Below, one piece after another: positions 1-64,000 of a DNA stretch of 64,000 bases. Every line of letters begins with the position of its first letter. Positions within the stretch are counted from its first letter, which is position 1. The DNA lies in contig JAODAV010000020.1 of assembly GCA_025463605.1 (NCBI GenBank), positions 1 through 64,000 on the forward strand, written 5' to 3'. This DNA comes from Rhodoglobus sp. (GTDB lineage: Bacteria > Actinomycetota > Actinomycetes > Actinomycetales > Microbacteriaceae). The notes under the pieces were generated by a model. That model was not told where the DNA came from. It saw only the letters and a list, made by a program, of their open reading frames with translations, and did no database searches. The position numbers were made by a program, and so were the translations under genes.

Positions 1-1108
1 AACCGCTCGCCGCATACGCCGCCATGGGGTCGCCCTCGAGACCGCGGGACTCGCGCCACGCGGCGAGAGGAGCACGGACATCCGTGTAGAACGCGTCCAT
101 CAGGATGCCGTTCGCGCCGAGCACATCACTCGCGTTCTGCGCGGCTTCGAGGGCAACCTCGTCGACGAGCAGCGCGCGCGCCGTCATCTCCTGCACGTTG
201 AGCACGGAGCGGATCTGTCCGGGGATCTTGTCCTCGACGTTGTGGCACTGGTCGAGCATGAAGGCGACGTCGCCGTCGGCGCCGTACCCACCGCCGCGCA
301 CGACCTCGTAGATGATGCGGAACAGCTGGAACGGGTCGGCCGCCCCGACGATGAGGTCGTCGTCGGCGTAGAAGCGCGAGTTGAAGTCGAAGGAGCCGAG
401 CTTGCCGAGCCGCAGCAGCTGCATGACGATGAACTCGATGTTGGTGCCGGGTGCGTGATGGCCGGTGTCGAGGCAGACCATCGCGCGGTCGCCGAGGGCT
501 GCGACCTGGGCGTAGCTGGTGCCCCAGTCGGGCACATCGGTGTGGTAGAACGCCGGCTCGAAGAACTTGTACTCGAGCACGAGGCGCTGGTTCTGCCCGA
601 TGCGGGCGTAGATCTTCTCGAGGGACTCGGCGAGACGATCCTGTCGTGCGCGGATGTCGCCCTGACCGGGGTAGTTGGTGCCGTCGGCGAGCCAGATCTT
701 GAGATCGCGCGATCCGGTCGCGTTCATGATGTCGATGCACTCGAAGTGGTGATCGATGGCCTTCTGGCGCACCGCGGCATCCGTGTGGGTGAGCGAGCCG
801 AACTTGTAGTCGTCGTCTTGGAAGGTATTGGAGTTGATGGTGCCGAGCGCCACGCCGTGGTCGTGGGCGTAGGCGCTGAGCGCTGCGTAGTCGTCGACCT
901 TGTCCCAGGGGATGTGCAGCGCGACGGTCGGCGCAAGCCCCGTGAATTCGTGCACCGTGGCGGCGTCCGCGATCTTCTCCTCGGCAGTGCGGGGGGTGCC
1001 CGGCGTGGTGAACACCTTGAAGCGCGTGCCCGAATTGCCGAAGGCCCACGAGGGCAGTTCGATCGCCTGCTCGGCGAGGCGAGGCGCTATCTGGTCGAAT
1101 GTGGTCAC
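1..1108 (-). CDS. rhaI: L-rhamnose isomerase, RhaI type (C-terminus outside window)
   Basis: Converts L-rhamnose to L-rhamnulose in the cytoplasm, the first catabolic step. The frame stays open from a GTG at 1108 to the window edge, about 369 codons. The translation is that of the short Pseudomonas/Rhizobium-type TIM-barrel isomerase: an N-terminal SWAFGNSGTRF segment, then ALHIPWD, LEYKFFEPAFY, CLDTGHHAPGTNIEF and FDFNSRFYADDD, which carry metal and substrate ligands in this family. The GTG overlaps the rhaM stop (GTGA), so the two are translationally coupled. Further rhamnose enzymes probably lie beyond the left edge. Confidence 0.93.
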   Translation of the reverse strand, partial: MTTFDQIAPRLAEQAIELPSWAFGNSGTRFKVFTTPGTPRTAEEKIADAATVHEFTGLAPTVALHIPWDKVDDYAALSAYAHDHGVALGTINSNTFQDDDYKFGSLTHTDAAVRQKAIDHHFECIDIMNATGSRDLKIWLADGTNYPGQGDIRARQDRLAESLEKIYARIGQNQRLVLEYKFFEPAFYHTDVPDWGTSYAQVAALGDRAMVCLDTGHHAPGTNIEFIVMQLLRLGKLGSFDFNSRFYADDDLIVGAADPFQLFRIIYEVVRGGGYGADGDVAFMLDQCHNVEDKIPGQIRSVLNVQEMTARALLVDEVALEAAQNASDVLGANGILMDAFYTDVRAPLAAWRESRGLEGDPMAAYAASG

Positions 1109-1452
1109 GGTGTTTCCTTTGCGTTAGCGATCTGGTCTTCGAGGTTGAACACCTCGGTGAGCTGCACGAAACTCTGGTCGGGGCGACCGGCCATCGCCTC
1201 GAAGTAGTGGGCCGCCTCGGCCTCCCACGCGGTGGCGACTGGATGTTCGGCGAGATAGCGTGCCGACTCCTCGAGGGAGTCGGTCTCGAAGTATCCGATG
1301 AGGAGGCCGTCTTCGCGCAGGAAGAGCGAGTAGTTGCGCCGCCCCGACTCCTCTATCGCCGCGAGCATGTCCGCCGGCACGGCCTCATGTCGTTCGCGGT
1401 ACTCCTCGATGAGCGCCGGTTTCACCTGCAGTTGGAAGCACACTCTTTGCAT
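1105..1452 (-). CDS. rhaM: L-rhamnose mutarotase
   Basis: Interconverts alpha and beta anomers of L-rhamnose so the isomerase receives its preferred form. The frame is open further upstream to 1545, but the ATG at 1452 is chosen because GAGGAA lies about 6 nt before it and the resulting 115-residue protein begins MQRVCFQLQVKPALIEEYRE, the usual start of the family (about 104-115 aa). The conserved tail SFVQLTEVFNLE is present. It is coupled to rhaI by a 4-bp overlap and preceded by a LacI-type half-palindrome. Confidence 0.9.
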   Translation of the reverse strand: MQRVCFQLQVKPALIEEYRERHEAVPADMLAAIEESGRRNYSLFLREDGLLIGYFETDSLEESARYLAEHPVATAWEAEAAHYFEAMAGRPDQSFVQLTEVFNLEDQIANAKETP

Positions 1453-1464
1453 CGTCGTTCCTCG

Positions 1465-1478
1465 TTGAATCGTTTTAA
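1465..1478. promoter_or_regulatory. LacI-family operator-like site before rhaM
   Basis: TTGAATCGTTTTAA is an imperfect palindrome around a central CG, typical of LacI-family operators. It lies 12 bp upstream of the rhaM start and resembles the sites at 1770 and 7404. Assignment to the adjacent LacI paralogs is inference. Confidence 0.5.
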
Positions 1479-1729
1479 TCTCGAATTGAGGATAGCCATC
1501 CTGCCTCACGATCGTCAAGTCGATATCGGTGTCAGGTTGCGCCACCGGAGTAGGCCCCTGCCCCGAAGCTCTGTAACGATTTTCTCAGCGAATCGACCAC
1601 GAGTCGCAAATTCGACCGGACGACTTCCGCACGCGTGATCACCACAGGCGGCGCAATACTTCGCGGTTTCCGGCGCGACTTCGCGCCGCACGCCCGTGAT
1701 TGGCCGCACCCGACTATTTCAGTGCGAGC

Positions 1730-1758
1730 TTGACGGATTGACGATTGCCGCGTACTTT
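1730..1758 (+). promoter_or_regulatory. Candidate sigma70 promoter of the rhamnose importer operon
   Basis: TTGACG (1730-1735) and TACTTT (1753-1758) are 17 bp apart. Transcription would begin near 1765, placing the LacI-type site at 1770 just downstream, a good roadblock position. Confidence 0.5.
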
Positions 1759-1769
1759 CACCTTGTCTC

Positions 1770-1783
1770 TTGTATCGTTTCAC
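1770..1783. promoter_or_regulatory. LacI-family operator-like site before rhaS
   Basis: TTGTATCGTTTCAC has the central CG and TTG/CA edges of a LacI-family site and sits just after the predicted start of transcription of the importer operon. Confidence 0.5.
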
Positions 1784-1868
1784 GAGAGATCCGGAGCCCC
1801 CCGCCCGGAACAGCCGGCCGCCGCACCCGCCCTCTGGCGGACTCGGCGACTCAATGAGGAGTGATCAC

Positions 1869-3017
1869 ATGACCCACCGAACGGTTCTTCGGCGAAGCGC
1901 ACCTGCCATCGCGCTCGCCGCAGTTCTCATGACCGCAGCATGCAGCACAGGCACGACGACAACCGGCGGCGCCTCCAGCGACCAGGACCTGTCGGACTTC
2001 CAGTCCACCGTCGATGCGGCGATGCAGCCCTGGACCACCTGGGAGGGACCCGACTCGACGCCGACGCCCCCCACGGGAATCGACCTTGCGCTCGTGACGT
2101 GTGCGGGCGCCGTCGCCGGCTGCGTGCTGCCGGCCGAAGGCGCGAAGGAAGCCGCCGAAGCGCTCGGCTGGACCGCGACGATCTACGACGGCCAGGGCGA
2201 CCCGGTCACGCAGAACAAGGTCGTGACCCAGGCCATCAATGGCGGCGCGGATGCCGTGCTCCTGGCGGGCGTCGACCCGGCCCAGATCGGCAGCGCTCTT
2301 GACCTCGCCGATCAGCAGGGCATTCCGGTCGGAAGCATGACGCAGGGAATCGCACCCGGCAACGGCATCGCCTTCGACATCGGTGCAGACTACGTGCAGT
2401 CCGGCGTCATCATGGGCTCGTGGATCGTCACGGATTCGGCTGGTGCGGCAGTCGTGCTGCCAACCAATGACAAGGAGTTCGCCAGCACCGTCACCATCGT
2501 CGATTCCGCGATCGAGACCATTGGCACGTGCGACAGCTGCCAGGTCAAGGACACCGAATTCTTCGTCGGATCCAACATTGGAAACGGGCTCGGCCAGCGG
2601 ATCGCCTCGGCTCTCCAGCGGCAGCCCGACGTCAACTATGTGATCGGCGCGTTCGACCCCGCCGTGAGCGACATGGTGCCCGCGATCAACAACATCGGCA
2701 TCGGCGATCGCATCAAGATCATCTCCAACGTGGGACTGACCCAGAACCTCGAGTTCATCGAGTCCGGCAACGTTCAGGCAGCCGACATCGTCTACGACAA
2801 CACCTACACGGGCTACGCCGCGATCGACCAGCTCATTCGCGTACTGGCCGGCGAAGACCTCTGGAAGAATCCGGATGTGAGTGACGAGCGCTTCGCCTAC
2901 AACGAGGGCGCACCTCAGCACCTCATCACGAAGGACAATCTCGATGACCCGAGCGTGCCCTGGACCGCGGCCAACGACGCGGTGAGCCACTACCGCACCC
3001 TCTGGGGCCTGAAGTAA
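1869..3017 (+). CDS. rhaS: Rhamnose ABC transporter substrate-binding lipoprotein
   Basis: Periplasmic-binding-protein-like lipoprotein that should capture L-rhamnose outside the membrane for the RhaT/permease importer. The ATG at 1869 is preferred over upstream in-frame starts because GAGGAG lies 8 nt before it and it opens a clean lipoprotein signal: twin Arg, a hydrophobic stretch and lipobox TAAC at about residues 22-25. The mature part has the type-1 sugar-binding fold (NKVVTQAINGGADAVLLAG, VIGAFDPAVSDMVPAINNIG). Its stop overlaps the ATPase start by one base. The substrate is inferred from the flanking rhaI and rhaM. Confidence 0.87.
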   Translation: MTHRTVLRRSAPAIALAAVLMTAACSTGTTTTGGASSDQDLSDFQSTVDAAMQPWTTWEGPDSTPTPPTGIDLALVTCAGAVAGCVLPAEGAKEAAEALGWTATIYDGQGDPVTQNKVVTQAINGGADAVLLAGVDPAQIGSALDLADQQGIPVGSMTQGIAPGNGIAFDIGADYVQSGVIMGSWIVTDSAGAAVVLPTNDKEFASTVTIVDSAIETIGTCDSCQVKDTEFFVGSNIGNGLGQRIASALQRQPDVNYVIGAFDPAVSDMVPAINNIGIGDRIKIISNVGLTQNLEFIESGNVQAADIVYDNTYTGYAAIDQLIRVLAGEDLWKNPDVSDERFAYNEGAPQHLITKDNLDDPSVPWTAANDAVSHYRTLWGLK

Positions 3018-4513
3018 TGCCTGTCGAGGCCAGGCTGTCGATACGCAATCTGTCAGTATCCTTTGGCAGCCACCGCGCGCTCGACGGCCTGGACCTCGAC
3101 ATCCAGCCCGGCCACATCGTCGGCTTGCTCGGGGCCAATGGCTCCGGCAAGTCGACGACGGTCAAGGCGCTGTCTGGACTCAATCCGGTGGAGCCGGGCG
3201 CGACGATAACCCTTGCGGGCAAATCCTTCGGCGGCGCCGATCTCGATCCGGTGGAGTCGCGCCGGCGCGGCATCCGCGTCGTGCACCAGGAGGCACCCCT
3301 CGTCCCCGACCTGACCGTGGCCGAAGCCATGGCGATCCACCTGGGTTTCCCCACCACATCCGGATTCATTCGATGGAAGGCTCTGCGGCAACGCAGCCTC
3401 GCGCGCCTGGCCGAGTTCGACATCGCCATCGATCCGGACCGGCTGTGTCGAAGCCTCAGTGCGGCTGAGAGAGCACTCGTCTCCCTCGCCATCGCGCTGG
3501 GGGATATCAGCGTCGAACGCGCGGTTCTCATTCTCGACGAAGCGACGGCGTCGCTCTCGACCGCCGACGCCTCGCGATTCCTCGCGAAAGTACGAGACGC
3601 CGCCGACCGAGGGCTTGCGGTGCTCATGGTCACTCACCGCCTGCCCGAGGTGCGCCAGCACTGCGATGAGGTCGTAGTACTGCGTGACGGCGTGTCCGTC
3701 GCGACGTTCACCCGCGAGACCTTCGATGAGATCGATGTCGTGCACGCCATGGTGGGTCCGACGGCGAGCCAGGAGCACGAGGCATCCCACGAGCCGACCT
3801 CGTCAGCGGGTAACGCGCTCACCGTCACAGCTCTGAGCGGAGCCGGCATCGATGAGGTGTCGTTCACGGTGCGCTCGGGGGAGGTGCTCGGAATCACCGG
3901 ACGCTCGGGTGGTGGGGCATCCGAGCTTCTCCGCCTTCTCGGTGGGATCGACGTTCCCACGGACGGACTTCTCGAGCTCAATGGCGAACCGATCGTCGTG
4001 CGAGGGCCGAGGGAGGCCATTGGCGCGGGTATCTTCTACATCTCTGCCGATCGCCTCACCGAGGGCGGCGTCGCCACGATGACCGTGGCCGAAAACCTCG
4101 TGCTTCCGCGAATCGAGCGCTACGGTCTCGGTCGAACGCGCGCGGCCGAAGACGTCGCCCGCATGATGACGGCCCTCGATGTGCGGCCTCCCGATGCGAC
4201 CGTGCCCTTCGGCAGCCTCAGCGGGGGAAACCAGCAGAAGGTCCTCCTCGCGAGGTGGCTCCTGCTCGAACCTCGAGTGCTTCTGCTCGACGACCCGACC
4301 GTGGGGGTCGACCCCAACACGCGGGAAGTGATGTTCCGCACGTTGCGCTCGCTCGCTGACGCGGGCACCACTGTGCTGCTTCGCTCGAGCGAACCCGAAC
4401 AACTCGCCCGGCTGTGCGATCGCGTACTCGTTGTGCGCGACGGACGAATCGTCAACGAACTCACCGCCGGCACCATCACCACCGAGGAGATCAGTCTTGC
4501 CACCTACGCCTGA
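3017..4513 (+). CDS. rhaT: Sugar ABC transporter ATP-binding protein (two NBDs, RbsA/RhaT type)
   Basis: Energises the rhamnose importer. About 498 aa with two tandem nucleotide-binding domains, as in RbsA-class proteins. NBD1 (about 5-235) has Walker A GANGSGKST, signature LSAAERALVSLAIA and Walker B VLILDEATASL. NBD2 (about 255-495) has a degenerate Walker A (GRSGGGASE), a good signature LSGGNQQKVLLARW and Walker B LLLDDPTVGVD. Asymmetry of this kind is normal in the family. The 3' end overlaps the permease start by 17 bp. Confidence 0.92.
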   Translation: MPVEARLSIRNLSVSFGSHRALDGLDLDIQPGHIVGLLGANGSGKSTTVKALSGLNPVEPGATITLAGKSFGGADLDPVESRRRGIRVVHQEAPLVPDLTVAEAMAIHLGFPTTSGFIRWKALRQRSLARLAEFDIAIDPDRLCRSLSAAERALVSLAIALGDISVERAVLILDEATASLSTADASRFLAKVRDAADRGLAVLMVTHRLPEVRQHCDEVVVLRDGVSVATFTRETFDEIDVVHAMVGPTASQEHEASHEPTSSAGNALTVTALSGAGIDEVSFTVRSGEVLGITGRSGGGASELLRLLGGIDVPTDGLLELNGEPIVVRGPREAIGAGIFYISADRLTEGGVATMTVAENLVLPRIERYGLGRTRAAEDVARMMTALDVRPPDATVPFGSLSGGNQQKVLLARWLLLEPRVLLLDDPTVGVDPNTREVMFRTLRSLADAGTTVLLRSSEPEQLARLCDRVLVVRDGRIVNELTAGTITTEEISLATYA

Positions 4514-5531
4514 ATCGACTGAGCCGTCGACAACCGCGCGTCCATCACGAGGCGGATTGCTCGGCCTCGTGCGCCGCCACACGATCCTCATCCTGATCGC
4601 GGCACTATTCCTGGTGTTCTCGATCCTCGCGCCCACGACGTTCCCCACGCTCGCAAATCTTCAGGGCATCGCTCTCGGCCAGTCGGTGAGCGCGCTTCTC
4701 GCCCTCTCGGTGCTGATCGTGGTCGTCGTGGGGGAGTTCGACCTGTCGGTCGGATACATCCTGGGGTTCTCGGCCGTGCTCGCCGCGAAGCTCGCGGGCG
4801 AGTACGGGGTGCCCGCACCGCTCGCGATTCTCGCCGCGGTGGCCGCCGGCGCACTCTTCGGAGTGCTCTCGGGAACGCTCGTGGCTCGACTCAAGGTGAA
4901 TTCGCTCATCGCGACGCTCGGCGTGGGGCTCGCCGTGAGTGGCCTCAGCGTGGGCGTGAGCGGCGGCCAGACCCTCTCGAGCAACATTCCCGAGTTCATC
5001 ACCGGAATCGCTCGCACCAAGATCGCTGGTGTCGATTCGGCGGTGTGGATCGTGCTTCTCGTCGCTGCAGTGATGTACGTGGTGCTGACCAAGACGCCGA
5101 TCGGGCGCAAGCTCTACGCGACCGGCGGGTCTGAGGTGGTCGCGCGCATGGTCGGAATCCGCGTGCGCCTGCTCAAGACTCTCGTCTTCCTCATCGCGGG
5201 TGCCATCGCGGCTATGGCGGGCGTTCTCCAGCTCGGTCTGTCCGGGGCGGCCAACCCCTCGTACGGTTCGAGCCTGCTGCTGCCTGCGTTCGCCGCCGTG
5301 TTCCTCGGTTCCACGACCGTGCGTCCCGGGTTCTTCAACGTGTGGGGTACGGTTCTGGCTATCGTGCTGCTCGCCGTGGGATTCTCGGGGCTCAGCCTGC
5401 TCGGAGTGCCGTTCTGGGTCGAACCGGTCTTCGACGGGTTTGCGCTGATCATCGGTGTGCTGTTGTCTCGCTGGAACGTGCGCTCCGCGCGGTCCAAGTC
5501 ACGTGCACCGCAAGGAGGGACCGAACAGTGA
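4497..5531 (+). CDS. rhaP: Sugar ABC transporter permease (RbsC-like; rhamnose importer)
   Basis: Integral membrane subunit of the importer. The start is set at TTG 4497 because GAGGAG at 4484-4489 lies 7 nt upstream inside rhaT; this gives 344 aa. A Pro/Ser/Thr-rich cytosolic tail of about 25 residues precedes eight or more hydrophobic segments, and the BPD_transp_2 loop motif GEFDLSVGYILGFSAVLAAK is present. Rhizobial rhamnose systems use two permeases (RhaP and RhaQ); only one is present here, so it probably works as a homodimer. Confidence 0.88.
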   Translation: MPPTPESTEPSTTARPSRGGLLGLVRRHTILILIAALFLVFSILAPTTFPTLANLQGIALGQSVSALLALSVLIVVVVGEFDLSVGYILGFSAVLAAKLAGEYGVPAPLAILAAVAAGALFGVLSGTLVARLKVNSLIATLGVGLAVSGLSVGVSGGQTLSSNIPEFITGIARTKIAGVDSAVWIVLLVAAVMYVVLTKTPIGRKLYATGGSEVVARMVGIRVRLLKTLVFLIAGAIAAMAGVLQLGLSGAANPSYGSSLLLPAFAAVFLGSTTVRPGFFNVWGTVLAIVLLAVGFSGLSLLGVPFWVEPVFDGFALIIGVLLSRWNVRSARSKSRAPQGGTEQ

Positions 5532-6340
5532 ACCGGGTGACGCTCGACGTGCTGCTGTGCGGCACGGGAGTCAACTTCGCGCAGGGCGACCTCGCGCTCT
5601 CTGGCGTGTTTCTGATCACGTCGGCGACCGACGGCGGCCGTCCGATCAGGATGATCGTCGACACCGGCCACGTAGGCATGCGCCGCCACGTCATCCAGGC
5701 GCTTGCCAAGGCGCGGCTCAAGCCCGAGGACATCGACTTCGTCGCTCTCACGCATGTGCACTGGGACCATGTGCAGAACATCGACCTCTTTCCCTCGGCG
5801 GTGCTCGTGCTGGCCGCCGCCGAGCTGGCGTCGATTCAGGATGCCCACGCGCGCGATCTCGTGACGCCCGGTTGGACGCGGCACCTGTTCGACGGCCGCG
5901 AAGTCCGCGCCGTCGTGCCCGGAGACGAGCTCGTTCCCGGCGTCGAGTTCGTCGATGCGGCCGGCCATACCGCAGGCAGCCTCGCGTTCGCGATGACCGT
6001 TGACGGGCGCCGAGCCGTCATCACGGGGGACGCACTGCCCTGGGCTGAAGTGGCACGCCTGCAGCAGAGTGCCCTCGTGTTCTGGGACCTGGAGCGGTCG
6101 CAAGACACCATTCGCCGACTGGTCGAGATGGCCGACGTACTCTACCCGGGCCACGACCGCCCGTTCTCGCTCGTAGGCGGAGAGGTGGAGTACGAGCTCC
6201 CTTTCGAGATGACGATGTTCGGTGCGAGCTTCGACACGCCGGGGTTCACGGTCGGTCCTCCGCCGATTCTGAGCACAATCGACCTCACCGACGGCGAACC
6301 CGTCGGCCCGCTGTGGACGAAGGAAGAGCTCGAACCGTGA
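5528..6340 (+). CDS. MBL-fold metallo-hydrolase in the rhamnose operon
   Basis: A 270-aa metallo-beta-lactamase-fold enzyme. GTG 5528 overlaps the permease stop (GTGA) and has AAGGAGGG upstream. The metal-binding THVHWDH motif lies at residues 75-81, followed by AAGHTAGS (third His), TGDALPW (bridging Asp) and LYPGHD (last His), so all ligands appear present. The layout matches AHL-lactonase or lactonase-like relatives. Its position between importer and regulators suggests it acts on an incoming rhamnose derivative such as a lactone or ester; this is inference and its substrate is unknown. Confidence 0.82.
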   Translation: MNRVTLDVLLCGTGVNFAQGDLALSGVFLITSATDGGRPIRMIVDTGHVGMRRHVIQALAKARLKPEDIDFVALTHVHWDHVQNIDLFPSAVLVLAAAELASIQDAHARDLVTPGWTRHLFDGREVRAVVPGDELVPGVEFVDAAGHTAGSLAFAMTVDGRRAVITGDALPWAEVARLQQSALVFWDLERSQDTIRRLVEMADVLYPGHDRPFSLVGGEVEYELPFEMTMFGASFDTPGFTVGPPPILSTIDLTDGEPVGPLWTKEELEP

Positions 6341-6368
6341 CGGCGCGCCGATCGGCAGGAGGGACCCG

Positions 6369-7382
6369 ATGGCGACGGTGAAGATGCGGGATGTCGCCTT
6401 GCGCGCAGGCGTCTCGGTGAGCACCGTGTCGAATGCCGTGAACCGGCCGGAGCGGGTGTCTGCGGACATCCGCCGGCGAGTGCAGGCCGCGATCGACGAA
6501 CTCGGGTTCGTTCGAAACGAAGCCGCGCGCCAGTTGCGCGACGGTAGGAGCCGCACGATCGGCTTCGTCATGCTGGACGGCAAGAACCCGTTCTTCATGG
6601 ACGTGGCTCGCGGCGGAGAGGATCGTGCCGCAGAATCAGGTCTTGCCTTCATCTTCGGAGACAGCGCACGTGACGCCGGGCGCGAGGGCTCATACCTCGA
6701 CCTGTTCGAGCAACAACGGGTTCACGGCGTGCTCATTTCTCCCTACGGCGAGGTGGAGGAACGCCTCGCGCGGCTGAGGCAGCGCGGCATCGGCGCGGTG
6801 CTGCTCAACCGCAAGAGCGCCGATGGCGCGTTCAGCTCGGTCTCGGTGGACGATGTCGCCGGCGGCCGCCTTGCCCTCGAGCACCTCATCGCGCGCGGAC
6901 GTCGACGGATCGCCTTTGTGGGGTCCGACGAGACTCTCCAGTTCGCCGATCGGCTCACCGGCGCGTCCCAGGCGATCGCGGTGAACCCGGACGTGACTCT
7001 CGAGCGACTTGACGTGCGAGCGCCTCACGTAGTCGAAGGCCGGGCGATCGGCGCTCGGATCGCGGCGAGGTCACCCCAGGACCGACCCGATGGCATTTTC
7101 GCGAGCAATGACGTCATCGCCATGGGCCTGTTGCAAGGGCTGACCACCGGACCATCGCCGGTCTCGATCCCGCAGGATATCGCGCTCATCGGCTATGACG
7201 ACATCGATTTCGCCGCCACCGCTGTCGTTCCCCTGTCGTCGATCCGGCACCCGGCTTCGCTCATCGGCTCGACCGCGGTGGACATACTTCTGGCCGAGGC
7301 GGCCGACCCGTCGATACCGCGGCGGGAGGTCGTGTACGAACCGGAGCTGGTCGTCAGGGCGTCCACTCGCCAGCCGGCCTGA
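6369..7382 (+). CDS. LacI-family transcriptional regulator, paralog 1
   Basis: A 337-aa repressor-type protein. The N-terminal HTH reads VKMRDVALRAGVSVSTVSNAVN, with hinge helix RNEAARQLRDGRS, and a type-1 periplasmic-binding-protein-like effector domain follows (about 60-337). ATG 6369 has GGAGGG 6-7 nt upstream. It is closely related to the next gene over its whole length, including an identical YLDLFEQQRVHGVLISPY stretch, so the two arose by tandem duplication. Likely controls the rhamnose genes through the CG-centred sites at 1465 and 1770. Confidence 0.9.
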   Translation: MATVKMRDVALRAGVSVSTVSNAVNRPERVSADIRRRVQAAIDELGFVRNEAARQLRDGRSRTIGFVMLDGKNPFFMDVARGGEDRAAESGLAFIFGDSARDAGREGSYLDLFEQQRVHGVLISPYGEVEERLARLRQRGIGAVLLNRKSADGAFSSVSVDDVAGGRLALEHLIARGRRRIAFVGSDETLQFADRLTGASQAIAVNPDVTLERLDVRAPHVVEGRAIGARIAARSPQDRPDGIFASNDVIAMGLLQGLTTGPSPVSIPQDIALIGYDDIDFAATAVVPLSSIRHPASLIGSTAVDILLAEAADPSIPRREVVYEPELVVRASTRQPA

Positions 7383-7403
7383 CGGGAGCTCCGCTCATGT
7401 CAT

Positions 7404-7420
7404 CATTGAACGGTTCAATG
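7404..7420. promoter_or_regulatory. Perfect 17-bp palindrome before the second lacI (autoregulatory operator)
   Basis: CATTGAACGGTTCAATG is a perfect inverted repeat with one central base. It ends 8 bp before the ATG of the second LacI paralog and overlaps its ribosome-binding region. Confidence 0.75.
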
Positions 7421-7428
7421 GAGGCGGT

Positions 7429-8436
7429 ATGGCAGCGGTGAGCGTGCGCGACGTAGCTCGTCGTGCCGGCGTGTCAGTGGGCACCGTCTCCAACGTCATG
7501 AACCACCCGGGCAAGGTTGCGCCTCCCACCGTGGAGCGCGTGCAGGCCGCAATCGTTGAGCTCGGCTTCATCCGAAACGATGCCGCCCGCCAATTGCGCG
7601 TCGGGCGTTCCAAGACCATCGGCCTCGTCGTGCTCGACGTGCGCAACCCCTTCTTCACCGACGTGGCTCGCGGTGCCGAAGACGAGGCCGCCAGAGCGGG
7701 CCTCACCGTCACGCTCGGCAACAGCGACGAGAGCACCGACCGCGAGGCCACCTACCTCGACCTCTTCGAACAGCAGCGCGTGCACGGGGTGCTCATCTCG
7801 CCGTACTCCGACATCACCGAGCGGTTGCGGCGCCTGCGCGACCACGGAATCAGAGCGGTGCTCGTCGACCGCACGAGCAGCGACCTCTCATTCAGCTCGG
7901 TCTCCGTCGATGACATCGCCGGCGGACGGCTCGCGGTGGAGCACCTCATCGCCCAGGGCCGCAGGCGCATCGCCTTCGTCGGCGGACCGATGGCGATCCG
8001 TCAGGTGTCCGACCGGCTGGAGGGCGCCCGTCAGGCAGTCGCGACCAACCCAGACGTCAGTCTGGAAGTGATCGAGATCGACGCGCTCAGCGTCATCGCC
8101 GGTCGCGCCGCGGGCATGCAACTCCTCGCCAGGTCGGATGCCCGTCCCGACGGCATCTTCGCCGCTAACGACCTCGTCGCCATGGGTGTTCTGCAGGCGC
8201 TCATGATGCAGGGCGCCGGAGTCTCAGTGCCCGGCGAGATCGCCCTCATCGGCTACGACGACATCGACTTCGCCTCGGCCGCGGTCGTGCCGCTGTCGTC
8301 GATCCGCCAGCCGAGCTCCCTCATGGGGCGCACGGCGGTCACCATTCTGCTGGCGGAAGCCGACGACCCCGACATCGAGGCGCGCCAGGTCGTGTTCCAG
8401 CCCGAACTCGTCGTGCGGGCATCGACCCGCGGGTAA
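7429..8436 (+). CDS. LacI-family transcriptional regulator, paralog 2
   Basis: A 335-aa LacI-family protein. The start is placed at ATG 7429, where the HTH (SVRDVARRAGVSVGTVSNVMN) begins at residue 5; the open frame extends upstream but the extra residues are antisense to nothing conserved and lack an RBS. The effector domain matches paralog 1 closely (NPFFTDVARG, SVSVDDIAGGRLAVEHLIAQGRR, IALIGYDDIDFAS). Immediately preceded by a perfect 17-bp palindrome. The pair may sense different rhamnose metabolites or form heterodimers; the sequence cannot tell which. Confidence 0.9.
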   Translation: MAAVSVRDVARRAGVSVGTVSNVMNHPGKVAPPTVERVQAAIVELGFIRNDAARQLRVGRSKTIGLVVLDVRNPFFTDVARGAEDEAARAGLTVTLGNSDESTDREATYLDLFEQQRVHGVLISPYSDITERLRRLRDHGIRAVLVDRTSSDLSFSSVSVDDIAGGRLAVEHLIAQGRRRIAFVGGPMAIRQVSDRLEGARQAVATNPDVSLEVIEIDALSVIAGRAAGMQLLARSDARPDGIFAANDLVAMGVLQALMMQGAGVSVPGEIALIGYDDIDFASAAVVPLSSIRQPSSLMGRTAVTILLAEADDPDIEARQVVFQPELVVRASTRG

Positions 8437-8524
8437 CAGCCCGCGACTCGGAAGAACATGTTGCTTCGCGCTACTCAGGTGGCGCAGTTTCTTCCAACCG
8501 GGCGAGGTGAGAGAGACTTGAGGC

Positions 8525-8965
8525 ATGCCACTAACTGGAGAATACGCACCAAGCACCTCGGACTGGGCCCGCAGGCAGGCCGAGCTGTTCGAAGCCACCA
8601 ACGGTGAGCGGGGTGCAGACATGCGAGGCATGCCGATCATCGTGCTCACATCGGTCGGGGCCAAGACCGGCAAGCTTCGCAAGAACGCGCTCATGCGCGT
8701 CGAGCACGACGGCCAGTACGCCGTGGTCGCCTCCATCGGGGGCGCGCCGAAGAACCCCGTCTGGTACCACAACCTCAAGGCCAACCCGCACGTCGAGCTG
8801 CAGGACGGTTCCACGAAGCGCGACTACACCGCCCGCGAAGTCTTCGGTGACGAGAAAGCGTTGTGGTGGGCGCGCGCGGTGGAGGCGTATCCGCCGTACG
8901 CGGACTACCAGCTGAAGACCGAGCGGCAGATCCCTGTGTTCGTGCTCGAGGCGCTCGAGGACTAG
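8525..8965 (+). CDS. Nitroreductase/deazaflavin (F420)-dependent oxidoreductase family protein
   Basis: 146 aa, the usual length of the Ddn-like DUF385 family, which binds deazaflavin F420 or flavin in a split beta-barrel. Diagnostic segments are [40 protein letters not shown] (cofactor phosphate region) and a C-terminal [14 protein letters not shown]. Such proteins reduce quinones, nitro compounds or coumarins in actinobacteria; the physiological substrate is unknown. It stands alone between the LacI pair and a convergent VapBC module. Confidence 0.87.
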
Positions 8966-8981
8966 CGCCGCCCCGCGAGCG

Positions 8982-9416
8982 TCATGTGGCCACGCTATCG
9001 AGCGTGAGCGGATCGATTCTCTTCAATCCGGGGATGCCGTCGAACGCCGTATCGGTGGAAGCGATCGACTCGATTCCGTACGCGATCGCCGTTGCGGCGT
9101 GCACGGCGTCTCGACTACGCATGGTGGGTATGCGCTCGATGAGATCGAGCGAGAGATCCAGGATCTCGCGGTCGAAGTACAGCACTGTGCACGCCGCGGT
9201 GATGTCTCGCCCGTCGGCGATGGCGTGATTGCGATCCCCCGTCTTGCGGAGCCGATGATGCACGAGCTCCTGAACCATCTCGACGCTCGCGTAGGCGCGG
9301 AACTCGCCCGCATTCGCGCGCGCGAGCAGTGAGCGGCATGGTTCGCGCCGCGGATCGTCTCCACCGAGCGCGTAGACCGTTACGGACGTGTCGAGCAGAA
9401 CGGCGTTGTCCATCAT
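8982..9416 (-). CDS. vapC: PIN-domain ribonuclease toxin, VapC family
   Basis: A 144-aa PIN domain, expected to cleave tRNA or rRNA when released from its antitoxin. Acidic active-site residues are visible: the first Asp in LLDTSVTVYAL near residue 9, Glu in VEMVQELVHH, and Asp in SRDAVHAATA, with a final STDTAFDGIPGLKRIDP strand. ATG 9416 overlaps the antitoxin stop (ATGA), giving coupled translation. The open frame continues upstream antisense to the antitoxin but has no conserved content there. Confidence 0.85.
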   Translation of the reverse strand: MMDNAVLLDTSVTVYALGGDDPRREPCRSLLARANAGEFRAYASVEMVQELVHHRLRKTGDRNHAIADGRDITAACTVLYFDREILDLSLDLIERIPTMRSRDAVHAATAIAYGIESIASTDTAFDGIPGLKRIDPLTLDSVAT

Positions 9417-9667
9417 GGAATCTGCCGTTCGAAAGAGTCCTTCTCCGCCTCCCAATCGATCTGCCCGCTGACCGGGTTCGCGTCTGCCCGAGCGAACAGT
9501 CGCGCCAACGCCTCCGATTGATTGGAGCGCCGGCGGCGTAGGCGCTCGTCGACGGCTTCCCGGATGATCGCCGCCACACTCCGACGTTCGTCTGCCGCCT
9601 CCTGCTCGAGGGCGGCGTATTGCGCGGGGTCGAAGAGGATCTGAACTCGTCGTTCCAGGGTCGCCAT
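9413..9667 (-). CDS. vapB: Ribbon-helix-helix antitoxin, VapB type
   Basis: An 84-residue protein. Residues 3-45 form a ribbon-helix-helix DNA-binding unit (ERRVQILFDPAQYAALEQEA, then RRSVAAIIREAVDERL), and the C-terminal tail DWEAEKDSFERQIP should wrap the toxin. ATG 9667 is preferred over 9673 because a TACAGT -10 box ends 6 nt before it, predicting a leaderless transcript. A dyad covering this start is a good autoregulatory site. Confidence 0.82.
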   Translation of the reverse strand: MATLERRVQILFDPAQYAALEQEAADERRSVAAIIREAVDERLRRRRSNQSEALARLFARADANPVSGQIDWEAEKDSFERQIP

Positions 9668-9668
9668 G

Positions 9669-9686
9669 CACATACTGTAACATGTG
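9669..9686 (-). promoter_or_regulatory. vapBC promoter and autoregulatory dyad
   Basis: CACAT-N8-ATGTG flanks the -10 box TACAGT (read on the minus strand, 9674-9679), so RHH binding would cover the promoter of the leaderless vapB. Confidence 0.5.
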
Positions 9687-9747
9687 TAGGTCTTTGACCT
9701 TCAGAGCACGAAATCCTCCGGCAACACAGCGCGATTAGAGTTGCCAC

Positions 9748-11355
9748 ATGGCTGACCTCTTCGATGGCTACGGCGCCACCGCCACGAAGAGCACAGGCAC
9801 GCCCGCGTGGGATGAGATGTTCGAGAAGCCGGGTTCGGCGCGAGTTTCGTATCGGGAGATCCACGCCGCTCTCGCGCAGATGACTCAGGATGAGCTGCGG
9901 GGCCGCACCGACGCACTCGCCAGCTCCTACCTCGCGCAGGGTGTCACTTTCGACTTCGCGGGCGAGGAGCGGCCCTTCCCGCTCGATGCCGTTCCGCGCG
10001 TCATCGACCAGGCCGAGTGGATGACCGTGGAGGCCGGCGTCAAGCAGCGCGTGCGGGCGCTCGAGGCGTTCCTCGCCGACATCTACGGTGACCAGGCGGC
10101 AGTGAAAGACGGCGTGATTCCGGCTCGGCTGGTTACCAGTTCGAGCCACTTCCATCGCGAGGCCGCCGGCATCGAGCCGGCCAATGGCGTGCGCATCCAG
10201 GTGTCGGGCATCGACCTCATCCGTGACGAGGCCGGCACGTGGCGGGTGCTCGAAGACAATGTGCGCGTACCCTCCGGCGTCAGCTACGTGATCTCCAACC
10301 GCCGGGTCATGGCGCAGACGCTGCCCGAGTTGTTCGTGTCGATGCGCGTGCGACCCGTGGGGGACTACCCGCACAAGCTGCTGCACGCGCTGCGGGCATC
10401 CGCCCCGCCCGGGGTCGAAGACCCGACCGTGGTCGTGCTCACGCCGGGTGTCTACAACTCCGCATACTTCGAGCACACGCTGCTTGCGCGCCTCATGGGC
10501 GTCGAACTCGTCGAGGGACGCGACCTGTTCTGCTCCGGCGGTCGGGTGTGGATGCGCACGACAGCCGGTCCGACGCGCGTCGACGTCATCTACCGCCGGG
10601 TCGACGACGAGTTTCTCGATCCGCTGCAGTTCCGCGCCGACTCGATGCTCGGCTCGCCCGGCCTGCTGCTCGCCGCGCGCCTCGGCAACGTGACGATCGC
10701 GAATGCCGTGGGCAATGGCGTGGCCGACGACAAGCTCGTGTACACCTACCTGCCCGAGCTCACGAAGTACTACCTCGGCGAAGAGCAGCTCATCCCCAAC
10801 GTGCAGACCTGGCGCCTGGAGGAGAAAGACCAACTCGAGGAGGTGCTCGACCGCCTCGATGAGCTCGTGGTCAAGCCCGTCGACGGGTCGGGTGGCAAGG
10901 GCCTCGTCATCGGGCCGGCAGCGTCCAAGGATGAACTCGCCGAGCTCAAGGGTCGGCTCCTGCGCGACCCCCGTGGCTGGATCGCGCAGCCGGTCGTGCA
11001 GTTGTCGACCATCCCGACACTCGTCGACGACGGGATGCGCCCGCGGCACGCCGACCTGAGGCCGTTCGCGGTCAACGACGGCCACGACGTGTGGGTGCTC
11101 CCCGGCGGGCTTACGCGAGTGGCGCTCCCCGAAGGCGAGCTCGTCGTCAACAGTTCGCAAGGCGGCGGGTCGAAAGACACGTGGGTGGTCGGGCAGGATC
11201 CGCTCACCGTCGCGCGCCACAGCATCCAGGGTCTCGTCGCCGGCCAGGCCTCGGCGACCGAAGCGACTCCCGTGGTGACTGCCGACCACCACGGGCAAGA
11301 CCACGGCCCACGCGACCGCCCGCTCGGCCACGGCCAGCAGGAGCAGCAGCAATGA
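9748..11355 (+). CDS. Circularly permuted type 2 ATP-grasp protein
   Basis: 535-aa member of the circularly permuted ATP-grasp family (DUF404/DUF407), predicted ATP-dependent carboxylate-amine ligase. Recognisable stretches are EWMTVEAGVKQRVRALEAFL, EDNVRVPSGVSYVISNRR, ERRDL-like VEGRDLFC, VKPVDGSGGKGLVIGP (ATP-binding loop) and QPVVQLSTIPTLVDD. The C-terminus ends in a low-complexity His/Gln-rich tail. A TAGAGT box ends 6 nt before the ATG, so the mRNA is probably leaderless. It heads a trio with alpha-E and transglutaminase genes predicted to make or modify a peptide; the product is unknown. Confidence 0.9.
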   Translation: MADLFDGYGATATKSTGTPAWDEMFEKPGSARVSYREIHAALAQMTQDELRGRTDALASSYLAQGVTFDFAGEERPFPLDAVPRVIDQAEWMTVEAGVKQRVRALEAFLADIYGDQAAVKDGVIPARLVTSSSHFHREAAGIEPANGVRIQVSGIDLIRDEAGTWRVLEDNVRVPSGVSYVISNRRVMAQTLPELFVSMRVRPVGDYPHKLLHALRASAPPGVEDPTVVVLTPGVYNSAYFEHTLLARLMGVELVEGRDLFCSGGRVWMRTTAGPTRVDVIYRRVDDEFLDPLQFRADSMLGSPGLLLAARLGNVTIANAVGNGVADDKLVYTYLPELTKYYLGEEQLIPNVQTWRLEEKDQLEEVLDRLDELVVKPVDGSGGKGLVIGPAASKDELAELKGRLLRDPRGWIAQPVVQLSTIPTLVDDGMRPRHADLRPFAVNDGHDVWVLPGGLTRVALPEGELVVNSSQGGGSKDTWVVGQDPLTVARHSIQGLVAGQASATEATPVVTADHHGQDHGPRDRPLGHGQQEQQQ

Positions 11356-11362
11356 AGACGCC

Positions 11363-12292
11363 ATGCTGAGCCGCATCGCCGAATCCCTGTTCTGGATCGG
11401 GCGCTACATCGAGCGCTCCGACGGCACCGCGCGCATCCTCGATGTTCACCTGCAGCTGCTGCTCGAGGACCCGTGGATCGAAGAGGACCTCGCGTGCCGT
11501 TCGCTCCTGAGTGTCATGGGGAGCGATGCACCAGAGGATACGACGCTCTCGCGCGAGGACATCCTCTCGATTCTCGCCGTGGACCGCTCCGAACCCGCGT
11601 CGATCGCCTACTCGCTCAATGCGGCCCGCGAGAACGCGAGGCGCGCGCGAGAGATCGTATCGACGGAGCTGTGGGAGTGCCTCAACACCACGCGCGCGCG
11701 CATGCCGCGGCGCGTTGCGAGCGACAAGGTTCACGAATTCTTCGCGTGGGTGCGGGAGCGCTCGGCGCTCGCGGTGGGAATCATCGAGTCGGCGACGAGT
11801 CGCGACGAGGCGTGGCAGTTCTTCACCCTCGGTCGTTCCATCGAACGCGCGGACATGACCGCTCGGTTGCTCGCGACCAGGAGCCTCACCGAGGCGAGCG
11901 GCCCGTCGTGGACGACGATCCTGCGCTCCTGCGGCGCGTATGAGGCGTATTTGCGCACCTACCGCGGCGTGCCGAGCGCCCGCAACGCGGCCGAATTCCT
12001 GTTGCTCGACCGTCTGTTCCCGCGCAGCATCCTGTTCTCTGTCACCCGCGCGGAGCAGTGCATGCGCGACCTCGAGCCACGCTCCGACCGTGTCGGCGTA
12101 TCCGACCAGGCCCAGCGCCTGCTCGGCCAGATCCGCAGCGAGCTCGAGTACCGGCCGATCAACGAGATTCTCGTTGATCTCTCCCTGCACATGGACAACG
12201 TGCAGCTCGCGACGAGCGCAGCATCCGAGGCGATCCGCCAGCGCTACTTCCCCACCAATGCGGCGCCGAGCTGGGTGGGGGAGACGAGTTGA
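11363..12292 (+). CDS. Alpha-E domain protein (DUF403)
   Basis: 309 aa, all-helical alpha-E family, nearly always encoded beside the permuted ATP-grasp enzyme. The N-terminus LSRIAESLFWIGRYIERSDG is the family hallmark, followed by ARENARRAREIVSTELWECLN and FFTLGRSIERADMTARLLATR. No enzymatic motif is known; it may be a scaffold or recognition subunit. Starts 7 bp after the ATP-grasp stop and overlaps the transglutaminase start. Confidence 0.9.
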   Translation: MLSRIAESLFWIGRYIERSDGTARILDVHLQLLLEDPWIEEDLACRSLLSVMGSDAPEDTTLSREDILSILAVDRSEPASIAYSLNAARENARRAREIVSTELWECLNTTRARMPRRVASDKVHEFFAWVRERSALAVGIIESATSRDEAWQFFTLGRSIERADMTARLLATRSLTEASGPSWTTILRSCGAYEAYLRTYRGVPSARNAAEFLLLDRLFPRSILFSVTRAEQCMRDLEPRSDRVGVSDQAQRLLGQIRSELEYRPINEILVDLSLHMDNVQLATSAASEAIRQRYFPTNAAPSWVGETS

Positions 12293-13137
12293 ATCGCCTC
12301 CGCATCAGGCACATGACGGGTTTCCACTACGGCGGCGATGTCACGGCTTCGTACAACGAAGCACGCATGCTGCCCGTGAGCTCAGAGGGCCAGCTCGTGC
12401 TGTACTCCAACCTCGAGATACTGCCGATGTCCAGTCACCACAGCTACGTGGACTACTGGGGTTCGCGCGTGTCTTCGTTCGAGATCCTCACACCTCACAG
12501 AGAACTGTCGCTCTCGGCGACGAGTCTCGTGGAGGTACGCCCCCGGGCCCACAACGACACGGAGGTGGGCTGGCACGAGCTCGCGCTCGCGGTCGAGCTC
12601 ACGACGGACACCGTCGAGCAGCTCAAGCAGACTCGTCGCACCGCACCGCCCGTGGAGGTCGTCGATCTCGCCCGCGGGATTGCAGCGAGAACCCCGGATG
12701 CCTGTGCCGCCGCCCTCGAGATCTGCAGGGCGATCGGCTCGGCCATGGAGTACATGCAGGGCGTGACTGGTGTTCACTCCACCGCGGCGGAAGCGTGGGC
12801 GGTGCGCAAGGGCGTCTGCCAGGACATCACCCATCTGGCCCTCGGGGCGCTTCGCGCCGTCGGCGTGCCGGCGCGGTACGTGTCCGGGTACCTGCACCCG
12901 CGACCCAACGCCGCAATCGGCGAGACCGTCGCGGGCGAGTCGCACGCGTGGGTGGAGTGGTTCTGCGGCGACGAGTGGCGCGGCTTCGATCCGACCAACA
13001 GCATCGACATCGGTGACCGCCACGTGCTCGTCGGCCGCGGCCGCGACTACAACGATGTGCCTCCGCTGCGCGGGGTATACGCAGGCCCGTTCGGCTCGAC
13101 CCTGTTCGTGAAGGTCGAGATCACGCGCGAGGCTTAG
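12289..13137 (+). CDS. Transglutaminase-like cysteine peptidase family protein
   Basis: 282 aa. Catalytic triad candidates are all visible: Cys in VRKGVCQDITH, His in GESHAWVEWF and Asp in GFDPTNS. The N-terminal beta-domain (MTGFHYGGDVTASYNEARM) is the Bact_transglu_N type that accompanies this locus. A TTG start overlaps the alpha-E stop (TTGA). Possible roles are amidation, crosslinking or cleavage of a peptide made by the ATP-grasp partner. The stop overlaps the convergent MFS gene stop. Confidence 0.9.
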   Translation: MNRLRIRHMTGFHYGGDVTASYNEARMLPVSSEGQLVLYSNLEILPMSSHHSYVDYWGSRVSSFEILTPHRELSLSATSLVEVRPRAHNDTEVGWHELALAVELTTDTVEQLKQTRRTAPPVEVVDLARGIAARTPDACAAALEICRAIGSAMEYMQGVTGVHSTAAEAWAVRKGVCQDITHLALGALRAVGVPARYVSGYLHPRPNAAIGETVAGESHAWVEWFCGDEWRGFDPTNSIDIGDRHVLVGRGRDYNDVPPLRGVYAGPFGSTLFVKVEITREA

Positions 13138-14459
13138 CTCGCTCTTCGCGCGACGGTTTCTGTGATCGCGATCTCCTGGGTGGCGAGTTCCCGGTCTTGC
13201 GTCTCGGCGGACCTGAGCCGGAGCCGCCAACGCACCTCCGAGTCCCAGTGCAGGCGCAGGTTGCGTGATCGCGCGATCCAGATGACGGCCACGACTGCCG
13301 CACAGATTCCGGATGCCGCGGCGATGGCCAGCGACCACCGGGGTCCGAAGTGGTTGGCGACGAGGCCCACGACGGGGGCCCCGATCGGCGTGCCTCCGGA
13401 GAAGATCGCCATGTAGATCGCCATCACACGACCGCGCATGCTCGGCTCGGTGGTGGTCTGCACGTAGGCGTTGGCGGTGCTCATGATCGTCATGGACGCG
13501 ATGCCCACGATCACGAGCGAGGCTCCGAAGGTCCAGTAGGTCGGCGTGAGTGCAGCGAGTATGCAGGCGACGCCGAACGCGCTTGCCGCGATCACGATTA
13601 CCCCGAACCGCGGGCGCTCGCGCCGCGCGGCAAGGAGCGAGCCAACCAGGGCGCCGATGGCGAGGATCGACGACAACAGCCCGAATCCGCTCGCGCCCTG
13701 ACCGAACTCGATGGTCGACATCGTCGAGATGAAAACCGGGAAGTTGAAGCCGAAGGTGCCGACGAGAAACACCATCGCGAGCACGACGAGAATGTCGGGT
13801 CGCGAGCCGACGTATCGCATCCCATCCCGGATCTGGCCGCGCGCTCTGGTCAGCTTCGGCGCGGCACGCAGCTGCTTGCGCCGGATGAGGGCGAGCGAGC
13901 TGATGACACCGGCGTACGAGAGGGCGTTCACGAGGAACACCGGCCCGGCGCCGATGAGGGCGACGAGCACACCTGCGACCGCGGGCCCCACGAGCCGAGC
14001 CGCCTGGAAGGAGGTCGCGTTCAATGCGACGGCATTGGACAGGTCGGCGTCGTCGACGAGCTCGGACACGAATGCCTGGCGCGCCGGACCGTCGATGGCG
14101 GTCACGACGCCGAGCAGCAGCGCGAAGACGTACACGTGCCAGAGCTGAACAGCTCCCGAGATCACGAGGATGCCCAGGCCGAGCGCGAGCGCGGCCGAGA
14201 GCCCCTGCGTCCACAGCAGCAGTCGCTTGCGATCGAACCGGTCGGCCATGAGCCCGGAAACGGGCATGAGCAGTAGAAGCGGTCCGAACTGCAGGGCCAT
14301 GGTGATTCCGACCGCCGCAGCGTCGTGGTCTGTGAGTTCGGTCAGTACGATCCAGTCCTGGGCCGTTCGCTGCATCCAGGCCCCCGTGTTGGAGACGAAC
14401 GCCCCCGCGAACCACAGGCGGTAGTTGATCACCCGAAGGGAGCGGAACATCGCGCTCAC
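13134..14459 (-). CDS. MFS transporter (EntS/enterobactin-exporter-like)
   Basis: About 441 aa with 12 predicted membrane helices, MFS_3 type. Typical segments are the N-terminal FRSLRVINYRLWFAGAFVSN, TAQDWIVL, the loop DRFDRKRLLL (motif A) and RGRVMAIYMAIFSGGTPIGAP in the second half. GTG 14459 overlaps the MarR stop (GTGA); the ATG at 14450 is an alternative. A charged cytosolic tail follows the last helix. Probably an exporter of a toxic compound sensed by the coupled MarR protein; substrate unknown. Confidence 0.87.
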   Translation of the reverse strand: MSAMFRSLRVINYRLWFAGAFVSNTGAWMQRTAQDWIVLTELTDHDAAAVGITMALQFGPLLLLMPVSGLMADRFDRKRLLLWTQGLSAALALGLGILVISGAVQLWHVYVFALLLGVVTAIDGPARQAFVSELVDDADLSNAVALNATSFQAARLVGPAVAGVLVALIGAGPVFLVNALSYAGVISSLALIRRKQLRAAPKLTRARGQIRDGMRYVGSRPDILVVLAMVFLVGTFGFNFPVFISTMSTIEFGQGASGFGLLSSILAIGALVGSLLAARRERPRFGVIVIAASAFGVACILAALTPTYWTFGASLVIVGIASMTIMSTANAYVQTTTEPSMRGRVMAIYMAIFSGGTPIGAPVVGLVANHFGPRWSLAIAAASGICAAVVAVIWIARSRNLRLHWDSEVRWRLRLRSAETQDRELATQEIAITETVARRAS

Positions 14460-14884
14460 GAGTCGGCGAGCTTCTGCATGATGGGGGCAGCAGCCTCGAG
14501 AGCTGCACGCTCCTGCGGCGTGAGCTCGTTGACCTGGCGCGCGAACCATGCCACACGGCGGCGCTTGGTCTCGCGCGCGATCTCCGCCCCCGCGTCGGTG
14601 GCTTCTATCAGCACCTTGCGCCCGTCCTCCGGAGTACTGCTGCGGAGGGCAAGGCCGGCTTCGACGAGCGCGTTGACCGTGCGGTTCATCGACGGAGGGG
14701 TGACCCGCTCCCGCTCGCTGAGAGAGCCGAGAGTCTGGGCCCCGTCTTTCCACAGGGAGAAGAGCACGGACAGCTGGCCGTCGGTGACGTCGTCGCCGAC
14801 GCGCTCGAGGCGGATGCGGCGTGCCAGCCTCCCTATCGCAAGACGGAGATCGTCGAAGTGGTACTCGTCGGTCTCGCTGTCCAT
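14456..14884 (-). CDS. MarR-family transcriptional regulator
   Basis: 142 aa. Winged helix at about 35-105: LSVLFSLWKDGAQTLGSLSERERVTPPSMNRTVNALVEAGLALRS contains the recognition helix, followed by the wing EDGRKVLIEATDAG. Flanking helices would form the dimer interface. Translationally coupled to the downstream exporter, so it most likely represses both genes from the dyad at 14891-14920 until a ligand binds. Confidence 0.88.
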   Translation of the reverse strand: MDSETDEYHFDDLRLAIGRLARRIRLERVGDDVTDGQLSVLFSLWKDGAQTLGSLSERERVTPPSMNRTVNALVEAGLALRSSTPEDGRKVLIEATDAGAEIARETKRRRVAWFARQVNELTPQERAALEAAAPIMQKLADS

Positions 14885-14890
14885 GATTAC

Positions 14891-14920
14891 TTAGCATAGC
14901 AAATTAGCCTTGCTAACTAA
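14891..14920 (-). promoter_or_regulatory. MarR operator candidate overlapping the marR promoter
   Basis: TAGCAA (14897-14902) and TTGCTA (14910-14915) form an inverted repeat, with a further TTAGCA at the left. On the minus strand TATGCT (14893-14898) is a -10 candidate 8 nt before the start codon. The AT-rich TTAGC pattern also partly resembles an iron-regulator box, so either assignment is possible. Confidence 0.5.
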
Positions 14921-14971
14921 AATCTGCCCGAGCGGCCCACGCCGTACTATGGGGCTGAGCGAGGAGGCTCG

Positions 14972-15850
14972 GTGCCCAAGTCGACAGTGTCCAGAAGCGA
15001 TCACACGTTCACCGATGCCCAGGGCGTCACGATCCACTACTACGTATGGAAAGCGGCGAACCCGAAGGGCATCGTGCAGATCACGCACGGGCTCGGCGAG
15101 CACGCCCTGCGGTACGAGCGCCTCGCCCAGGAACTTGTCGCAGCGGGCTACACCGTCTACGCCGACGACCATAGGGGTCACGGAGCGACTGGTCTCGAGC
15201 AGTACGGCGGCGACGCCTCGCGGCTTGGCAAGCTCGGCCGCGGTGGCTTGCGCGCGACGATCAACGGCATCCGGCACTTCACGGCACTCATCCGCCGCGA
15301 GAACCCGGATCTGCCCCTGGCCGCGATCGGGCAGTCGTGGGGCTCGCTCATGCTGCAGAAGATCATCAACGGCAACGCCAACGACTTCGACGCAGTCGTG
15401 CTCGCCGGCACGGCATACCGCACCTTCCGCGACATGAACAGCGGCGATCTCAACAAGAGGCACAAGCACCTCGGAACCACCGGCAACGAATGGCTCAGCC
15501 GTGACCCGGCAGTCGCGCAGGCGTTCTCCGACGATCCGCTCACGTTCTACGCAGACGCGAAGAGACTCTTCGGCATTCCCGACGGGCTTCGCCTGCTCGG
15601 CCGCCCGTCGAAGAAAGTGGAGCGCGACGTTCCCGTTCTGATCATGATCGGTAGCGAGGATTCACTCGGAGGCGAGAAGAGCATCGCCAAGCTCGCGGCG
15701 TCGTACGTCACCCGGTCGAGACTCACCGACGTGCAGGCGATCGTCTATCCGGATGCGCGCCACGAGGTCTTCAACGAAACGAACCGCGACGAGGTGGTCG
15801 CCGACCTCATCTCGTGGCTCGACTCCCGGCTGGCACCGCGAGCCCAGTGA
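14972..15850 (+). CDS. Alpha/beta hydrolase, monoacylglycerol-lipase-like
   Basis: 292 aa, serine aminopeptidase S33/Hydrolase_4 fold. The oxyanion region is THGLGEHALRYERLAQEL, the nucleophile elbow GQSWGS, the acid candidate lies in GSEDSLGG and the His in YPDARHEVFNET, the last matching bacterial monoglyceride lipases. GTG 14972 follows GAGGAGG. Its stop is overlapped by the HIT-protein start, so the two are co-translated. Likely lipid ester hydrolysis; exact substrate unknown. Confidence 0.87.
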   Translation: MPKSTVSRSDHTFTDAQGVTIHYYVWKAANPKGIVQITHGLGEHALRYERLAQELVAAGYTVYADDHRGHGATGLEQYGGDASRLGKLGRGGLRATINGIRHFTALIRRENPDLPLAAIGQSWGSLMLQKIINGNANDFDAVVLAGTAYRTFRDMNSGDLNKRHKHLGTTGNEWLSRDPAVAQAFSDDPLTFYADAKRLFGIPDGLRLLGRPSKKVERDVPVLIMIGSEDSLGGEKSIAKLAASYVTRSRLTDVQAIVYPDARHEVFNETNRDEVVADLISWLDSRLAPRAQ

Positions 15851-16275
15851 GCTCGATCTTCACCGAGATTCTCCACGGCCGCTCGCCGGGTCGATTCGTC
15901 TGGCGGGATGACTCCTGCTTCGCGATCCTCACGATCGAGCCGCGCAAGCCCGGCCACACCCTCGTAATCCCGCGAGTCGAGGTGGACCGCTGGACCGACC
16001 TCCCCGAAGAGCTCGCGCTGCACGTCTTCCGGGTGGGCCGACTCATCGGCCTCGCCCAGCAGGAGGAGTGGGACTCGCCGCGCGTCGGGCTCATGTACGA
16101 GGGATACATGGTGCGGCACGCGCACCTTCATGTCTGGCCGTCGTGGACCGTCTTCGAGTACAGCCACACGGGCATCCATCGCGCACCCGATCATGCCGAG
16201 CTCGACGAGGCCGCCGACCGCCTACGCAACCGCCTGCGACTGCAGGGGCACGGGGAGCATGTGCCCGACAGTTAG
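15847..16275 (+). CDS. HIT-family (histidine triad) protein
   Basis: 142 aa from GTG 15847, which overlaps the upstream stop (GTGA). Carries RKPGHTLVIPRVEVDRWTDL and the histidine triad HAHLHVWP (HxHxHxx), the nucleotide-phosphate-binding active site. The family hydrolyses nucleotide phosphoramidates or dinucleotides; the Trp in the last position of the triad motif is less common than Ile or Val. Co-transcribed with the lipase-like gene. Confidence 0.86.
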   Translation: MSSIFTEILHGRSPGRFVWRDDSCFAILTIEPRKPGHTLVIPRVEVDRWTDLPEELALHVFRVGRLIGLAQQEEWDSPRVGLMYEGYMVRHAHLHVWPSWTVFEYSHTGIHRAPDHAELDEAADRLRNRLRLQGHGEHVPDS

Positions 16276-16290
16276 GCTTGCCTAATCGTT
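16272..16290 (+). promoter_or_regulatory. DtxR/IdeR-type iron box
   Basis: TTAGGCTTGCCTAA (16272-16285) is a 6-2-6 palindrome that fits the left and centre of the 19-bp actinobacterial DtxR/IdeR consensus (13 of 19 by eye). It lies 21-35 bp before the lplA ATG, covering the expected promoter, so the lplA-fecCD-ABC operon is probably repressed by Fe(II)-DtxR. Confidence 0.72.
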
Positions 16291-16306
16291 TTCTAGGAAG
16301 GTCACC

Positions 16307-17356
16307 ATGCACGGCGAGTTCAAGGTTCCCGGCGGCAAGCTCGTGGTCGTCGACCTCGAAGTCGTAGACGGCCGCATCGCCGATTTCCGCCTCGCCGGGG
16401 ACTTCTTCCTCGAACCCGACAGCGCCCTCGAGGCTATCAACGCCGCAGTCAACGGGCTGCCCGCGGATCTCGACGCGCAGAAGGTCGCCGCCGCGGTGCG
16501 CGATGGACTGCCCGAGGATGCCGTGCTCCTCGGTTTCTCGCCCGAAGCCGTCGCCACCACCATCCGCCGTGCCATGCAGAAGGCCACGAGCTGGCGGGAC
16601 TACGAGTGGCAGCTCATCCAGGGTCCCCCGGTCAAGCCCGTGTTGCAGATGGCTCTGGACCAGGTGCTCGCGGAGGAAGTCGGCGAGGGCCGACGCAAGC
16701 CCACGCTGCGCATCTGGGAGTGGGACAGTCCCGCCGTCGTGATCGGCAGCTTCCAGTCGGTGAAGAACGAGGTCGATCTCGAGAACGCCGAGAAGTATGG
16801 CTTCGAGGTCGTGCGCCGCATCTCGGGGGGTGGCGCGATGTTCATGGAGGCTGGCTCCGTCATCACGTACTCGATCTACGCGCCCACCGAGCTCGTGCAG
16901 GGCATGAGCTTCGCGGACTCCTACGCGTTCCTCGACGAATGGGTGATCGTGGCCCTCAAGTCCCTGGGCATCGAGGCGAGCTACCAGCCGCTCAACGACA
17001 TCACGAGTCCCACGGGCAAGATCGGCGGCGCCGCCCAGAAGAGACTCGGCAGCGGCGCGGTGCTGCACCACGTCACCATGAGCTACGACATGGACGGCGA
17101 CAAGATGGTGCAAGTGCTCCGCATTGGTCGCGAGAAGATGAGCGACAAGGGCACGAAGAGCGCCAATAAGCGCGTCGATCCGCTGCGCAGGCAGACCGGA
17201 CTGAGCCGCTCCGAGATCCTCGAGCGAATGATCGCCACGTTCACCGGCCTGTACGGCTCGACCCCGAGCGAGATCACCCCGGAGGAGTTCGCCAAGGCGG
17301 AGGCCCTCGTTGCCGAGAAGTTCGGCACCGAGGAGTGGCTCCAGCGCGTTCCTTGA
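16307..17356 (+). CDS. Lipoate-protein ligase A family protein (accessory domain N-terminal)
   Basis: 349 aa. Residues 1-90 match the small lipoate-ligase accessory domain that is C-terminal in E. coli LplA (GEFKVPGGKLVVVDLEV start); residues 95-345 form the catalytic BPL/LplA domain, with RRISGGGAMFMEAGSVITYS as the RRxxGGGxVxxD-like motif and the lysine-bearing loop TGKIGGAAQKR. The domain order is therefore permuted, as in some actinobacterial homologs. ATG preceded by AGGAAGG. It may attach lipoate or octanoate to dehydrogenase complexes or have a specialised role; it sits behind an iron box and is coupled to a FecCD permease. Confidence 0.85.
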   Translation: MHGEFKVPGGKLVVVDLEVVDGRIADFRLAGDFFLEPDSALEAINAAVNGLPADLDAQKVAAAVRDGLPEDAVLLGFSPEAVATTIRRAMQKATSWRDYEWQLIQGPPVKPVLQMALDQVLAEEVGEGRRKPTLRIWEWDSPAVVIGSFQSVKNEVDLENAEKYGFEVVRRISGGGAMFMEAGSVITYSIYAPTELVQGMSFADSYAFLDEWVIVALKSLGIEASYQPLNDITSPTGKIGGAAQKRLGSGAVLHHVTMSYDMDGDKMVQVLRIGREKMSDKGTKSANKRVDPLRRQTGLSRSEILERMIATFTGLYGSTPSEITPEEFAKAEALVAEKFGTEEWLQRVP

Positions 17357-18408
17357 GCGAGAGAGGCGGCGCCCGCGTCGCCAGGGGCGTGCTGCTGTCG
17401 GGCGTGCTCGCGGCGCTCCTCGTCGGCGGGGTCATCCTCTCGTCGATGCTCGGCCAGCTGGCGGTCACGCCCACGGAGGTCGTGGGCTCGGTGCTGCGTG
17501 CGACCGGCATCCCGAACGGATGGGCGCCCACCGACCCCATCGTCGAGTCGACCCTGTGGGTGGTGCGGTTCCCGCGCATCGCGATGGGCCTCGCCGTGGG
17601 AGCCGCCCTCGCGGTGGCCGGCGCGGTAATGCAAGCGATCTTCGGTAACCCGCTCGCGGAGCCCGGTGTCGTGGGTGTCTCGTCTGGCGGCGCGTTCGGC
17701 GCAGCAGTCGCGATCGTGCTCGGCCTCACCTCGTTCGGCGTCGGCACCCTCGCGGTGTTCGCGTTCGCGGGCAGCCTTCTCGCAACCATGCTCGTCTATG
17801 TGGTGTCCCGCGCGAATGGCCGCACCGAGGTGGTGACACTCCTGCTCACGGGCATCGCGGTCAACGCGTTCGCCGGCGCGGGTCTCGCGTTCCTGTTGTT
17901 CATCGCCGACTCCGGCGGCCGCGAGCAGATCGTGTTCTGGCAGCTCGGCTCACTCAACGGTTCCCGCTGGCAGGAGGTCGCGATCGTCGCGGCGGTCGCC
18001 GCTCTCGGCACTGCGGCGGCCATCGTGCTGGGTCGGCGATTCGACATCCTCGCCCTCGGTGAGCGCAACGCGCGACACCTCGGCGTCAATGTCGAGGCGC
18101 TGCGCATTGGATCGATCATCCTCGTCGCGCTGCTCACGGGCGTGGCCGTCGCCTTCTGCGGCATCATCGCGTTCGTCGGGCTCGTCGTGCCGCACGTCAT
18201 CCGCATGGTGATCGGACCAGCACATCGCGCACTCATCGTGGCGAGCTCCTTCGGGGGTGGCGCCCTCATGGTGTTCTCCGACCTGCTCGCTCGCTCCGTC
18301 GTGGTCGGCGCCGACCTGCCGATCGGATTGCTGACCTCGCTCATCGGTGGGCCGTTCTTCTTCTTCCTGCTGTTCCGCCAGCGCAAGCGCAGTGGAGGCT
18401 GGGCATGA
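17353..18408 (+). CDS. FecCD-family iron/heme ABC transporter permease
   Basis: 351 aa, about ten membrane helices. Family motifs: RFPRIAMGLAVGAALAVAGA, QAIFGNPLAEPGVVGVSSGG near the N-terminal third, and FVGLVVPHVIRMVIGPAHR for ATPase contact. TTG 17353 overlaps the lplA stop. Together with the next gene it makes the membrane part of a siderophore, heme or B12 importer; the iron box upstream favours iron or heme. No substrate-binding protein is in this operon. Confidence 0.9.
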   Translation: MSERGGARVARGVLLSGVLAALLVGGVILSSMLGQLAVTPTEVVGSVLRATGIPNGWAPTDPIVESTLWVVRFPRIAMGLAVGAALAVAGAVMQAIFGNPLAEPGVVGVSSGGAFGAAVAIVLGLTSFGVGTLAVFAFAGSLLATMLVYVVSRANGRTEVVTLLLTGIAVNAFAGAGLAFLLFIADSGGREQIVFWQLGSLNGSRWQEVAIVAAVAALGTAAAIVLGRRFDILALGERNARHLGVNVEALRIGSIILVALLTGVAVAFCGIIAFVGLVVPHVIRMVIGPAHRALIVASSFGGGALMVFSDLLARSVVVGADLPIGLLTSLIGGPFFFFLLFRQRKRSGGWA

Positions 18409-19163
18409 TCTCGGCGACGGGAGTCGGCGTCGACCTCGAGGGCACCACGGTGCTCGACGGGGTGACGCTCGACGTCGTCGAGGGTGAAGTGCTCGTGCTC
18501 GTGGGGCCTAACGGTGCGGGCAAGTCGACACTGCTCGCGGTGCTGAGCGGTGAACGCCCGCCCACGAGGGGCGCCGTCACCCTCGACGGTCGGGAGCTGG
18601 GGGCGATCCGCCATCGGGAACTTGCTCGGCTCCGCAGCGTTCTCACGCAGGAGAACACGGTGAGCTTTCCGTTCCGCGTCTCCGAGGTCGTCGCCATGGG
18701 CCGCAGCCCCTGGGCCCGCACCATCGAGAGCCGCAACGATATCGTCGCTGTCGCCGACGCTCTCGACGCCGCCGACGTCACACACCTCGCACACCGCCGC
18801 TACACCTCGCTCTCCGGCGGCGAGAAGGCCCGTGTCTCCCTTGCGCGTGTGCTCGCACAGGGGGCCCGCACGATCTATCTCGACGAACCGACCGCATCCC
18901 TCGATCTGCGTCATCAGGAGGACGTCATGCGAATCGCCCGGCGTCTGGCTGGGCAGGGGCGCGCCGTCGTGGTGGTGCTGCACGACCTCACGCTCGCGGG
19001 TGCTTACGCCGACCGCCTCGCGCTCATCTCGAACGGCCGGCTCGAGGCGGTCGGCTCGCCCGCCGAGGTGCTCACCGAGGAGCGCGTCGAACGGGTCTAC
19101 GGACTACCCGTGGAGCTGCACCTCGTCGGCGGCAAGCCCGTCGTCGTTCCCCTGCGCGAGTGA
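18405..19163 (+). CDS. Heme/siderophore ABC transporter ATP-binding protein (HmuV-like)
   Basis: 252 aa, single nucleotide-binding domain: Walker A GPNGAGKST (about residue 34), Q-loop LTQEN, signature LSGGEKARVSLAR, Walker B TIYLDEPTASLD, H-loop VLHD. The segment FPFRVSEVVAMGRSPW is typical of HmuV/FecE. ATG overlaps the permease stop (ATGA). Closes an iron-box-controlled operon whose binding protein must be encoded elsewhere. Confidence 0.9.
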   Translation: MISATGVGVDLEGTTVLDGVTLDVVEGEVLVLVGPNGAGKSTLLAVLSGERPPTRGAVTLDGRELGAIRHRELARLRSVLTQENTVSFPFRVSEVVAMGRSPWARTIESRNDIVAVADALDAADVTHLAHRRYTSLSGGEKARVSLARVLAQGARTIYLDEPTASLDLRHQEDVMRIARRLAGQGRAVVVVLHDLTLAGAYADRLALISNGRLEAVGSPAEVLTEERVERVYGLPVELHLVGGKPVVVPLRE

Positions 19164-19181
19164 GTTCGTAAGCTGGGGCTC

Positions 19182-20048
19182 ATGGTGATCCGCTATGGCG
19201 TCGTCGGTACCACGAGCTGGGGCGCAATGGCGCACGCCCCCGCCGCGATGGCGAGCGAACGGGTCGACTACGTCGGATCCTTCGGGCGCAATGACGATTT
19301 CGATGCGTTCCTCGATTCCGTCGATGCGGTCGGATTCGCCGTGCCGCCGATGGTCCAGGTGCCGCTGGCGCTGCGTGCGATCGAGGCGGGCAAGCACGTG
19401 CTTCTCGAGAAGCCCATCGCCGTCGACCTCGCGAGCGCGCAACAGCTGGCGGATGCCGTGCAGTCGGCGGGAGTCGCATCCATCGTCTTCCTCACGAAGC
19501 GATTCACACCCACTCTCGTGACGTGGCTCGATCGGCTGCGGGAGGAGGGCCCGTGGCTTCACGGCCGGGTCGATGCCCTCGGCTCGTACCTGCCCGACCA
19601 CCCGGATGCGGGCTGGCGGGCCGAGTACGGCGGACTGTGGGATGTCGGACCGCACGTGCTCTCGATGCTGTGCGGGGTGCTCGGGCCGGTGGCGTCGATC
19701 GCGGCGGCCCGCGGTGACAACGACCTCGTTGTCGCGTCGCTGGTGCACGACTCGGGTGCGGCGAGTTCCTTCTCGACGAGTCTGGGGATGCCCCGCGCAG
19801 CGGCAGGGGAGTCGACGATGTTCGCCGGGCCGTCGGGCCGGGCCGAACAGCCGCCTCTCGCTGGCCGGGACGTGGATGGGGCCGTGGTAGCAAACGCCCG
19901 CGCGATCGCGGCGCTCGCCGACCAGATCGACTCGGGCGAGCGCGAGCACCCGTGCGATGTGCGCTTCGGGCTGGAGATCGTGCGCGTGCTCGACGCGGCC
20001 GAGCGCTCGATCGCGGGCGGCGGGATACGGCTTTCGCCCCTCGCGTAG
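19182..20048 (+). CDS. Gfo/Idh/MocA-family oxidoreductase
   Basis: 288 aa NAD(P)-dependent sugar or polyol oxidoreductase fold. The N-terminal dinucleotide-binding motif is GVVGTTSWGAMAH; the conserved EKPIAVD (about residue 72) holds the catalytic Lys region; GGLWDVGPHVLSMLCGVLG supplies the Asp/His pair. The protein is shorter than the usual 330-380 aa, lacking part of the C-terminal sheet. TAAGCT ends 7 nt before the ATG, suggesting a leaderless transcript separate from the iron operon. Substrate unknown. Confidence 0.85.
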   Translation: MVIRYGVVGTTSWGAMAHAPAAMASERVDYVGSFGRNDDFDAFLDSVDAVGFAVPPMVQVPLALRAIEAGKHVLLEKPIAVDLASAQQLADAVQSAGVASIVFLTKRFTPTLVTWLDRLREEGPWLHGRVDALGSYLPDHPDAGWRAEYGGLWDVGPHVLSMLCGVLGPVASIAAARGDNDLVVASLVHDSGAASSFSTSLGMPRAAAGESTMFAGPSGRAEQPPLAGRDVDGAVVANARAIAALADQIDSGEREHPCDVRFGLEIVRVLDAAERSIAGGGIRLSPLA

Positions 20049-20100
20049 TCATTCTCCGGGAGGATGCGGGCTCGCCGCCCGGCCAACGTACACTGTTCGG

Positions 20101-20409
20101 GTGGAGCCGTGGATCGTCATCGTTATCGTCGTCGCGGTAGGTGTGCTCTTCTACATCGCGCAGCACTTCGGCTGGATCGACTTGAGCAACAAGAGCAAGT
20201 CGAGCGGCAGCAAGGGCGGCAGCGCTCTCGGTATCGGCGATGAGGTGTTCCACCCCACCCGGCATGAGGCTCAGATCGAGATGGATCGCCAGACCGTGCT
20301 CCCCGCTCCCGCGCCGCTGCCGGGTGACGGCGACAAGGGCATCTACGACGGCCAGGTCAAGATCGACCTGACGGGCGAGCCCAGCCACGGCAAGCACGCG
20401 GCCGAGTAG
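20101..20409 (+). CDS. Small single-pass membrane protein
   Basis: 102 aa. One N-terminal membrane helix (EPWIVIVIVVAVGVLFYIAQ), then a Ser/Lys/Gly-rich linker and a cytosolic tail with GDEVFHPTRHEAQIEMDRQT. I recognise no family, though similar proteins of unknown function occur in actinobacteria. GTG 20101 lies 6 nt after TACACT, so leaderless expression is likely; the open frame extends upstream but only through the oxidoreductase gene. Confidence 0.72.
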   Translation: MEPWIVIVIVVAVGVLFYIAQHFGWIDLSNKSKSSGSKGGSALGIGDEVFHPTRHEAQIEMDRQTVLPAPAPLPGDGDKGIYDGQVKIDLTGEPSHGKHAAE

Positions 20410-20432
20410 TTCGCCGCGGCCAGCCGACCGGG

Positions 20433-20717
20433 CTAGCGCGTGAGCAGGTCCTGGTAGTCGGGGTGCTCCTCGATCCATGCCGCGGTGAATGGGCAGCGCG
20501 CCACCACTCGGTAGTCCGTCTCAGCGCGCACGAGGTTCAGCGCACCGCGCACGAGTTCGCCGCCGAGCCCCTCCTCGCGCCGGTCTGGGTCGATCTCCGT
20601 GTGGATGAACACGATCGTGTCGTCCCGGATCTGGTAGTCGGTCTGCCCCACGCTCTCGCCGTCGACGAGCAACTCGAAGCGGTTCATCCGCTGGTCCTGA
20701 ACGACTTCGGTGGGCAT
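20433..20717 (-). CDS. GNAT-family N-acetyltransferase, short YidJ/COG2388 type
   Basis: 94 aa, the length of the short acetyltransferase family resembling human GTLF3B/Gcn5-like proteins. Conserved parts are FIHTEIDPDRREEGLGGELVRGAL (acetyl-CoA loop, EGLGG) and CPFTAAWIEEHPDYQDL at the C-terminus. TAGGCT ends 6 nt before the ATG on the minus strand, pointing to a leaderless mRNA. Target unknown. Confidence 0.87.
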   Translation of the reverse strand: MPTEVVQDQRMNRFELLVDGESVGQTDYQIRDDTIVFIHTEIDPDRREEGLGGELVRGALNLVRAETDYRVVARCPFTAAWIEEHPDYQDLLTR

Positions 20718-20730
20718 ACGCCAAGCCTAG

Positions 20731-21759
20731 TCAGGCGCTATCGCGCACGACCATTCGCGTCGGCATGACCCGCTCCCGCTCGGTCGTCTCGCCGCGCAGG
20801 AGGGCGAGCAGCATGCGCGCCATCTCGGCGCCCATCTCGCGCGACGGCTGATGCACGGTCGTGAGCTGGATCTCGCCGCTCGTCGCCGCCGAGCTGTCGT
20901 CGAATCCCACGACCGCGACGTCGCCGGGAACGGAGCGACCACGGTCCCGAAGAACCGAGATAGCGCCAGTGGCCATGAGGTCACTAGCGACGAACACTCC
21001 ATCGAGGTCGGGCGCGCGTTCGAGCAGCTCGCGCATGGCGGCGGCGCCACCGGCCATCGTGAAGTCGCCGTGCACGACCAGATCGGTGGGTTGCCCGGAT
21101 GCGCGCACAGCCCGCTGCCACCCTTCGGTGCGGTCGATCGCCGCCTGCATGTTGTCTGGCCCCGCGATAGTCGCGACGCGCTTGCGGCCCAGGTCGAGCA
21201 GGTACTGGGTGCCCATCGCGGCGCCTTCAGCGTTGTCGACGTCCACGAAGTTGTTGTTTCGGTGCAGGTCGGGCCGGTACGGGCGCCCGCCGAATACGAC
21301 GGGCAGAGTGGCGTCAAGCGTCGTGAAGAAGTCGTCGCCGGAGTGGTGGGAGACCACGATGGCGCCGTCGACGTTGCCGCCGAGCAGATAGCGGATCGTC
21401 TTCTCGGAGGGCGAGCTGGGCGACGCGAGCTGCAAGTTGAGCACGTAGTCGCTGTCTTCGAGCCCTTGCGTGATGCCCTGAACGATCTCGGCGAAGAACG
21501 GGTCGCCGAAGAATCGATTGGTGTCCTCCGGCACAACGAGCGCGATCGCCATCGTCTGTCGATTGGCCAGTGATCTCGCCGCGCGATTGGGGATGTAGTT
21601 GAGACGGTCGATCGCCGTGTTGACGGCGGCGAGCACATCCGGGCTCACATGGCTCGAACCGTTGACGACACGGGAGACCGTCGAGCGCGACACGCCCGCC
21701 TCTGCGGCGACTGCCTCGAGCGTCGGCGCAACACGGCGGCCGGGCGTTTCGAGGGTCAT
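20731..21759 (-). CDS. cebR: LacI-family repressor of the cellobiose operon (CebR-like)
   Basis: 342 aa. HTH EAVAAEAGVSRSTVSRVVNGS at about residues 14-35, hinge helix PNRAARSLANRQT, and a sugar-binding effector domain ending with IALVVPEDTNRF, VVGFDDSSAATSGEIQLTTVHQ. Its place directly after bglC and the three TGGGAGCGCTCCCA-type sites before cebE match the Streptomyces CebR system, where cellobiose releases repression. TAGACT ends 7 nt before the ATG, so it appears to have its own leaderless promoter. Confidence 0.87.
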   Translation of the reverse strand: MTLETPGRRVAPTLEAVAAEAGVSRSTVSRVVNGSSHVSPDVLAAVNTAIDRLNYIPNRAARSLANRQTMAIALVVPEDTNRFFGDPFFAEIVQGITQGLEDSDYVLNLQLASPSSPSEKTIRYLLGGNVDGAIVVSHHSGDDFFTTLDATLPVVFGGRPYRPDLHRNNNFVDVDNAEGAAMGTQYLLDLGRKRVATIAGPDNMQAAIDRTEGWQRAVRASGQPTDLVVHGDFTMAGGAAAMRELLERAPDLDGVFVASDLMATGAISVLRDRGRSVPGDVAVVGFDDSSAATSGEIQLTTVHQPSREMGAEMARMLLALLRGETTERERVMPTRMVVRDSA

Positions 21760-21783
21760 GGGGGGAAGTCTACCCAGCGCCGG

Positions 21784-23229
21784 TCAGAGGGCGCGGCCAG
21801 TGATTATGCGGGTGTAAGCGATTGCGCTGTCCTTCGGGGTGCGCTCCTGGGTGTCGTAGTCGACGCGCACGATGCCGAACCGCTTGTCGTAGCCCCAGGC
21901 CCATTCGAAGTTGTCCATGAGCGACCAGTAGAAGTAACCGTGCACAGGAACCCCCGCATCGATCGCGTCGAGGATGGCTCCGAGGTGGGACTCCAGAAAA
22001 GCGACTCGCTCGGCGTCGTGAATCGAGCCGTCGGGCTCGACCACGTCGTCATAGGCGGCGCCGTTCTCCGTGACGGAGAGGGCGACGCCCGCGGGGCCCG
22101 TGTACTCCTCATGCACGCGGATGAGCAGTCGCGTGAGACCCTCGGGCTGCACCTCCCAGTCCATCGCGGTGATCGGCAGTCCCCGCGAGTGCCAGTGCAC
22201 GCCATCGGCGGCGGGGAAGGGGGAGCGCTTCGGACGCTCGGATGGCGCGGCCGTCGTGATCTCGTCGCCGGCAGGCCGCGCGCTCACCGACTCGCCGTGG
22301 TAGTAGTTCACGCCGAGGGCGTCGATCGGGCGCGAGATGATCTCGAGGTCGCCGGGCTTGACGACCCGCTCGAAACCGAGGCCCGCGACATCCTCGAGTA
22401 CATCGTCGGGGTAGGCGCCCCGCAGGATCGGGTCGAGGAAGAACCGGTTGAACTGCCCGTCGATGCGCCGCGCCGCGTCACGGTCGGCCGCATCGCCCGC
22501 GTCGACGGGGTCGACGACAGAGAGGTTGAGCGTGATGCCGAGGCTCAGGTTCTCGTCCCGCGCGCGAAGCTCACCGATCGCGAGGCCATGGCCGAGCAGA
22601 AGATGGTGTGCGGCAGCGAGCCCCGCGGCGGGGTCTTGCCGACCGGGGGCGTGCTCCCCACCGATGTAACTCAGGAACGAGGAGCACCACGGTTCGTTGA
22701 GCGTCGTCCATGCGGTAACCCGATCGCCGAGGGCGTCGTGCACGTCGAGTGCGAACTCGGCGAAACGGTATGCGGTGTCTCGGTTGGTCCATCCGCCGTT
22801 CTCTTCGAGCGCTTGCGGCAGGTCCCAGTGGTAGAGCGTGAGCCACGGCATGATGCCCTTGCCCAGCAGCTCGTCGACGAGTCGAGAGTAGAAGTCGAGG
22901 CCCTGGGGGTTCACCGGTCCGCCGTCGGGGCGAACGCGAGCCCACGATGTCGAGAAGCGATACGTCTGCAGTCCGAGCTGCGCCATGAGGGCGACGTCGT
23001 CGCGGTAGCGGTGGTAGTGGTCGCACGCCACGTCGCCGTTGTCGCCATTGACTACCGCGCCGGGCAGTCGGGTGAAGGCATCCCAGATCGAATCGGTTCG
23101 GCCGTCGTCGTGCGCGGCACCCTCGATCTGGTACGCCGCGGTGGCCGCGCCGAACAGGAACTCCGGCGGAAAGGAGCGTGGGGTGGTCGAAGGCATGCGG
23201 GCAGACTGCTCTCGTGTAGTCAGGGTCAT
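21784..23229 (-). CDS. bglC: GH1 beta-glucosidase
   Basis: 481 aa glycoside hydrolase family 1. Acid/base Glu in TLNEPWCSSFLSYIGG, nucleophile Glu in LSVTENGAAYDD, the entrance motif FPPEFLFGAATAAYQIEGA and the sugar-binding GYFYWSLMDNFEWAWGY region are intact. No signal peptide, so it cleaves imported cellobiose or cello-oligosaccharides to glucose in the cytoplasm. Last gene of the cebEFG-bglC transcription unit and upstream of cebR. Confidence 0.95.
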   Translation of the reverse strand: MTLTTREQSARMPSTTPRSFPPEFLFGAATAAYQIEGAAHDDGRTDSIWDAFTRLPGAVVNGDNGDVACDHYHRYRDDVALMAQLGLQTYRFSTSWARVRPDGGPVNPQGLDFYSRLVDELLGKGIMPWLTLYHWDLPQALEENGGWTNRDTAYRFAEFALDVHDALGDRVTAWTTLNEPWCSSFLSYIGGEHAPGRQDPAAGLAAAHHLLLGHGLAIGELRARDENLSLGITLNLSVVDPVDAGDAADRDAARRIDGQFNRFFLDPILRGAYPDDVLEDVAGLGFERVVKPGDLEIISRPIDALGVNYYHGESVSARPAGDEITTAAPSERPKRSPFPAADGVHWHSRGLPITAMDWEVQPEGLTRLLIRVHEEYTGPAGVALSVTENGAAYDDVVEPDGSIHDAERVAFLESHLGAILDAIDAGVPVHGYFYWSLMDNFEWAWGYDKRFGIVRVDYDTQERTPKDSAIAYTRIITGRAL

Positions 23230-23234
23230 TGCAT

Positions 23235-24071
23235 TCAGCCTTTAACGGCCCCGGCCATAATGCCACTGACAAGCTGCCTGCCGGCGAAGATGAACAGCAA
23301 CAAGAGGGGGATCGTCGCCAATACCACCCCGGCGAGCACCACCGAGTAGTCCACGAAGTAGTTGGACTGCAGCAGTGAGAGCGCCACGGGCAACGTGGGA
23401 TTCTGGCGGTCGAGCACGATGAACGGCCAGAAGAAGTTGTTCCACGCGCCCACGAAGATGAACAGGAACAGCATCGCCGCGGCCGGTCGTGCCGCAATGA
23501 CCCCGACGGTCCAGAAGGTGCGGATCATGGATGCCCCATCCACGCGAGCGGCCTCGATGAGTTCGTCGGGCACCGCCTGGCGCAGGTATTGCGTCATCCA
23601 GAACACGCCGAACGCGCTCGTGAGCGCGGGCAGGATGATCGCGCCGATCTGCCCCGTCCAGCCCAGGTCGGAGAACAGGATGTAGAGCGGCACGACCCCG
23701 AGTTGCTGCGGCACCGCCATGGTGGCGACGACGAAGGCGAGAAGTGCGGGACCGCCGACGAATCGGAGTTTTGCGAACGCCCACCCGGCGAGCGTCGACG
23801 TCGTGACGACGGCCGCGGCGATGAGCAAGGACGAGTAGATCGAGTTCCACAGGGCCGACCAGAAGTTGACGGCGGGATTGGACATCACGGAGATCGCGTT
23901 TTCGATGAAGTTGCCGCCCGGCCACCACGGCCGCTCGCGCAGCGACGAGGCGTCTCCCGATCCGATGATGAACGACCAGTAGAGCGGGAATGCCGCACTG
24001 ACGAAGACCACGAGCAGTCCCGCGTAGGCCCAGAAACCGGGACGTGAGCCGCGGATCGCAATCGTTCTCAT
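23235..24071 (-). CDS. cebG: Carbohydrate ABC transporter permease, MalG type (CebG-like)
   Basis: 278 aa, six membrane helices. The EAA loop that docks the ATPase reads EAARVDGASMIRTFWTVGVIAARPA. ATG overlaps the cebF stop by 4 bp. Pairs with CebF to form the cellobiose channel; as in Streptomyces, no ATPase gene is in the operon, so a shared MsiK-like ATPase elsewhere should power it. Confidence 0.91.
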   Translation of the reverse strand: MRTIAIRGSRPGFWAYAGLLVVFVSAAFPLYWSFIIGSGDASSLRERPWWPGGNFIENAISVMSNPAVNFWSALWNSIYSSLLIAAAVVTTSTLAGWAFAKLRFVGGPALLAFVVATMAVPQQLGVVPLYILFSDLGWTGQIGAIILPALTSAFGVFWMTQYLRQAVPDELIEAARVDGASMIRTFWTVGVIAARPAAAMLFLFIFVGAWNNFFWPFIVLDRQNPTLPVALSLLQSNYFVDYSVVLAGVVLATIPLLLLFIFAGRQLVSGIMAGAVKG

Positions 24072-25063
24072 TGCGCGGCCTCCTTCCGCTTGCCGCGCGG
24101 TTGCCCGAGGCCGCGTCTGCCTTCGTCACGCACGAGCGAGCGCGTGACGAAGAGATTGAGCAGTCCAATGACCAGGATGATGAGGAACAGGATCCAGGCC
24201 ATCGCAGCAGCTCGGCCGAAGTTCCACTGGCCCCAGCCGATGTCGTAGAGGTACAGCGAAATCGTGAGCCACTGCTGGCCGGCCCCGCCGCGGCCGAACT
24301 GGTCGAAGACCCGCGGCTCGTCGAAGATCTGCAGCCCACCGATGGTGGACGTGATGACGACGAAGATGAGCGTCGGCTTGAGCGACGGGAGCGTGATGCT
24401 CACGAACTGGCGGAACGGGCCGGCACCGTCGACCGTCGCGGCTTCGTAGTAGTCGCGGTTCACTGCCTGCATCGCCGCGAGGAGGATCAATGCGTTGTAG
24501 CCGGTCCAGCGGTAGTTGACCATCGTCGAGATCGCGACGTGGCTCCAGAACGGCTCCTTGTGCCACTGGATCGGATCGAGACCGAGGTCGGTGAGAAGGC
24601 CGTTGACCAGGCCGAACTGGTCGGCGAACACGACGTTGAAGATCAGCCCGACGGCCACCGGGGCGACGACGTAGGGAAGCAGCACGCCCATCCGCCAGAA
24701 CGTCTTCGCTCGGATGTTGCGGTCGAGTATGGCGGCGATGAAGATCGCGAGGATGAGCTGGGGCACCGTCGACAGCAGGAAGATGCTGAACGTATTGCGC
24801 AGCGCCGTCCAGAAGTGGGGTTGCTGGAGGATCCAGACGTACTGGTCGAGACCGATGAACGTGCCCGAGTTGCGCACGAGATCCCAGTCCATGAACGAGA
24901 TCACTGCAGTGAAGGCGATCGGGAACAGCCCGACGATGGCGAACATCACGAAGAAGGGGGAGATATAGAGGTAGGGGGAGATCTTGAGATCCCACCGGCT
25001 CATGCGGTTCGAGAACGAGAGGACTCGGACTGGCTTGGAGGTCTTCGGCAGGGCGACGCTCAT
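24068..25063 (-). CDS. cebF: Carbohydrate ABC transporter permease, MalF type (CebF-like)
   Basis: 331 aa with six main membrane helices (first about residues 32-55: ISPFFVMFAIVGLFPIAFTA). The EAA loop is EAATVDGAGPFRQFVSITLPSL. A basic cytosolic tail of about 25 residues ends in a Lys/Arg-rich stretch. Follows cebE after an 84-bp gap that holds a strong hairpin, and overlaps cebG. Confidence 0.91.
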   Translation of the reverse strand: MSVALPKTSKPVRVLSFSNRMSRWDLKISPYLYISPFFVMFAIVGLFPIAFTAVISFMDWDLVRNSGTFIGLDQYVWILQQPHFWTALRNTFSIFLLSTVPQLILAIFIAAILDRNIRAKTFWRMGVLLPYVVAPVAVGLIFNVVFADQFGLVNGLLTDLGLDPIQWHKEPFWSHVAISTMVNYRWTGYNALILLAAMQAVNRDYYEAATVDGAGPFRQFVSITLPSLKPTLIFVVITSTIGGLQIFDEPRVFDQFGRGGAGQQWLTISLYLYDIGWGQWNFGRAAAMAWILFLIILVIGLLNLFVTRSLVRDEGRRGLGQPRGKRKEAAQ

Positions 25064-25106
25064 GGTTACGCTTTCAGGTTCCGGCGCGGAAGTGGGACGC
25101 GTTGCG

Positions 25107-25137
25107 GGTGCGGGCCGCCGAAGCGGCGACCCGCACC
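25107..25137 (-). terminator. Intercistronic hairpin between cebE and cebF
   Basis: GGTGCGGG-CCGCCG pairs with CGGCG-A-CCCGCACC around an AAG loop. No T-run follows, so it is more likely an mRNA-stabilising or attenuating hairpin that raises binding-protein yield over the permeases than a full terminator. Confidence 0.5.
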
Positions 25138-25147
25138 TCGCGGTGCA

Positions 25148-26407
25148 CTAGAAGGCGGAAACCTCGGTCACCCAGGTGTTCCAGCTCGTCTCCTGGTCTT
25201 CGAGGCCGTCGAAGACGCGGGTGACGGCGTTCTGCAGCGCGTCGTGGAACTGGAAGTACTGCGGGCCCTTGAACGTCGCGACCGTGATGGCCTCGGCGCG
25301 AGAGGTGAGGATCTCGCCGGTGGGGGCAGCGTTGAAGTACTCGTTCGTCGCGGATGCGAGCTCGTCACTCGAGAGAGCGTCGAGCTGGCTCGGGAAGGTT
25401 CCCGCATTGGCGAACGCCTTGAGCTGCGTCTCGGGGGAGGTCAGCCAGGCGGCGAGCTCCTGCGCGGCCTCGACGTTCGCACCGTTGGCCGGCACGGTCA
25501 GGTATGAGCCGCCCCAGTTCGCACCGCCACCGGGGAACGCGTCGGCGATGTCCCAGCCGGCAACGTCGGGCGCGTTGCCCGAGATGACACCGAGCATCCA
25601 GCCCGGGCAGAGCATCGCGGCGAACTCACCGCTGGCCATCGAGGCGAACCAGTCCTCGCTCCACTGGCCCGAGTATGCGGCGATCGGCACGGCCTTCTCG
25701 ACGACGGCTGCATAGGCATCGGCGATGTCGGCGTTCTCCGTGGCGATGATCCCGCCGTCCGGGTCTTCGTACGCGAGCTCGAGCTGGTTCACCATGCCTT
25801 GGAGCACCGAGTTGGCGGAGTCGATGAACGGCTTGCCGGTCGCGGCCTTGTACTCGGCGCCGATGGTGAAGAAGTTGTCCCAGTCACCGTCGAACAGGGC
25901 GGCGACGTCGGCACGATCGGTGGGCAGGCCCGCTGCCTCGAACAGGTCGGCGCGGTAGCAGATGCCCTGCGGGCCGATGTCGGTGCCGTAGGCGATCAGG
26001 TTGCCGGCCGAGTCGGTTGCGGAGGCTTCCTTCCAGTCCAGCCAGCGGCCCGCGAGGTCGGCGGGCACCGGCGCGAGCAGGTCGGCATACTGCATCGCCT
26101 CGGTGAACCAGTCGATCTCGACCGCCTCGACATCCGCCAAGCCGGACTTGCCCAGCTTCTGGAAGTAGTTCGCGCGGGCGTCGTTCGACGTAGCGGCCTT
26201 GTTGTGCACGACCTTGATGCCGGTCTCCTCGGTGAACTCGGCGAGCAATTCGTCGGTGTAGCCGAAGTCGTTGAACGTCGCGAGGGTGAGCGTGACTTCC
26301 TCATTCGGGTCGGTGCCAGCACCCCCTGCCGCACATCCGGTTGCTACGAGGGCGATGGTTGCTGCGCCGGCGACTGCGGCGGCGATCGTACGTCGTGAAG
26401 TTCTCAC
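25148..26407 (-). CDS. cebE: Cellobiose ABC transporter substrate-binding lipoprotein (CebE-like)
   Basis: About 419 aa, family 1 extracellular solute-binding protein. GTG 26407 is chosen over GTG 26413 because AAAGGAG lies 5 nt upstream of it. Signal peptide RTSRRTIAAAVAGAATIALV with lipobox ATGC, Cys anchor at about residue 25. The mature part shows TLATFNDFGYTDELLAEF and DIGPQGICYRADLFEAAGLP, typical of cellobiose/cello-oligosaccharide binders. First gene of the operon and under three CebR sites. Confidence 0.9.
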   Translation of the reverse strand: MRTSRRTIAAAVAGAATIALVATGCAAGGAGTDPNEEVTLTLATFNDFGYTDELLAEFTEETGIKVVHNKAATSNDARANYFQKLGKSGLADVEAVEIDWFTEAMQYADLLAPVPADLAGRWLDWKEASATDSAGNLIAYGTDIGPQGICYRADLFEAAGLPTDRADVAALFDGDWDNFFTIGAEYKAATGKPFIDSANSVLQGMVNQLELAYEDPDGGIIATENADIADAYAAVVEKAVPIAAYSGQWSEDWFASMASGEFAAMLCPGWMLGVISGNAPDVAGWDIADAFPGGGANWGGSYLTVPANGANVEAAQELAAWLTSPETQLKAFANAGTFPSQLDALSSDELASATNEYFNAAPTGEILTSRAEAITVATFKGPQYFQFHDALQNAVTRVFDGLEDQETSWNTWVTEVSAF

Positions 26408-26458
26408 GGTCACTCCTTTGTGTGCGTGGGTGGGGTATTGCGCTTACACGGCCCGTGG

Positions 26459-26472
26459 CGAGAGCGCTCTCA
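26459..26472. promoter_or_regulatory. CebR operator 1
   Basis: CGAGAGCGCTCTCA, containing the perfect palindrome GAGAGCGCTCTC, 52 bp before the cebE start. Confidence 0.75.
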
Positions 26473-26482
26473 CCATTCGATT

Positions 26483-26496
26483 TGGGAGCGCTCCCA
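26483..26496. promoter_or_regulatory. CebR operator 2 (exact consensus)
   Basis: TGGGAGCGCTCCCA is a perfect 14-bp palindrome identical to the CebR/CelR box known from Streptomyces and Thermobifida. Confidence 0.9.
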
Positions 26497-26547
26497 CGGG
26501 ATCGAGCTCAGACTAGGTTCGTTCCGGCAACCCTGTCAAGTACTGGG

Positions 26548-26561
26548 TGAGAGCGCTCCCA
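26548..26561. promoter_or_regulatory. CebR operator 3
   Basis: TGAGAGCGCTCCCA, one step from the consensus palindrome, about 52 bp further upstream than operator 2; spacing of about five helical turns would permit looping. Confidence 0.8.
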
Positions 26562-26674
26562 CGTCAATGTGGACACCTGCAAACGCTTGCTCCCGCAGAG
26601 TCATAGGGTTCGCAGCGTTCAACGCGAGCCGAAACTCATCGCCGAAATTTCGCACGCCACGAGGGGCGAGCCGC

Positions 26675-26738
26675 CGCCGCATGTCCGTGCCCGCCGCGCG
26701 AACCGTCGCCGCATATCCGTACCCGCCGCGCGAACCGT
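26675..26738. repeat. Two tandem 32-bp repeats
   Basis: Units 26675-26706 and 26707-26738 differ at two bases only (ATGTCCGTGCC versus ATATCCGTACC) and share CCGCCGCGCGAACCGT. They lie in the gap between the ceb promoter and the DHA2 exporter, with no convincing coding frame. Confidence 0.85.
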
Positions 26739-26816
26739 CGCAAACGCATCCGCGCTCGGCGTTTACGATGCGTTTGTGACGGCTCGAGGAGTTTCACGCG
26801 CGCAAGGCCGCCGGGC

Positions 26817-26980
26817 GGGCCTCGCGGCGGGCGGGTCTCTCGTGCGGGAGGCCCCGCGGCGGGCGGGTTACTCGTGCGGTGGGCCTCGCGGCGGGCGGCT
26901 CTCTCGTGCGGGAGGCCCCGCCGCGGCCGGGGCTACTCGTGCGGGAGGCCCCAAGGCGGGCGGGGCTACTTCTTGCGGGG
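26817..26980. repeat. Five GC-rich tandem repeats of about 33 bp
   Basis: Units begin at 26817, 26850, 26881, 26914 and 26947, built on GGCCtCGCGGCGGGCGGG then CTCGTGCGGGA. Alternate units carry GGGCCTC and GAGGCCCC, so adjacent units can pair as hairpins. The block covers the 3' end of the exporter gene (stop at 26966) and could act as its terminator. The remaining gap 26562-26816 holds only the 32-bp repeats and no gene I can support. Confidence 0.85.
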
Positions 26981-28771
26981 TGCTCGGCCGTCGTCGGAGA
27001 TGCTGTCTGCCTCGGCGGCGTCGAGCGACACGTCGGGGGCGACCATCGAACCCGTTTCCGCCGCCGCGGCTTGAGCCGCCAGGGCTGCCTCGTTGTCGGC
27101 GTTCTCCTGCAGCGCCGACTTCTGGCGCAGAGGAGCCGCCTTGAGAAAGAAGCTCAGCACGAAAGCAATGAGCACGACCGCGAGGCCGACCCAATAGATC
27201 GTGACCGTGGCGTTGTTGAAGCCCTCCAGGAATGGTGCCGCGAGCCGCGGGTCGGACCCGTTGAGGAACGACGTGTCCCCATCGAGCGCCGTGCCGAGCG
27301 AACCGCCACTCTGGCCCTGCTGGAACAGTTCGAGGATCTTCTTGTTGGCGGGGTCCGAGAGCACGGCCGGGTCGGCGACCGCAGCCGCGATGCCGTCCTT
27401 GACCGGCTTGCTCGCGAAGGCGCTCGCGATCGTCTCGGGGATGCGGCTGAACAGCACGGAGAACAGCACCGCGACGCCCAACGTGCCACCGATCTGGCGG
27501 AAGAAGGTCGACGAGCTCGTCGCAACGCCGATGTCCCGCGGGCCCACGGAGTTCTGCGACGCGATCGTGAGGGTCTGCATGAGCTGGCCCAGGCCGAGGC
27601 CGACGAGGAACATGCCGATCATGATCCAGATCACGGGCTTGTCGGCCGTGAGGAATGTGAGCCAGAAGAAGCCCAGCGCCATGAGTCCGGTACCGGTCTT
27701 CGGGAAGATCGAGTACTTGCCCGTGCGTGAGATGAGCTGCCCGCTCACGATCGACGCGATCATGAGGCCGAGGATCATCGGCAGCATGAGGAAGCCGCTC
27801 TCGGTCGGGGTCGCTCCGTTGACGAGCTGGAGGTACAGCGGAATGGTCATCATCGCGCCGAACATGCCGAACCCGACGAGCACGCCGAGCACGGTCGCCA
27901 TCGAGAAGGTCGGGTGCTTGAAGAGCTTGAGCGGGATGAGTGCATCGTCGCCCATGAGCCGCTCGCTGATGATGAACGCGGCGATTCCGAGACCGCCGAC
28001 GACGTAGCAGAGGATGGCGCCGAGCGAGTCCCAGCCCCACTCCCGGCCCTTCTCGGCAACGAGCAGCAGCGGCACGAGCGCGATGACAACCGTTGCCGCA
28101 CCCCACCAGTCGATGCGCACTTTGCGCTTCGTGTGAGGGATGTGCAGGAACCGCGTCACGATCACGAGCGCGAGCGCGCCGATGGGGAGGTTGATGAGGA
28201 AGACCCAGCGCCATCCGGTGACAAACAGGATCTCGGGCGTGCCCGACAGCACGCCACCGATGAGCGGGCCGATGACGCTCGAGATGCCGAACACCGCGAG
28301 GAAGTAGCCCTGGTACTTGGCGCGTTCGCGAGGCGCGAGGATGTCGCCCATGATCGCGAGTGGCAGGGCCATGAGACCGCCGGCGCCGAGCCCCTGAAGG
28401 GCGCGGAATATCGCGAGCTGGTACATCGTGCCGGCGAATCCTGCGGCGACCGAACCGACGAGGAAGATGACGATCGCGATGATGAACAGCGGGCGGCGGC
28501 CGAAGATGTCGCTGAGCTTGCCGTAGATGGGCGTCGCGATGGTCGAGGTGATGAGGTACGCCGTCGTCACCCACGCTTGAAGGGAGAGTCCGTCGAGGTC
28601 GTCGGCGATGGTGCGCATCGACGTGCCGACGATGGTCTGATCGAGGGATGACAGGAACATCCCCGCCATGAGGCCGAAGATCACGAACAGGATCTGCCGA
28701 TGGGTCATGACACCGCCAGCGTCGGCTATTGCCTGTGCCTGCTGTTTGCCCCTGGATTCGACGCGTGACAT
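26966..28771 (-). CDS. DHA2-family multidrug MFS exporter (14 TMS)
   Basis: 601 aa, EmrB/QacA type. ATG 28771 starts MSRVESRGKQQAQ; first helix from ILFVIFGLMAGMFLSSLDQT with the DHA2 motif D1 (LDQTIVGTSMRTIADDL), motif A GKLSDIFGRRPLF, motif C GLGAGGLMALPLAIMGD region and GPLIGGVLS. A large extracytoplasmic loop (about 490-550) and a cytosolic acidic/alanine-rich tail follow. Proton-driven drug efflux is expected; the TetR-like dyad upstream suggests induction by a ligand. The frame is open far upstream but only as a shadow of the amidase gene. Confidence 0.9.
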   Translation of the reverse strand: MSRVESRGKQQAQAIADAGGVMTHRQILFVIFGLMAGMFLSSLDQTIVGTSMRTIADDLDGLSLQAWVTTAYLITSTIATPIYGKLSDIFGRRPLFIIAIVIFLVGSVAAGFAGTMYQLAIFRALQGLGAGGLMALPLAIMGDILAPRERAKYQGYFLAVFGISSVIGPLIGGVLSGTPEILFVTGWRWVFLINLPIGALALVIVTRFLHIPHTKRKVRIDWWGAATVVIALVPLLLVAEKGREWGWDSLGAILCYVVGGLGIAAFIISERLMGDDALIPLKLFKHPTFSMATVLGVLVGFGMFGAMMTIPLYLQLVNGATPTESGFLMLPMILGLMIASIVSGQLISRTGKYSIFPKTGTGLMALGFFWLTFLTADKPVIWIMIGMFLVGLGLGQLMQTLTIASQNSVGPRDIGVATSSSTFFRQIGGTLGVAVLFSVLFSRIPETIASAFASKPVKDGIAAAVADPAVLSDPANKKILELFQQGQSGGSLGTALDGDTSFLNGSDPRLAAPFLEGFNNATVTIYWVGLAVVLIAFVLSFFLKAAPLRQKSALQENADNEAALAAQAAAAETGSMVAPDVSLDAAEADSISDDGRAPRKK

Positions 28772-28832
28772 GGTCCCTCTTCTGCCGACATAAAAATGGG
28801 CCACCGCGTGACGCTGCCCGCGATGGCGTGAA

Positions 28833-28855
28833 AACTTTGCGTAGAGTGCAAAGTT
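28833..28855. promoter_or_regulatory. TetR-type operator dyad in the exporter promoter
   Basis: AACTTTGC-N7-GCAAAGTT is a perfect 8-7-8 inverted repeat, the size typical of TetR-family operators, 62 bp before the exporter start and 64 bp before the divergent amidase gene. No tetR gene is adjacent. Confidence 0.7.
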
Positions 28856-28918
28856 ACACCCGGCGCATCCGGAGAGCAAGCTGAGCACGTACTCCCTGGG
28901 GATGCACAATTGAAGGGT

Positions 28919-29797
28919 ATGGACTCTCGCGCCAGCAGCCCCAACCTCCTCCTGCGCCTCGGCATGGCGGTTGCTCTGTTCTGCGCGGTTCTCATCACGG
29001 GCGCCATCCCGCACCCTGTCCCGGATCGTGCCGCCGGAGCACCCACCCCAGTCGTCGACGCGCTCGATTCGACCGCCGGCTCGCTGGCGGGGGGCGAATC
29101 GGTGACGTTTACCGGCATCAACCTGTCGGGGGTCACGAGAGTCACCTTCGACGGCCGCGCCGCTATGGCGGTGACGGCGCGATCGAACTCGGCCATCACG
29201 GTCACGGTGCCCAACTCCCTCGACTACAAGCCCGGACCGGTGGATGTCGACGTGTACGCGACGACCGATTTCGACCGCGTCGAGACGCTCCCGTACACCT
29301 ACGAAGTGCGCACCGCCGTGGATCGGCAGATGCAGTACGCCTTCGCCCATTGGCGGGACTACAACCTCGCCCAGTACGGCAGCTTCAACGATCGAGGAGG
29401 CGACTGCATGAACTTCGTGAGCCAGACGCTCGTCGCGCGCGGCTGGACTCCGACCTCCGAATGGTTCAACACCGCAGGCACCGATTGGGCCTCGCCCTTC
29501 ATCTACGTGCCCGACTTCGACACCTGGATGACCGCCCATCCGGAGTTCGGAGCCGTGCGAATGAGCATGGACGATCTCGACAAAGTGAGGATCGGTGACG
29601 TCGTGATGATCGACTGGGAGAACAACGGTTTCTTCAATCATGCGCAAGTCGTCTCCGCCGTCGCGCACGTCAATGGCGAGACGCGGGTCTACATGGCCGG
29701 CCACAACCTCGACGGCGTCTATCGCGATCTCGTGTCGACGCTGAAGGCCGAAAGCAAGGACGCAACCGCCTACTTCTGGAGCCTGCCCGCGGGATAG
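28919..29797 (+). CDS. Secreted amidase-domain protein with IPT/TIG domain
   Basis: About 292 aa (a TTG at 28910 is an alternative start). N-terminal signal anchor LLLRLGMAVALFCAVLITGA, then an IPT/TIG Ig-like domain (about 45-125: SLAGGESVTFTGINLSGVTRVTFDG), then an Amidase_6/CHAP-like cysteine domain with GGDCMNFVSQTLVARGW (catalytic Cys), DVVMIDWENNGFFNHAQVV (His) and YMAGHNLDG. Likely a cell-wall or peptide hydrolase acting outside the membrane; substrate not established. Precedes the VanY carboxypeptidase gene, which has its own promoter. Confidence 0.8.
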   Translation: MDSRASSPNLLLRLGMAVALFCAVLITGAIPHPVPDRAAGAPTPVVDALDSTAGSLAGGESVTFTGINLSGVTRVTFDGRAAMAVTARSNSAITVTVPNSLDYKPGPVDVDVYATTDFDRVETLPYTYEVRTAVDRQMQYAFAHWRDYNLAQYGSFNDRGGDCMNFVSQTLVARGWTPTSEWFNTAGTDWASPFIYVPDFDTWMTAHPEFGAVRMSMDDLDKVRIGDVVMIDWENNGFFNHAQVVSAVAHVNGETRVYMAGHNLDGVYRDLVSTLKAESKDATAYFWSLPAG

Positions 29798-29817
29798 CGG
29801 GCACATATGATCGTGGG

Positions 29818-30651
29818 GTGTCTGAACTCCGACCGCGTGACCGGCCCGCTCCGGGCACCCGTCGCAGGCGCACGATCATCATCGTGTCGGCGATCGCGGC
29901 GGTGCTCGTCGTGGCGATCGTGGTCACCCTCGTGGTGCTGAGCCCGAAGGGGAGCGGGCCGGTATCGACGCCGACGGCGAGCCCCACTCCGAGTTCCACT
30001 CCGACGCCCACGCCCACTCCGACCCCTACCCCGACGCCAACTCCGACGCTCGACCCTGGTGCGGCATCCATCGATGACCCGTCGAGCTACTGGGTCGTGG
30101 TCAACAAACGGCGCCCGCTCAACCCCGTCGACTACTACCCGCCAGACCTGCGCACGCCGCAGGTGCCCTACGGCGCCTTCGACCAGCGCGCGGAGGTAGC
30201 GACCGCAGTCGAGCAGATGTTCGCGGCGTTCCTCGCGGAGACCGGCCAGGAGATGGAGTCGATCAGCGGCTTTCGCAGTTACGACAGCCAGGTCGGCACG
30301 TACCAGGGGTGGGTGAATTCGCTCGGCCAGGAGCAGGCGGACCTGGTGAGCGCTCGCCCGGGCTACTCCGAGCACCAGACCGGTCTTGCGATCGACATCG
30401 GGAGCGTGCCGGCGGTGTGCTCGCTCGAGGAGTGCTTCTCCGAGACCGCGCAAGCCCAGTGGGGTGCGGCGAACGCGTACCGGTTCGGGTTCATCCTGAG
30501 GTACCCGGCGGACAAGACCGCTATCACCGGCTACGCGTTCGAGCCGTGGCACTTCCGCTTCGTCGGTGTCGAGCTCGCGACCGACATGCACAACCGGGGC
30601 ATCACGACCCTCGAGGAGTATTTCGGCCTGCCTGCGGCACCCACCTACTGA
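29818..30651 (+). CDS. D-alanyl-D-alanine carboxypeptidase, VanY/M15B family
   Basis: 277 aa. Basic N-terminus, one membrane helix (about 20-43), an extended Ser/Thr-Pro linker (SPTPSSTPTPTPTPT, about 57-78), then the M15 peptidase domain. Zinc ligands and catalytic Glu are in SISGFRSYDSQ, PGYSEHQTGLAIDIG (SxHxxGxAxD) and FEPWHFRFVG (EPWH). Trims the terminal D-Ala of wall peptides at the cell surface. TATGAT ends 6 nt before GTG 29818, so leaderless expression is likely. The Pro-Thr repeat is a typical wall-spanning tether. Confidence 0.92.
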   Translation: MSELRPRDRPAPGTRRRRTIIIVSAIAAVLVVAIVVTLVVLSPKGSGPVSTPTASPTPSSTPTPTPTPTPTPTPTPTLDPGAASIDDPSSYWVVVNKRRPLNPVDYYPPDLRTPQVPYGAFDQRAEVATAVEQMFAAFLAETGQEMESISGFRSYDSQVGTYQGWVNSLGQEQADLVSARPGYSEHQTGLAIDIGSVPAVCSLEECFSETAQAQWGAANAYRFGFILRYPADKTAITGYAFEPWHFRFVGVELATDMHNRGITTLEEYFGLPAAPTY

Positions 30652-30652
30652 G

Positions 30653-32272
30653 TCACGAACCCAGGGCGGCGTCGACGATCGCCTTCGCCTCCGCCTGCAC
30701 GAGCGTGAGGTGCTCGGGACCCTTGAAGGATTCGGCGTAGATCTTGTACACGTCCTCCGTGCCGCTCGGGCGGGCCGCGAACCACGCGAACTCCGTCGTC
30801 ACCTTCACGCCGCCGACGGCCGCGCCATTGCCGGGAGCCTCAGAGAGTTTCGCCGTGATGGGGTCGCCCGCGAGTTCCGTCGCGGTGATCGCGTCGCCAG
30901 ACAGCTTGCCGAGCCGGGCCTTCTGCTGTTTCGTGGCGGCGGCATCCACTCGCTCGTAGGCGGGGTCGCCGAACTGGGCGACGAGTTCGGCATACAACTG
31001 GGAGGGCGTCTTGCCGGTCACCGCGAGGATCTCAGAAGCGAGAAGGGCGAGCAGGATGCCGTCTTTGTCGGTCGTCCACGCCGTTCCGTCTGTGCGGAGG
31101 AAGCTCGCACCCGCGCTCTCCTCGCCCCCGAAACCGACGCTTCCGTCGATGAGCCCGGGCACGAACCACTTGAATCCGACGGGCACCTCCCACAGCCGCC
31201 TGCCCAGCGAGTTCGCCACCCGATCGATCATCGAACTGGACACCAGTGTCTTGCCGATGGCGGCATCCGCTCGCCAATTCGGCCGGTGGGTGTAGAGGTA
31301 CTGGATCGCGACCGCGAGGAAGTGGTTGGGGTTCATGAGCCCGCCGTCGGGCGTGACGATGCCGTGGCGGTCGGCGTCGGCGTCATTTCCTGTGAGGATG
31401 TCGAAGTCGTGCCGGTGGGCGACCACGGAAGCCATGGCCGAGGAAGACGAGGGGTCCATGCGGATCTTGCCGTCCCAGTCGAGGGTCATGAACGCCCATG
31501 TCGGATCGACGACGGGGTTGACCACAGTGAGGTCGAGGTCGTACTTCTCGGCGATCGCCTTCCAGTAGTTGACGCTCGCCCCGCCGAGTGGGTCGGCCCC
31601 GATGCGGATGCCGGCGCGCTTGATCGCGTCCATGTCGATGATGTTCGCGAGATCGTCGACATAGGCCGAGCGGAAGTCGTACGTGTCGACGGCGCTCGGC
31701 TCGCTCATGAGCACCCCGCGGCGGTCGTCGGCGATGAGCTCGTTCGCGCGATTCGCGATCCACCCGGTCGCGTCACTGTCGGCAGGACCACCGTGCGGCG
31801 GGTTGTACTTGAAGCCGCCGTCGCGCGGCGGATTGTGGCTCGGGGTGATGACGATGCCGTCAGCCTGGTGCTCGTGCCCTGCGGCGTTGTAGGCGATGAT
31901 CGCGTGGCTGAGGGCGGGTGTCGGCACCCAGTCGTCGAATTCATCGACGAGCGCATGCACGCCGTTGGCCTCGAGCACTTCCAGCGCCGTGGTCTCCGCC
32001 GGGCGCGAGAGCCCATGGGTGTCCTTGCCGATGAAGAGCGGACCGGTGATGCCCTGTGCGGTGCGGTACTCGACGATGGCCTGGGTGATGCACGCGATGT
32101 GCGTCTCGTTGAAGGCCGTGTCGAGGGAGGAACCACGATGGCCGCTCGTACCGAAGACGACGCGCTGCTCGGGGATCGAGACATCCGGTTCGAGCGCGTA
32201 ATAGGCGGCTACCAGATCGTGCACGTTGATGAGATCGGATGACTGGGCCAGTGTGCCTGCGCGCTCGTTCAT
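30653..32272 (-). CDS. pgm: Phosphoglucomutase (alpha-D-glucose phosphate-specific)
   Basis: 539 aa, standard length for bacterial Pgm. Phosphoserine loop TSGHRGSS near residue 42, [20 protein letters not shown], metal loop [10 protein letters not shown] and sugar-binding [12 protein letters not shown]; phosphate-binding [12 protein letters not shown] at the C-terminus. Interconverts glucose 1- and 6-phosphate for glycogen and cell-wall precursors. ATG 32272 follows GAGGAG. Converges on vanY with only a base or so between the stops. Confidence 0.95.
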
Positions 32273-32296
32273 GCTCCTCAGTTTGCACTAGCGGTC

Positions 32297-33022
32297 TCAG
32301 GATCGGGCGGCCTCCCCCACCTGGATGGTGGGCACACCTCCGTTGCGCAGTTCCTCGAGGAAGAGCACGATGCTCGCGGCGACGCTACGGTGCGTGACGT
32401 CGTTCAGGATGTCGTGGAGACCCTGATCCACGATCGCCACCCGCGCGCGGGGAACCTCGTCGTAGTAGCTGAGCGCTTCGGCGGTCGTGGCGACCACGTC
32501 GGCCGAGCCGTGCAGCGCGAGCAGCGGAACGGTGATGTCACCCGGCCGCGGCAGCGTGAGACCGTCGGGCAGGTCGCGAGCCAGTGCCCTCGGGTCGGCG
32601 AGCTCGGGGTTGGCGAGCACCTGCCGGTGCACCGGGCACGCGGTGCGCACGTCGAGCTGGGCGTACTCGTCGGCGATGATGCCCGTGCCGCGCGGCAGAC
32701 CCGCTGTGACGACGGCGGCGACGCCCGAGCGGCGATCGCTCGCGATGCGCAGTGCGAGCACGGCGCCGGCATCCGACCCCACGAGCACGACCGGCCCGAC
32801 TTCGCTCTCTGCGACGAGGCTGCGCACGAGCTGGGCGGAGAATGCGACGCTCTCGGTGACGTCGCGCACCGCGCGCACCCGATAGGCGTCGGCGGAGAGC
32901 CGCCTCCCGAACCGCGAGTACACGGCGGGTGACTCGCCGCGACCGGCGAGCACGATGATCGTTCCTCGCGGTGTGGCCCCGGTGGGCTCATCCCATCGGT
33001 CGGTTGTCGGTGGGGTGGTCAT
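32297..33022 (-). CDS. Alpha/beta hydrolase family protein
   Basis: 241 aa. ATG 33022 has AAGGAG 8 nt upstream. Fold landmarks: TIIVLAGRGESPAVYSRFGRR (strand 3 and oxyanion turn), VVLVGSDAGAVLALRIA at the nucleophile elbow, LLALHGSADVV and GLHDILND (His). The elbow reads G-S-D-A-G, so the usual nucleophile position is Asp rather than Ser, a haloalkane-dehalogenase-like feature or loss of esterase activity. Translationally coupled to a 24-codon ORF upstream. Confidence 0.8.
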   Translation of the reverse strand: MTTPPTTDRWDEPTGATPRGTIIVLAGRGESPAVYSRFGRRLSADAYRVRAVRDVTESVAFSAQLVRSLVAESEVGPVVLVGSDAGAVLALRIASDRRSGVAAVVTAGLPRGTGIIADEYAQLDVRTACPVHRQVLANPELADPRALARDLPDGLTLPRPGDITVPLLALHGSADVVATTAEALSYYDEVPRARVAIVDQGLHDILNDVTHRSVAASIVLFLEELRNGGVPTIQVGEAARS

Positions 33023-33096
33023 CAGACGCTCCTTGCGGTTTCGAGCTCCAGGATGACGGTCGGCACGTGGCCCCAGCCGGCGTCGTGATTTGCCAT
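33022..33096 (-). CDS. Candidate 24-aa peptide coupled to the hydrolase
   Basis: ATG 33096 is preceded by GGAGGAA at ideal spacing, and the TGA overlaps the next ATG by one base (TGATG). The peptide begins MANHDAGWGHVPTV and ends ETARSV. No family is recognised. It may be a leader that couples translation, a small protein subunit or a chance ORF with a good ribosome-binding site; the first two are favoured by the exact junction. Confidence 0.5.
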   Translation of the reverse strand: MANHDAGWGHVPTVILELETARSV

Positions 33097-33282
33097 GGTT
33101 CCTCCGTTCGAATGGGTCGGGATGCCGGACAGTCTGTCCCGGGCACACCGCTCGATTCCACGGAAGACGACACATAAACGCCCTTTGCGACTTGTGACGT
33201 CATCGACTGAAACAAAACGCAAGACAGGTTGGCGAGCGGAGCCGGTCCGGCTCCTCGGCGCAGGAGCCATAAACTTCTCAGC

Positions 33283-34224
33283 ATGGCCGACACCATCCCC
33301 GCGGGAACGTACTCCTACCTGGGTCCTGCCGGCACGTTCACCGAAGCGGCCCTCAAGCAGGTGCCCGAGGCGGCGGGCAAGCCGTGGCGTTCCGTGCACA
33401 ATGTCGGCGAAGCGCTCGACGACGTGGTGACCGGCCGCAGCGTCGCCGCCATGATCGCGATCGAGAACTCCGTCGAGGGTGGCGTGAGTGCGACCCAGGA
33501 TGCGCTCGCGAACATTCCGAATCTGCGCATCATCGGGGAGTACCTCGTGCCGGTCAATTTCGTGCTCGTCGCCCGCCGCGGCACGACCCTCGCCGACGTC
33601 AAGGTCATCAACGCGCACCCCGTCGCGTACGCCCAGACGCATCTGTGGCTCGACGAGAACCTGCCCAGCCACGGGCACATCCCGGCGACCTCGAATGTCA
33701 CCGCCGCCGCATCCCTCTTCGAGAACGACCTCGCGGATGCCGCGGTCGCACCGCCCGGAATCATCGAACACCACGATCTCGATGTGCTCGCCGAGGGTAT
33801 CGGCGACAACCCCAACGCCGTCACGCGGTTCCTGCTCGTCTCGCGCGTCGCCCCCCTCCCGGAGCCCACGGGCAGTGACAAGACGAGCATCATTGCCGAG
33901 CTTCCGGATGACACGGCCGGTCGGTTGCTCGAAATGCTCGAGCAGTTCGCAACCCGCGGAGTCAACATGAGCCTGCTCGAGTCGCGGCCCATCGGCGACT
34001 CCCTCGGACGGTATCGCTTCGTCATCGACCTCGACGGCCACATCCTCGACGAGCGAGTCGCCGACGCCCTGCTGGGTCTCAAGCGATTCAGCCCCAACGT
34101 GATCTTCCTCGGCAGCTACCCCCGCGCGGACAAGCTGCCCATCACGGTCATCCCGCGCTACGACAACGACGCGTTCGTGGACGCCCGGGACTGGCTGCGG
34201 GGGCTGATCGCCGGCGAGGTCTAG
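33283..34224 (+). CDS. pheA: Prephenate dehydratase
   Basis: 313 aa. Converts prephenate to phenylpyruvate for phenylalanine synthesis. Catalytic PDT domain (about 8-190) with YSYLGPAGTFTEAAL, IENSVEGGVSATQDAL and the NAVTRFLLV threonine motif; ACT domain (about 205-280) with GRLLEMLEQFATRGVNMSLLESRP, the ESRP phenylalanine-binding motif, implying feedback inhibition. ATG 33283 lies 7 nt after TAAACT, consistent with a leaderless mRNA; the frame upstream lacks conserved sequence. Confidence 0.94.
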   Translation: MADTIPAGTYSYLGPAGTFTEAALKQVPEAAGKPWRSVHNVGEALDDVVTGRSVAAMIAIENSVEGGVSATQDALANIPNLRIIGEYLVPVNFVLVARRGTTLADVKVINAHPVAYAQTHLWLDENLPSHGHIPATSNVTAAASLFENDLADAAVAPPGIIEHHDLDVLAEGIGDNPNAVTRFLLVSRVAPLPEPTGSDKTSIIAELPDDTAGRLLEMLEQFATRGVNMSLLESRPIGDSLGRYRFVIDLDGHILDERVADALLGLKRFSPNVIFLGSYPRADKLPITVIPRYDNDAFVDARDWLRGLIAGEV

Positions 34225-34400
34225 GCCGGCACCTTTGGGCCGCTGTCGCTCCGCGCCCTCCATCCCGCCGAGTTCGCCACTTCTGCCCCGTCCGGGCTGC
34301 GGTCTGTGACATCGGCGCACGTTCAAACGGCAGCGCCCGGGCCAAACCTCAGCGCACGCGTCGACGCTCAGCGACGCGCGGGCGTGGTGGGCGAGGACGC

Positions 34401-35384
34401 CTACCCCGCCGGCACCTTCACCGTGAGGGCCCCCGCGTCGACCCACGTGTGCACTGAGAGGGCCTCGCCGAACTGGTCACCGTCGAGCTGGAACTCCTGC
34501 GGGATGTCGACGTGCATGCTGAAGGCCCGACCGGTCAGGTAGGTGACGTCGCGGGCATCCTTGGTGAGCTCGATGATGCGGCGGCCCAGGGCGCTCTTGC
34601 GCAGCACGCCGTTCTCCCACGCGAGCTGGCGCCAGACTTTGGCCCAGCCGAACGGCCCACGCGGACGCAGCGCGGCGACATCGAGGATGCCGTCGTCGGG
34701 TTTCGCGTCGGGCATGAGCAGGAAGCCGCCGGGAAGTACACCGCAGTTGCCGACGATGATCGTGTGCACATTCATGGAGCGCGCGGAGCCGTTGTCGACG
34801 CGGTACTGCACTCGCACGGGTTTGATCTGGGGGATTGATCGTGCGATCCCATCGACGTAGGCGAGCCATCCGACCGCACGCTTGAGTCGCACGTTGGTGT
34901 TCTTGATCATCTTGGCGTCGAGTCCGAGGCCCGCCATGACGAGGAACACGTGCTCCTCGCGGTCACCGTCGGGGCGCACGATCGCGGCAATGCCCAGGTC
35001 GATGGTGCGGCGGTCTCCGGTGAAGGCCGCAGCCACGCTCGCCTCGAGATTGGAGAGCGGGAGTTCGAGGTTGCGGGCCAGCAGGTTGCCCGTGCCGGAG
35101 GGAACGAGAGCGAGCGCCACGCTGCTGTCGCGCAGCGCTTCGGCGACTGCGCGCACCGTGCCGTCGCCACCAGCGGCGATCACGACCTCCGCCCCGCGAC
35201 GGATTGCGCTTCCCGTGACGCCCTGCCCGGCATCCTGTGTTGTGGTCTCGAACCACAGGGTCGGGCCCCAGCCCGCGCGCTTCGCCGCCTCGGTCACCGA
35301 CTTCTTGAGCTTCGTGATGTCCACTTTGGTCGGGTTGTAGATGACCGCGGCCTGCCTCTTACGCACACCTCGGGACTCCGCCAC
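34401..35384 (-). CDS. Diacylglycerol kinase family lipid kinase
   Basis: 327 aa, DagK/YegS fold. ATP-binding loop VVIAAGGDGTVRAVAEAL with the GGDGT motif, PSGTGNLLARNLELP, and the C-terminal PDAKPDDGILDVAALRP. Phosphorylates diacylglycerol or a related lipid at the membrane. GTG 35384 is chosen because TACCGT ends 7 nt before it (leaderless); the open frame continues antisense to serS. Divergent from serS with only 39 bp between start codons. Confidence 0.87.
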   Translation of the reverse strand: MAESRGVRKRQAAVIYNPTKVDITKLKKSVTEAAKRAGWGPTLWFETTTQDAGQGVTGSAIRRGAEVVIAAGGDGTVRAVAEALRDSSVALALVPSGTGNLLARNLELPLSNLEASVAAAFTGDRRTIDLGIAAIVRPDGDREEHVFLVMAGLGLDAKMIKNTNVRLKRAVGWLAYVDGIARSIPQIKPVRVQYRVDNGSARSMNVHTIIVGNCGVLPGGFLLMPDAKPDDGILDVAALRPRGPFGWAKVWRQLAWENGVLRKSALGRRIIELTKDARDVTYLTGRAFSMHVDIPQEFQLDGDQFGEALSVHTWVDAGALTVKVPAG

Positions 35385-35423
35385 GCGACCAACGGTACGG
35401 CATGGGCTGGGTAGGCTGTACGC
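35385..35423. promoter_or_regulatory. Overlapping divergent promoters of dagK-like gene and serS
   Basis: The 39-bp gap holds a -10 for each side: TACCGT on the minus strand (7 nt from GTG 35384) and TAGGCT at 35412-35417 on the plus strand (6 nt from GTG 35424). Each -35 region must lie inside the opposite coding sequence. Confidence 0.6.
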
Positions 35424-36689
35424 GTGATCGACCCGCAACTCCTCCGCGATGATCCCGATGCGGTGCGGCGCTCGCAGCAGCTTCGTGGGGCATCCGTGAC
35501 GCTCGTCGACGAGGCAATCGCGGCGGATGCGGCACGCCGAGCAGGCATCGGCGAGTTCGAGAACCTGCGCGCGGAGCAGAACGCTTTCGGCAAGATTGTG
35601 GCCGCCGCGCCCAAGGAGCAGAAGCAGGCACTCGTCGCCGAGGCTCAGAAGCTCGCGGCCAGGGTCAAGGCGGCGCAACAGCTTTCGGCGGATGCCGACG
35701 CCGAGTTCACGAGGATCGCCGGAGCCATCGGCAACGTCACGATCGACGGCGTGCCGGCGGGCGGCGAAGACGACTGGGCCCTCATCAGGCAAGTGGGCAC
35801 GCCCGCCACATTCGATTTCGAGCCCCGCGATCACGCCGAACTCGGCGAGCTGCTCGGTGCCATCGACATCGCGAGGGGTGTGAAGGTTTCCGGCAGCCGG
35901 TTCTACTTCCTCAAAGGTGTCGGCGCTCGGCTCGAGATCGCGCTCATGAACATGGCACTCGACAAGGCGCTCGCCGAAGGGTTCACCCCCCTCATCACGC
36001 CCACCCTCGTGCGGCCCGAGATCATGGCCGGCACCGGCTTCCTCGGCGAGCACTCGGACGAGATCTATTACCTGCCTGCCGACGACCTGTACCTCACGGG
36101 CACGAGTGAGGTGGCGCTCGCCGGGTACCACTCCGACGAGATCGTCGACCTCTCGTCGGGACCCCTGCGCTACGCCGGCTGGTCAACCTGCTATCGCAGG
36201 GAGGCGGGCTCGGCCGGCAAAGACAACCGGGGCATCCTTCGCGTGCACCAGTTCAACAAGCTCGAGATGTTCAGCTACGTGCTGCCCGAGGATGCCGAAG
36301 CCGAGCACGAGCGGCTGCTCGCGTACCAGGAGTCCATGCTCCAGGCGTGCGGCCTCAGCTACCGGGTGATCGATGTTGCCGCGGGCGATCTCGGGTCCAG
36401 CGCGGCACGCAAGTTCGACGTGGAGGCGTGGATTCCCACGCAGGGCACCCACCGCGAGCTCACGAGCACGAGCAACTGCACCACTTACCAGGCCAGGCGC
36501 CTCGACATCCGTTACCGCACCGATTCGGGCAAGACGGCGCCCGTGGCGACCCTCAACGGAACGCTCGCCACGACCCGCTGGCTCGTCGCGATCCTCGAGA
36601 CCCACCAGCAGGCCGACGGTTCTGTGGTGGTTCCGGATGCCCTGCGCTCCTACCTCGGCGGCCTCGAGCTCTTCGTTCCCGTGTCATGA
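35424..36689 (+). CDS. serS: Seryl-tRNA synthetase
   Basis: 421 aa, full length. N-terminal long coiled-coil arm (about 30-105, Ala/Lys/Glu-rich) that contacts the tRNA-Ser variable arm; class II catalytic core with motif 2 [20 protein letters not shown] and motif 3 in [30 protein letters not shown] forms the adenylate pocket. GTG start 6 nt after TAGGCT. The 3' end overlaps the HAD gene start, and two tRNA-Ser genes lie nearby. Confidence 0.96.
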
Positions 36690-37486
36690 CCGACCCCTGG
36701 CTCATCGCACTCGATGTGGACGGCACCGTGCTGCGCGAGGACGGCGTCATGAACGATGCCGTCGTGAAGGCGGTGGGTCGCGTGCGTGATGCGGGCCATG
36801 AGGTGATGATCGCGACGGGGCGCTCCGTGGCGATGACGATGCCCATCCTCGATCGGCTCGGCATCTCGCCGCAGTACGTCGTGTGCTCGAACGGCGCGAT
36901 CACTCTCAAGCGCGACCCGGATGCGCCGACCGGATACGCACGCAAGTACGTCGAGACGTTCGATCCGAGCGAAGTGCTCACGACCATCCGCGGCAGCCTC
37001 GAGTCGGCGAACTACGCGGTCGAAGACGAGACGGGCATGTACCTCTTCACGGGCTACTTTCCCGACGGCACACTGGGTGCCGTCAGCGAGAAGGTGGAAT
37101 TCGAGCAACTGCTCGTCACTCGTGCGACCCGCGTCGTTGTGATCTCGCCCGAGCACAAGATCGAGGACTTTCTCTCGGTGGTCGAGCGGATGGGCCTGCA
37201 CAAGGTGAGCTACAACGTGGGCTGGACCGCTTGGCTCGACATCGCCCCCGACGGCGTCAACAAGTCGACCGCGCTCGAGCGGGTGCGGGAAACGCTCGGG
37301 GTGCCGCGGTCGCGCGTGCTCGCAGTCGGTGACGGCCGAAACGACATCGACATGCTCGAATGGGCCGCAGCCGAGGGCCGCGGCGTCGCCATGGGTCAGG
37401 CTCCTACTGAGGTGCTCGCGGCGGCCAACGAGATCACCGGTACCGACCTCGATGACGGGGTAGCGACACTCCTCGCAGCGTTCTAG
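36686..37486 (+). CDS. HAD-family hydrolase, Cof type
   Basis: 266 aa. Motif [11 protein letters not shown] (nucleophile Asp), motif II region MIATGRS, motif III Lys in [11 protein letters not shown], motif [13 protein letters not shown]. The large C2B cap between motifs II and III is that of Cof-type sugar-phosphate or FMN phosphatases. ATG overlaps the serS stop (ATGA), so it is co-translated with serS, a conserved pairing in this group; substrate unknown. Confidence 0.92.
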
Positions 37487-37520
37487 CCTGATCCTCAGGG
37501 TTAGTCAAGCGGTCATAAGT

Positions 37521-37526
37521 TACACT
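37521..37526 (+). promoter_or_regulatory. -10 box of tRNA-Ser(TGA)
   Basis: TACACT lies 18 bp before the mature tRNA 5' end, in the short gap after the HAD gene. Confidence 0.45.
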
Positions 37527-37544
37527 CGGAGTTTGGTCCAGCCA

Positions 37545-37629
37545 GGAGGGCTGTCCGAGCGGCCGATGGAGCCAGTCTTGAAAACTGGTGGGCAGAAATG
37601 TCTCGTGGGTTCGAATCCCACGCCCTCCG
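37545..37629 (+). tRNA. tRNA-Ser (anticodon TGA)
   Basis: 85-nt class II tRNA. Acceptor GGAGGGC-type 5' strand pairs with the CCCTCC end; anticodon stem CCAGT/ACTGG encloses CTTGAAA, giving anticodon TGA; long variable arm; T arm GTGGGTTCGAATCCCAC. CCA is not encoded; discriminator is G. Reads UCA codons. Confidence 0.96.
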
Positions 37630-37671
37630 CGCACCAATCACCACCCTGGCGGGCGACGAAAGGTACCTGAT

Positions 37672-38958
37672 ATGAGCGAGTTGCGACCCCGCTCCGAACT
37701 GCGGTCCGGCTCCGGCGAGCTTCGCCGGCGCTCCGCGGGCAGCACGAAGCTGCCGGGCATCGCGCGCCACGGTCAGCTGAAGAAGTCCCACGCCTTCCCG
37801 ATCGTGCTCAAGTTCATCGCGGCGGCCCTTGCCGTCGTTGTGGTGAGCGGGGCATCCGTCGGCGCCATCGCGGTCAACAGCATTCTCAGCAAAGCGCAGC
37901 CAAGCGTCGCGCTCATTGGCGACACCCCCGGCCCGCCCCCACAGATCGGTGCGATCGACGGCGGCTTCAACATCCTCATCGTCGGTAGCGACCGGTGCGA
38001 GGTGGAGGCCGACGAGTGCGGCGAGCGCGGCTCGGCCGAGCTCAACGACGTGAACATGCTGCTGCACGTCTCTCAGGACCAGACCAACGCTACGGCGATC
38101 AGCTTTCCCCGTGACCTCGTCGTCGGCATTCCCGAGTGCCCTGACGAAGAGGGCGACACAAAGGGGTACTCGACTGAGCCCCTCAACACCGCGCTGTACT
38201 ACGGCGGTCTTCCCTGTGTCGTACTCACGATCGAGGAACTCACCGGACTCGACATTCAGTTCGCCGGTGAGATCACCTTCAACGGCGTGATCAACATGTC
38301 GGATGCGATCGGCGGCGTGCCGGTGTGCGTCGACGGCCCGATCCACGACGAGTACACCGGTCTCGCGATCGATGCGGCCGGTACCTACAACCTCATGGGC
38401 CGCGATGCGCTCGCGTTCCTGCGCTCACGTCACGGCGTCGGTGACGGCAGCGACATCACGCGAATCAGCTCCCAGCAGGTGTACCTCTCATCCCTCGTGC
38501 GCACGCTCAAGAGCTCCAACACCCTCGGAGATGTGACGAAGCTCTACAACCTCGCCAATGCGGCGCTCAGCAGCATGACCCTCTCGACGAGCCTCGCCGA
38601 CCCCACCACCATGGTCGCGATTGCGCTGGCGCTCAAGAACATCCCGATCGAGCGCGTCACGTTCGTGCAATATCCGGGCACGACTGGCAATACCGAGGGC
38701 CTCTACGCGAACAAGGTCAAGCCGAACTTCGCGCTTGGCGATCAGCTCATGGAACTCGTGAAGGCCGACCAGCCCTTCCTCCTGGCCGAGGCGGGCGACG
38801 GTGCGGGTTCCATGGTTGACCCGAACGCTCCAGCGCCAGACCCGAACGCGACCCCCGATCCGGATGCCCCGGTCATCGACAACACGGGCCTGCCGACGAT
38901 CGACATCCGTGGACAGACGGCGGCCGACTACACCTGCTCGATCTCCAACGACTACTAG
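37672..38958 (+). CDS. LytR-CpsA-Psr (LCP) family wall-polymer ligase
   Basis: 428 aa. Basic, Ser/Arg-rich cytosolic N-terminus, one membrane helix (about 40-65: IVLKFIAAALAVVVVSGAS), then an extracytoplasmic LCP domain. Family features: NILIVGSDRCEVE, AISFPRDLVVGIP, and the Arg-rich FLRSRHGVGDGSDITRISSQQ. LCP proteins transfer lipid-linked polysaccharide to peptidoglycan. ATG 37672 is used (AAAGG upstream); the frame runs back across the tRNA without meaning. C-terminus has a Pro/Asp-rich low-complexity stretch before the last strand. Confidence 0.92.
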   Translation: MSELRPRSELRSGSGELRRRSAGSTKLPGIARHGQLKKSHAFPIVLKFIAAALAVVVVSGASVGAIAVNSILSKAQPSVALIGDTPGPPPQIGAIDGGFNILIVGSDRCEVEADECGERGSAELNDVNMLLHVSQDQTNATAISFPRDLVVGIPECPDEEGDTKGYSTEPLNTALYYGGLPCVVLTIEELTGLDIQFAGEITFNGVINMSDAIGGVPVCVDGPIHDEYTGLAIDAAGTYNLMGRDALAFLRSRHGVGDGSDITRISSQQVYLSSLVRTLKSSNTLGDVTKLYNLANAALSSMTLSTSLADPTTMVAIALALKNIPIERVTFVQYPGTTGNTEGLYANKVKPNFALGDQLMELVKADQPFLLAEAGDGAGSMVDPNAPAPDPNATPDPDAPVIDNTGLPTIDIRGQTAADYTCSISNDY

Positions 38959-38981
38959 TCGCGGCATCCTCAACCGTTAGC

Positions 38982-39025
38982 GGTGGGTCGCCCAGCCGAC
39001 TACCCAGCCCGGCGAGCGACCCACC
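38982..39025 (+). terminator. Hairpin terminator after the LCP gene
   Basis: GGTGGGTCGC (38982-38991) pairs perfectly with GCGACCCACC (39016-39025), 24 bp after the stop codon. No T-run, as is common in high-GC actinobacteria. Confidence 0.65.
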
Positions 39026-39070
39026 ATCCCTCTGCGCTGACCCGAACTGTCGGCCGAGGGAGCGTGAGCG

Positions 39071-39106
39071 CTGGCTGGCTCCGATGCGACGTCAGGAGCC
39101 AGCCAG
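39071..39106. other. Perfect 12-bp stem-loop in the gap before tRNA-Ser(GCT)
   Basis: CTGGCTGGCTCC and GGAGCCAGCCAG pair with a 12-nt loop. It may be a second, bidirectional terminator or part of an RNA gene. Confidence 0.5.
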
Positions 39107-39184
39107 ACGGTAATCCTTCAGCCGGCGCCGGGCGAGGCGGACCGAAGCGGAGGCAAGCCGATCCCGGCGGCACCTAGGATGCAC

Positions 39185-39386
39185 CGCACAGCGCTAGGGC
39201 CCGCTAGCGCGCTGGGGGAGAGCGTTGGCTGCGGGTAAGGCTCTGTGTTTCGCCGGGATCGGAGTTGGATGAGCATGGGGTTGTCTCCGCGCCGAGTGGG
39301 AGGACTCGTCAGCCCGCCCCTCGGGTAAGGGCGGGCTCGAGCGCTTGCCTAACTATACGTGTCCTCCAAAAGGAGGACAAGCTTTT
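39185..39386 (+). ncRNA. Candidate structured non-coding RNA (unassigned)
   Basis: The gap 38959-39461 has no credible protein gene but contains successive stem-loops: GCGCTAG/CTAGCGC (39191-39210), AGCCCGCCC/GGGCGGGCT (39311-39337) and a closing GTCCTCC-AAAA-GGAGGAC (39361-39378) followed by TTTT. That last hairpin is the best intrinsic terminator in the region and implies a transcript ending at about 39386. I compared it by eye with SRP RNA, RNase P RNA, tmRNA and 6S RNA landmarks and could not match any. Strand follows from the T-run. Confidence 0.4.
39361..39386 (+). terminator. Intrinsic terminator
   Basis: Perfect 7-bp stem GTCCTCC/GGAGGAC with AAAA loop, then AAGCTTTT. Confidence 0.7.
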
Positions 39387-39439
39387 GCGCGTCCCCAATG
39401 CTGGGCACACCCGGTTCGTGTCCTCCGCCGCACGTTGGC

Positions 39440-39445
39440 TATGAT
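39440..39445 (+). promoter_or_regulatory. -10 box of tRNA-Ser(GCT)
   Basis: TATGAT lies 16 bp before the mature tRNA 5' end. Confidence 0.5.
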
Positions 39446-39461
39446 TGCTGACGCACCACCT

Positions 39462-39551
39462 GGAGACGTCGCATAGTTCGGCCTAGTGCACCACCCTGCT
39501 AAGGTGGAGAACCCTTAATGGGTTCCGTGGGTTCAAATCCCACCGTCTCCG
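39462..39551 (+). tRNA. tRNA-Ser (anticodon GCT)
   Basis: 90-nt class II tRNA. Acceptor GGAGACG/CGTCTCC; anticodon stem CCACC/GGTGG with loop CTGCTAA, anticodon GCT; long variable arm; T arm GTGGGTTCAAATCCCAC. CCA not encoded. Its 3' end is copied 205 bp downstream. Confidence 0.96.
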
Positions 39552-39822
39552 CAGACGAACAGAGACCGCCACTCGAGCGGTCTTTCTTCGTTTAACCAGG
39601 TCTCTGTTCGTTTGCGGACACGGTCTGGACGCGAACGCACTCGTGGGCCCCCGCTGAGCAGACCGGGCTTTCGCGCCGACCCTTCAACTCGATGCGTGCG
39701 AGATACCGCGCGATAGACCGGCGGCTCAGTAGGGGAGTCAAATCCCACCGTCTCCGCAGACGAGCAGAGACCGCCAGTTGTGCGGTCTTTCTTCGTTAAT
39801 CAGGTGTCCGTTCGTCTGCGGA
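39533..39822 (+). repeat. tRNA-tail composite repeat, copy A (block-core-block)
   Basis: Block 1 (39533-39618: tRNA 3' end, terminator and inverted arm) is repeated as block 2 (39738-39822) with few differences; both keep TCAAATCCCACCGTCTCCGC and the trailer inverted repeat. Between them is a 119-bp core (39619-39737) whose ends, GTGGGCCCCCGCTGAGCAG on the left and CGGCGGCTCAGTAGGGGAG on the right, recur behind tRNA-Arg. The core ends are themselves inverted (GCTCAGCGGGGG versus GCTCAGTAGGGG). No protein gene fits inside. Confidence 0.85.
39563..39590 (+). terminator. Terminator of tRNA-Ser(GCT)
   Basis: AGACCGC (39563-39569) pairs with GCGGTCT (39577-39583), followed by TTCTTCG. It is nested inside a longer inverted repeat, 39548-39567 with 39599-39618. 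Confidence 0.75.
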
Positions 39823-39862
39823 TCAAGCGACGCATCGCGGCGCTGCTCGCCGAGCTTCTCGC

Positions 39863-40789
39863 CTAGGGGAGCGTGTGCCCGGCGGCGGTGAAGAGCCGGT
39901 ACCACTCCTCGCGCGACAGCGGAATGTCCGACCCCGCCGCCGACTCGGTCACCCGCTCGGGCTTGGTCGTGCCGAGCACCACCTGCATGTTCGCGGGGTG
40001 CCGGGTGATCCAGGCGACTGCAATGCCGGTCGGGGTGACGCCGTGCGCGGCGGCGATCTCGTCGAGGGCGTCGTTCAGCGGGCCGTAGTTGTCGCGGTCG
40101 CCGATGAAGACGCCGTCGAAGAAGCCCTTCTGGAACGGCGACCAGGCCTGCAGGGTGATGTCGTTGAGCCGGGCGTAGTCGAGGATGCCGTTGTCGCGGT
40201 CGATCGACTGGTCGAGCGCGGCCATGTTGGCCGCGATGCCAGCCGCGATGAGCGGAGCATGTGTGATGCTCAGCTGCACCTGATTGAACGCGAGCGGCTG
40301 CGTGATGGAGCGCCTGAGAAGTTCCATTTGCCCGGGAGTCTGGTTGGAGACGCCGAAGTTGCGCACCTTGCCCGAACCATGGAGGGAGTCGAAGGCTGCC
40401 GCGACCTCATCCGGCTCGACCAGCGTGTCGGGACGGTGCAGCAGCAGCACGTCGAGGTGCTCGAGTCGGAGGGCAGCGAGCGTCTCGTCCACCGAGCTGA
40501 GGATGTGCTCCTTCGAGAAGTCCCAGAACCCGTTCCGGATCCCGACCTTCGACTGGATGATCACCGACTCGCGTTCGGTGGCCGTGAAGGTGATGGCGTC
40601 CCCGAAGCGCCGCTCGCAGGCGTGGTCACCGCCGTAGACATCGGCGTGATCGAAGTAGTTGATACCGGCATCACGAGCTGCGCCGACGAGTGCGCGGATC
40701 GCCGAGTCATCCAGCTTGGAGATCCGCATCAGCCCGAGGATGACGTTCGATGCGGTGAGGTTCGTGCGCAGTGGGGTGATGGTCTTCAT
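39863..40789 (-). CDS. Aldo/keto reductase
   Basis: 308 aa NAD(P)H-dependent TIM-barrel reductase of the YdhF-like group. Tetrad residues are visible: Asp/Tyr in YFDHADVYGGDHACE, Lys in IIQSKVGIRNG, His in VLLLHRPDTLVEP. Also FGVSNQTPGQMELL and the C-terminal VLGTTKPERV nucleotide-binding strand. Start at ATG 40789 (MKTITPLRTN); the longer frame upstream has no support. Physiological substrate unknown. Confidence 0.92.
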   Translation of the reverse strand: MKTITPLRTNLTASNVILGLMRISKLDDSAIRALVGAARDAGINYFDHADVYGGDHACERRFGDAITFTATERESVIIQSKVGIRNGFWDFSKEHILSSVDETLAALRLEHLDVLLLHRPDTLVEPDEVAAAFDSLHGSGKVRNFGVSNQTPGQMELLRRSITQPLAFNQVQLSITHAPLIAAGIAANMAALDQSIDRDNGILDYARLNDITLQAWSPFQKGFFDGVFIGDRDNYGPLNDALDEIAAAHGVTPTGIAVAWITRHPANMQVVLGTTKPERVTESAAGSDIPLSREEWYRLFTAAGHTLP

Positions 40790-40889
40790 ATTTCCGTTCT
40801 CTTTTCTGTGGCGATCCCGGGCCTTCTCCGGTCGGGCTTCGAGGTGACGGCCTGGAATCGCTCGCCCGAGAAGTCGCCCGGAAAGGTCT

Positions 40890-41507
40890 CTATAAGAACC
40901 ACTGGTCGGCGGTGCTGTTTGTTCGCCGCGACGCGGCAAGAACCTCCAGGTCCCGAGCGATCAGGGCTCGACGAGTCGCGCGGTCATCCTGGGCGGCATC
41001 CGTTCCCTCGGCGCTATCCGATTGGGTGCCTGCGAATGCGTTCAACACTTCGTCGAGCGCTTCGCCGCGCGCGACATCGATCAAATTGGCGGCGTAGCTC
41101 TCGTCATCAGCCAGTTCCCGCAGGCGCTTCGCCAGCACACGAAGAACGGCGGCTTTGCGCGCCAGTGTCGGTGCATCGACGGATCGAAAGTCCGATTGAT
41201 GGGTTGCCCGTCCGCCATGTGCGGTAGCCACGGCGTGCTGGGCATCGACGCGGTCGGCGTCGGCATCCTTCTCGTCGACGAGGTTGCGCAGCTCCTCGCG
41301 CGTGGCGGCGAGCAAGCGATCCGCCGAATAGTCGGCGCGTTCCTGGAGCGCGTGAACGATGATGAGATTCTTGAGGGCGAGTTTCACGGCCACGTTGGCG
41401 ATGAGCAGCGCTTCCTCTACAGTCTCTTCGACGGTGGGTTCTGGCCATTCGAGCGGGGGGCGGTACGTGCCCACGTTGACTCGCCGGCGACGACGGAACA
41501 GTCGCAT
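40890..41507 (-). CDS. Hypothetical helical protein
   Basis: 205 aa from ATG 41507 (GGGG 5-9 nt upstream). Very basic N-terminus (RLFRRRRR), then a hydrophobic amphipathic segment VEEALLIANVAVKLALKNLIIVHAL and long helix-forming, charge-rich stretches (REELRNLVDEKDADADRVD; LRVLAKRLRELADDES). No family recognised. Isolated between the reductase and the arsenic genes, same strand. Confidence 0.65.
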   Translation of the reverse strand: MRLFRRRRRVNVGTYRPPLEWPEPTVEETVEEALLIANVAVKLALKNLIIVHALQERADYSADRLLAATREELRNLVDEKDADADRVDAQHAVATAHGGRATHQSDFRSVDAPTLARKAAVLRVLAKRLRELADDESYAANLIDVARGEALDEVLNAFAGTQSDSAEGTDAAQDDRATRRALIARDLEVLAASRRTNSTADQWFL

Positions 41508-41601
41508 GCGCACCCCTCTCTCGGGAAGATGCTACGCCGATCGAGCCCGCTGGTTATCGTCTGCCTCCTCCGCCGACCAAGTGATGACGCCATCCACCGA
41601 C

Positions 41602-42258
41602 TCAGCTGCCCGGCGCCAGGATCTCCTCGAGAAGCGCTTCGACTTTGCCCCTGATCTCGTCTCGGATGGCGCGCACCTCGTCGATCGGCCGATCAGCTGG
41701 GTCCTTCAACTCCCAGTCGAGATAGCGCTTGCCGGGATAGATCGCGCACGCGTCACCGCACCCCATGGTGATGACAATGTCGGCCGCCTGCACCACGTCG
41801 TCGGTGAGAGGCTTCGGAAACTCCTGACCCAGGTCGAGCCCCAGCTCGGACATGGCGGCGATGACCGCCGGGTTCAGTTCGTGCGAAGGAGAGGACCCGG
41901 CAGACCTGACGTGCACTCGACCTTGGGCGAGATGATCCGTCAGCACGGCGGCCATCTGGGACCGGCCGGCATTCTGCTCGCACACGAACAGCACCTCCGG
42001 CACTGGTACTCCAACGGCTCCCTTGGCCTGGGCCAATGCGGTGAGTCGGTCGGTGGCAAACCTGACGGTTTGCGATGCAAGGTGCGCCTTGACCTTGGAT
42101 GTGCGCAAGAGCGCCGTATACGACTCGAGCACGTATCGTTCGACGGTCTCGGCCCCGAATACGCCGGAGAATCGCTGGCTCAGGTCGGCTGCGAGCCGTC
42201 GCAAGTACTCCTCCGGGTAGGAGAGGCCGGGCATCCCGCGCCGACTGGTGATGTCCAT
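41602..42258 (-). CDS. arsC: Arsenate reductase, LMW-phosphatase type with N-terminal helical domain
   Basis: 218 aa. Residues 1-80 form a three-helix domain (YPEEYLRRLAADLSQRFSGVFG) found in actinobacterial ArsC proteins; residues 85-215 are the low-molecular-weight-phosphatase fold with active-site loop VLFVCEQNAGRSQMAAVL (CX5R) and general acid region VITMGCGDACAIYPGKRY. Reduces As(V) to As(III), probably using mycothiol or thioredoxin. Starts 2 bp after the stop of the second arsC. Confidence 0.88.
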   Translation of the reverse strand: MDITSRRGMPGLSYPEEYLRRLAADLSQRFSGVFGAETVERYVLESYTALLRTSKVKAHLASQTVRFATDRLTALAQAKGAVGVPVPEVLFVCEQNAGRSQMAAVLTDHLAQGRVHVRSAGSSPSHELNPAVIAAMSELGLDLGQEFPKPLTDDVVQAADIVITMGCGDACAIYPGKRYLDWELKDPADRPIDEVRAIRDEIRGKVEALLEEILAPGS

Positions 42259-42260
42259 GA

Positions 42261-42671
42261 TCAGCTTGCGGTGGGGACGAGCTCCGCGAGCAGCGCCTGC
42301 ACTCGCGCCTTGATGTCGTCGCGGATGGGCCGAACCTCGTCGATGCTCTTGCCCTTGGGGTCGATGAGCTCCCAGTCCTCGTAGCGCTTGCCCGGGAAGA
42401 TCGGGCAGACGTCGCCGCAGCCCATCGTGATGACGACGTCGGAGTCGCGCACCTGTTCGGTCGTCATGAGCTGGGGTACGCCCTGCGAGATGTCGATGCC
42501 TTCTTCGGCCATGGCCTGGATGGCGATCGGGTTGATCTCGTTGCCGGGCTCGGAGCCGCCCGAGCGCACTTCGATGGCGCCGCCCGAGAGCGCCTTCATG
42601 TATCCCGCCGCCATCTGCGAGCGGCCGGCGTTGTGAATGCAAACGAAGAGAACGGTGGGTTTCGTGGTCAT
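42261..42671 (-). CDS. arsC: Arsenate reductase, LMW-phosphatase type
   Basis: 136 aa, single phosphatase-fold domain. Active-site loop VLFVCIHNAGRSQMAAGY, acid region TMGCGDVCPIFPGKRYEDWE. TATGCT ends 6 nt before the ATG on the minus strand, so it is probably leaderless, and the dyad CATAGA-N6-TCTATG lies across that promoter. Probably controlled by the upstream ArsR-ArsC fusion. Confidence 0.92.
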   Translation of the reverse strand: MTTKPTVLFVCIHNAGRSQMAAGYMKALSGGAIEVRSGGSEPGNEINPIAIQAMAEEGIDISQGVPQLMTTEQVRDSDVVITMGCGDVCPIFPGKRYEDWELIDPKGKSIDEVRPIRDDIKARVQALLAELVPTAS

Positions 42672-42679
42672 GCGACAAG

Positions 42680-42697
42680 CATAGACGGCTGTCTATG
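42680..42697. promoter_or_regulatory. ArsR operator at the arsC promoter
   Basis: CATAGACGGCTGTCTATG: CATAGA-N6-TCTATG (7-4-7 perfect dyad). Identical half-sites and spacing occur at 43660-43679. Confidence 0.75.
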
Positions 42698-42712
42698 GAT
42701 TTCTAGTGCCGT

Positions 42713-43663
42713 TCACCGAGCGTTCACGGCTTCGATCTCCGAGAGCAAACTCCGCACACGCGCATCGATGTCGTCGCGCACATCGCGCACGCCATCCATC
42801 GACAGCCCCGCCGGGTCGGGGAGGTCCCAGTCGAGGTAACGTCGGCCGGGGTAGATCGGGCAGGCGTCACCACAGCCCATGGTGATGACGTAGTCGGCGC
42901 CCCGCACGACCTCGTCGGTAAGCGGCTTCGGGTACTCGCCACCGATCGAGAACCCGATCTCATCGAGCGCGGCAAGGATCTTCGGGTTGATCGAGCCTGC
43001 GGGCTCCGAGCCGGCGGTGAGAACCCGCACGCGATCGCCGGCGAGCGAGCGCAAGATCGCGGAGGCGAGTTGAGAGCGACCGGAATTCTGAACGCACACG
43101 AAGAGTACCCGCGGAATGCCGTCATCAAACAGCCCCTCCGCCGCGGCAAGGGCACGAAGGCGATCGGCCGCGAACCGTGCGGTGAGCGACGGGAGGTACC
43201 GGGTGATGCGTGCGCGATCGGCGAGGAGGGCGTAGCTCCCGCGAACGTATTCGGAGACCGTTTCCGGGGAGAATGTGCCGGCGAAACGAGCTGCGAGATC
43301 GCGGGCGATCCGCTCGAGCACCGGTGGTGCGACAACTGCTGCGACCGGATCGGCGCGCACGGAGTCGAACACGTCGCTCACGCGGGATGGCGCGATCGAG
43401 TACCAGACCTGACGCCCCTCCTGAACGCGCTCGAGCAGTCCCTCCTCCGTCATGAGTCGCAAGTGGTGGCTCACCGTCGGTTGGGTGAGGCCGAGTTCGT
43501 CGGCGAGCTCCGTAACGGGTCGGCGCCCTCCCGAGGACTCCACAATGAGGCTCAGTATCTGCACGCGCGTCGGGTCGGCCATGGCACGAAGGTTGCGAGC
43601 GATCTGCTCCGCTGCCGAGCGCTCGAGCAGACCTGGTCGCGGGGCATCCGGCTCAGAACGCAT
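42713..43663 (-). CDS. ArsR-ArsC fusion: winged-helix regulator plus arsenate reductase
   Basis: 316 aa. Residues 15-100 are an ArsR winged helix (MADPTRVQILSLIV, ELADELGLTQPTVSHHLRLM, LLERVQEGRQVWYSI); 105-180 a three-helix ArsC-type domain; 185-316 a phosphatase-fold reductase with VLFVCVQNSGRSQLASAIL and VITMGCGDACPIYPGRRY intact. It joins sensor and detoxifying enzyme in one chain. Likely autoregulates through the palindrome that covers its own start codon; TAGACT ends 7 nt before ATG 43663, implying a leaderless mRNA. Confidence 0.9.
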   Translation of the reverse strand: MRSEPDAPRPGLLERSAAEQIARNLRAMADPTRVQILSLIVESSGGRRPVTELADELGLTQPTVSHHLRLMTEEGLLERVQEGRQVWYSIAPSRVSDVFDSVRADPVAAVVAPPVLERIARDLAARFAGTFSPETVSEYVRGSYALLADRARITRYLPSLTARFAADRLRALAAAEGLFDDGIPRVLFVCVQNSGRSQLASAILRSLAGDRVRVLTAGSEPAGSINPKILAALDEIGFSIGGEYPKPLTDEVVRGADYVITMGCGDACPIYPGRRYLDWDLPDPAGLSMDGVRDVRDDIDARVRSLLSEIEAVNAR

Positions 43664-43680
43664 AGATGTGAGTCTATGCG
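43659..43680. promoter_or_regulatory. ArsR operator over the start of the fusion gene
   Basis: CGCATAGA-TGTGAG-TCTATGCG is a perfect 8-6-8 inverted repeat spanning the start codon and -10 box of the leaderless fusion gene. Confidence 0.8.
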
Positions 43681-43693
43681 ACTGGCGAAAGCG

Positions 43694-45010
43694 TCAAGAG
43701 CAGCAGGATGCCGCACTCGCGTCCGTCGAGCACACTCCCGTCGCCGGCAGCGCGAGTTCGACACTCGTCGCGGCCTCGAGGTCCCCGGCGAGGTACGCGG
43801 CGATCGAGCGCACCTGCTCGTACCCGGTCGCCAGCAGGAATGTCGGCGCCCGCCCGTAGCTCTTCATCCCGGCGATGAAGAAGTTGCGTTCCGGCTGCTG
43901 CAGCTCGGCGAAACCGTGCGGCTCGACGGTGCCGCAACTGTGCACATTGGGGTCGATCAGCGGCGCGAGACGTCGTGGCGCCTCCACGATGTCGTCGAGG
44001 TCGAGCCGGATCTCGCGAAGCATGCCGAGATCGGGCCGGAAGCCGGTGGCATTCACGATGAGGTCGGTGACGATGTGTTCGACGCGTCCGTCCCGGGTAC
44101 CGGCGATGTCCACTTGCTCTCCCGATTGCGAGAGTCGGTCGAGCTCGAACCCGTCGACGACCTCGATAACACCGAAGTCGACGAGTTTCTTCACTTTGGC
44201 TCCGAGAGAAGCGCGGCGCGCCAACTCGTCGTCATCCGAGGTGAATATGCGCACCGCGGCCTTGTTGCGGATGACCCAGGTCACGCGAGTCGAGGGCTCG
44301 GTCTGAATCAGGGTCGCGAGGTTGATGAGGGTGTTCGCCGCCGAGTGGCCCGCGCCGACCACGGTGATGTGCTTTCCGGCGAAACGCTTGCGCTCGGCCC
44401 CGAGCACATCGGGCAGGGCGTGCGTCACCTGATCGGCGATGTCGGCGAGGCCCAGGGGCTCCAGCCCGTTCGAGCCCAGGCTGTTGGGATTGAGGTACGT
44501 GCCGGATGCGTCGATCACCGCCCGCGCAGTCAGTTCCGTTACCGAGCCGTGCGAGTCCCGAACCCGCAGCGCGAAGGGCGTGGCGGCCCGGTTCGCGGAC
44601 CGGGTGCGGTCCATGCCCCGGCGCGTGACCGCCTGCACGCTCACTCCCTTGCGCAGTCGCGACGCGATCTGTTCGAGGGCGGCGAGCGGCTCGAGGTATG
44701 CCTCGACGAGTTCGGCACCGGAGGGAGCCTTGTCGAGGTAGCGAGGTGCGGTCCATCCGTTCGACTCCAGCAGCCTTCGTGCGGCCGGATCGATGAGGTG
44801 GCGCCACGGCGAGAACAGCCGGATGTGTGCCCAGGAGCGCATGCTGCTCGCGACATCGCCTCCCGCTTCGAAGATGACGAAGTCGATGCCCCGCTCGACG
44901 AGGTGCGCTGCTGCGACGAGCCCGATGGGCCCCGCGCCGACGATGGCGACGGGAAGCCCGTCGAGAGCGGTGCCGCGCGCGACCGTCGGCGTGAGGTCGA
45001 TGAGTGTCAT
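43694..45010 (-). CDS. FAD/NAD(P)-binding monooxygenase of the ars locus (ArsO-like)
   Basis: 438 aa. FAD-binding VAIVGAGPIGLVAAAHLVERG at the N-terminus, NADPH-binding ITVVGAGHSAANTLINLATL in the middle and a third conserved ATGFRPDLG; a FMO-type fold seen in ars-cluster flavin monooxygenases and putative thioredoxin-reductase-like proteins. The C-terminus ends in a Cys pair (SAASCCS) that could bind As(III). ATG 45010 is used; ATG 45019 is an alternative. Divergent from arsR. Function in arsenic metabolism is inferred from context. Confidence 0.82.
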   Translation of the reverse strand: MTLIDLTPTVARGTALDGLPVAIVGAGPIGLVAAAHLVERGIDFVIFEAGGDVASSMRSWAHIRLFSPWRHLIDPAARRLLESNGWTAPRYLDKAPSGAELVEAYLEPLAALEQIASRLRKGVSVQAVTRRGMDRTRSANRAATPFALRVRDSHGSVTELTARAVIDASGTYLNPNSLGSNGLEPLGLADIADQVTHALPDVLGAERKRFAGKHITVVGAGHSAANTLINLATLIQTEPSTRVTWVIRNKAAVRIFTSDDDELARRASLGAKVKKLVDFGVIEVVDGFELDRLSQSGEQVDIAGTRDGRVEHIVTDLIVNATGFRPDLGMLREIRLDLDDIVEAPRRLAPLIDPNVHSCGTVEPHGFAELQQPERNFFIAGMKSYGRAPTFLLATGYEQVRSIAAYLAGDLEAATSVELALPATGVCSTDASAASCCS

Positions 45011-45065
45011 GGTCAGCATGCCCTTCTTTCGCATCGATCCCTGTCGATGAACGAGTATCCCCCTA

Positions 45066-45104
45066 AATATCGATGAGTGTCAATATCGATGCGCGTCAAT
45101 ATTT
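45066..45104. promoter_or_regulatory. Direct-repeat operator in the arsR promoter
   Basis: AATATCGATGAGTGTC (45066-45081) and AATATCGATGCGCGTC (45082-45097) are head-to-tail 16-bp repeats with a third AATAT after them. They lie immediately before the -10 TAGAGT of arsR and within the divergent promoter of the monooxygenase gene. Confidence 0.7.
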
Positions 45105-45118
45105 GGTAGAGTGCCTTC

Positions 45119-45469
45119 ATGAGCACGTTGACCCTGCTTCCCGTGATTCAGGCCGCGGCCTGCTGCGCACCACTCACGCGCGATCCGCTGTCGCAATCAC
45201 AGGCCGATGACCTCGCCAAATCCCTCAAGGCGATCGCCGATCCGGCCCGGCTGAGACTCATCTCGATCATCGCGGCATCCGAGGGTCAGGAAGCGTGCGT
45301 CTGCGACCTCACCGAACCGCTCGACATCGGCCAGCCCACCGTCTCGCACCACCTGAAGGTGCTCACCGACGCGGGTTTCCTCAGTCGCTCGAAGCGGGGC
45401 ACGTGGGCGTACTACAAACTCGTGCCGGGAGCCCTCGACTCGCTGTCGCGCTTGCTCGTAACCACGTGA
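45119..45469 (+). CDS. arsR: ArsR-family arsenic-responsive repressor
   Basis: 116 aa winged helix. Recognition region LDIGQPTVSHHLKVLTDAG (about 65-85). Cysteines lie in an N-terminal pair (AAACCAP, about residues 15-16) and in EACVCDLTEP before the recognition helix; these are probable As(III) ligands. ATG 45119 is 6 nt after TAGAGT, so leaderless. Its stop overlaps the aquaporin start, so regulator and channel are co-expressed. Confidence 0.93.
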   Translation: MSTLTLLPVIQAAACCAPLTRDPLSQSQADDLAKSLKAIADPARLRLISIIAASEGQEACVCDLTEPLDIGQPTVSHHLKVLTDAGFLSRSKRGTWAYYKLVPGALDSLSRLLVTT

Positions 45470-46137
45470 CCGCGGCGCTCGCCCGCCGGCTCACCGCCGA
45501 GTTGCTCGGCAGTGCGCTGCTCTGCGCCGTCGTGATCGGATCGGGGATCGCCGCCCAACGACTCTCGCCCAACGACACCGGCCTGCAGCTGCTCGAGAAC
45601 GCGCTGGCGACGGCGCTGGCGCTGCCCGTACTCATCCTGATCTTCGCCCCCGTCAGCGGCGCCCACTTCAATCCCGCCGTCTCGCTCGTCGACTCCGCGA
45701 TGGGCATGCGGTCGTGGAGGGACACCGCGCTCTACATCCCGATGCAGATTCTCGGATGCCTCGCGGGCGCCGTTCTCGCCAACCTCATGTTCGGGCAGCC
45801 GGCGATCAGCTGGAGCACCACGGAACGGCTCACGCCGGCGCACTTCCTCTCCGAGGTGATCGCCACGGCGGGACTCATCCTCGTCATCTTCGTTCTCGCA
45901 CGGTCCGAACGCGCGGCGCTGACGCCCATTGCGGTTGGCGCGTACATCGGCGCCGCCTATTTCTTCACGAGCTCGACGAGTTTCGCGAATCCCGCGATCA
46001 CGATCGGGCGAACCGTGAGCGACACGTTCGCCGGCATCGCGCCCGGTTCGGCACCCGGATTCATCGCGGCTCAACTCCTCGGAGCCGCTGTGGGGTTCGG
46101 TCTCGTGCGCTGGTTCCACCCGACCCGCCGGCCCTGA
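45466..46137 (+). CDS. aqpS: Aquaporin-family channel, probable arsenite facilitator (AqpS-like)
   Basis: 223 aa, six membrane helices and both half-helix loops: GAHFNPAVSLVD (first NPA) and SFANPAITIGRTVSD (second NPA with the following Arg of the selectivity filter). GTG overlaps the arsR stop (GTGA). In Sinorhizobium meliloti, AqpS in an ars operon lets internally produced As(III) flow out after ArsC action; the same division of labour fits here because no ArsB or Acr3 pump is present. Confidence 0.9.
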   Translation: MTAALARRLTAELLGSALLCAVVIGSGIAAQRLSPNDTGLQLLENALATALALPVLILIFAPVSGAHFNPAVSLVDSAMGMRSWRDTALYIPMQILGCLAGAVLANLMFGQPAISWSTTERLTPAHFLSEVIATAGLILVIFVLARSERAALTPIAVGAYIGAAYFFTSSTSFANPAITIGRTVSDTFAGIAPGSAPGFIAAQLLGAAVGFGLVRWFHPTRRP

Positions 46138-46206
46138 TCAGGCGGTAATTGCGTTCACTCAACGTCCAGCGACATCTCAGGCGGGGTTGCTAGCGTCCGA
46201 CGGGTT

Positions 46207-46893
46207 GTGAACTCTGCCTACCTGTACCACTCAGCGCATAGCGCCGCGCCGTGGACGCCCCGAACTCGGCGCCACGGGCATGATCGGCTCGCGGTAGGAG
46301 CGGTCATGGCGGCTCTCGCACTCGTTGCCGGCCCCGCTCTCGCGCCGCCGCCCGCGCCGAGCGCGAGCGCACAGTTGCAGGCCTACGTCGAGCAGAACGC
46401 CCAGTCACTCACGGTCTCGGAGCAGGTCGCGGCGCCCGCGGTCGCGCGCGACACGTACTCCGCGACTCCCGGCATCGCGAGTCTCGCCGCTAGCGGCACC
46501 AACCACGACTGGGCCAGGCTAGTGATGCTGCTGGGAGGGTGGCCGCAGAGCGAGAACAACATCACCGTATTCACCCGGTGGATGCGCCAGGAGAACGGCA
46601 CCAACGACTGGTGGAACCGCAACAACCCGTTGAACAACGGGTGGGGTTCAGGAGGTGGCAGCGGTCTCGGCTCGTACGACAACCTCATCATCGCGGCGGA
46701 GAATGCCGCGGAGGCACTGCACTCCAATCCGGGCTATTCGTCGATCGTGGCCGCGTTCGCCTCGTCGGCGCCGACATCAGTCACAGAGGCTGCGATCTGG
46801 GCCTCCCCGTGGGCGAGCGGCCACTACGCGAATGGCAGCCACTGGTCGTCTGCCCCGGTGCCGGTCGTCAAGGCGCCCGAGGGCACCTGGTAA
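46207..46893 (+). CDS. Secreted protein, possible glucosaminidase/transglycosylase-like
   Basis: 228 aa. Basic N-terminus and hydrophobic segment (RLAVGAVMAALALVAGPALA) form a signal peptide, then an Ala/Ser linker. The C-terminal part TRWMRQENGTNDWWNRNNPLNNGW and AAENAAEALHSNPGYSSIVAAF resembles secreted lysozyme-like domains of actinobacteria, with Glu in RQENG a possible catalytic residue. No firm family assignment. GTG start; ends at a shared bidirectional hairpin. Confidence 0.72.
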   Translation: MNSAYLYHSAHSAAPWTPRTRRHGHDRLAVGAVMAALALVAGPALAPPPAPSASAQLQAYVEQNAQSLTVSEQVAAPAVARDTYSATPGIASLAASGTNHDWARLVMLLGGWPQSENNITVFTRWMRQENGTNDWWNRNNPLNNGWGSGGGSGLGSYDNLIIAAENAAEALHSNPGYSSIVAAFASSAPTSVTEAAIWASPWASGHYANGSHWSSAPVPVVKAPEGTW

Positions 46894-46912
46894 CCCCCTC
46901 CCGCACAAGCGA

Positions 46913-46950
46913 GAGGCCGCCGCCGGGGCATAGCCTCCGACGACGGCCTC
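46913..46950. terminator. Bidirectional terminator hairpin
   Basis: GAGGCCGCCG (46913-46922) pairs with CGACGGCCTC (46941-46950), between two convergent genes. Confidence 0.65.
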
Positions 46951-46980
46951 GAGCCGTTCGTCTGTACTCTCATGGCGACG

Positions 46981-47250
46981 TCAGCGCACCGGCAGGAAGG
47001 GGCGCAGAGCGCGTTCGTATTCGCGCTCACGCTCCAGCCGCGCGAGCTGTTGCTCGACACGATTGGCGCGCTGTTCGCGCGACGTGACCGCGAGGGGGCG
47101 GCGACCCCACTTGATGAGCGCGATGCCCACGTGGAGGGCGACGCGATCGAGCAGGTTCACGCGACGAGCCCGATAGGGCTCGTGCTCGAGAGACGATTGA
47201 TGGGGTGGGTGGTCCTGGCGACCGGGAGCGGTCGTCACAGTAGCGTTCAT
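46981..47250 (-). CDS. Small hypothetical protein
   Basis: 89 aa from ATG 47250 with GAGGAAA 7 nt upstream. Basic and helix-rich in the second half (REQRANRVEQQLARLERERE), with a short amphipathic segment LLDRVALHVGIALIKWGRRP that could lie on the membrane. I do not recognise a family; similar short Arg-rich proteins are common in Microbacteriaceae. Confidence 0.6.
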   Translation of the reverse strand: MNATVTTAPGRQDHPPHQSSLEHEPYRARRVNLLDRVALHVGIALIKWGRRPLAVTSREQRANRVEQQLARLEREREYERALRPFLPVR

Positions 47251-47415
47251 GATGGTTTCCTCGCGGCTGATGGTGGACGACGCCGACAAGACGCCGTCGA
47301 CAAGATGTGTCGTGAAACGGGGTGTTCGATCCGAAGGCGCACGGATCTGCCGTGCCGGATCAGGGCTTCGAGAGCGTCACCACCGTCGTGATCGGTGGCG
47401 GAATCTGCTAGCCGA

Positions 47416-47478
47416 TCAGGCGGGGATGACGCCGACGAAGCCGGCAGTGAGGGACATTCCCTGTGGTGCAATAATCAC
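47416..47478 (-). CDS. Candidate 20-aa hydrophobic peptide with a perfect Shine-Dalgarno
   Basis: AAAGGAGG stands 7 nt before GTG 47478; the frame ends at TGA 47416-47418. The peptide begins MIIAPQGMSLTA and is hydrophobic (FVGVIP near the end). A CCACCG/CGGTGG stem follows. The gap 47251-47650 holds nothing else I can support. It could be a leader peptide for the 89-aa gene downstream or a small membrane peptide. Confidence 0.45.
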   Translation of the reverse strand: MIIAPQGMSLTAGFVGVIPA

Positions 47479-47650
47479 GTTTCGGCCTCCTTTCAATGGG
47501 CGCGACCTTCACCATATTGGCTGCCGCTCGGTCACCGCAAGGCGAATCGCGCCGTTCAGGTAACGACTCGATCACGCGCTCGCCCGCGGCGGTCTGAGCC
47601 TCCGCTCCCTTCCCGGCTGCGTGCGATATCGTCGGCTGGGAGGAAATTGC

Positions 47651-48352
47651 ATGGGCACCCCGCCTTCTGATCGCCAGCCGCTCGCCGACAGGATGTACGA
47701 CGTACTCCTCGACCAGTTCATGGACGGCACTCGCGGTGCGGGCGAACCCCTCAACATCGGCGAACTCTCCCGCGAGCTCCACGTGAGCCAGACTCCGCTG
47801 CGTGAGGCGCTCGCGCGGTTGGAGCACACGGGGCTCGTTCGGCGCGAGGCCCTCAAGGGTTATCGGGTCGCTCCGTTGTTCAGCACCGAAGAGCTGGGTG
47901 AGCTCATGGATGCCCGGCTCGTCCTCGAGCCTGTGCTCGCCGCCGGGGCGAGCCTGCGCACAACGCCCGAGTTCATGGCGGAACTGCTCGCCACCATCGA
48001 TGATCTGCAGTCGTCCGCTCGGTTGGCCGACACGGAAGCGGAGTCATTCAAGCTCTACTGGTCGTCTGACGACCAATTCCATCGACTCATCGCTCAGCAG
48101 TCCGGCAACAGCTTTCTCGCCGACGCCTACGGATCTATGGGCGGACAGGTACAGAGGTTCCGGCTGTTCATGAAAGCGGGATCGACGGACGCATCCAGCG
48201 CTGCCGAGGAACATCGCAAAATCTACAATGCGTTACGCGCGGGCGATCCCGAGGCGGCGGCGACGTGCATGCGCAATCACATCGCGCGCGCGCGAGCGCG
48301 GGCCCTGCCGGGGACGCGGTTCACCTCCGCCGATCGCCACGAGAGCCACTAG
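47651..48352 (+). CDS. GntR-family regulator, FCD type
   Basis: 233 aa. Winged helix at about 10-75 (LNIGELSRELHVSQTPLREALARLEHTGLV); all-helical FCD effector domain after residue 85, with metal-ligand pattern DARLVLEP, DDQFHRLIAQ and EEHRKIYNALRAGD. GGGAGG lies before ATG 47651. FCD regulators usually bind carboxylates; it is convergent with the acid-sugar operon and is the best candidate to control it through the palindrome at 51805. Confidence 0.9.
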   Translation: MGTPPSDRQPLADRMYDVLLDQFMDGTRGAGEPLNIGELSRELHVSQTPLREALARLEHTGLVRREALKGYRVAPLFSTEELGELMDARLVLEPVLAAGASLRTTPEFMAELLATIDDLQSSARLADTEAESFKLYWSSDDQFHRLIAQQSGNSFLADAYGSMGGQVQRFRLFMKAGSTDASSAAEEHRKIYNALRAGDPEAAATCMRNHIARARARALPGTRFTSADRHESH

Positions 48353-49038
48353 CTGACGTCGAACCCCGATTGCTCGTATGCCTGAAGCGCACGCTGGCTC
48401 GCGAGATGTCGTCTGAGGAGTTCAGCGCCCGGATTGCTTCCAATGATCGCGACCGAGAACTCCGTGTAGGTCTGAAGTTCGTCGGGCAGCGGACCGACTA
48501 TGGCAACCCCCGGCACGAACTCCAATTCGGGCAGCTGCTGAATCGCAAGGTCCGCTCGGCCGTCCAGGATCGCTCGCGCCGTGAACCCTTTCGCGAGAAC
48601 GGTCGCCTTAGCCGCGACCACATCCAGCACGCCGAGCCTGGCGAGCAGGTCGCGAAGGTAGATCCCGCTCGCGCCGGCTTGCGAATATGCAACTGACCGG
48701 GCACTCGTGAGAGCTCGGAGGAAGGCGTCCGCGGTGGAGATGTCGGGCACCGGCGCGTCTATTCCCACGGCGACTCCCATGCCGATCCGACCGAGACGGG
48801 TGATCGTGCCGGACTCCACGATGCCCGCATCCGACAGCTTTCTGAGAGCCGCGGTTACGGCGATCACGACATCGGGGCGCGCCCCCTCCTCGATCAGCCT
48901 GACAATCTCTGTTGTGGGATCGAACAGCGTCTCCAGTTCGAGGCCGGTGTCTTGCGTGAATGAATCGAGCACCTCCCCCGTGAGTGCCTTCTGCACCGCG
49001 AGGCCGCTGAACAGGGTGACGCGTGAGTCATCGGTCAT
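48349..49038 (-). CDS. Substrate-binding-domain protein without signal peptide (ModA/SBP-like)
   Basis: 229 aa. Periplasmic-binding-protein type II fold resembling ModA: VTLFSGLAVQKALTGEVLDSF, DVVIAVTAALRKLSDAG, YSQAGASGIYLRDLLARLGV and DLAIQQLPELEFVPGV. There is no signal peptide or lipobox, so it is cytoplasmic and not a normal ABC receptor; it may be a ligand sensor or a chaperone for an operon enzyme. Overlaps the kinase gene by 4 bp. Confidence 0.75.
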   Translation of the reverse strand: MTDDSRVTLFSGLAVQKALTGEVLDSFTQDTGLELETLFDPTTEIVRLIEEGARPDVVIAVTAALRKLSDAGIVESGTITRLGRIGMGVAVGIDAPVPDISTADAFLRALTSARSVAYSQAGASGIYLRDLLARLGVLDVVAAKATVLAKGFTARAILDGRADLAIQQLPELEFVPGVAIVGPLPDELQTYTEFSVAIIGSNPGAELLRRHLASQRALQAYEQSGFDVS

Positions 49039-50288
49039 GATTCTTCCTTTCGGGCCGAAGCCCTTACGAGCAGATCGGTGTCTCCGAAGTTGCCTGACTT
49101 GAGGAGAAGTGCGAGGCCATCACGGGTATGGATCCAGGGAACGCCGAACCCCTCCTCCGCGCCGATGAGCCCGCCGTCGACTCCCAGCGCCGTGACGATC
49201 GCCCCGGATGTTTCCCCGCCCGCGGCGATGATGCGCGTCACGCCGCGCGCGACGAGGCCCTGGGCGATCATGCCGATGGCGGACTCGAGGATCTCGGCCG
49301 ACGCCTCGACTCCGATCCGATCGTGCACGAGCTTGAGCCCGGCTGGATCCGCCGAGGAATAGAAGAGGGGGGCCTCGTGTCGGGGGCTCGCGTCGTACCA
49401 CGCCACCGCCCTCTCGGCGAGGGCACGGGGGTCGGCGTTGTCGAGCGGGTCGAGGCGGTACGCGTCACGCCCTTCCGCCATCATGCGCTGAATCTGCTCG
49501 AGGGTTCTCGCGGAGCAGCTTCCTGCCAGTACCGCAGCAGGGCCGCTTCTGTCGGGCGGTTCGGGCGCCGCTCTGCCGCTGTGCGAGTGGATGGCGCGTG
49601 CCATTCCACCAGCGAGCCCGGCGGCTCCGGCCACAAGTACGTGGTCCCGCACCGCGCGCCCGATCGTGTCGAGGTCCGTTTGGTCGATCGCGTCGGTGAG
49701 GAGGTACCGCTCCGATCGGGCTCCCAGTGTGGTCGTGAGATCCGACTGTTCGGCCCGTACGACGGAAAGGGACACGAGCCCGACCGAGCGGGATGTCTGC
49801 GCCCGCAATAGTCGCGGGAGGTCCGAGTCCAACATGGGGGTGCGTGGATGATCCCGCATGTGCGATTCCGCGAGAAGGTGCTCACCCACGAACAGCTTTC
49901 CGAGGTACTGGGTGCGCCCGTGCGCGGGGGAGCTGGGCGTCATCACGACCGTGTCAGCACCGAGGGCATCAGCGAGCGCGTCAAGAACCGGCCCGATGTT
50001 TCCGCGCGCGGTGGAGTCGAACGTCGAGCAGTACTTGAAGTACACGCGTTCGGCACCCCGGTGGCGAAGCCACGCCAACGCCGCGAGGGAGTCGTGCACC
50101 GCATGCTCCGCCGGGAGCATACGGCTCTTGAGCGCCAGGACTACGGCGTCATGTGGCTGATCGAATCGAGTGTCGTCCCGCGGCAGACCGAAGTGGATGA
50201 CGGTTCGCAAACCGGCCCGCGAGGCCTCGACGGCGACATCGGTGCCGCCGGTGAAGTCATCCGCGATGAACCCCGCGGCCAGCGTCAC
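49035..50288 (-). CDS. Four-carbon acid sugar kinase family protein (DUF1537)
   Basis: 417 aa. N-terminal SBD_N domain with FIADDFTGGTDVAVEASRAG and the YFKYCSTFDSTARGNIGPV signature, C-terminal nucleotide-binding domain with AGGETSGAIVTALGV and GVPW. Close to OtnK (3-oxo-tetronate kinase), which phosphorylates C4 acid sugars at O-4. Overlaps its neighbours on both sides by 4 bp, so it is in the centre of a tightly coupled operon. Confidence 0.9.
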   Translation of the reverse strand: MTLAAGFIADDFTGGTDVAVEASRAGLRTVIHFGLPRDDTRFDQPHDAVVLALKSRMLPAEHAVHDSLAALAWLRHRGAERVYFKYCSTFDSTARGNIGPVLDALADALGADTVVMTPSSPAHGRTQYLGKLFVGEHLLAESHMRDHPRTPMLDSDLPRLLRAQTSRSVGLVSLSVVRAEQSDLTTTLGARSERYLLTDAIDQTDLDTIGRAVRDHVLVAGAAGLAGGMARAIHSHSGRAAPEPPDRSGPAAVLAGSCSARTLEQIQRMMAEGRDAYRLDPLDNADPRALAERAVAWYDASPRHEAPLFYSSADPAGLKLVHDRIGVEASAEILESAIGMIAQGLVARGVTRIIAAGGETSGAIVTALGVDGGLIGAEEGFGVPWIHTRDGLALLLKSGNFGDTDLLVRASARKEES

Positions 50289-50956
50289 GGATGGGTCCTG
50301 AGGCGCGACTTGAGCACGGCGGCCGCCGCGTCAGGGCCGGAGATCACGGGGACTCCGAGCGTCGCAGAGAGGCGAGCGGCGACGGGAGCAAGCGAGAACT
50401 GTGCCAGGAGCACCGCGTCGGCACCGTCGAGGTGAGCGCGGCACGCGTCGGCGAGGGCCTGGTGGTGGGCGTCGTCGTCCCCCGCCTTCTGGGCCTCGAG
50501 CACGCCTTCGGCCACGACCGACGTGAGTTCGGTGCTGCTCCCCGCCGAGTCCAGGTGCGCGCGCAGTCGATCGACGGCATCGGTGAGGGCCGCCTCGAAC
50601 GAGGCAACGACGAGGATGCGTCGGTATCCTCCGGTGGCGGCAAGATCGAAGGCGGCGTCATCCGCAGCGAGTATCGGCACCCCCGGCGACGCGTGCTGGT
50701 GAGCGACGGGACCGTACATCGAGCACGTCAGCAGGATGCCATCGGCCCCCTCGCGGACGGCGTGATCGATAAGCCTGTCCATGCGCTGCGAGAGCGACGG
50801 GGTGAGACCGCCCGCCTCTTTTGCCTCGATGAGCAGTCGGTCATCGAGGATGTTCCAGACCGAGGCATCCGGGAGAATACGAGCGAGGCTCGACGTGGCC
50901 GGCCCGATGGCTATGGGGGTTGCACTGATGAGCGCTATGACTTGCTGGTTCGACAC
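50285..50956 (-). CDS. Aspartate/glutamate racemase superfamily protein
   Basis: 223 aa. Two Rossmann-like halves: IALISATPIAIGPATSSL at the N-terminus, GILLTCSMYGPVAHQH with the first cysteine position, and RILVVASFEAALTDAVDRL. The second position expected to hold Cys (ADAVLLAQFSLAPVA) has Gln-Phe instead, so a two-base racemase mechanism is doubtful and a decarboxylase or isomerase-like role is possible. GTG 50956 follows GAGGAG. Confidence 0.8.
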   Translation of the reverse strand: MSNQQVIALISATPIAIGPATSSLARILPDASVWNILDDRLLIEAKEAGGLTPSLSQRMDRLIDHAVREGADGILLTCSMYGPVAHQHASPGVPILAADDAAFDLAATGGYRRILVVASFEAALTDAVDRLRAHLDSAGSSTELTSVVAEGVLEAQKAGDDDAHHQALADACRAHLDGADAVLLAQFSLAPVAARLSATLGVPVISGPDAAAAVLKSRLRTHP

Positions 50957-50986
50957 GGATGCTCCTCGGGGTTAGTGGGTGATCGG

Positions 50987-51781
50987 TCACACGTCGAAGT
51001 CGCCGCGCCACGCGAGGCCCGCAAGCGTGTCGGTGAGGGGTCGGTACTCGCATCCGACCCATCCGGAGTAGCCGAGTGCCTTGAGCTCTGCGAATACGCT
51101 GCGCCAGTTGGTCTCCCCGGTCCCGGGCTCCGTGCGGGTGGGCGCGTCGGCGATCTGCACGTGACTGACGAGCGCGAACTGCTCGCGCAACCGCGTGAGC
51201 ACATCGCCTTGCGTCACCTGGCAGTGGTAGACGTCGAACAGGAGGCGCACGTGCTGGCTGTCGACGGCCTTCACAACCGATGCCGCCTGCTCTATCGAGT
51301 CGAAGACGAATCCCGGTACGTCGCGCCGGTTCTGCGCCTCGAGCACGAGTACCACACCCGCCTGTTTCGCTTGCTCGCTCGCCCACATGAGATTGGCCAC
51401 CACGGTCGCGTATGCCTGATCCCAGCGAATCTCCGACGGGCGCACCCCGCCCATGACGTGCACGAGACCGGCGCCGAGCGCGGTCGCGTACTCGAGCGAA
51501 CGCACTATCCCGTCTCGGAACTGGGGCACCGAGTCGGGCAAGCACGCGTATCCCGATCTGCCGGGCGAGTCAGCCGCCCCGCTGGGAGTGTTGATGAGCA
51601 CCTGCTCGAGGCCCGCATCCCGGAGTCGGCGCACGAGGTCTGCGGCGGGGTACTCGTAAGGGGAGCTGTACTCCACGCCCGTGAACCCGGCACTCGCGGC
51701 AGCGTCGAATCGCTCCTCGAATGGCTTCTCCGTGAAAAGCCACTTCAGGTTGGCGTCCAGTCGAAGCTCGCTCGTAACCAC
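50987..51781 (-). CDS. Hydroxypyruvate isomerase family TIM-barrel (OtnI-like)
   Basis: 264 aa. Starts with LRLDANLKWLFTEKPFEERFDAA, the conserved opening of Hyi/OtnI; metal ligands in LVLEAQNRRDVPGF (Glu), LLFDVYHCQVTQGD (Asp/His), HVQIADAPTRTEPGTGE and WVGCEYRPL (Glu). Expected to interconvert 2-oxo- and 3-oxo-tetronate before phosphorylation by the DUF1537 kinase. First gene of the leftward operon; a perfect palindrome lies 24 bp upstream. Confidence 0.88.
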   Translation of the reverse strand: MVTSELRLDANLKWLFTEKPFEERFDAAASAGFTGVEYSSPYEYPAADLVRRLRDAGLEQVLINTPSGAADSPGRSGYACLPDSVPQFRDGIVRSLEYATALGAGLVHVMGGVRPSEIRWDQAYATVVANLMWASEQAKQAGVVLVLEAQNRRDVPGFVFDSIEQAASVVKAVDSQHVRLLFDVYHCQVTQGDVLTRLREQFALVSHVQIADAPTRTEPGTGETNWRSVFAELKALGYSGWVGCEYRPLTDTLAGLAWRGDFDV

Positions 51782-51804
51782 TCCTCAATTGTACCTGCCC
51801 CAAG

Positions 51805-51819
51805 GGCTATAGTATAGCC
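51805..51819. promoter_or_regulatory. 15-bp perfect palindrome between the divergent acid-sugar operons
   Basis: GGCTATAGTATAGCC lies between otnI-like (minus) and lhgO-like (plus) start codons. Size and AT-rich centre suit a GntR/FCD dimer, and TATACT/TATAGT also gives a -10 in either direction. Confidence 0.65.
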
Positions 51820-51850
51820 ATCGACGTCGTGAGCGAATTGAAGGAGAAGC

Positions 51851-53041
51851 GTGCCAATGAGCAAGAGCAGCGTCGTGGTCGCGGGGGCCGGAATCGTCGG
51901 GTTGGCGACCGCACACGAGCTCGCGCTTCGCGGTCACCGTGTGACCGTCATCGAGAAGGAGCACGGGCTCGCGGAGCATCAGACGGGCAACAACTCGGGC
52001 GTCATCCATTCGGGCCTCTACTACAAGCCCGGCAGTCTGAAATCAGTTCTGGGTGCCGCCGGCGCGATCTCGATGAGGCGATTCGCCGAGGAACACGGCA
52101 TCCCTGTCGACATTTGCGGCAAGCTCGTTGTCGCGACCACCGAGAGCCAGCTACCAGCGCTCGCAGAGTTGCATCGCCGCGGGCAGGCCAATGGCGTGCC
52201 GTGCCGCATGGTCACCGCCGAAGAGGCGCTTGAGTACGAGCCCAACGTATCGACGATCGCGGCGCTCCGCGTCGAGTCGACCGGCATCGTCGACTATCGG
52301 GGCGTGTGCCGTACCCTGGGCAACCTGATCGAAGAGAGAGGCGGCGAGATCGTACTCGGCTCGAAGCTCACCGGCGTGAAGTCGAATGCGGATGCCGTCA
52401 CGATCACCACGAAGACCGGAGAATTCTCGGCCGACGCGTTCGTGAACTGCACGGGACTGCACAGCGACAGGGTTGCGCGGCTGGCGGGGCTCAAACCGCA
52501 GGTGCGCATCATCCCGTTCCGCGGGGAGTACTACGAACTCACCCCCGAAGCCGCAACGCTCGTCAACGGTCTCATCTACCCGGTGCCCGACCCCGAGTTC
52601 CCGTTTCTCGGCGTGCACCTCACTCGCATGATCAACGGGTCGGTGCACGCCGGTCCGAACGCTGTGTTCGCACTCGCCCGCGAGGGATACACCTGGGGCG
52701 ACATAAACGTGCGGGATCTCCTCGATAGCGCGGCGTGGCCCGGCCTGTGGAAACTCGGCCGCAAGTTCTGGCGTACCGGAATCGACGAAGTACGTCGTTC
52801 GCTCTCGCGCAAGCGATTCCTGGCGAGCCTGCGCGAGCTCGTGCCCGCACTCTCTGACGACAGCCTTGTGCCATCGCACTCCGGTGTGCGCGCGCAGGCG
52901 ATGCGCCGGGATGGCTCGCTAGTCGACGACTTCTTGATCGAGAGAGCTCATCGCCAGGTGCACGTGCTCAATGCCCCGTCTCCCGCAGCCACAGCTGCCC
53001 TCGAGATCGGCAAGCGTATCGCCGACGAGATCGACACCTAA
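51851..53041 (+). CDS. lhgO: FAD-dependent 2-hydroxyacid oxidase, LhgO-like
   Basis: 396 aa DAO-family flavoprotein. FAD motif VVVAGAGIVGLATAHELALRG, HQTGNNSGVIHSGLYYKPGSLK (hallmark of L-2-hydroxyglutarate oxidase), VNCTGLHSDRVARLAG and the C-terminal HVLNAPSPAATAALEIGK. GAAGGAG precedes GTG 51851; ATG 51857 is possible. In this cluster the substrate could be a four-carbon 2-hydroxyacid rather than 2-hydroxyglutarate; that is inference. Followed 11 bp later by the Ldh-type gene. Confidence 0.87.
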   Translation: MPMSKSSVVVAGAGIVGLATAHELALRGHRVTVIEKEHGLAEHQTGNNSGVIHSGLYYKPGSLKSVLGAAGAISMRRFAEEHGIPVDICGKLVVATTESQLPALAELHRRGQANGVPCRMVTAEEALEYEPNVSTIAALRVESTGIVDYRGVCRTLGNLIEERGGEIVLGSKLTGVKSNADAVTITTKTGEFSADAFVNCTGLHSDRVARLAGLKPQVRIIPFRGEYYELTPEAATLVNGLIYPVPDPEFPFLGVHLTRMINGSVHAGPNAVFALAREGYTWGDINVRDLLDSAAWPGLWKLGRKFWRTGIDEVRRSLSRKRFLASLRELVPALSDDSLVPSHSGVRAQAMRRDGSLVDDFLIERAHRQVHVLNAPSPAATAALEIGKRIADEIDT

Positions 53042-53052
53042 GGAGCCGACAC

Positions 53053-54135
53053 ATGATCGATGCGACGGACGATGCGCGCTACACCGCAACCGCCCTGGCC
53101 GAGCAGACCTCGAGCATCCTGCTCGCGTGGGGCATGCCCGCGGACACGGTGGCGATCACGGTCGATGCGATGATCGACACCGACCTCTCGGGGGTGGACT
53201 CGCACGGTGTTTCGATGCTCATGATGTACGAGAACCTGAAGCGCGAGGGGCGACTGGACCTTCTAGCTCGTCCCGAGGTCAGCGCAGACCTCGGGGCGTT
53301 TGCCGTCATCGACGGAAACAACGGCCTGGGGCATCCCGCGGGCGTCGCCGCTATGACGCTCGCGATGGACAAGGCGCGTAGCCACGGCATCGGAGCGGTA
53401 GCGGTGCGCAACTCGAACCACTTCGGAGCGGTGGGGTACTACGTGCGCCTCGCGTCCGACGCCGGGCTCATCGGGCTGGCCACCACATCAACGCGAACGC
53501 CAGCGGTCGCCGCGCTAGGCGGGACCACGCCGGTGCTGGGCACCAACCCGATCGCCTTCAGTGCACCGCGAGTGCATGGCGAGCCCCTTGTCGTCGACAT
53601 GTCGACGAGTGTCGTCGCGATGAACAAGATCAAGGCGTACGCCCTGAAGGGTAAGCAACTCCCTCCCGGCTGGTTGCAGGATCGCGACGGCAATGTGGTG
53701 ACCGACGCCGACGAGGGGTATCGTCTCCTGGGCTCGCGTGGAGCCACGCTCACCCTTCTGGGCGGGTCGACAACCGAGTCGGGAGGCCACAAGGGCTTCG
53801 GGCTGAGTCTCATCGTGCAAGTGCTGAGCGGCGCCCTGTCGAATGCTTCTGCCCCCGGACGCGGAGTCGATCGGGACAATCTCGGGCACTTCTTCCTCGC
53901 GATCGATCCTGAGCTGGTCAATCCGGGAGGCCTGACCGCCCAGAATGTCGAGGAGCTCCTCTCCTCGATGGTGGATGAGGAGCCGGGCGTGCTCATTCCC
54001 GGCCAGCCCGAGTCGGAGTACCGGGCGGATCGCGCGGCCAACGGCATTCCGCTGCCTCACTCGCTTCTGCGCCATATCGAAGACATTTGCGGGAGGGCCG
54101 GGGTGCCTCTCACGCTTGCGCCCGTCGGCGGGTAA
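53053..54135 (+). CDS. Malate/L-lactate dehydrogenase family (Ldh-type) oxidoreductase
   Basis: 360 aa of the Ldh_2 family (malate, sulfolactate, ureidoglycolate dehydrogenases). Conserved DTDLSGVDSHGVSMLMMY near residue 40, AVRNSNHFGAVGYYVRLA (catalytic His in SNHFG), GTNPIAFSAPR and ESGGHKGFGLSLIVQVLSG for NAD binding. Probably oxidises a 2-hydroxyacid produced or used by the neighbouring C4 acid-sugar enzymes. Converges on the IclR gene. Confidence 0.9.
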   Translation: MIDATDDARYTATALAEQTSSILLAWGMPADTVAITVDAMIDTDLSGVDSHGVSMLMMYENLKREGRLDLLARPEVSADLGAFAVIDGNNGLGHPAGVAAMTLAMDKARSHGIGAVAVRNSNHFGAVGYYVRLASDAGLIGLATTSTRTPAVAALGGTTPVLGTNPIAFSAPRVHGEPLVVDMSTSVVAMNKIKAYALKGKQLPPGWLQDRDGNVVTDADEGYRLLGSRGATLTLLGGSTTESGGHKGFGLSLIVQVLSGALSNASAPGRGVDRDNLGHFFLAIDPELVNPGGLTAQNVEELLSSMVDEEPGVLIPGQPESEYRADRAANGIPLPHSLLRHIEDICGRAGVPLTLAPVGG

Positions 54136-54159
54136 CAGCGAGTCCCGACGGCGACCGGC

Positions 54160-54939
54160 CTACGGGCGCGGTTCAGCCTGAAGGCGCTTGCCCAGCTCGT
54201 GCGCCTGGTCGAGCAGCAGCGCACCGAGCTCCCGACGCCGCGCGGGCGGGAAGCGCGACTCCACGCCCGTGATGCTGAGCGCCCACGCGGGTTCACCGCG
54301 GCGATCGAATACCGCAGCGCCCATGCCGTAGCTGCCCTCCACCACCAGACCCGGATTCACCGCGTAACCCTGTTCGCGGGTTTCAGCGGCCCTGGCTCGA
54401 ATACCTGCCTCGGCGTGATCGTCACCCCACTTCTCCGCGAGCTCCGGATGCCTGCGGAAGTACGAGTCGACTTGAATGGAGGGAAGGAACGCGAGGATGA
54501 CCAGGCCGGCGGAGGCGACGCCGAGCGGGAACCGAACACCCTCATGCAACACGAAGGAGCGCAAGGGAAAGCTGCCTTCCTCACCCATGAGGCACACCGT
54601 CTCATCGCCGCGGCGGGCCGAGAGGAAGGCGCTCTCGCCGGTACGGGCGGCGAGCATCCTGACGCTCTCTCGAGCGAGGTCGCTGATGTCGTAGCGTGCG
54701 GCGGCGACCGAGCCCATGAGGTACAGCTCGGGCCCCGGATGCCACCGGCCGGTGCGGGAATCCTGGTCGACGAGTCCCTCCGCGGCGAGGGCCGCGAGCA
54801 GGCGATGTGCGGTGGGACGCGTGAGTCCGCTGCGCGCGACTGCCTCGCCGGTGGTCACGCCCGCAGGCGCGCCGGCGCTCACAGTGCGCAGGAGCAGGCC
54901 CGCGCGTGACACGACTTGGGCTCCCTTGACGGCATCCAT
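54160..54939 (-). CDS. IclR-family transcriptional regulator
   Basis: 259 aa. N-terminal winged helix (GVTTGEAVARSGLTRPTAHRLLAALAAEGLV, about 25-60) and C-terminal GAF-like effector domain ending ALSITGVESRFPPARRRELGALL. TATGAT ends 6 nt before ATG 54939, so a leaderless start is likely. Divergent from the CoA-transferase/thiolase operon; the GTCCAT-N3-ATGGAC dyad between them would let it control both. Confidence 0.9.
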   Translation of the reverse strand: MDAVKGAQVVSRAGLLLRTVSAGAPAGVTTGEAVARSGLTRPTAHRLLAALAAEGLVDQDSRTGRWHPGPELYLMGSVAAARYDISDLARESVRMLAARTGESAFLSARRGDETVCLMGEEGSFPLRSFVLHEGVRFPLGVASAGLVILAFLPSIQVDSYFRRHPELAEKWGDDHAEAGIRARAAETREQGYAVNPGLVVEGSYGMGAAVFDRRGEPAWALSITGVESRFPPARRRELGALLLDQAHELGKRLQAEPRP

Positions 54940-54941
54940 CG

Positions 54942-54956
54942 GTCCATCATATGGAC
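54942..54956. promoter_or_regulatory. IclR operator candidate
   Basis: GTCCAT-CAT-ATGGAC, a perfect 6-3-6 dyad overlapping the -10 of the leaderless iclR. Confidence 0.6.
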
Positions 54957-55077
54957 AAGTCGCTAGCGCGCGACCATCATCCGAGAGGTCGGCGCTCTAC
55001 CATTGCGGCACACGGCCAGTGCGCGTATAACGAGAGTGCTGACCATATTGTGACGACGGCGACACTGCGGAGGATGG

Positions 55078-55782
55078 ATGTCCAAACTCAGGGCGAGCGC
55101 GGCCGAGGCCATGGCCGGTCTGCTCGAGAACGGCATGACCCTTGCAGTCGGGGGCTTCGGGCTCAGCGGCATCCCCTCTGACCTCATCGATGCAGTGCGC
55201 GATTCGGGAGTCACAGACCTCACGGTGGTCTCCAACAACATGGGTGTGGACGGCAAAGGCCTGGGCGTGCTGCTCGAGAACAACCAGGTGCGCAAGGTGC
55301 TCTCGTCGTACGTTGGGGAGAACAAGCTGTTCGCTCAGCGCTACCTCGACGGCGACCTCGAGGTCGAGTTCGTTCCGCAGGGCACACTCGCCGAGCGCCT
55401 GCGGGCGGGCGGCGCGGGCATCCCCGCCTTCTACACACCCACGGGAGTGGGCACGCCGGTTGCCGAGGGCAAACCCACCGCCGAATTCGATGGGAAGACC
55501 TACCTGCTCGAGCGCGGGATCGTCGCTGACGTCGCGCTCGTGCACGCGTGGCGTGCTGACACCGCGGGCAACCTCGAGTACCGGCACACCGCGCGCAACT
55601 TCAACCCCCTCGTCGCAATGGCGGGACGCGTGACCGTCGCCGAGGCCGAGATCGTTCTCGACGGCGAGTTCATCGACCCGAATCACGTGGTGACGCCCGG
55701 CATCTTCGTGAAGCACCTCGTGCAGACCGCCCGCGAAAAGCACATCGAGCAGCGGACCGTGCGCACGCGCGCGGCATCCTGA
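55078..55782 (+). CDS. scoA: 3-oxoacid CoA-transferase subunit A
   Basis: 234 aa, family I CoA-transferase alpha subunit. MTLAVGGFGLSGIPSDLIDAV is the CoA-binding signature; SNNMGVDGKGLGVLLEN, GAGIPAFYTPTGVGT and AWRADTAGNLEYRHTARNFNP are conserved. Transfers CoA from succinyl-CoA to a 3-oxoacid (acetoacetate or 3-oxoadipate). Forms the enzyme with the next gene, 9 bp downstream. GGAGG precedes the ATG. Confidence 0.92.
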   Translation: MSKLRASAAEAMAGLLENGMTLAVGGFGLSGIPSDLIDAVRDSGVTDLTVVSNNMGVDGKGLGVLLENNQVRKVLSSYVGENKLFAQRYLDGDLEVEFVPQGTLAERLRAGGAGIPAFYTPTGVGTPVAEGKPTAEFDGKTYLLERGIVADVALVHAWRADTAGNLEYRHTARNFNPLVAMAGRVTVAEAEIVLDGEFIDPNHVVTPGIFVKHLVQTAREKHIEQRTVRTRAAS

Positions 55783-55791
55783 GGAGACGAC

Positions 55792-56429
<638 letters not shown>

Positions 56430-56433
<4 letters not shown>

Positions 56434-57602
56434 CCGCCATCATCGCGGGTTACGCCCGCACCCCGTTCGTCAAGGCGAACGGGCAATTCGCCACACTGCC
56501 CGCGACAGCGCTCGGAGCGCACGCGATCACCGCGGCGCTCGCCGCAGCCGGCGTCGGCACGTCGGATGTCGACATCGTCATCGGCGGACAGGTTCTGCAG
56601 GCGGGGGCGGGTCAGAACCCCGCCCGCCAGTCGGCCGTGGGTGCGGGCATCCCGCTCACCACTCCCGCGATCACGCTCAACGCCGTGTGCCTTTCGGGCA
56701 TGGAAGCAGTCGTGCAGGCGGATCGGCTGATCGCCGCGGGCGAGGCCGATGTCGTGATCGCCGTGGGCCAGGAGTCGATGACGCTCGCGCCGCACGCGTG
56801 GATCGGTTCGCGGGGCGGCAAGAAGTTCGGCCCCGTCGAGCTCGTCGACACCATGGAGTACGACGGCCTCACGGATGCGTTCGAGCGGCGCTCGATGGGC
56901 CTCAGCACCGAGGAGTTCAACGGCCCGTTCGGTCTCGAGCGTGCAGCGCAAGACGAATGGGCGGCGGCATCCCACGCACGCCTCGCCGAGGGCGCCGAGT
57001 TTCTCGCCGGCGAGATCGCTCCCGTCGAGGTCCCCGTGCGCGGAGGCTCCGTCACCGTCTCGGCGGACGACGGCCTGCGCGCCGACACGACCGTCGAGTC
57101 GCTGGGCAAACTGCGCGCATCCTTCACCGAAGGCGGCACGATCACGGCGGGCAACGCATCCCAGATCTCCGACGGCGCTGCCGCCCTCGTGCTCGTGAGC
57201 GCCGCGTGGGCGTCGGCGCACGGAGTCACTGGCATCGCGCGAGTCGTCTCGCACGCGTTCGTGAGCGGCCCCGACGTGTCACTGCACGCTCAGCCATCGA
57301 ATGCGATCCGGGATGCCCTCGCCAAGGCATCGGTCGCCGCCGAAGACCTTGCCGCAGTGGAAATCAACGAGGCCTTCGCGGCGGTCGCAGTGCACTCGAC
57401 GGCAGAGCTGGGCGTGGATGCCGCGATCGTCAACTCCTACGGAGGCGCGATCGCCCTCGGCCACCCCATCGGCGCCTCGGGTGCTCGCATCGTCGGACAC
57501 CTCGCGCGACGACTCGCGGCCGCCGGCCCCGGCTCCCGCGGGGCGGCAGCGCTGTGCGGCGGCGGCGGGCAAGGGTCTGCAGTGGTGCTCGAGGCGCTAT
57601 AG
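56430..57602 (+). CDS. Thiolase (acetyl-CoA C-acetyltransferase family)
   Basis: 390 aa. Nucleophile Cys in [16 protein letters not shown] (about residue 88), NEAFAAVAV, His in [14 protein letters not shown] and the second Cys in [11 protein letters not shown]: all catalytic loops are intact. Cleaves a 3-oxoacyl-CoA to acetyl-CoA plus a shortened acyl-CoA, following the CoA-transferase. The open frame extends back into scoB but ATG 56430 is the conserved start ([13 protein letters not shown]). Confidence 0.93.
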
Positions 57603-57634
57603 GGCCTGCTGCCCCAGCGGTCTAGCCTGAGCGC

Positions 57635-58018
57635 ATGGCCGATTCGCATCCGCTCGTGGTCGAGCCCGGGCATCCACTCGTCGTGCGGGTTCGCGACATC
57701 TGCATGACATACCCGGACGCCGCCGAGGTGGAGGCGTGGGGTAGGCCCACGTTTCGGGCAGGCAAGAAGATCTTCACGTTCGTCGGTTCGACATCGGAGC
57801 GCCCGTACTCCATCGTGATCAAACCCGACCCGGATGCGCGGCTCGCCTACTTGCAAGACCCGCGCTTCTTCATCCCTCCCTATTGGGGCCCGAGCGGCTG
57901 GCTCGGCATCGACATCGACGGGCCGCGCGCGGACTGGACCGAGTTCGCCGAGCTCATCGACGCCTCCTACCGTCTGGTCGCGCTCGTGCGGCAGGTGAGA
58001 CAGCTCGACTCACGTTGA
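57635..58018 (+). CDS. MmcQ/YjbR family protein
   Basis: 127 aa, the usual length. MTYPDAAEVEAWGRPTFRAG, KKIFTFVG and the C-terminal WTEFAELIDASYRLVA are typical of the YjbR double-wing fold. Function unproven; often annotated as DNA-binding. TAGCCT ends 6 nt before the ATG, predicting a leaderless transcript separate from the thiolase operon. Confidence 0.88.
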   Translation: MADSHPLVVEPGHPLVVRVRDICMTYPDAAEVEAWGRPTFRAGKKIFTFVGSTSERPYSIVIKPDPDARLAYLQDPRFFIPPYWGPSGWLGIDIDGPRADWTEFAELIDASYRLVALVRQVRQLDSR

Positions 58019-58107
58019 CCCGCTGGGCTTCGCCTCCTTGCGGCGCAACGCTCCGCGTCGGTGACCCGCTGGCCTTCGGCTCTCTGCGGCGCAACGCTGG
58101 CGCGTCG
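58016..58107. repeat. Two imperfect 46-bp tandem repeats before tRNA-Arg
   Basis: 58016-58061 and 58062-58107 share TGACCCGCTGG, then CTTCG, then TGCGGCGCAACGCT. They bridge the yjbR stop and the tRNA promoter. Confidence 0.75.
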
Positions 58108-58113
58108 CGCTGG

Positions 58114-58119
58114 TATAGT
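58114..58119 (+). promoter_or_regulatory. -10 box of tRNA-Arg
   Basis: TATAGT, 22 bp before the mature tRNA 5' end. Confidence 0.55.
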
Positions 58120-58141
58120 TTTCAGGTTGGCTTGCCAGCAT

Positions 58142-58214
58142 GCGCCCGTAGCTCAGCGGATAGAGCAATTGACTACGGATCAATAGGCCGGGGGTTCAAA
58201 TCCCTCCGGGCGCA
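58142..58214 (+). tRNA. tRNA-Arg (anticodon ACG)
   Basis: 73 nt. Acceptor GCGCCCG/CGGGCGC, D arm AGCTCAGCGGATAGAGC, anticodon loop CTACGGA between ATTGA and TCAAT (anticodon ACG), T arm GGGGGTTCAAATCCCTC. CCA not encoded; discriminator A. Its 3' end is copied at 58405-58423. Confidence 0.96.
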
Positions 58215-58423
58215 CTCACAGAAGCGGGACATCACTTTCGAGTGGCGTCCCGCTTTGTGTTTCCGATGTCGCGCTTCTATGAGTGCGCCTGGGTGGACGC
58301 GAAGCCACTCGTGGGCCCCCGCTGAGCAGTCCGTTGCATCGCGCCCCTCGCGCTGCGTGTGCTTTCGTGTGACTGCGCGATGTGGCGGCGGCTCAGTAGG
58401 GGAGTCAGATCCCTCCGGGCGCA
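58197..58423 (+). repeat. tRNA-tail composite repeat, copy B (right block truncated)
   Basis: Block 1 (58197-58289) is the tRNA-Arg 3' end with its trailer hairpin. The core (58290-58404) shares CACTCGTGGGCCCCCGCTGA and CGGCGGCTCAGTAGGGGAG with copy A while the middle differs. The second copy of the tRNA end, TCAGATCCCTCCGGGCGCA (58405-58423), then stops matching, and unrelated accessory DNA begins. Confidence 0.85.
58222..58255 (+). terminator. Terminator of tRNA-Arg
   Basis: AGCGGGAC (58223-58230) pairs with GTCCCGCT (58247-58254), extended by CACT/AGTG around TTCG. Nested within the longer arms 58209-58226 and 58272-58289. Confidence 0.75.
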
Positions 58424-58425
58424 CC

Positions 58426-58482
58426 AAGAAAACAGGTCTGACCGGCATTTCTTCAGAGTGCAGGGATGGCCTGTTTTTCTTT
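58426..58482 (+). terminator. T-rich hairpin at the start of the accessory region
   Basis: AAGAAAACAGG pairs with CCTGTTTTTCTT (one bulge) and is followed by T residues. Positioned just after the duplicated tRNA end. Confidence 0.55.
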
Positions 58483-58693
58483 TGCCCACATTCTGCCCAC
58501 ACTTGATTTCAGAATCGGTTCCTTTCGGCATTCTGCGACAGCTAAGTCCGTGTGTTTCCACGGCATTGGCCTATTCATCTGCGGTGGCCTATTGATCTCG
58601 TTGCTGATCAATAGGCCCGGAGTTCCAGCTCTCCTGCCGTGCAACCTTCCGCCCGCTGGTCGTTCGACGGAGGTCGGGGATAGTGTGAACAAT

Positions 58694-59104
58694 GTGACTT
58701 GGCCTCGAAACTTATTCGCTGGCGCTGGCGGCGGAGAATCCGTTCTCAGAGGGGGCGGGATGTCTGTGCTCTCGGGCGGAGGCGCATCGGTGTTGCGTGG
58801 CGGAGGCCTGTCCGTGCTTAGCGGTGGAGGCATGTCGGTCCTCCGAGGCGGTGGGCTTTCTGTCCTTCAGGGTGGGGGCCTTTCGGTTCTTCGAGGGGGC
58901 GGCCTATCCGTTCTTCAGGGAGGGGGCCTTTCGGTCCTTCAAGGAGGCGGTCTTTCAGCCTTGCCTGGGGGCGGTCTCTGGAGTGGGCCTGACGACCATC
59001 CCTACATGAGTAACATCCCGCCGTGGCCAGTCTTCGTCAGAGAGCTGCGGGTCAGAGGCATGCATGACTACGCCGACATGATTGTGCAGGCTCGCGGACT
59101 CTAG
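58694..59104 (+). CDS. Octapeptide-repeat protein (Gly-Gly-Gly-x-Ser-Val-Leu repeats)
   Basis: 136 aa if GTG 58694 is the start, supported by TAGTGT ending 7 nt before it; GTG 58685 is possible and the longer open frame back to 58466 looks non-coding. After WPRNLFAGAGGGE come ten tandem octapeptides of the form S-V-L-(R/S/Q)-G-G-G-(L/M/A), encoded by 24-bp DNA repeats at about 58740-58975. The tail YMSNIPPWPVFVRELRVRG, then a short helix, closes the protein. Regularity suggests a beta-solenoid or an adhesive/assembly module. I know no named family. Confidence 0.65.
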   Translation: MTWPRNLFAGAGGGESVLRGGGMSVLSGGGASVLRGGGLSVLSGGGMSVLRGGGLSVLQGGGLSVLRGGGLSVLQGGGLSVLQGGGLSALPGGGLWSGPDDHPYMSNIPPWPVFVRELRVRGMHDYADMIVQARGL

Positions 59105-59232
59105 GTGTTGGGGTGTCACTCGCAAGTCACAGTTTGTCGCGCCGCCCAGGATGTCCTCGGAACTGTTCGTTGAGGTATTGCCACACTGGTTCTTCCTAGA
59201 GCGAGACTCGATCTTCGCCCCCACGATGCTCT

Positions 59233-59257
59233 TCCGAAGCACGCTAAGAGCTTCGGA
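59233..59257. terminator. Hairpin between convergent genes
   Basis: TCCGAAGC/GCTTCGGA, perfect 8-bp stem with 9-nt loop. The gap 59105-59299 otherwise shows no gene. Confidence 0.5.
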
Positions 59258-59299
59258 TGATCCACCGCGACAGTGGTTTCGGTGCTCCCCCCGAAAGCC

Positions 59300-59698
59300 C
59301 TAGGAAGTCTTGCGCACACGCACGGGGCGCGACATGCCTTCGACCTGCATCTCGTCATCGATCAACAACACCTCGGGTCGGTAGGCGTAGTGGTATTCGT
59401 AGAGATACTCGGCTTGCAGCCACTTACTGCCATCGGTTAGCTCAACGGTGGTGTGGCCGTTCCAGCCCTTCCAAGCGCCCTTCACCGTGCGTCGTGAGCT
59501 GCTCGGGACTTGGCGAACCCGAACAGCGCGGCTCATCCCGTCCACCGTCATTGATCCGTTTGCGACCGAGACGGCCGGCCGGTAGGCGTAGTGGTACTCG
59601 TAGTGATACTCGGCTTGCTGCCAGATCGTTCCATCAGTCAACTCGACTACCGTCTTGCCCGACCAGCCGTTCCAAGTCCCTTTGACAAAAGCAGACAT
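59300..59698 (-). CDS. Protein with a duplicated aromatic-rich EYxYEYHYAYRP domain
   Basis: 132 aa from ATG 59698. Two tandem copies of about 60 residues: the first with VKGTWNGWSGKTVVELTDG and QQAEYHYEYHYAYRPAV, the second with VKGAWKGWNGHTTVELTDG and QAEYLYEYHYAYRPEV; each closes with a G-M-S-R-x-V-R-V-R strand. The pattern suggests a small SH3-like barrel seen as a stand-alone or C-terminal module in accessory proteins. No catalytic residues evident. The longer open frame upstream is not supported. Confidence 0.75.
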   Translation of the reverse strand: MSAFVKGTWNGWSGKTVVELTDGTIWQQAEYHYEYHYAYRPAVSVANGSMTVDGMSRAVRVRQVPSSSRRTVKGAWKGWNGHTTVELTDGSKWLQAEYLYEYHYAYRPEVLLIDDEMQVEGMSRPVRVRKTS

Positions 59699-59924
59699 GC
59701 CCACGCCCTCTCGTGTTGACGGCCACTTTAGTGGCTCGGCGATGCGGGCTGCAGTCCAGATTGTGTGCCCTCTGCGGCGCCGCAACGAAATCGATGCCGC
59801 AGACCAGACTCGACAGCTGATCGCGCCGATATTGTGAGTTCGCGTCGGAAATGCCGGCAAGTTGATCAGCGGATCATGCGCGACGAGCAGTGAGTATGGG
59901 CACGGAAATCGGTTGGTCCGCCTA

Positions 59925-60158
59925 ATGCCGTCCGTCGAAGAAGAACTCGCCAGCTGGCTTAACGAACGGCCTGAATGGGTGAAGACGCTCGCCGCCACAC
60001 TGGTGGCGAGCGGCGTCATTGACCAGGCCGCCGTCGAGAAAATCGCGACCCAAGTGGTGAGCAGGAAGTCGTGGCGAGCTTGTGCGTACCGTCTGCCGCA
60101 GTGGGCGATTGTTACCGGCGTCCGTGATTGCAGGCGCATCAGTCCGGCACGCTCATAG
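59925..60158 (+). pseudogene. Possible remnant of the N-terminal domain of a larger protein
   Basis: 77 codons from ATG 59925. The first 45 residues (PSVEEELASWLNERPEWVKT, then a predicted helix pair) resemble the short helical N-terminal domain found on accessory AAA or helicase-like proteins, but the sequence then degenerates and stops. No RBS is evident. The surrounding gap 59704-60446 otherwise lacks credible genes. Confidence 0.35.
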
Positions 60159-60257
60159 AGGGGCAAACCGAGCGAGTGGGGCGATGCGCATTTGAGGCGG
60201 TTCTGCGACTGCTGAGGCCTGTTTCCGATTGTGAAAAGTGTGCAGAACTCGGCGAAG

Positions 60258-60278
60258 TTGTCCACATTCTGTGGATGA
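60258..60278. promoter_or_regulatory. Inverted pair of DnaA-box-like sites
   Basis: TTGTCCACA (60258-60266) and TGTGGATGA (60270-60278, inverse TCATCCACA) face each other across 3 bp. TTGTCCACA is the actinobacterial DnaA-box form. Only two boxes are visible. Confidence 0.35.
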
Positions 60279-60318
60279 CACGCCCACTACATCTAGGGTT
60301 CGCGACCTGTCCGCGGCA

Positions 60319-60390
60319 CACTATATAGTGGTTTCTCTGTGGCGTCTCACAGACGAAAAATGCCCGTCACATCCGTGACGGGCTTTCGGG
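60319..60390 (+). ncRNA. Candidate short RNA with intrinsic terminator
   Basis: The palindrome CACTATATAGTG (60319-60330) contains a TATATAGT -10. About 60 bp later a perfect stem GCCCGTCAC-ATCC-GTGACGGGC is followed by TTTCG. Between them TCTGTG/CACAGA forms a smaller stem. This predicts a transcript of roughly 50-60 nt, or a leader attenuator for the genes at 60447 onward. Confidence 0.4.
60362..60390 (+). terminator. Intrinsic terminator
   Basis: GCCCGTCAC (60362-60370) and GTGACGGGC (60375-60383) with an ATCC loop, then TTTCGGG. Confidence 0.65.
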
Positions 60391-60446
60391 AACAGTGTCG
60401 GTTTCCTAGGCCGTAGACACTCTTCGCTAACACAAGGACATCTCTC

Positions 60447-60584
60447 GTGAAAAAGAAAATGTTTGATCCAAGGTCGAGTCATAAGAATACCGATGGGTTG
60501 CCGCTTGTCAACTTTCGGCTCGGCGGGTTGCGCGCGGTCGGATCCCCAGCCGTCACAGAGCTCCGTTTAGGAGTCCTCCTGTGA
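60447..60584 (+). CDS. Small 45-aa protein before the interrupted membrane gene
   Basis: GTG 60447 has AAGGAC about 8 nt upstream and the stop overlaps the next GTG (GTGA). Begins MKKKMFDPRSSHKNTDGLP; basic and without membrane segments. No family recognised. Coupling to the following gene favours a real gene or a leader. Confidence 0.45.
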   Translation: MKKKMFDPRSSHKNTDGLPLVNFRLGGLRAVGSPAVTELRLGVLL

Positions 60585-62005
60585 CCGCTAGGGAGAGGCG
60601 TCAGAAGCGCAAGCGCGACGATTTTGTGCGCGGGTACACCCAGTTCGCTCAGCGGCCCGTTCTCCCCGTAGCGCCCATCGAGGCGGTCTGGGAGAAAGTA
60701 TGCGAGCTCATTCCGGTAGAGACGAGTGGCAAGAAGTCCGTCGAGCCGGCACCGAAGGACGAAGCGAACAACTCCGTAGTGAACAAGCGTCTCAAGCGCA
60801 CGCTCCGTGTCTTGGACGTGCTCGCTGCGCTTGCGTGGTTCTTCGTAATCACGAAGGTTTGCATCGCGGATATCGACCGCCTGTTCTTTTCGTGGGTAGC
60901 CCCGCAGGCGATGTGGCTTCTTGACCTGCGTGTGTTCGCCGTGCTGGGCCTCGCTTCGCTTCTGCTGCTCCTCTTCAAGCGTTGGAAGCTCGGCGTCGGG
61001 CTCGCCTATGTGTCCTTCTTCCCTCTCGTGGTTACGCTCTAGAAGGTCCCGAAGTTTTTCATCGACCGTGGCAGCCCGGCACTCGCTGTCGGTGCTCTCG
61101 GGGTGGTGATCAGCCTCGCGACCCGCGCGAAGGTCTGGGTCCTTGCTCTGACGATCGCGTCATTCAGCGCGCTCATGATCCTTCTCACGCACGATCCCGT
61201 TCTCGTCGGCATCGGCGTGGGCGCGATGCTGATCACACTGCTTTGGTGGTTCGGTGTGACGGCGATCGACCTCTTCCGGGCGCCGACTCTGCTTCGCGCT
61301 CACGAGATTGTCATCGATACCGTCCTCGGCTGGTCGATTATCGACCGCATAATGACGCCGAAGCGCCCCGATCGGGTCACGCTGAACAACTGGAGCAAGG
61401 AAGAGGCGACTGCCTACCGCGATAGTGCCGGGTGGGCGATCCTCACCTACCGCATCTTGTTCTTCTGGGCGTACCTTATTGACCAGTTCCGCAAGGGACC
61501 GGCGGTCATCGTGCTCAACGCGATCATCCTTATCGGTCTCAGCGCCCAGGTTGTCCTGGCATTCGCGTTCGCCACCTACGGGCTGTACGTCATCGATCCA
61601 CGACAGTTTGCTTTTGCCAGTTCCCCGGACGCCCTCACCTTCTTGTATTACTCCGCGGCCGGGATCAACGAGATCGATGCCCTAAAGCCTGTCGGCGAAT
61701 GGGCGATGGGTATGAAGCTGGCCGAGGGGGCCGTGTTCTTTGCCGGTATTGGGACGATCATCGGATCCACTGCGATGGCGTTCCGTAGCGTGAGGGCCGA
61801 CGCGACGGCGGTCACCGCAATCCAGCGGTTGAAGTCGAAGGCCGACGATATCGAAGCGCTCGCCGGAGCCCAGTTCGAGATGAGCCTTGACCAGCTCGAG
61901 CGGCAGCTGGTTGACGCCAGCTGGGGCCTGTTCGGGGTCGTCATGTGGCTCAGCGCTAAGACCCCGACGAGCTGGATCGACAGCGTGAGCGAGAAGTCGA
62001 AGTAG
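60581..62005 (+). pseudogene. Multi-pass membrane protein interrupted by an in-frame TAG
   Basis: One reading frame runs 60581-62005 (474 codons) but has a single TAG at 61040-61042, codon 154. The part before has a basic N-terminus and two helices (RVLDVLAALAWFFVITKVCI; FAVLGLASLLLLLFKRW); the part after continues hydrophobic helices without shift (ALAVGALGVVISLATRAKVW) and ends with a pore-helix-like YYSAAGINEIDAL between two helices, reminiscent of two-TM ion channels, then a coiled helix. Nonsense mutation, sequencing error, suppression or two separate proteins are all possible. Confidence 0.6.
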
Positions 62006-62154
62006 CCCCTGGTGGGGCTGCTGCTATCCATGAGTAGCCCCACAAGAACGGTCGCAGGAGACAGACACGGGCCAATAGACTGATCGTCCGTTCGGGATGG
62101 GGTGCACGGAGGAACGCACGTCGAAGGGCGCAGGCGTCGGCCGGGGCGCTGCTA

Positions 62155-62394
62155 TTGTTCACGCTGACCGCTTGCGGCTCCGGCGAGTCGGCGGTGATGC
62201 CTGATGTCGTCGGTCTGCAGCTCGACATCGTGAAAAGCGACATCGAACGCGCTGGGTTCGGCGGGGATGTCGAGATCATCGGCGGCGGATTGTTCAGCGT
62301 CGTTAACGAAAGCACCTGGGACTTTCCGAGGTTGATGCTGGCCCGGAGTTCGACCCTCCTCAGGGCCCTAGGAGCTTCAGCGTCCAACCCCTAG
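62155..62394 (+). pseudogene. Decayed PASTA-domain lipoprotein
   Basis: The frame contains a lipoprotein signal (LLLFTLTACGSGE, Cys after TA) and the start of a PASTA domain (VMPDVVGLQLDIVKSDIERA, GGGLFSVVNESTW). No ATG, GTG or TTG precedes the signal hydrophobic core other than TTG 62155 inside it, and the expected PASTA continuation (LSEVDAGPEFDPPQGPRSFS) is in the next frame, indicating a frameshift near 62315. Probably a broken gene upstream of the NTPase. Confidence 0.5.
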
Positions 62395-62403
62395 CATCGA
62401 GTC

Positions 62404-64000
62404 GTGTCTGACGTTCCTGAAGCGACCTCGAGACTAGCCAGTGACAATCCCGAGGTGAACGCCCAAAGTGGCGATCCCTTCTGGCGACGCTTTCTCCCGC
62501 GGCGCCGAATGGCCGCGGGACCGATGCCGCACATCGTCGCGCCTCGCTGGCCCAGTCGCGTGGGAAATGCGCTTCCGCTAGTCAATCTCGCGCCGGAGTA
62601 TAGACCTGAGCACCACCAGGTATATCTGGACCTGCTCGAACGAGCTTTGCGTCACCCGGACACTCGCAGCATTGCACTGACCGGCGCGTATGGCTCAGGC
62701 AAGTCGAGTGTGCTGCGGGCGCTCGGTCGACGATGGTGGGACCGGCGGGTCATCATCGAGCTCTCATTGTCGACCCTTGACCCTGACATTGCTCCTGACG
62801 TGCAGGCCGAAAATCCTGCCGAAAGAGAAATGAGCAATCGCATCCAAAAGGAGCTCGTCAAGCAGCTTCTCTATCGCTTGCCGCCGCGAAGAACCACTCG
62901 TTCTCGGTTTCCCAGGGCCTCCACTCCCTCGTGGAGGACGGGAGTTCTCGTAGCCCTCGCGGCTATCGCCTTGGTCTATCTGGGCTGGACAGCGATGACC
63001 CTCGCGGGGTGGCAGGAGGTGCTTTCGCAGCGACTCAATGAGGTCGGATGGAGTGAGCCCTGGTTTCGGGCGAGCACGACCGCGGTGATCGTCATCATCG
63101 CACTAATCGGGTGGTGGAAGCTCGCGGGCCGTTATGCACTGAAGGCGGGGGTAAATGCCGGAACGCTGACGGTCAGCCTAGAACCGTCTTCCTCAAGCTA
63201 CTTCGACCAATATCTCGACGAGATCATGTACTTCTTCCAAGTCAGCAAGGCTCGCATCGTATTGATCGAAGACGTCGACAGATTTGGTGACGCTGTGGTG
63301 TTCGACACCCTTCGGGCGCTAAACACGTTGGTCAACAGTTCCGGCCAAGTAGGGCGGCGCGTCGTCTTCGTCTATGCCATTCGAGACAGCGTTCTCGGAC
63401 AAATCGGCACGGACAAGAAGTCCAAGCGCGGTCCGCGGCGCTCCAAGACCGCACTCGGAATCGACCGAGCGAACCGGGCAAAGTACTTCGACGTCATAAT
63501 CCCGATGGTGCCATTCGTGACAGCCGATAACGCTCGCGACCTCATGATGCAGGCCATGAAGGCGCACGTAAAGAACGAACTAGAAGAAGACGGAATCTCC
63601 CCGGCCCTAATCCGCCTAGCGGCACGGCATGTGGCCGACATGCGCACGATTTGGTCGATCCGCAATGAATTTGAAGTGCATGTCGACCGACTAATGACGT
63701 CGGCGCCTAATGTCATGCCGGGGATCAACAAGGACATCATTCTCTCCCTAGTGTTGCTGCGAGCCACCAGCCCAGATGCCTACGAGCGGATACGCCTCGG
63801 CACCAGTCCGCTGGACACCCTTGCCCAACGCTGGATAGATCTTGTCGAAGCAAACATCGAGAGTCAGACCAAGAATCTAACTACCAAACGCACCGAGCTC
63901 GAGAACGGAAGCTCCCTCTCGTCCCGGGCCGCGCGCGCTGGTGAGTTGCTCGACTCGATGCGCGCCGAGTTGTTGCCAATGACGACGTCGATTACAGCGA
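62404..64000 (+). CDS. YobI/KAP-like P-loop NTPase with membrane segments (3' end outside window)
   Basis: Open from GTG 62404 to the window edge, at least 532 codons. TAGCAT ends 6 nt before the GTG, so leaderless start is likely. Residues 94-102 GAYGSGKSS are Walker A; two hydrophobic segments follow (LVALAAIALVYLGW and TTAVIVIIALIGWW, about 180-240), then Walker B RIVLIEDVDRFG and a sensor-like VVFVYAIRDSVLG. Membrane helices inserted in a P-loop domain are typical of KAP NTPases and the YobI group, which are associated with phage and plasmid conflict loci. Function unknown. Confidence 0.8.
   Translation, partial: MSDVPEATSRLASDNPEVNAQSGDPFWRRFLPRRRMAAGPMPHIVAPRWPSRVGNALPLVNLAPEYRPEHHQVYLDLLERALRHPDTRSIALTGAYGSGKSSVLRALGRRWWDRRVIIELSLSTLDPDIAPDVQAENPAEREMSNRIQKELVKQLLYRLPPRRTTRSRFPRASTPSWRTGVLVALAAIALVYLGWTAMTLAGWQEVLSQRLNEVGWSEPWFRASTTAVIVIIALIGWWKLAGRYALKAGVNAGTLTVSLEPSSSSYFDQYLDEIMYFFQVSKARIVLIEDVDRFGDAVVFDTLRALNTLVNSSGQVGRRVVFVYAIRDSVLGQIGTDKKSKRGPRRSKTALGIDRANRAKYFDVIIPMVPFVTADNARDLMMQAMKAHVKNELEEDGISPALIRLAARHVADMRTIWSIRNEFEVHVDRLMTSAPNVMPGINKDIILSLVLLRATSPDAYERIRLGTSPLDTLAQRWIDLVEANIESQTKNLTTKRTELENGSSLSSRAARAGELLDSMRAELLPMTTSITA

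Follow-up and report, generated by a model that had tools for sequence, protein, structure and literature searches.

A family of short non-coding hairpins, possibly mobile, at tRNA 3' ends of Microbacteriaceae

Genomes of Microbacteriaceae contain a family of short non-coding hairpins that lie preferentially at the 3' ends of tRNA genes and are followed by a copy of the tail of the local tRNA. Their structure covaries, orthologous loci without them exist, and some copies occur away from tRNA genes. On balance, by a small margin, we read them as non-autonomous mobile elements that insert at stem-loops and whose flanks are re-templated. The hairpin presumably moves as a unit, and its flanks would be made anew from the target at every new site.

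Bacterial mobile DNA classically docks at the 3' ends of tRNA genes, as a rule with one integrase for each tRNA. If the mobile reading is correct, these sites would have another use: they would serve a hairpin of about 57-92 nt that is found at 22 different tRNA tails and at some terminators and whose flanks are re-made from each host gene. Such an element also creates spare attachment sites, one of which apparently received a genomic island in the genome studied here. Since the family offers dozens of natural insertions together with empty sites, the mechanism is directly testable.

Results

The two loci of the window

The window, that is, the whole stretch of 64,000 nucleotides of Rhodoglobus sp. 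(genome G000) that was analysed, contains two copies of the element, one behind tRNA-Ser(GCT) and one behind tRNA-Arg(ACG) (Table 1). At the former locus the two blocks are identical in 77 of 86 alignment columns, with 8 mismatches and 1 gap; the alignment score is 125, and 200 shuffles reach 26 at most. Without gaps, the repeat covers 60 nt at 93% identity with a spacing of 205. The core between the tail copies is 119 nt long (39619-39737) and contains no convincing open reading frame, one mechanical minus-strand ORF of 71 aa running across it. Thus the alignment and the shuffles confirm what the earlier note had described, a tail duplicated 205 bp apart around a 119-bp core without coding potential. 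The core ends, GCTCAGCGGGGG at 39648 on the minus strand and GCTCAGTAGGGG at 39724 on the plus strand, are imperfect inverted repeats, as was also noticed there, and form opposite sides of the base of one hairpin. A second inverted copy of the tail comes after the terminator of block copy 2. Each block is itself palindromic, and the parts follow each other in the order tail, terminator, inverted tail and core, then a second tail, terminator and inverted tail. The tRNA gene stays intact because the tail, from the T-loop to the trailer, occurs twice.

Table 1. Features of the two window loci and copies at the rpmA-obgE intergenic region
Feature	Position in the window	Strand	Evidence or detail
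tRNA-Ser(GCT), intact	39462..39552	+	ARAGORN; Rfam tRNA match
Block copy 1, running from the T-loop over the acceptor end and trailer into a terminator hairpin at 39564-39582 and most of the inverted tail	39533..39618	+	repeat search, alignment
Inverted copy of tRNA-Ser 3' end and trailer (reverse complement of 39542-39567)	39599..39624	+	26 nt, 92% complementary; folding
Core element, inner hairpin 39645-39736	39625..39745	+	covariance model R1 match, 113.8 bits
Block copy 2, with the tail of tRNA-Ser and its trailer, a terminator hairpin at 39769-39787 and the inverted tail at 39803-39822 (repeat search, alignment)	39738..39822	+
tRNA-Arg(ACG), intact	58142..58215	+	ARAGORN
Terminator-like hairpin behind tRNA-Arg	58222..58255	+	inverted repeat
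Inverted copy of tRNA-Arg tail and trailer (partner 58192-58233)	58265..58306	+	79% complementary
Second core element, inner hairpin 58313-58403	58293..58412	+	R1 match, 119.4 bits
tRNA-Arg 3' tail copy behind the core	58399..58424	+	direct repeat, 88%
rpmA-obgE intergenic copies (L278, L282, L286, L287, L288, L291, L295)			seven genomes

Both core-end sequences of the Ser locus reappear behind tRNA-Arg(ACG), at 58316 (minus) and 58391 (plus). The Ser and Arg cores align with an E-value of 1e-19; their ends are near-identical and their middles have diverged. The tail that follows the Arg core is that of tRNA-Arg and not that of tRNA-Ser. Because the same tail, in inverted form, also makes up the left flank, the three parts fold together: as RNA, inverted tail, core and tail give one long three-way structure, which in both window copies has a small side hairpin.

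The stretch from 58425 to 64000, behind the tail copy at the Arg locus, belongs to an integrative island of about 8 kb that continues to G000:C40:66516-66558. The apparent insertion site of this island is the copied tail (copy 2), not the tRNA. At the far end lies a 43-nt copy of tRNA-Arg followed by a native-looking terminator, and the sequence past Arg copy 2 resembles what directly follows tRNA-Arg in the genomes G017 and G006. The island contains an ORF of 212 aa (58466-59104, plus strand) with many repeats of the GGGLSVLRGGG type. The same tRNA in G011 is accompanied by four 45-nt copies of its 3' end within approximately 17 kb (G011:C1, about 1176141-1193052), which suggests stacked islands.

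Spread of the family

A gapped pattern of both core ends, searched in genome contigs, yields 21 stretches with 23 cores. The contigs are named as Salinibacterium, Leifsonia, Rhodoglobus, Glaciihabitans, Marisediminicola, Lacisediminihabitans and Schumannella, or belong to actinobacterial MAGs. The covariance model R1, built from 27 cores, has matches in 38 of 398 genomes and 18 of 85 genera of the family (E <= 1e-3). Within the genus it matches 15 of 27 genomes, at most 15 times per genome, and 12 genomes have no match. The only match among the 396 sampled genomes of the order is in the genome of the window itself (E <= 1e-4).

From the fetched loci, which are a subset of all matches, 132 distinct cores were collected. 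A tRNA gene on the same strand is present within 260 nt upstream of 95 cores, at 26-88 nt for 90 of them, and these tRNAs represent 22 isoacceptors. This agrees with the earlier proposal of a small non-autonomous element at tRNA 3' ends. Among the remaining 37 cores, 26 have a recognisable tRNA tail behind them, some of them displaced by islands. Of the 11 cores without a clear tail, 5 seem to be units at tRNAs that were damaged or truncated, and 6 have no nearby tRNA (L098, L101, L246, L256, L262, L269).

The core is the same behind class II tRNAs (Ser, Leu, Tyr) and class I tRNAs, and hence is not derived from the local gene. Which tRNAs are occupied varies among the genomes. A tree built from 58 long cores shows 33 switches of tRNA label; it is poorly resolved, with 4 of 54 inner branches starred, and the label count is given without a shuffle control. 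The closest relative of the Ser(GCT) core of the window is the Ser(GCT) core of G019, and thus the spread is in part vertical or by homologous exchange. Tandem units were found in L114, L092, L110 and L241. Two further loci (L096 and L097) each contain two near-identical cores, about 2.2 kb and about 7.2 kb apart; this spacing suggests that the cores serve as recombination sites or that islands have split tandem units.

Flanks made from the local tRNA

When the tail behind the core is scored against a panel of tRNAs, the upstream tRNA is the best fit for 80 of the 95 cores; 6 cases are ties, and in 9 another tRNA fits better. It was anticipated in the earlier note that each core would be followed by the 3' end of its own tRNA, and for most loci this is what is observed. 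The mean score is 14.7, compared with 6.8 when the tRNAs are permuted (maximum 7.5 in 200 permutations). A stricter ungapped test gives 70 of 95 own-best cases and 5 ties, the misses including tRNA-Gly copies with a different offset.

The inverted left flank has a mean own-tRNA score of 9.11 versus 6.81 for permuted tRNAs (maximum 7.30 of 200, n = 90); case by case the effect is modest, the own tRNA being among the top 5% in only 30 of 90 loci. The palindrome formed by the tail, the spacer and the inverted tail beats shuffled sequences in 89 of 90 loci, where the stretch compared contains the terminator, itself palindromic, and so this support for the inverted tail is weak.

Hairpin structure and covariation

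The conserved part of the element is the inner hairpin, mostly 57-92 nt long, with the pattern GGGCCC...GCAGTCC...GGCGGC...GGGGA. In a MAFFT alignment of 27 rows, 94.9% of cells are paired, the structure being drawn from the same alignment, and the covariation is 0.293 versus 0.093 for shuffled alignments, with none of 500 shuffles as high. For 109 cores, 93.4% of cells are paired, a figure inflated by the fitting of this alignment to the model structure. Changes on both sides are seen in 22 of 25 pairs, and the covariation is 0.382 versus 0.117 (0 of 500 shuffles).

On the tRNA-sense strand, G-U pairs outnumber A-C pairs 198 to 21, or 61 to 21 after removal of two G-U-rich pairs. This excess points to the tRNA-sense strand folding as RNA. 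It suggests selection on an RNA, for which a hairpin that is purely selfish DNA would have no need. In an Rfam search of window positions 39000-40200 with E up to 1, only the tRNA reached the gathering score; a chance-level miRNA match (E 0.65) overlaps the palindrome. Likewise, the tRNA alone was found at the gathering score in L101, L111 and L115.

Empty sites and copies away from tRNA genes

The empty sites that were to be looked for at orthologous tRNA loci do exist. The tRNA-Ser(GCT) gene is present in all 27 genomes of the genus and is occupied by a core in only 4 (G000, G019, G021, G022), where emptiness in 10 genomes is judged from the absence of R1 matches. In G014, one related terminator follows the tRNA and the core is absent. 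At tRNA-Arg(ACG), a core was flagged in 3 of 26 readable loci out of 28 (G000, G019, G023), and R1 loci add G003, G021 and G022.

In the rpmA-obgE intergenic region, 25 loci were read by eye (2 of 27 were unparsed), and in 18 of them the terminator hairpin stands alone. A core in the gene sense is located at this hairpin in G000, G003, G002 and G018, and a core in the opposite sense lies beside it in G008, G016 and G023. The left arm of the G000 copy is the complement of the terminator loop plus the right arm.

A shorter covariance model, R2, has 89 matches in 16 of the 27 genus genomes. By context reading, 13 of the 89 lack a tRNA tail, 6 of these being at the rpmA-obgE terminator hairpin, where both orientations occur, and the remaining matches are at or behind tRNA tails. 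Thus the expectation that cores occur only behind tRNAs holds for most of them and fails for these 13 R2 matches and for the 6 of 132 R1 cores at non-tRNA positions.

Islands, partner enzymes, phages and plasmids

Genes are present between the tRNA and the core in L001, L010, L012 and L013. The core could be the right end of such cargo islands, a reading that was rejected for four loci, L091 (Lys), L089 (Met), L094 (Tyr) and L095 (Met), because larger flanks revealed that the tRNA tail is repeated 82-86 nt upstream of the core. This tail copy belongs to the island, so that the core following it is not a part of the island. In L088 and L100, no tail copy before the core was found with 12-mers, and a short remnant was seen by eye. 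Judging by eye, the ORFs beside the tRNA in L089, L091 and L095 presumably encode tyrosine integrases. Island genes lie between the tRNA and the core in L091 (638-1786, minus strand) and L095 (17932-18840, minus strand); also by eye, they resemble genes for a TIR-domain protein and a DUF3800-like protein, possibly phage-defence cargo.

Reverse transcriptases, Y1 transposases and IS110-type transposases were considered as partner enzymes and rejected, having no consistent link to the cores in the 27 genus genomes. The Y1 transposase domain (PF01797) was found in none of the 27 genomes, while 5 of 14 control genomes were positive. RVT_1 is present in 6 of 27, among the 15 core-bearing genomes only in G003, G012 and G022 (one match in G022). 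An IS110-type transposase is encoded in 3 of 27 genomes, G003 being the sole core-bearer. All three are absent from the other core-bearing genomes, for instance G000 (the assembly is 87% complete), G008, G019, G021 and G023.

A search with the core against 50,697 phage and 72,556 plasmid records gave no match at E 0.01 (near records may be omitted). A longer query matched 51 phage records and, among the 20 matches listed, only by its tRNA part. An exact search of viral contigs with a 20-mer of the core gave nothing; a 19-mer had one match, L347, where the core is located behind a copy of the tRNA-Lys 3' end. This core is read as host flank, and on these searches carriage of the core by phages or plasmids was rejected.

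Discussion

Possible mechanism

Insertion would occur into or beside stem-loops, chiefly tRNA tails and sometimes intrinsic terminators such as that of rpmA-obgE. At tRNAs, the right edge of the element abuts the T-loop. The most likely route, ahead of recombination at att sites, may be hairpin-primed template switching during DNA synthesis, in which the tail would be copied back and then forward. These elements might even represent a novel type of mobile element, in which a bare hairpin would recognise folded stem-loops and not a sequence and would rewrite both flanks from the target, possibly via an RNA form, so that any tRNA tail could be used without damage to the tRNA; we consider this bolder proposal tentative, the odds being somewhat against it.

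Alternative explanations

The main rival, which we hold to be rather unlikely as the whole explanation, is that the hairpin is a functional structured RNA under selection, namely a small RNA or a 3' processing or termination element on tRNA transcripts. Its closing stem would use the local tail, giving a tRNA-like minihelix, and it would have spread by recombination between tRNA loci. The excess of G-U over A-C pairs on the tRNA-sense strand, the extensive compensatory change and the single three-way fold of the inverted tail, core and tail all speak for it. Against it speaks the patchiness of the family, with 12 of 27 genus genomes lacking an R1 match and the occupied tRNAs varying. Moreover, a terminator separates the tRNA from the core in both window copies, and the copies at rpmA-obgE have no tRNA and are in part reversely oriented. 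The two readings are compatible, as transcription of a mobile hairpin is conceivable.

The earlier note had proposed mobilisation by an integrase encoded elsewhere, or a scar of repeated integration. A miniature att-site element moved in trans by a tyrosine integrase would explain why direct repeats of the tail enclose the core in the manner of attL and attR, why the occupied tRNAs are integration hot spots, and why the island at tRNA-Arg apparently uses copy 2 as its site. Yet it fits poorly with one core family behind 22 isoacceptors with different tails, leaves the inverted tail unexplained and does not account for the non-tRNA copies; the islands are separate insertions, with the core outside them at the four loci described above, and the phage and plasmid records searched gave no match to the core. 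On the different tails, the non-tRNA copies and the separateness of the islands, an integrase-mobilised element was rejected as the main reading, and we regard it as improbable. Even less can be said for local inverted and tandem duplications of the tail by replication slippage, the units being immobile and the likeness of the cores reflecting the conserved tRNA D-arm (GCTCAG). The tandem units and the core ends, which by eye are D-arm-like, are what one would expect, but what the cores have in common goes far beyond a likeness to D-arms and extends over class I and class II tRNAs and over different genera, and the core is present at rpmA-obgE without a tRNA. Slippage is thus a very improbable source of the family, and a mobile hairpin with re-templated flanks is the reading that we retain.

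Comparison with known systems

The tyrT repeats of E. coli, associated with rtT RNA, are units behind a tRNA that each start with the tRNA 3' end and possibly give rise to a small RNA. The units described here likewise start with a tRNA 3' end, and some stand in tandem. However, the tyrT repeats are known from a single tRNA only and are not known to include a shared hairpin moving among tRNAs.

Integrative elements that target tRNA genes include those with tyrosine integrases, cis-mobilisable elements and tycheposons. The position at the tRNA 3' end and the direct tail repeats at both ends are common to these and to the hairpin family, whereas the latter is gene-free, serves 22 isoacceptors, has an inverted tail copy and also inserts outside tRNAs. 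Group IIC introns and some IS elements target terminator or REP hairpins, which is analogous to the preference for stem-loops seen here; in contrast to them, the core is itself merely a hairpin, and RVT_1 and IS110-type matches are missing from the element-rich genomes G000, G008, G019, G021 and G023, although G022 has one RVT_1 match.

REP and REPIN sequences usually occur in more than 100 copies per genome. REP/REPIN sequences, with their RAYT transposases (PMC2817692, PMC3116915), resemble the core in being short, dispersed, intergenic, non-coding, non-autonomous palindromes, sometimes in composite arrays. The core differs from them in having at most 15 R1 matches per genus genome, in its concentration at tRNA tails, in the copies of host tails and in the absence of Y1 transposases from all 27 genomes. 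Listings of the open-licence PubMed Central literature name nothing like this element. The core belongs to a known kind as a non-autonomous palindromic repeat; to our knowledge, the targeting of tRNA tails with re-templated flanks is new.
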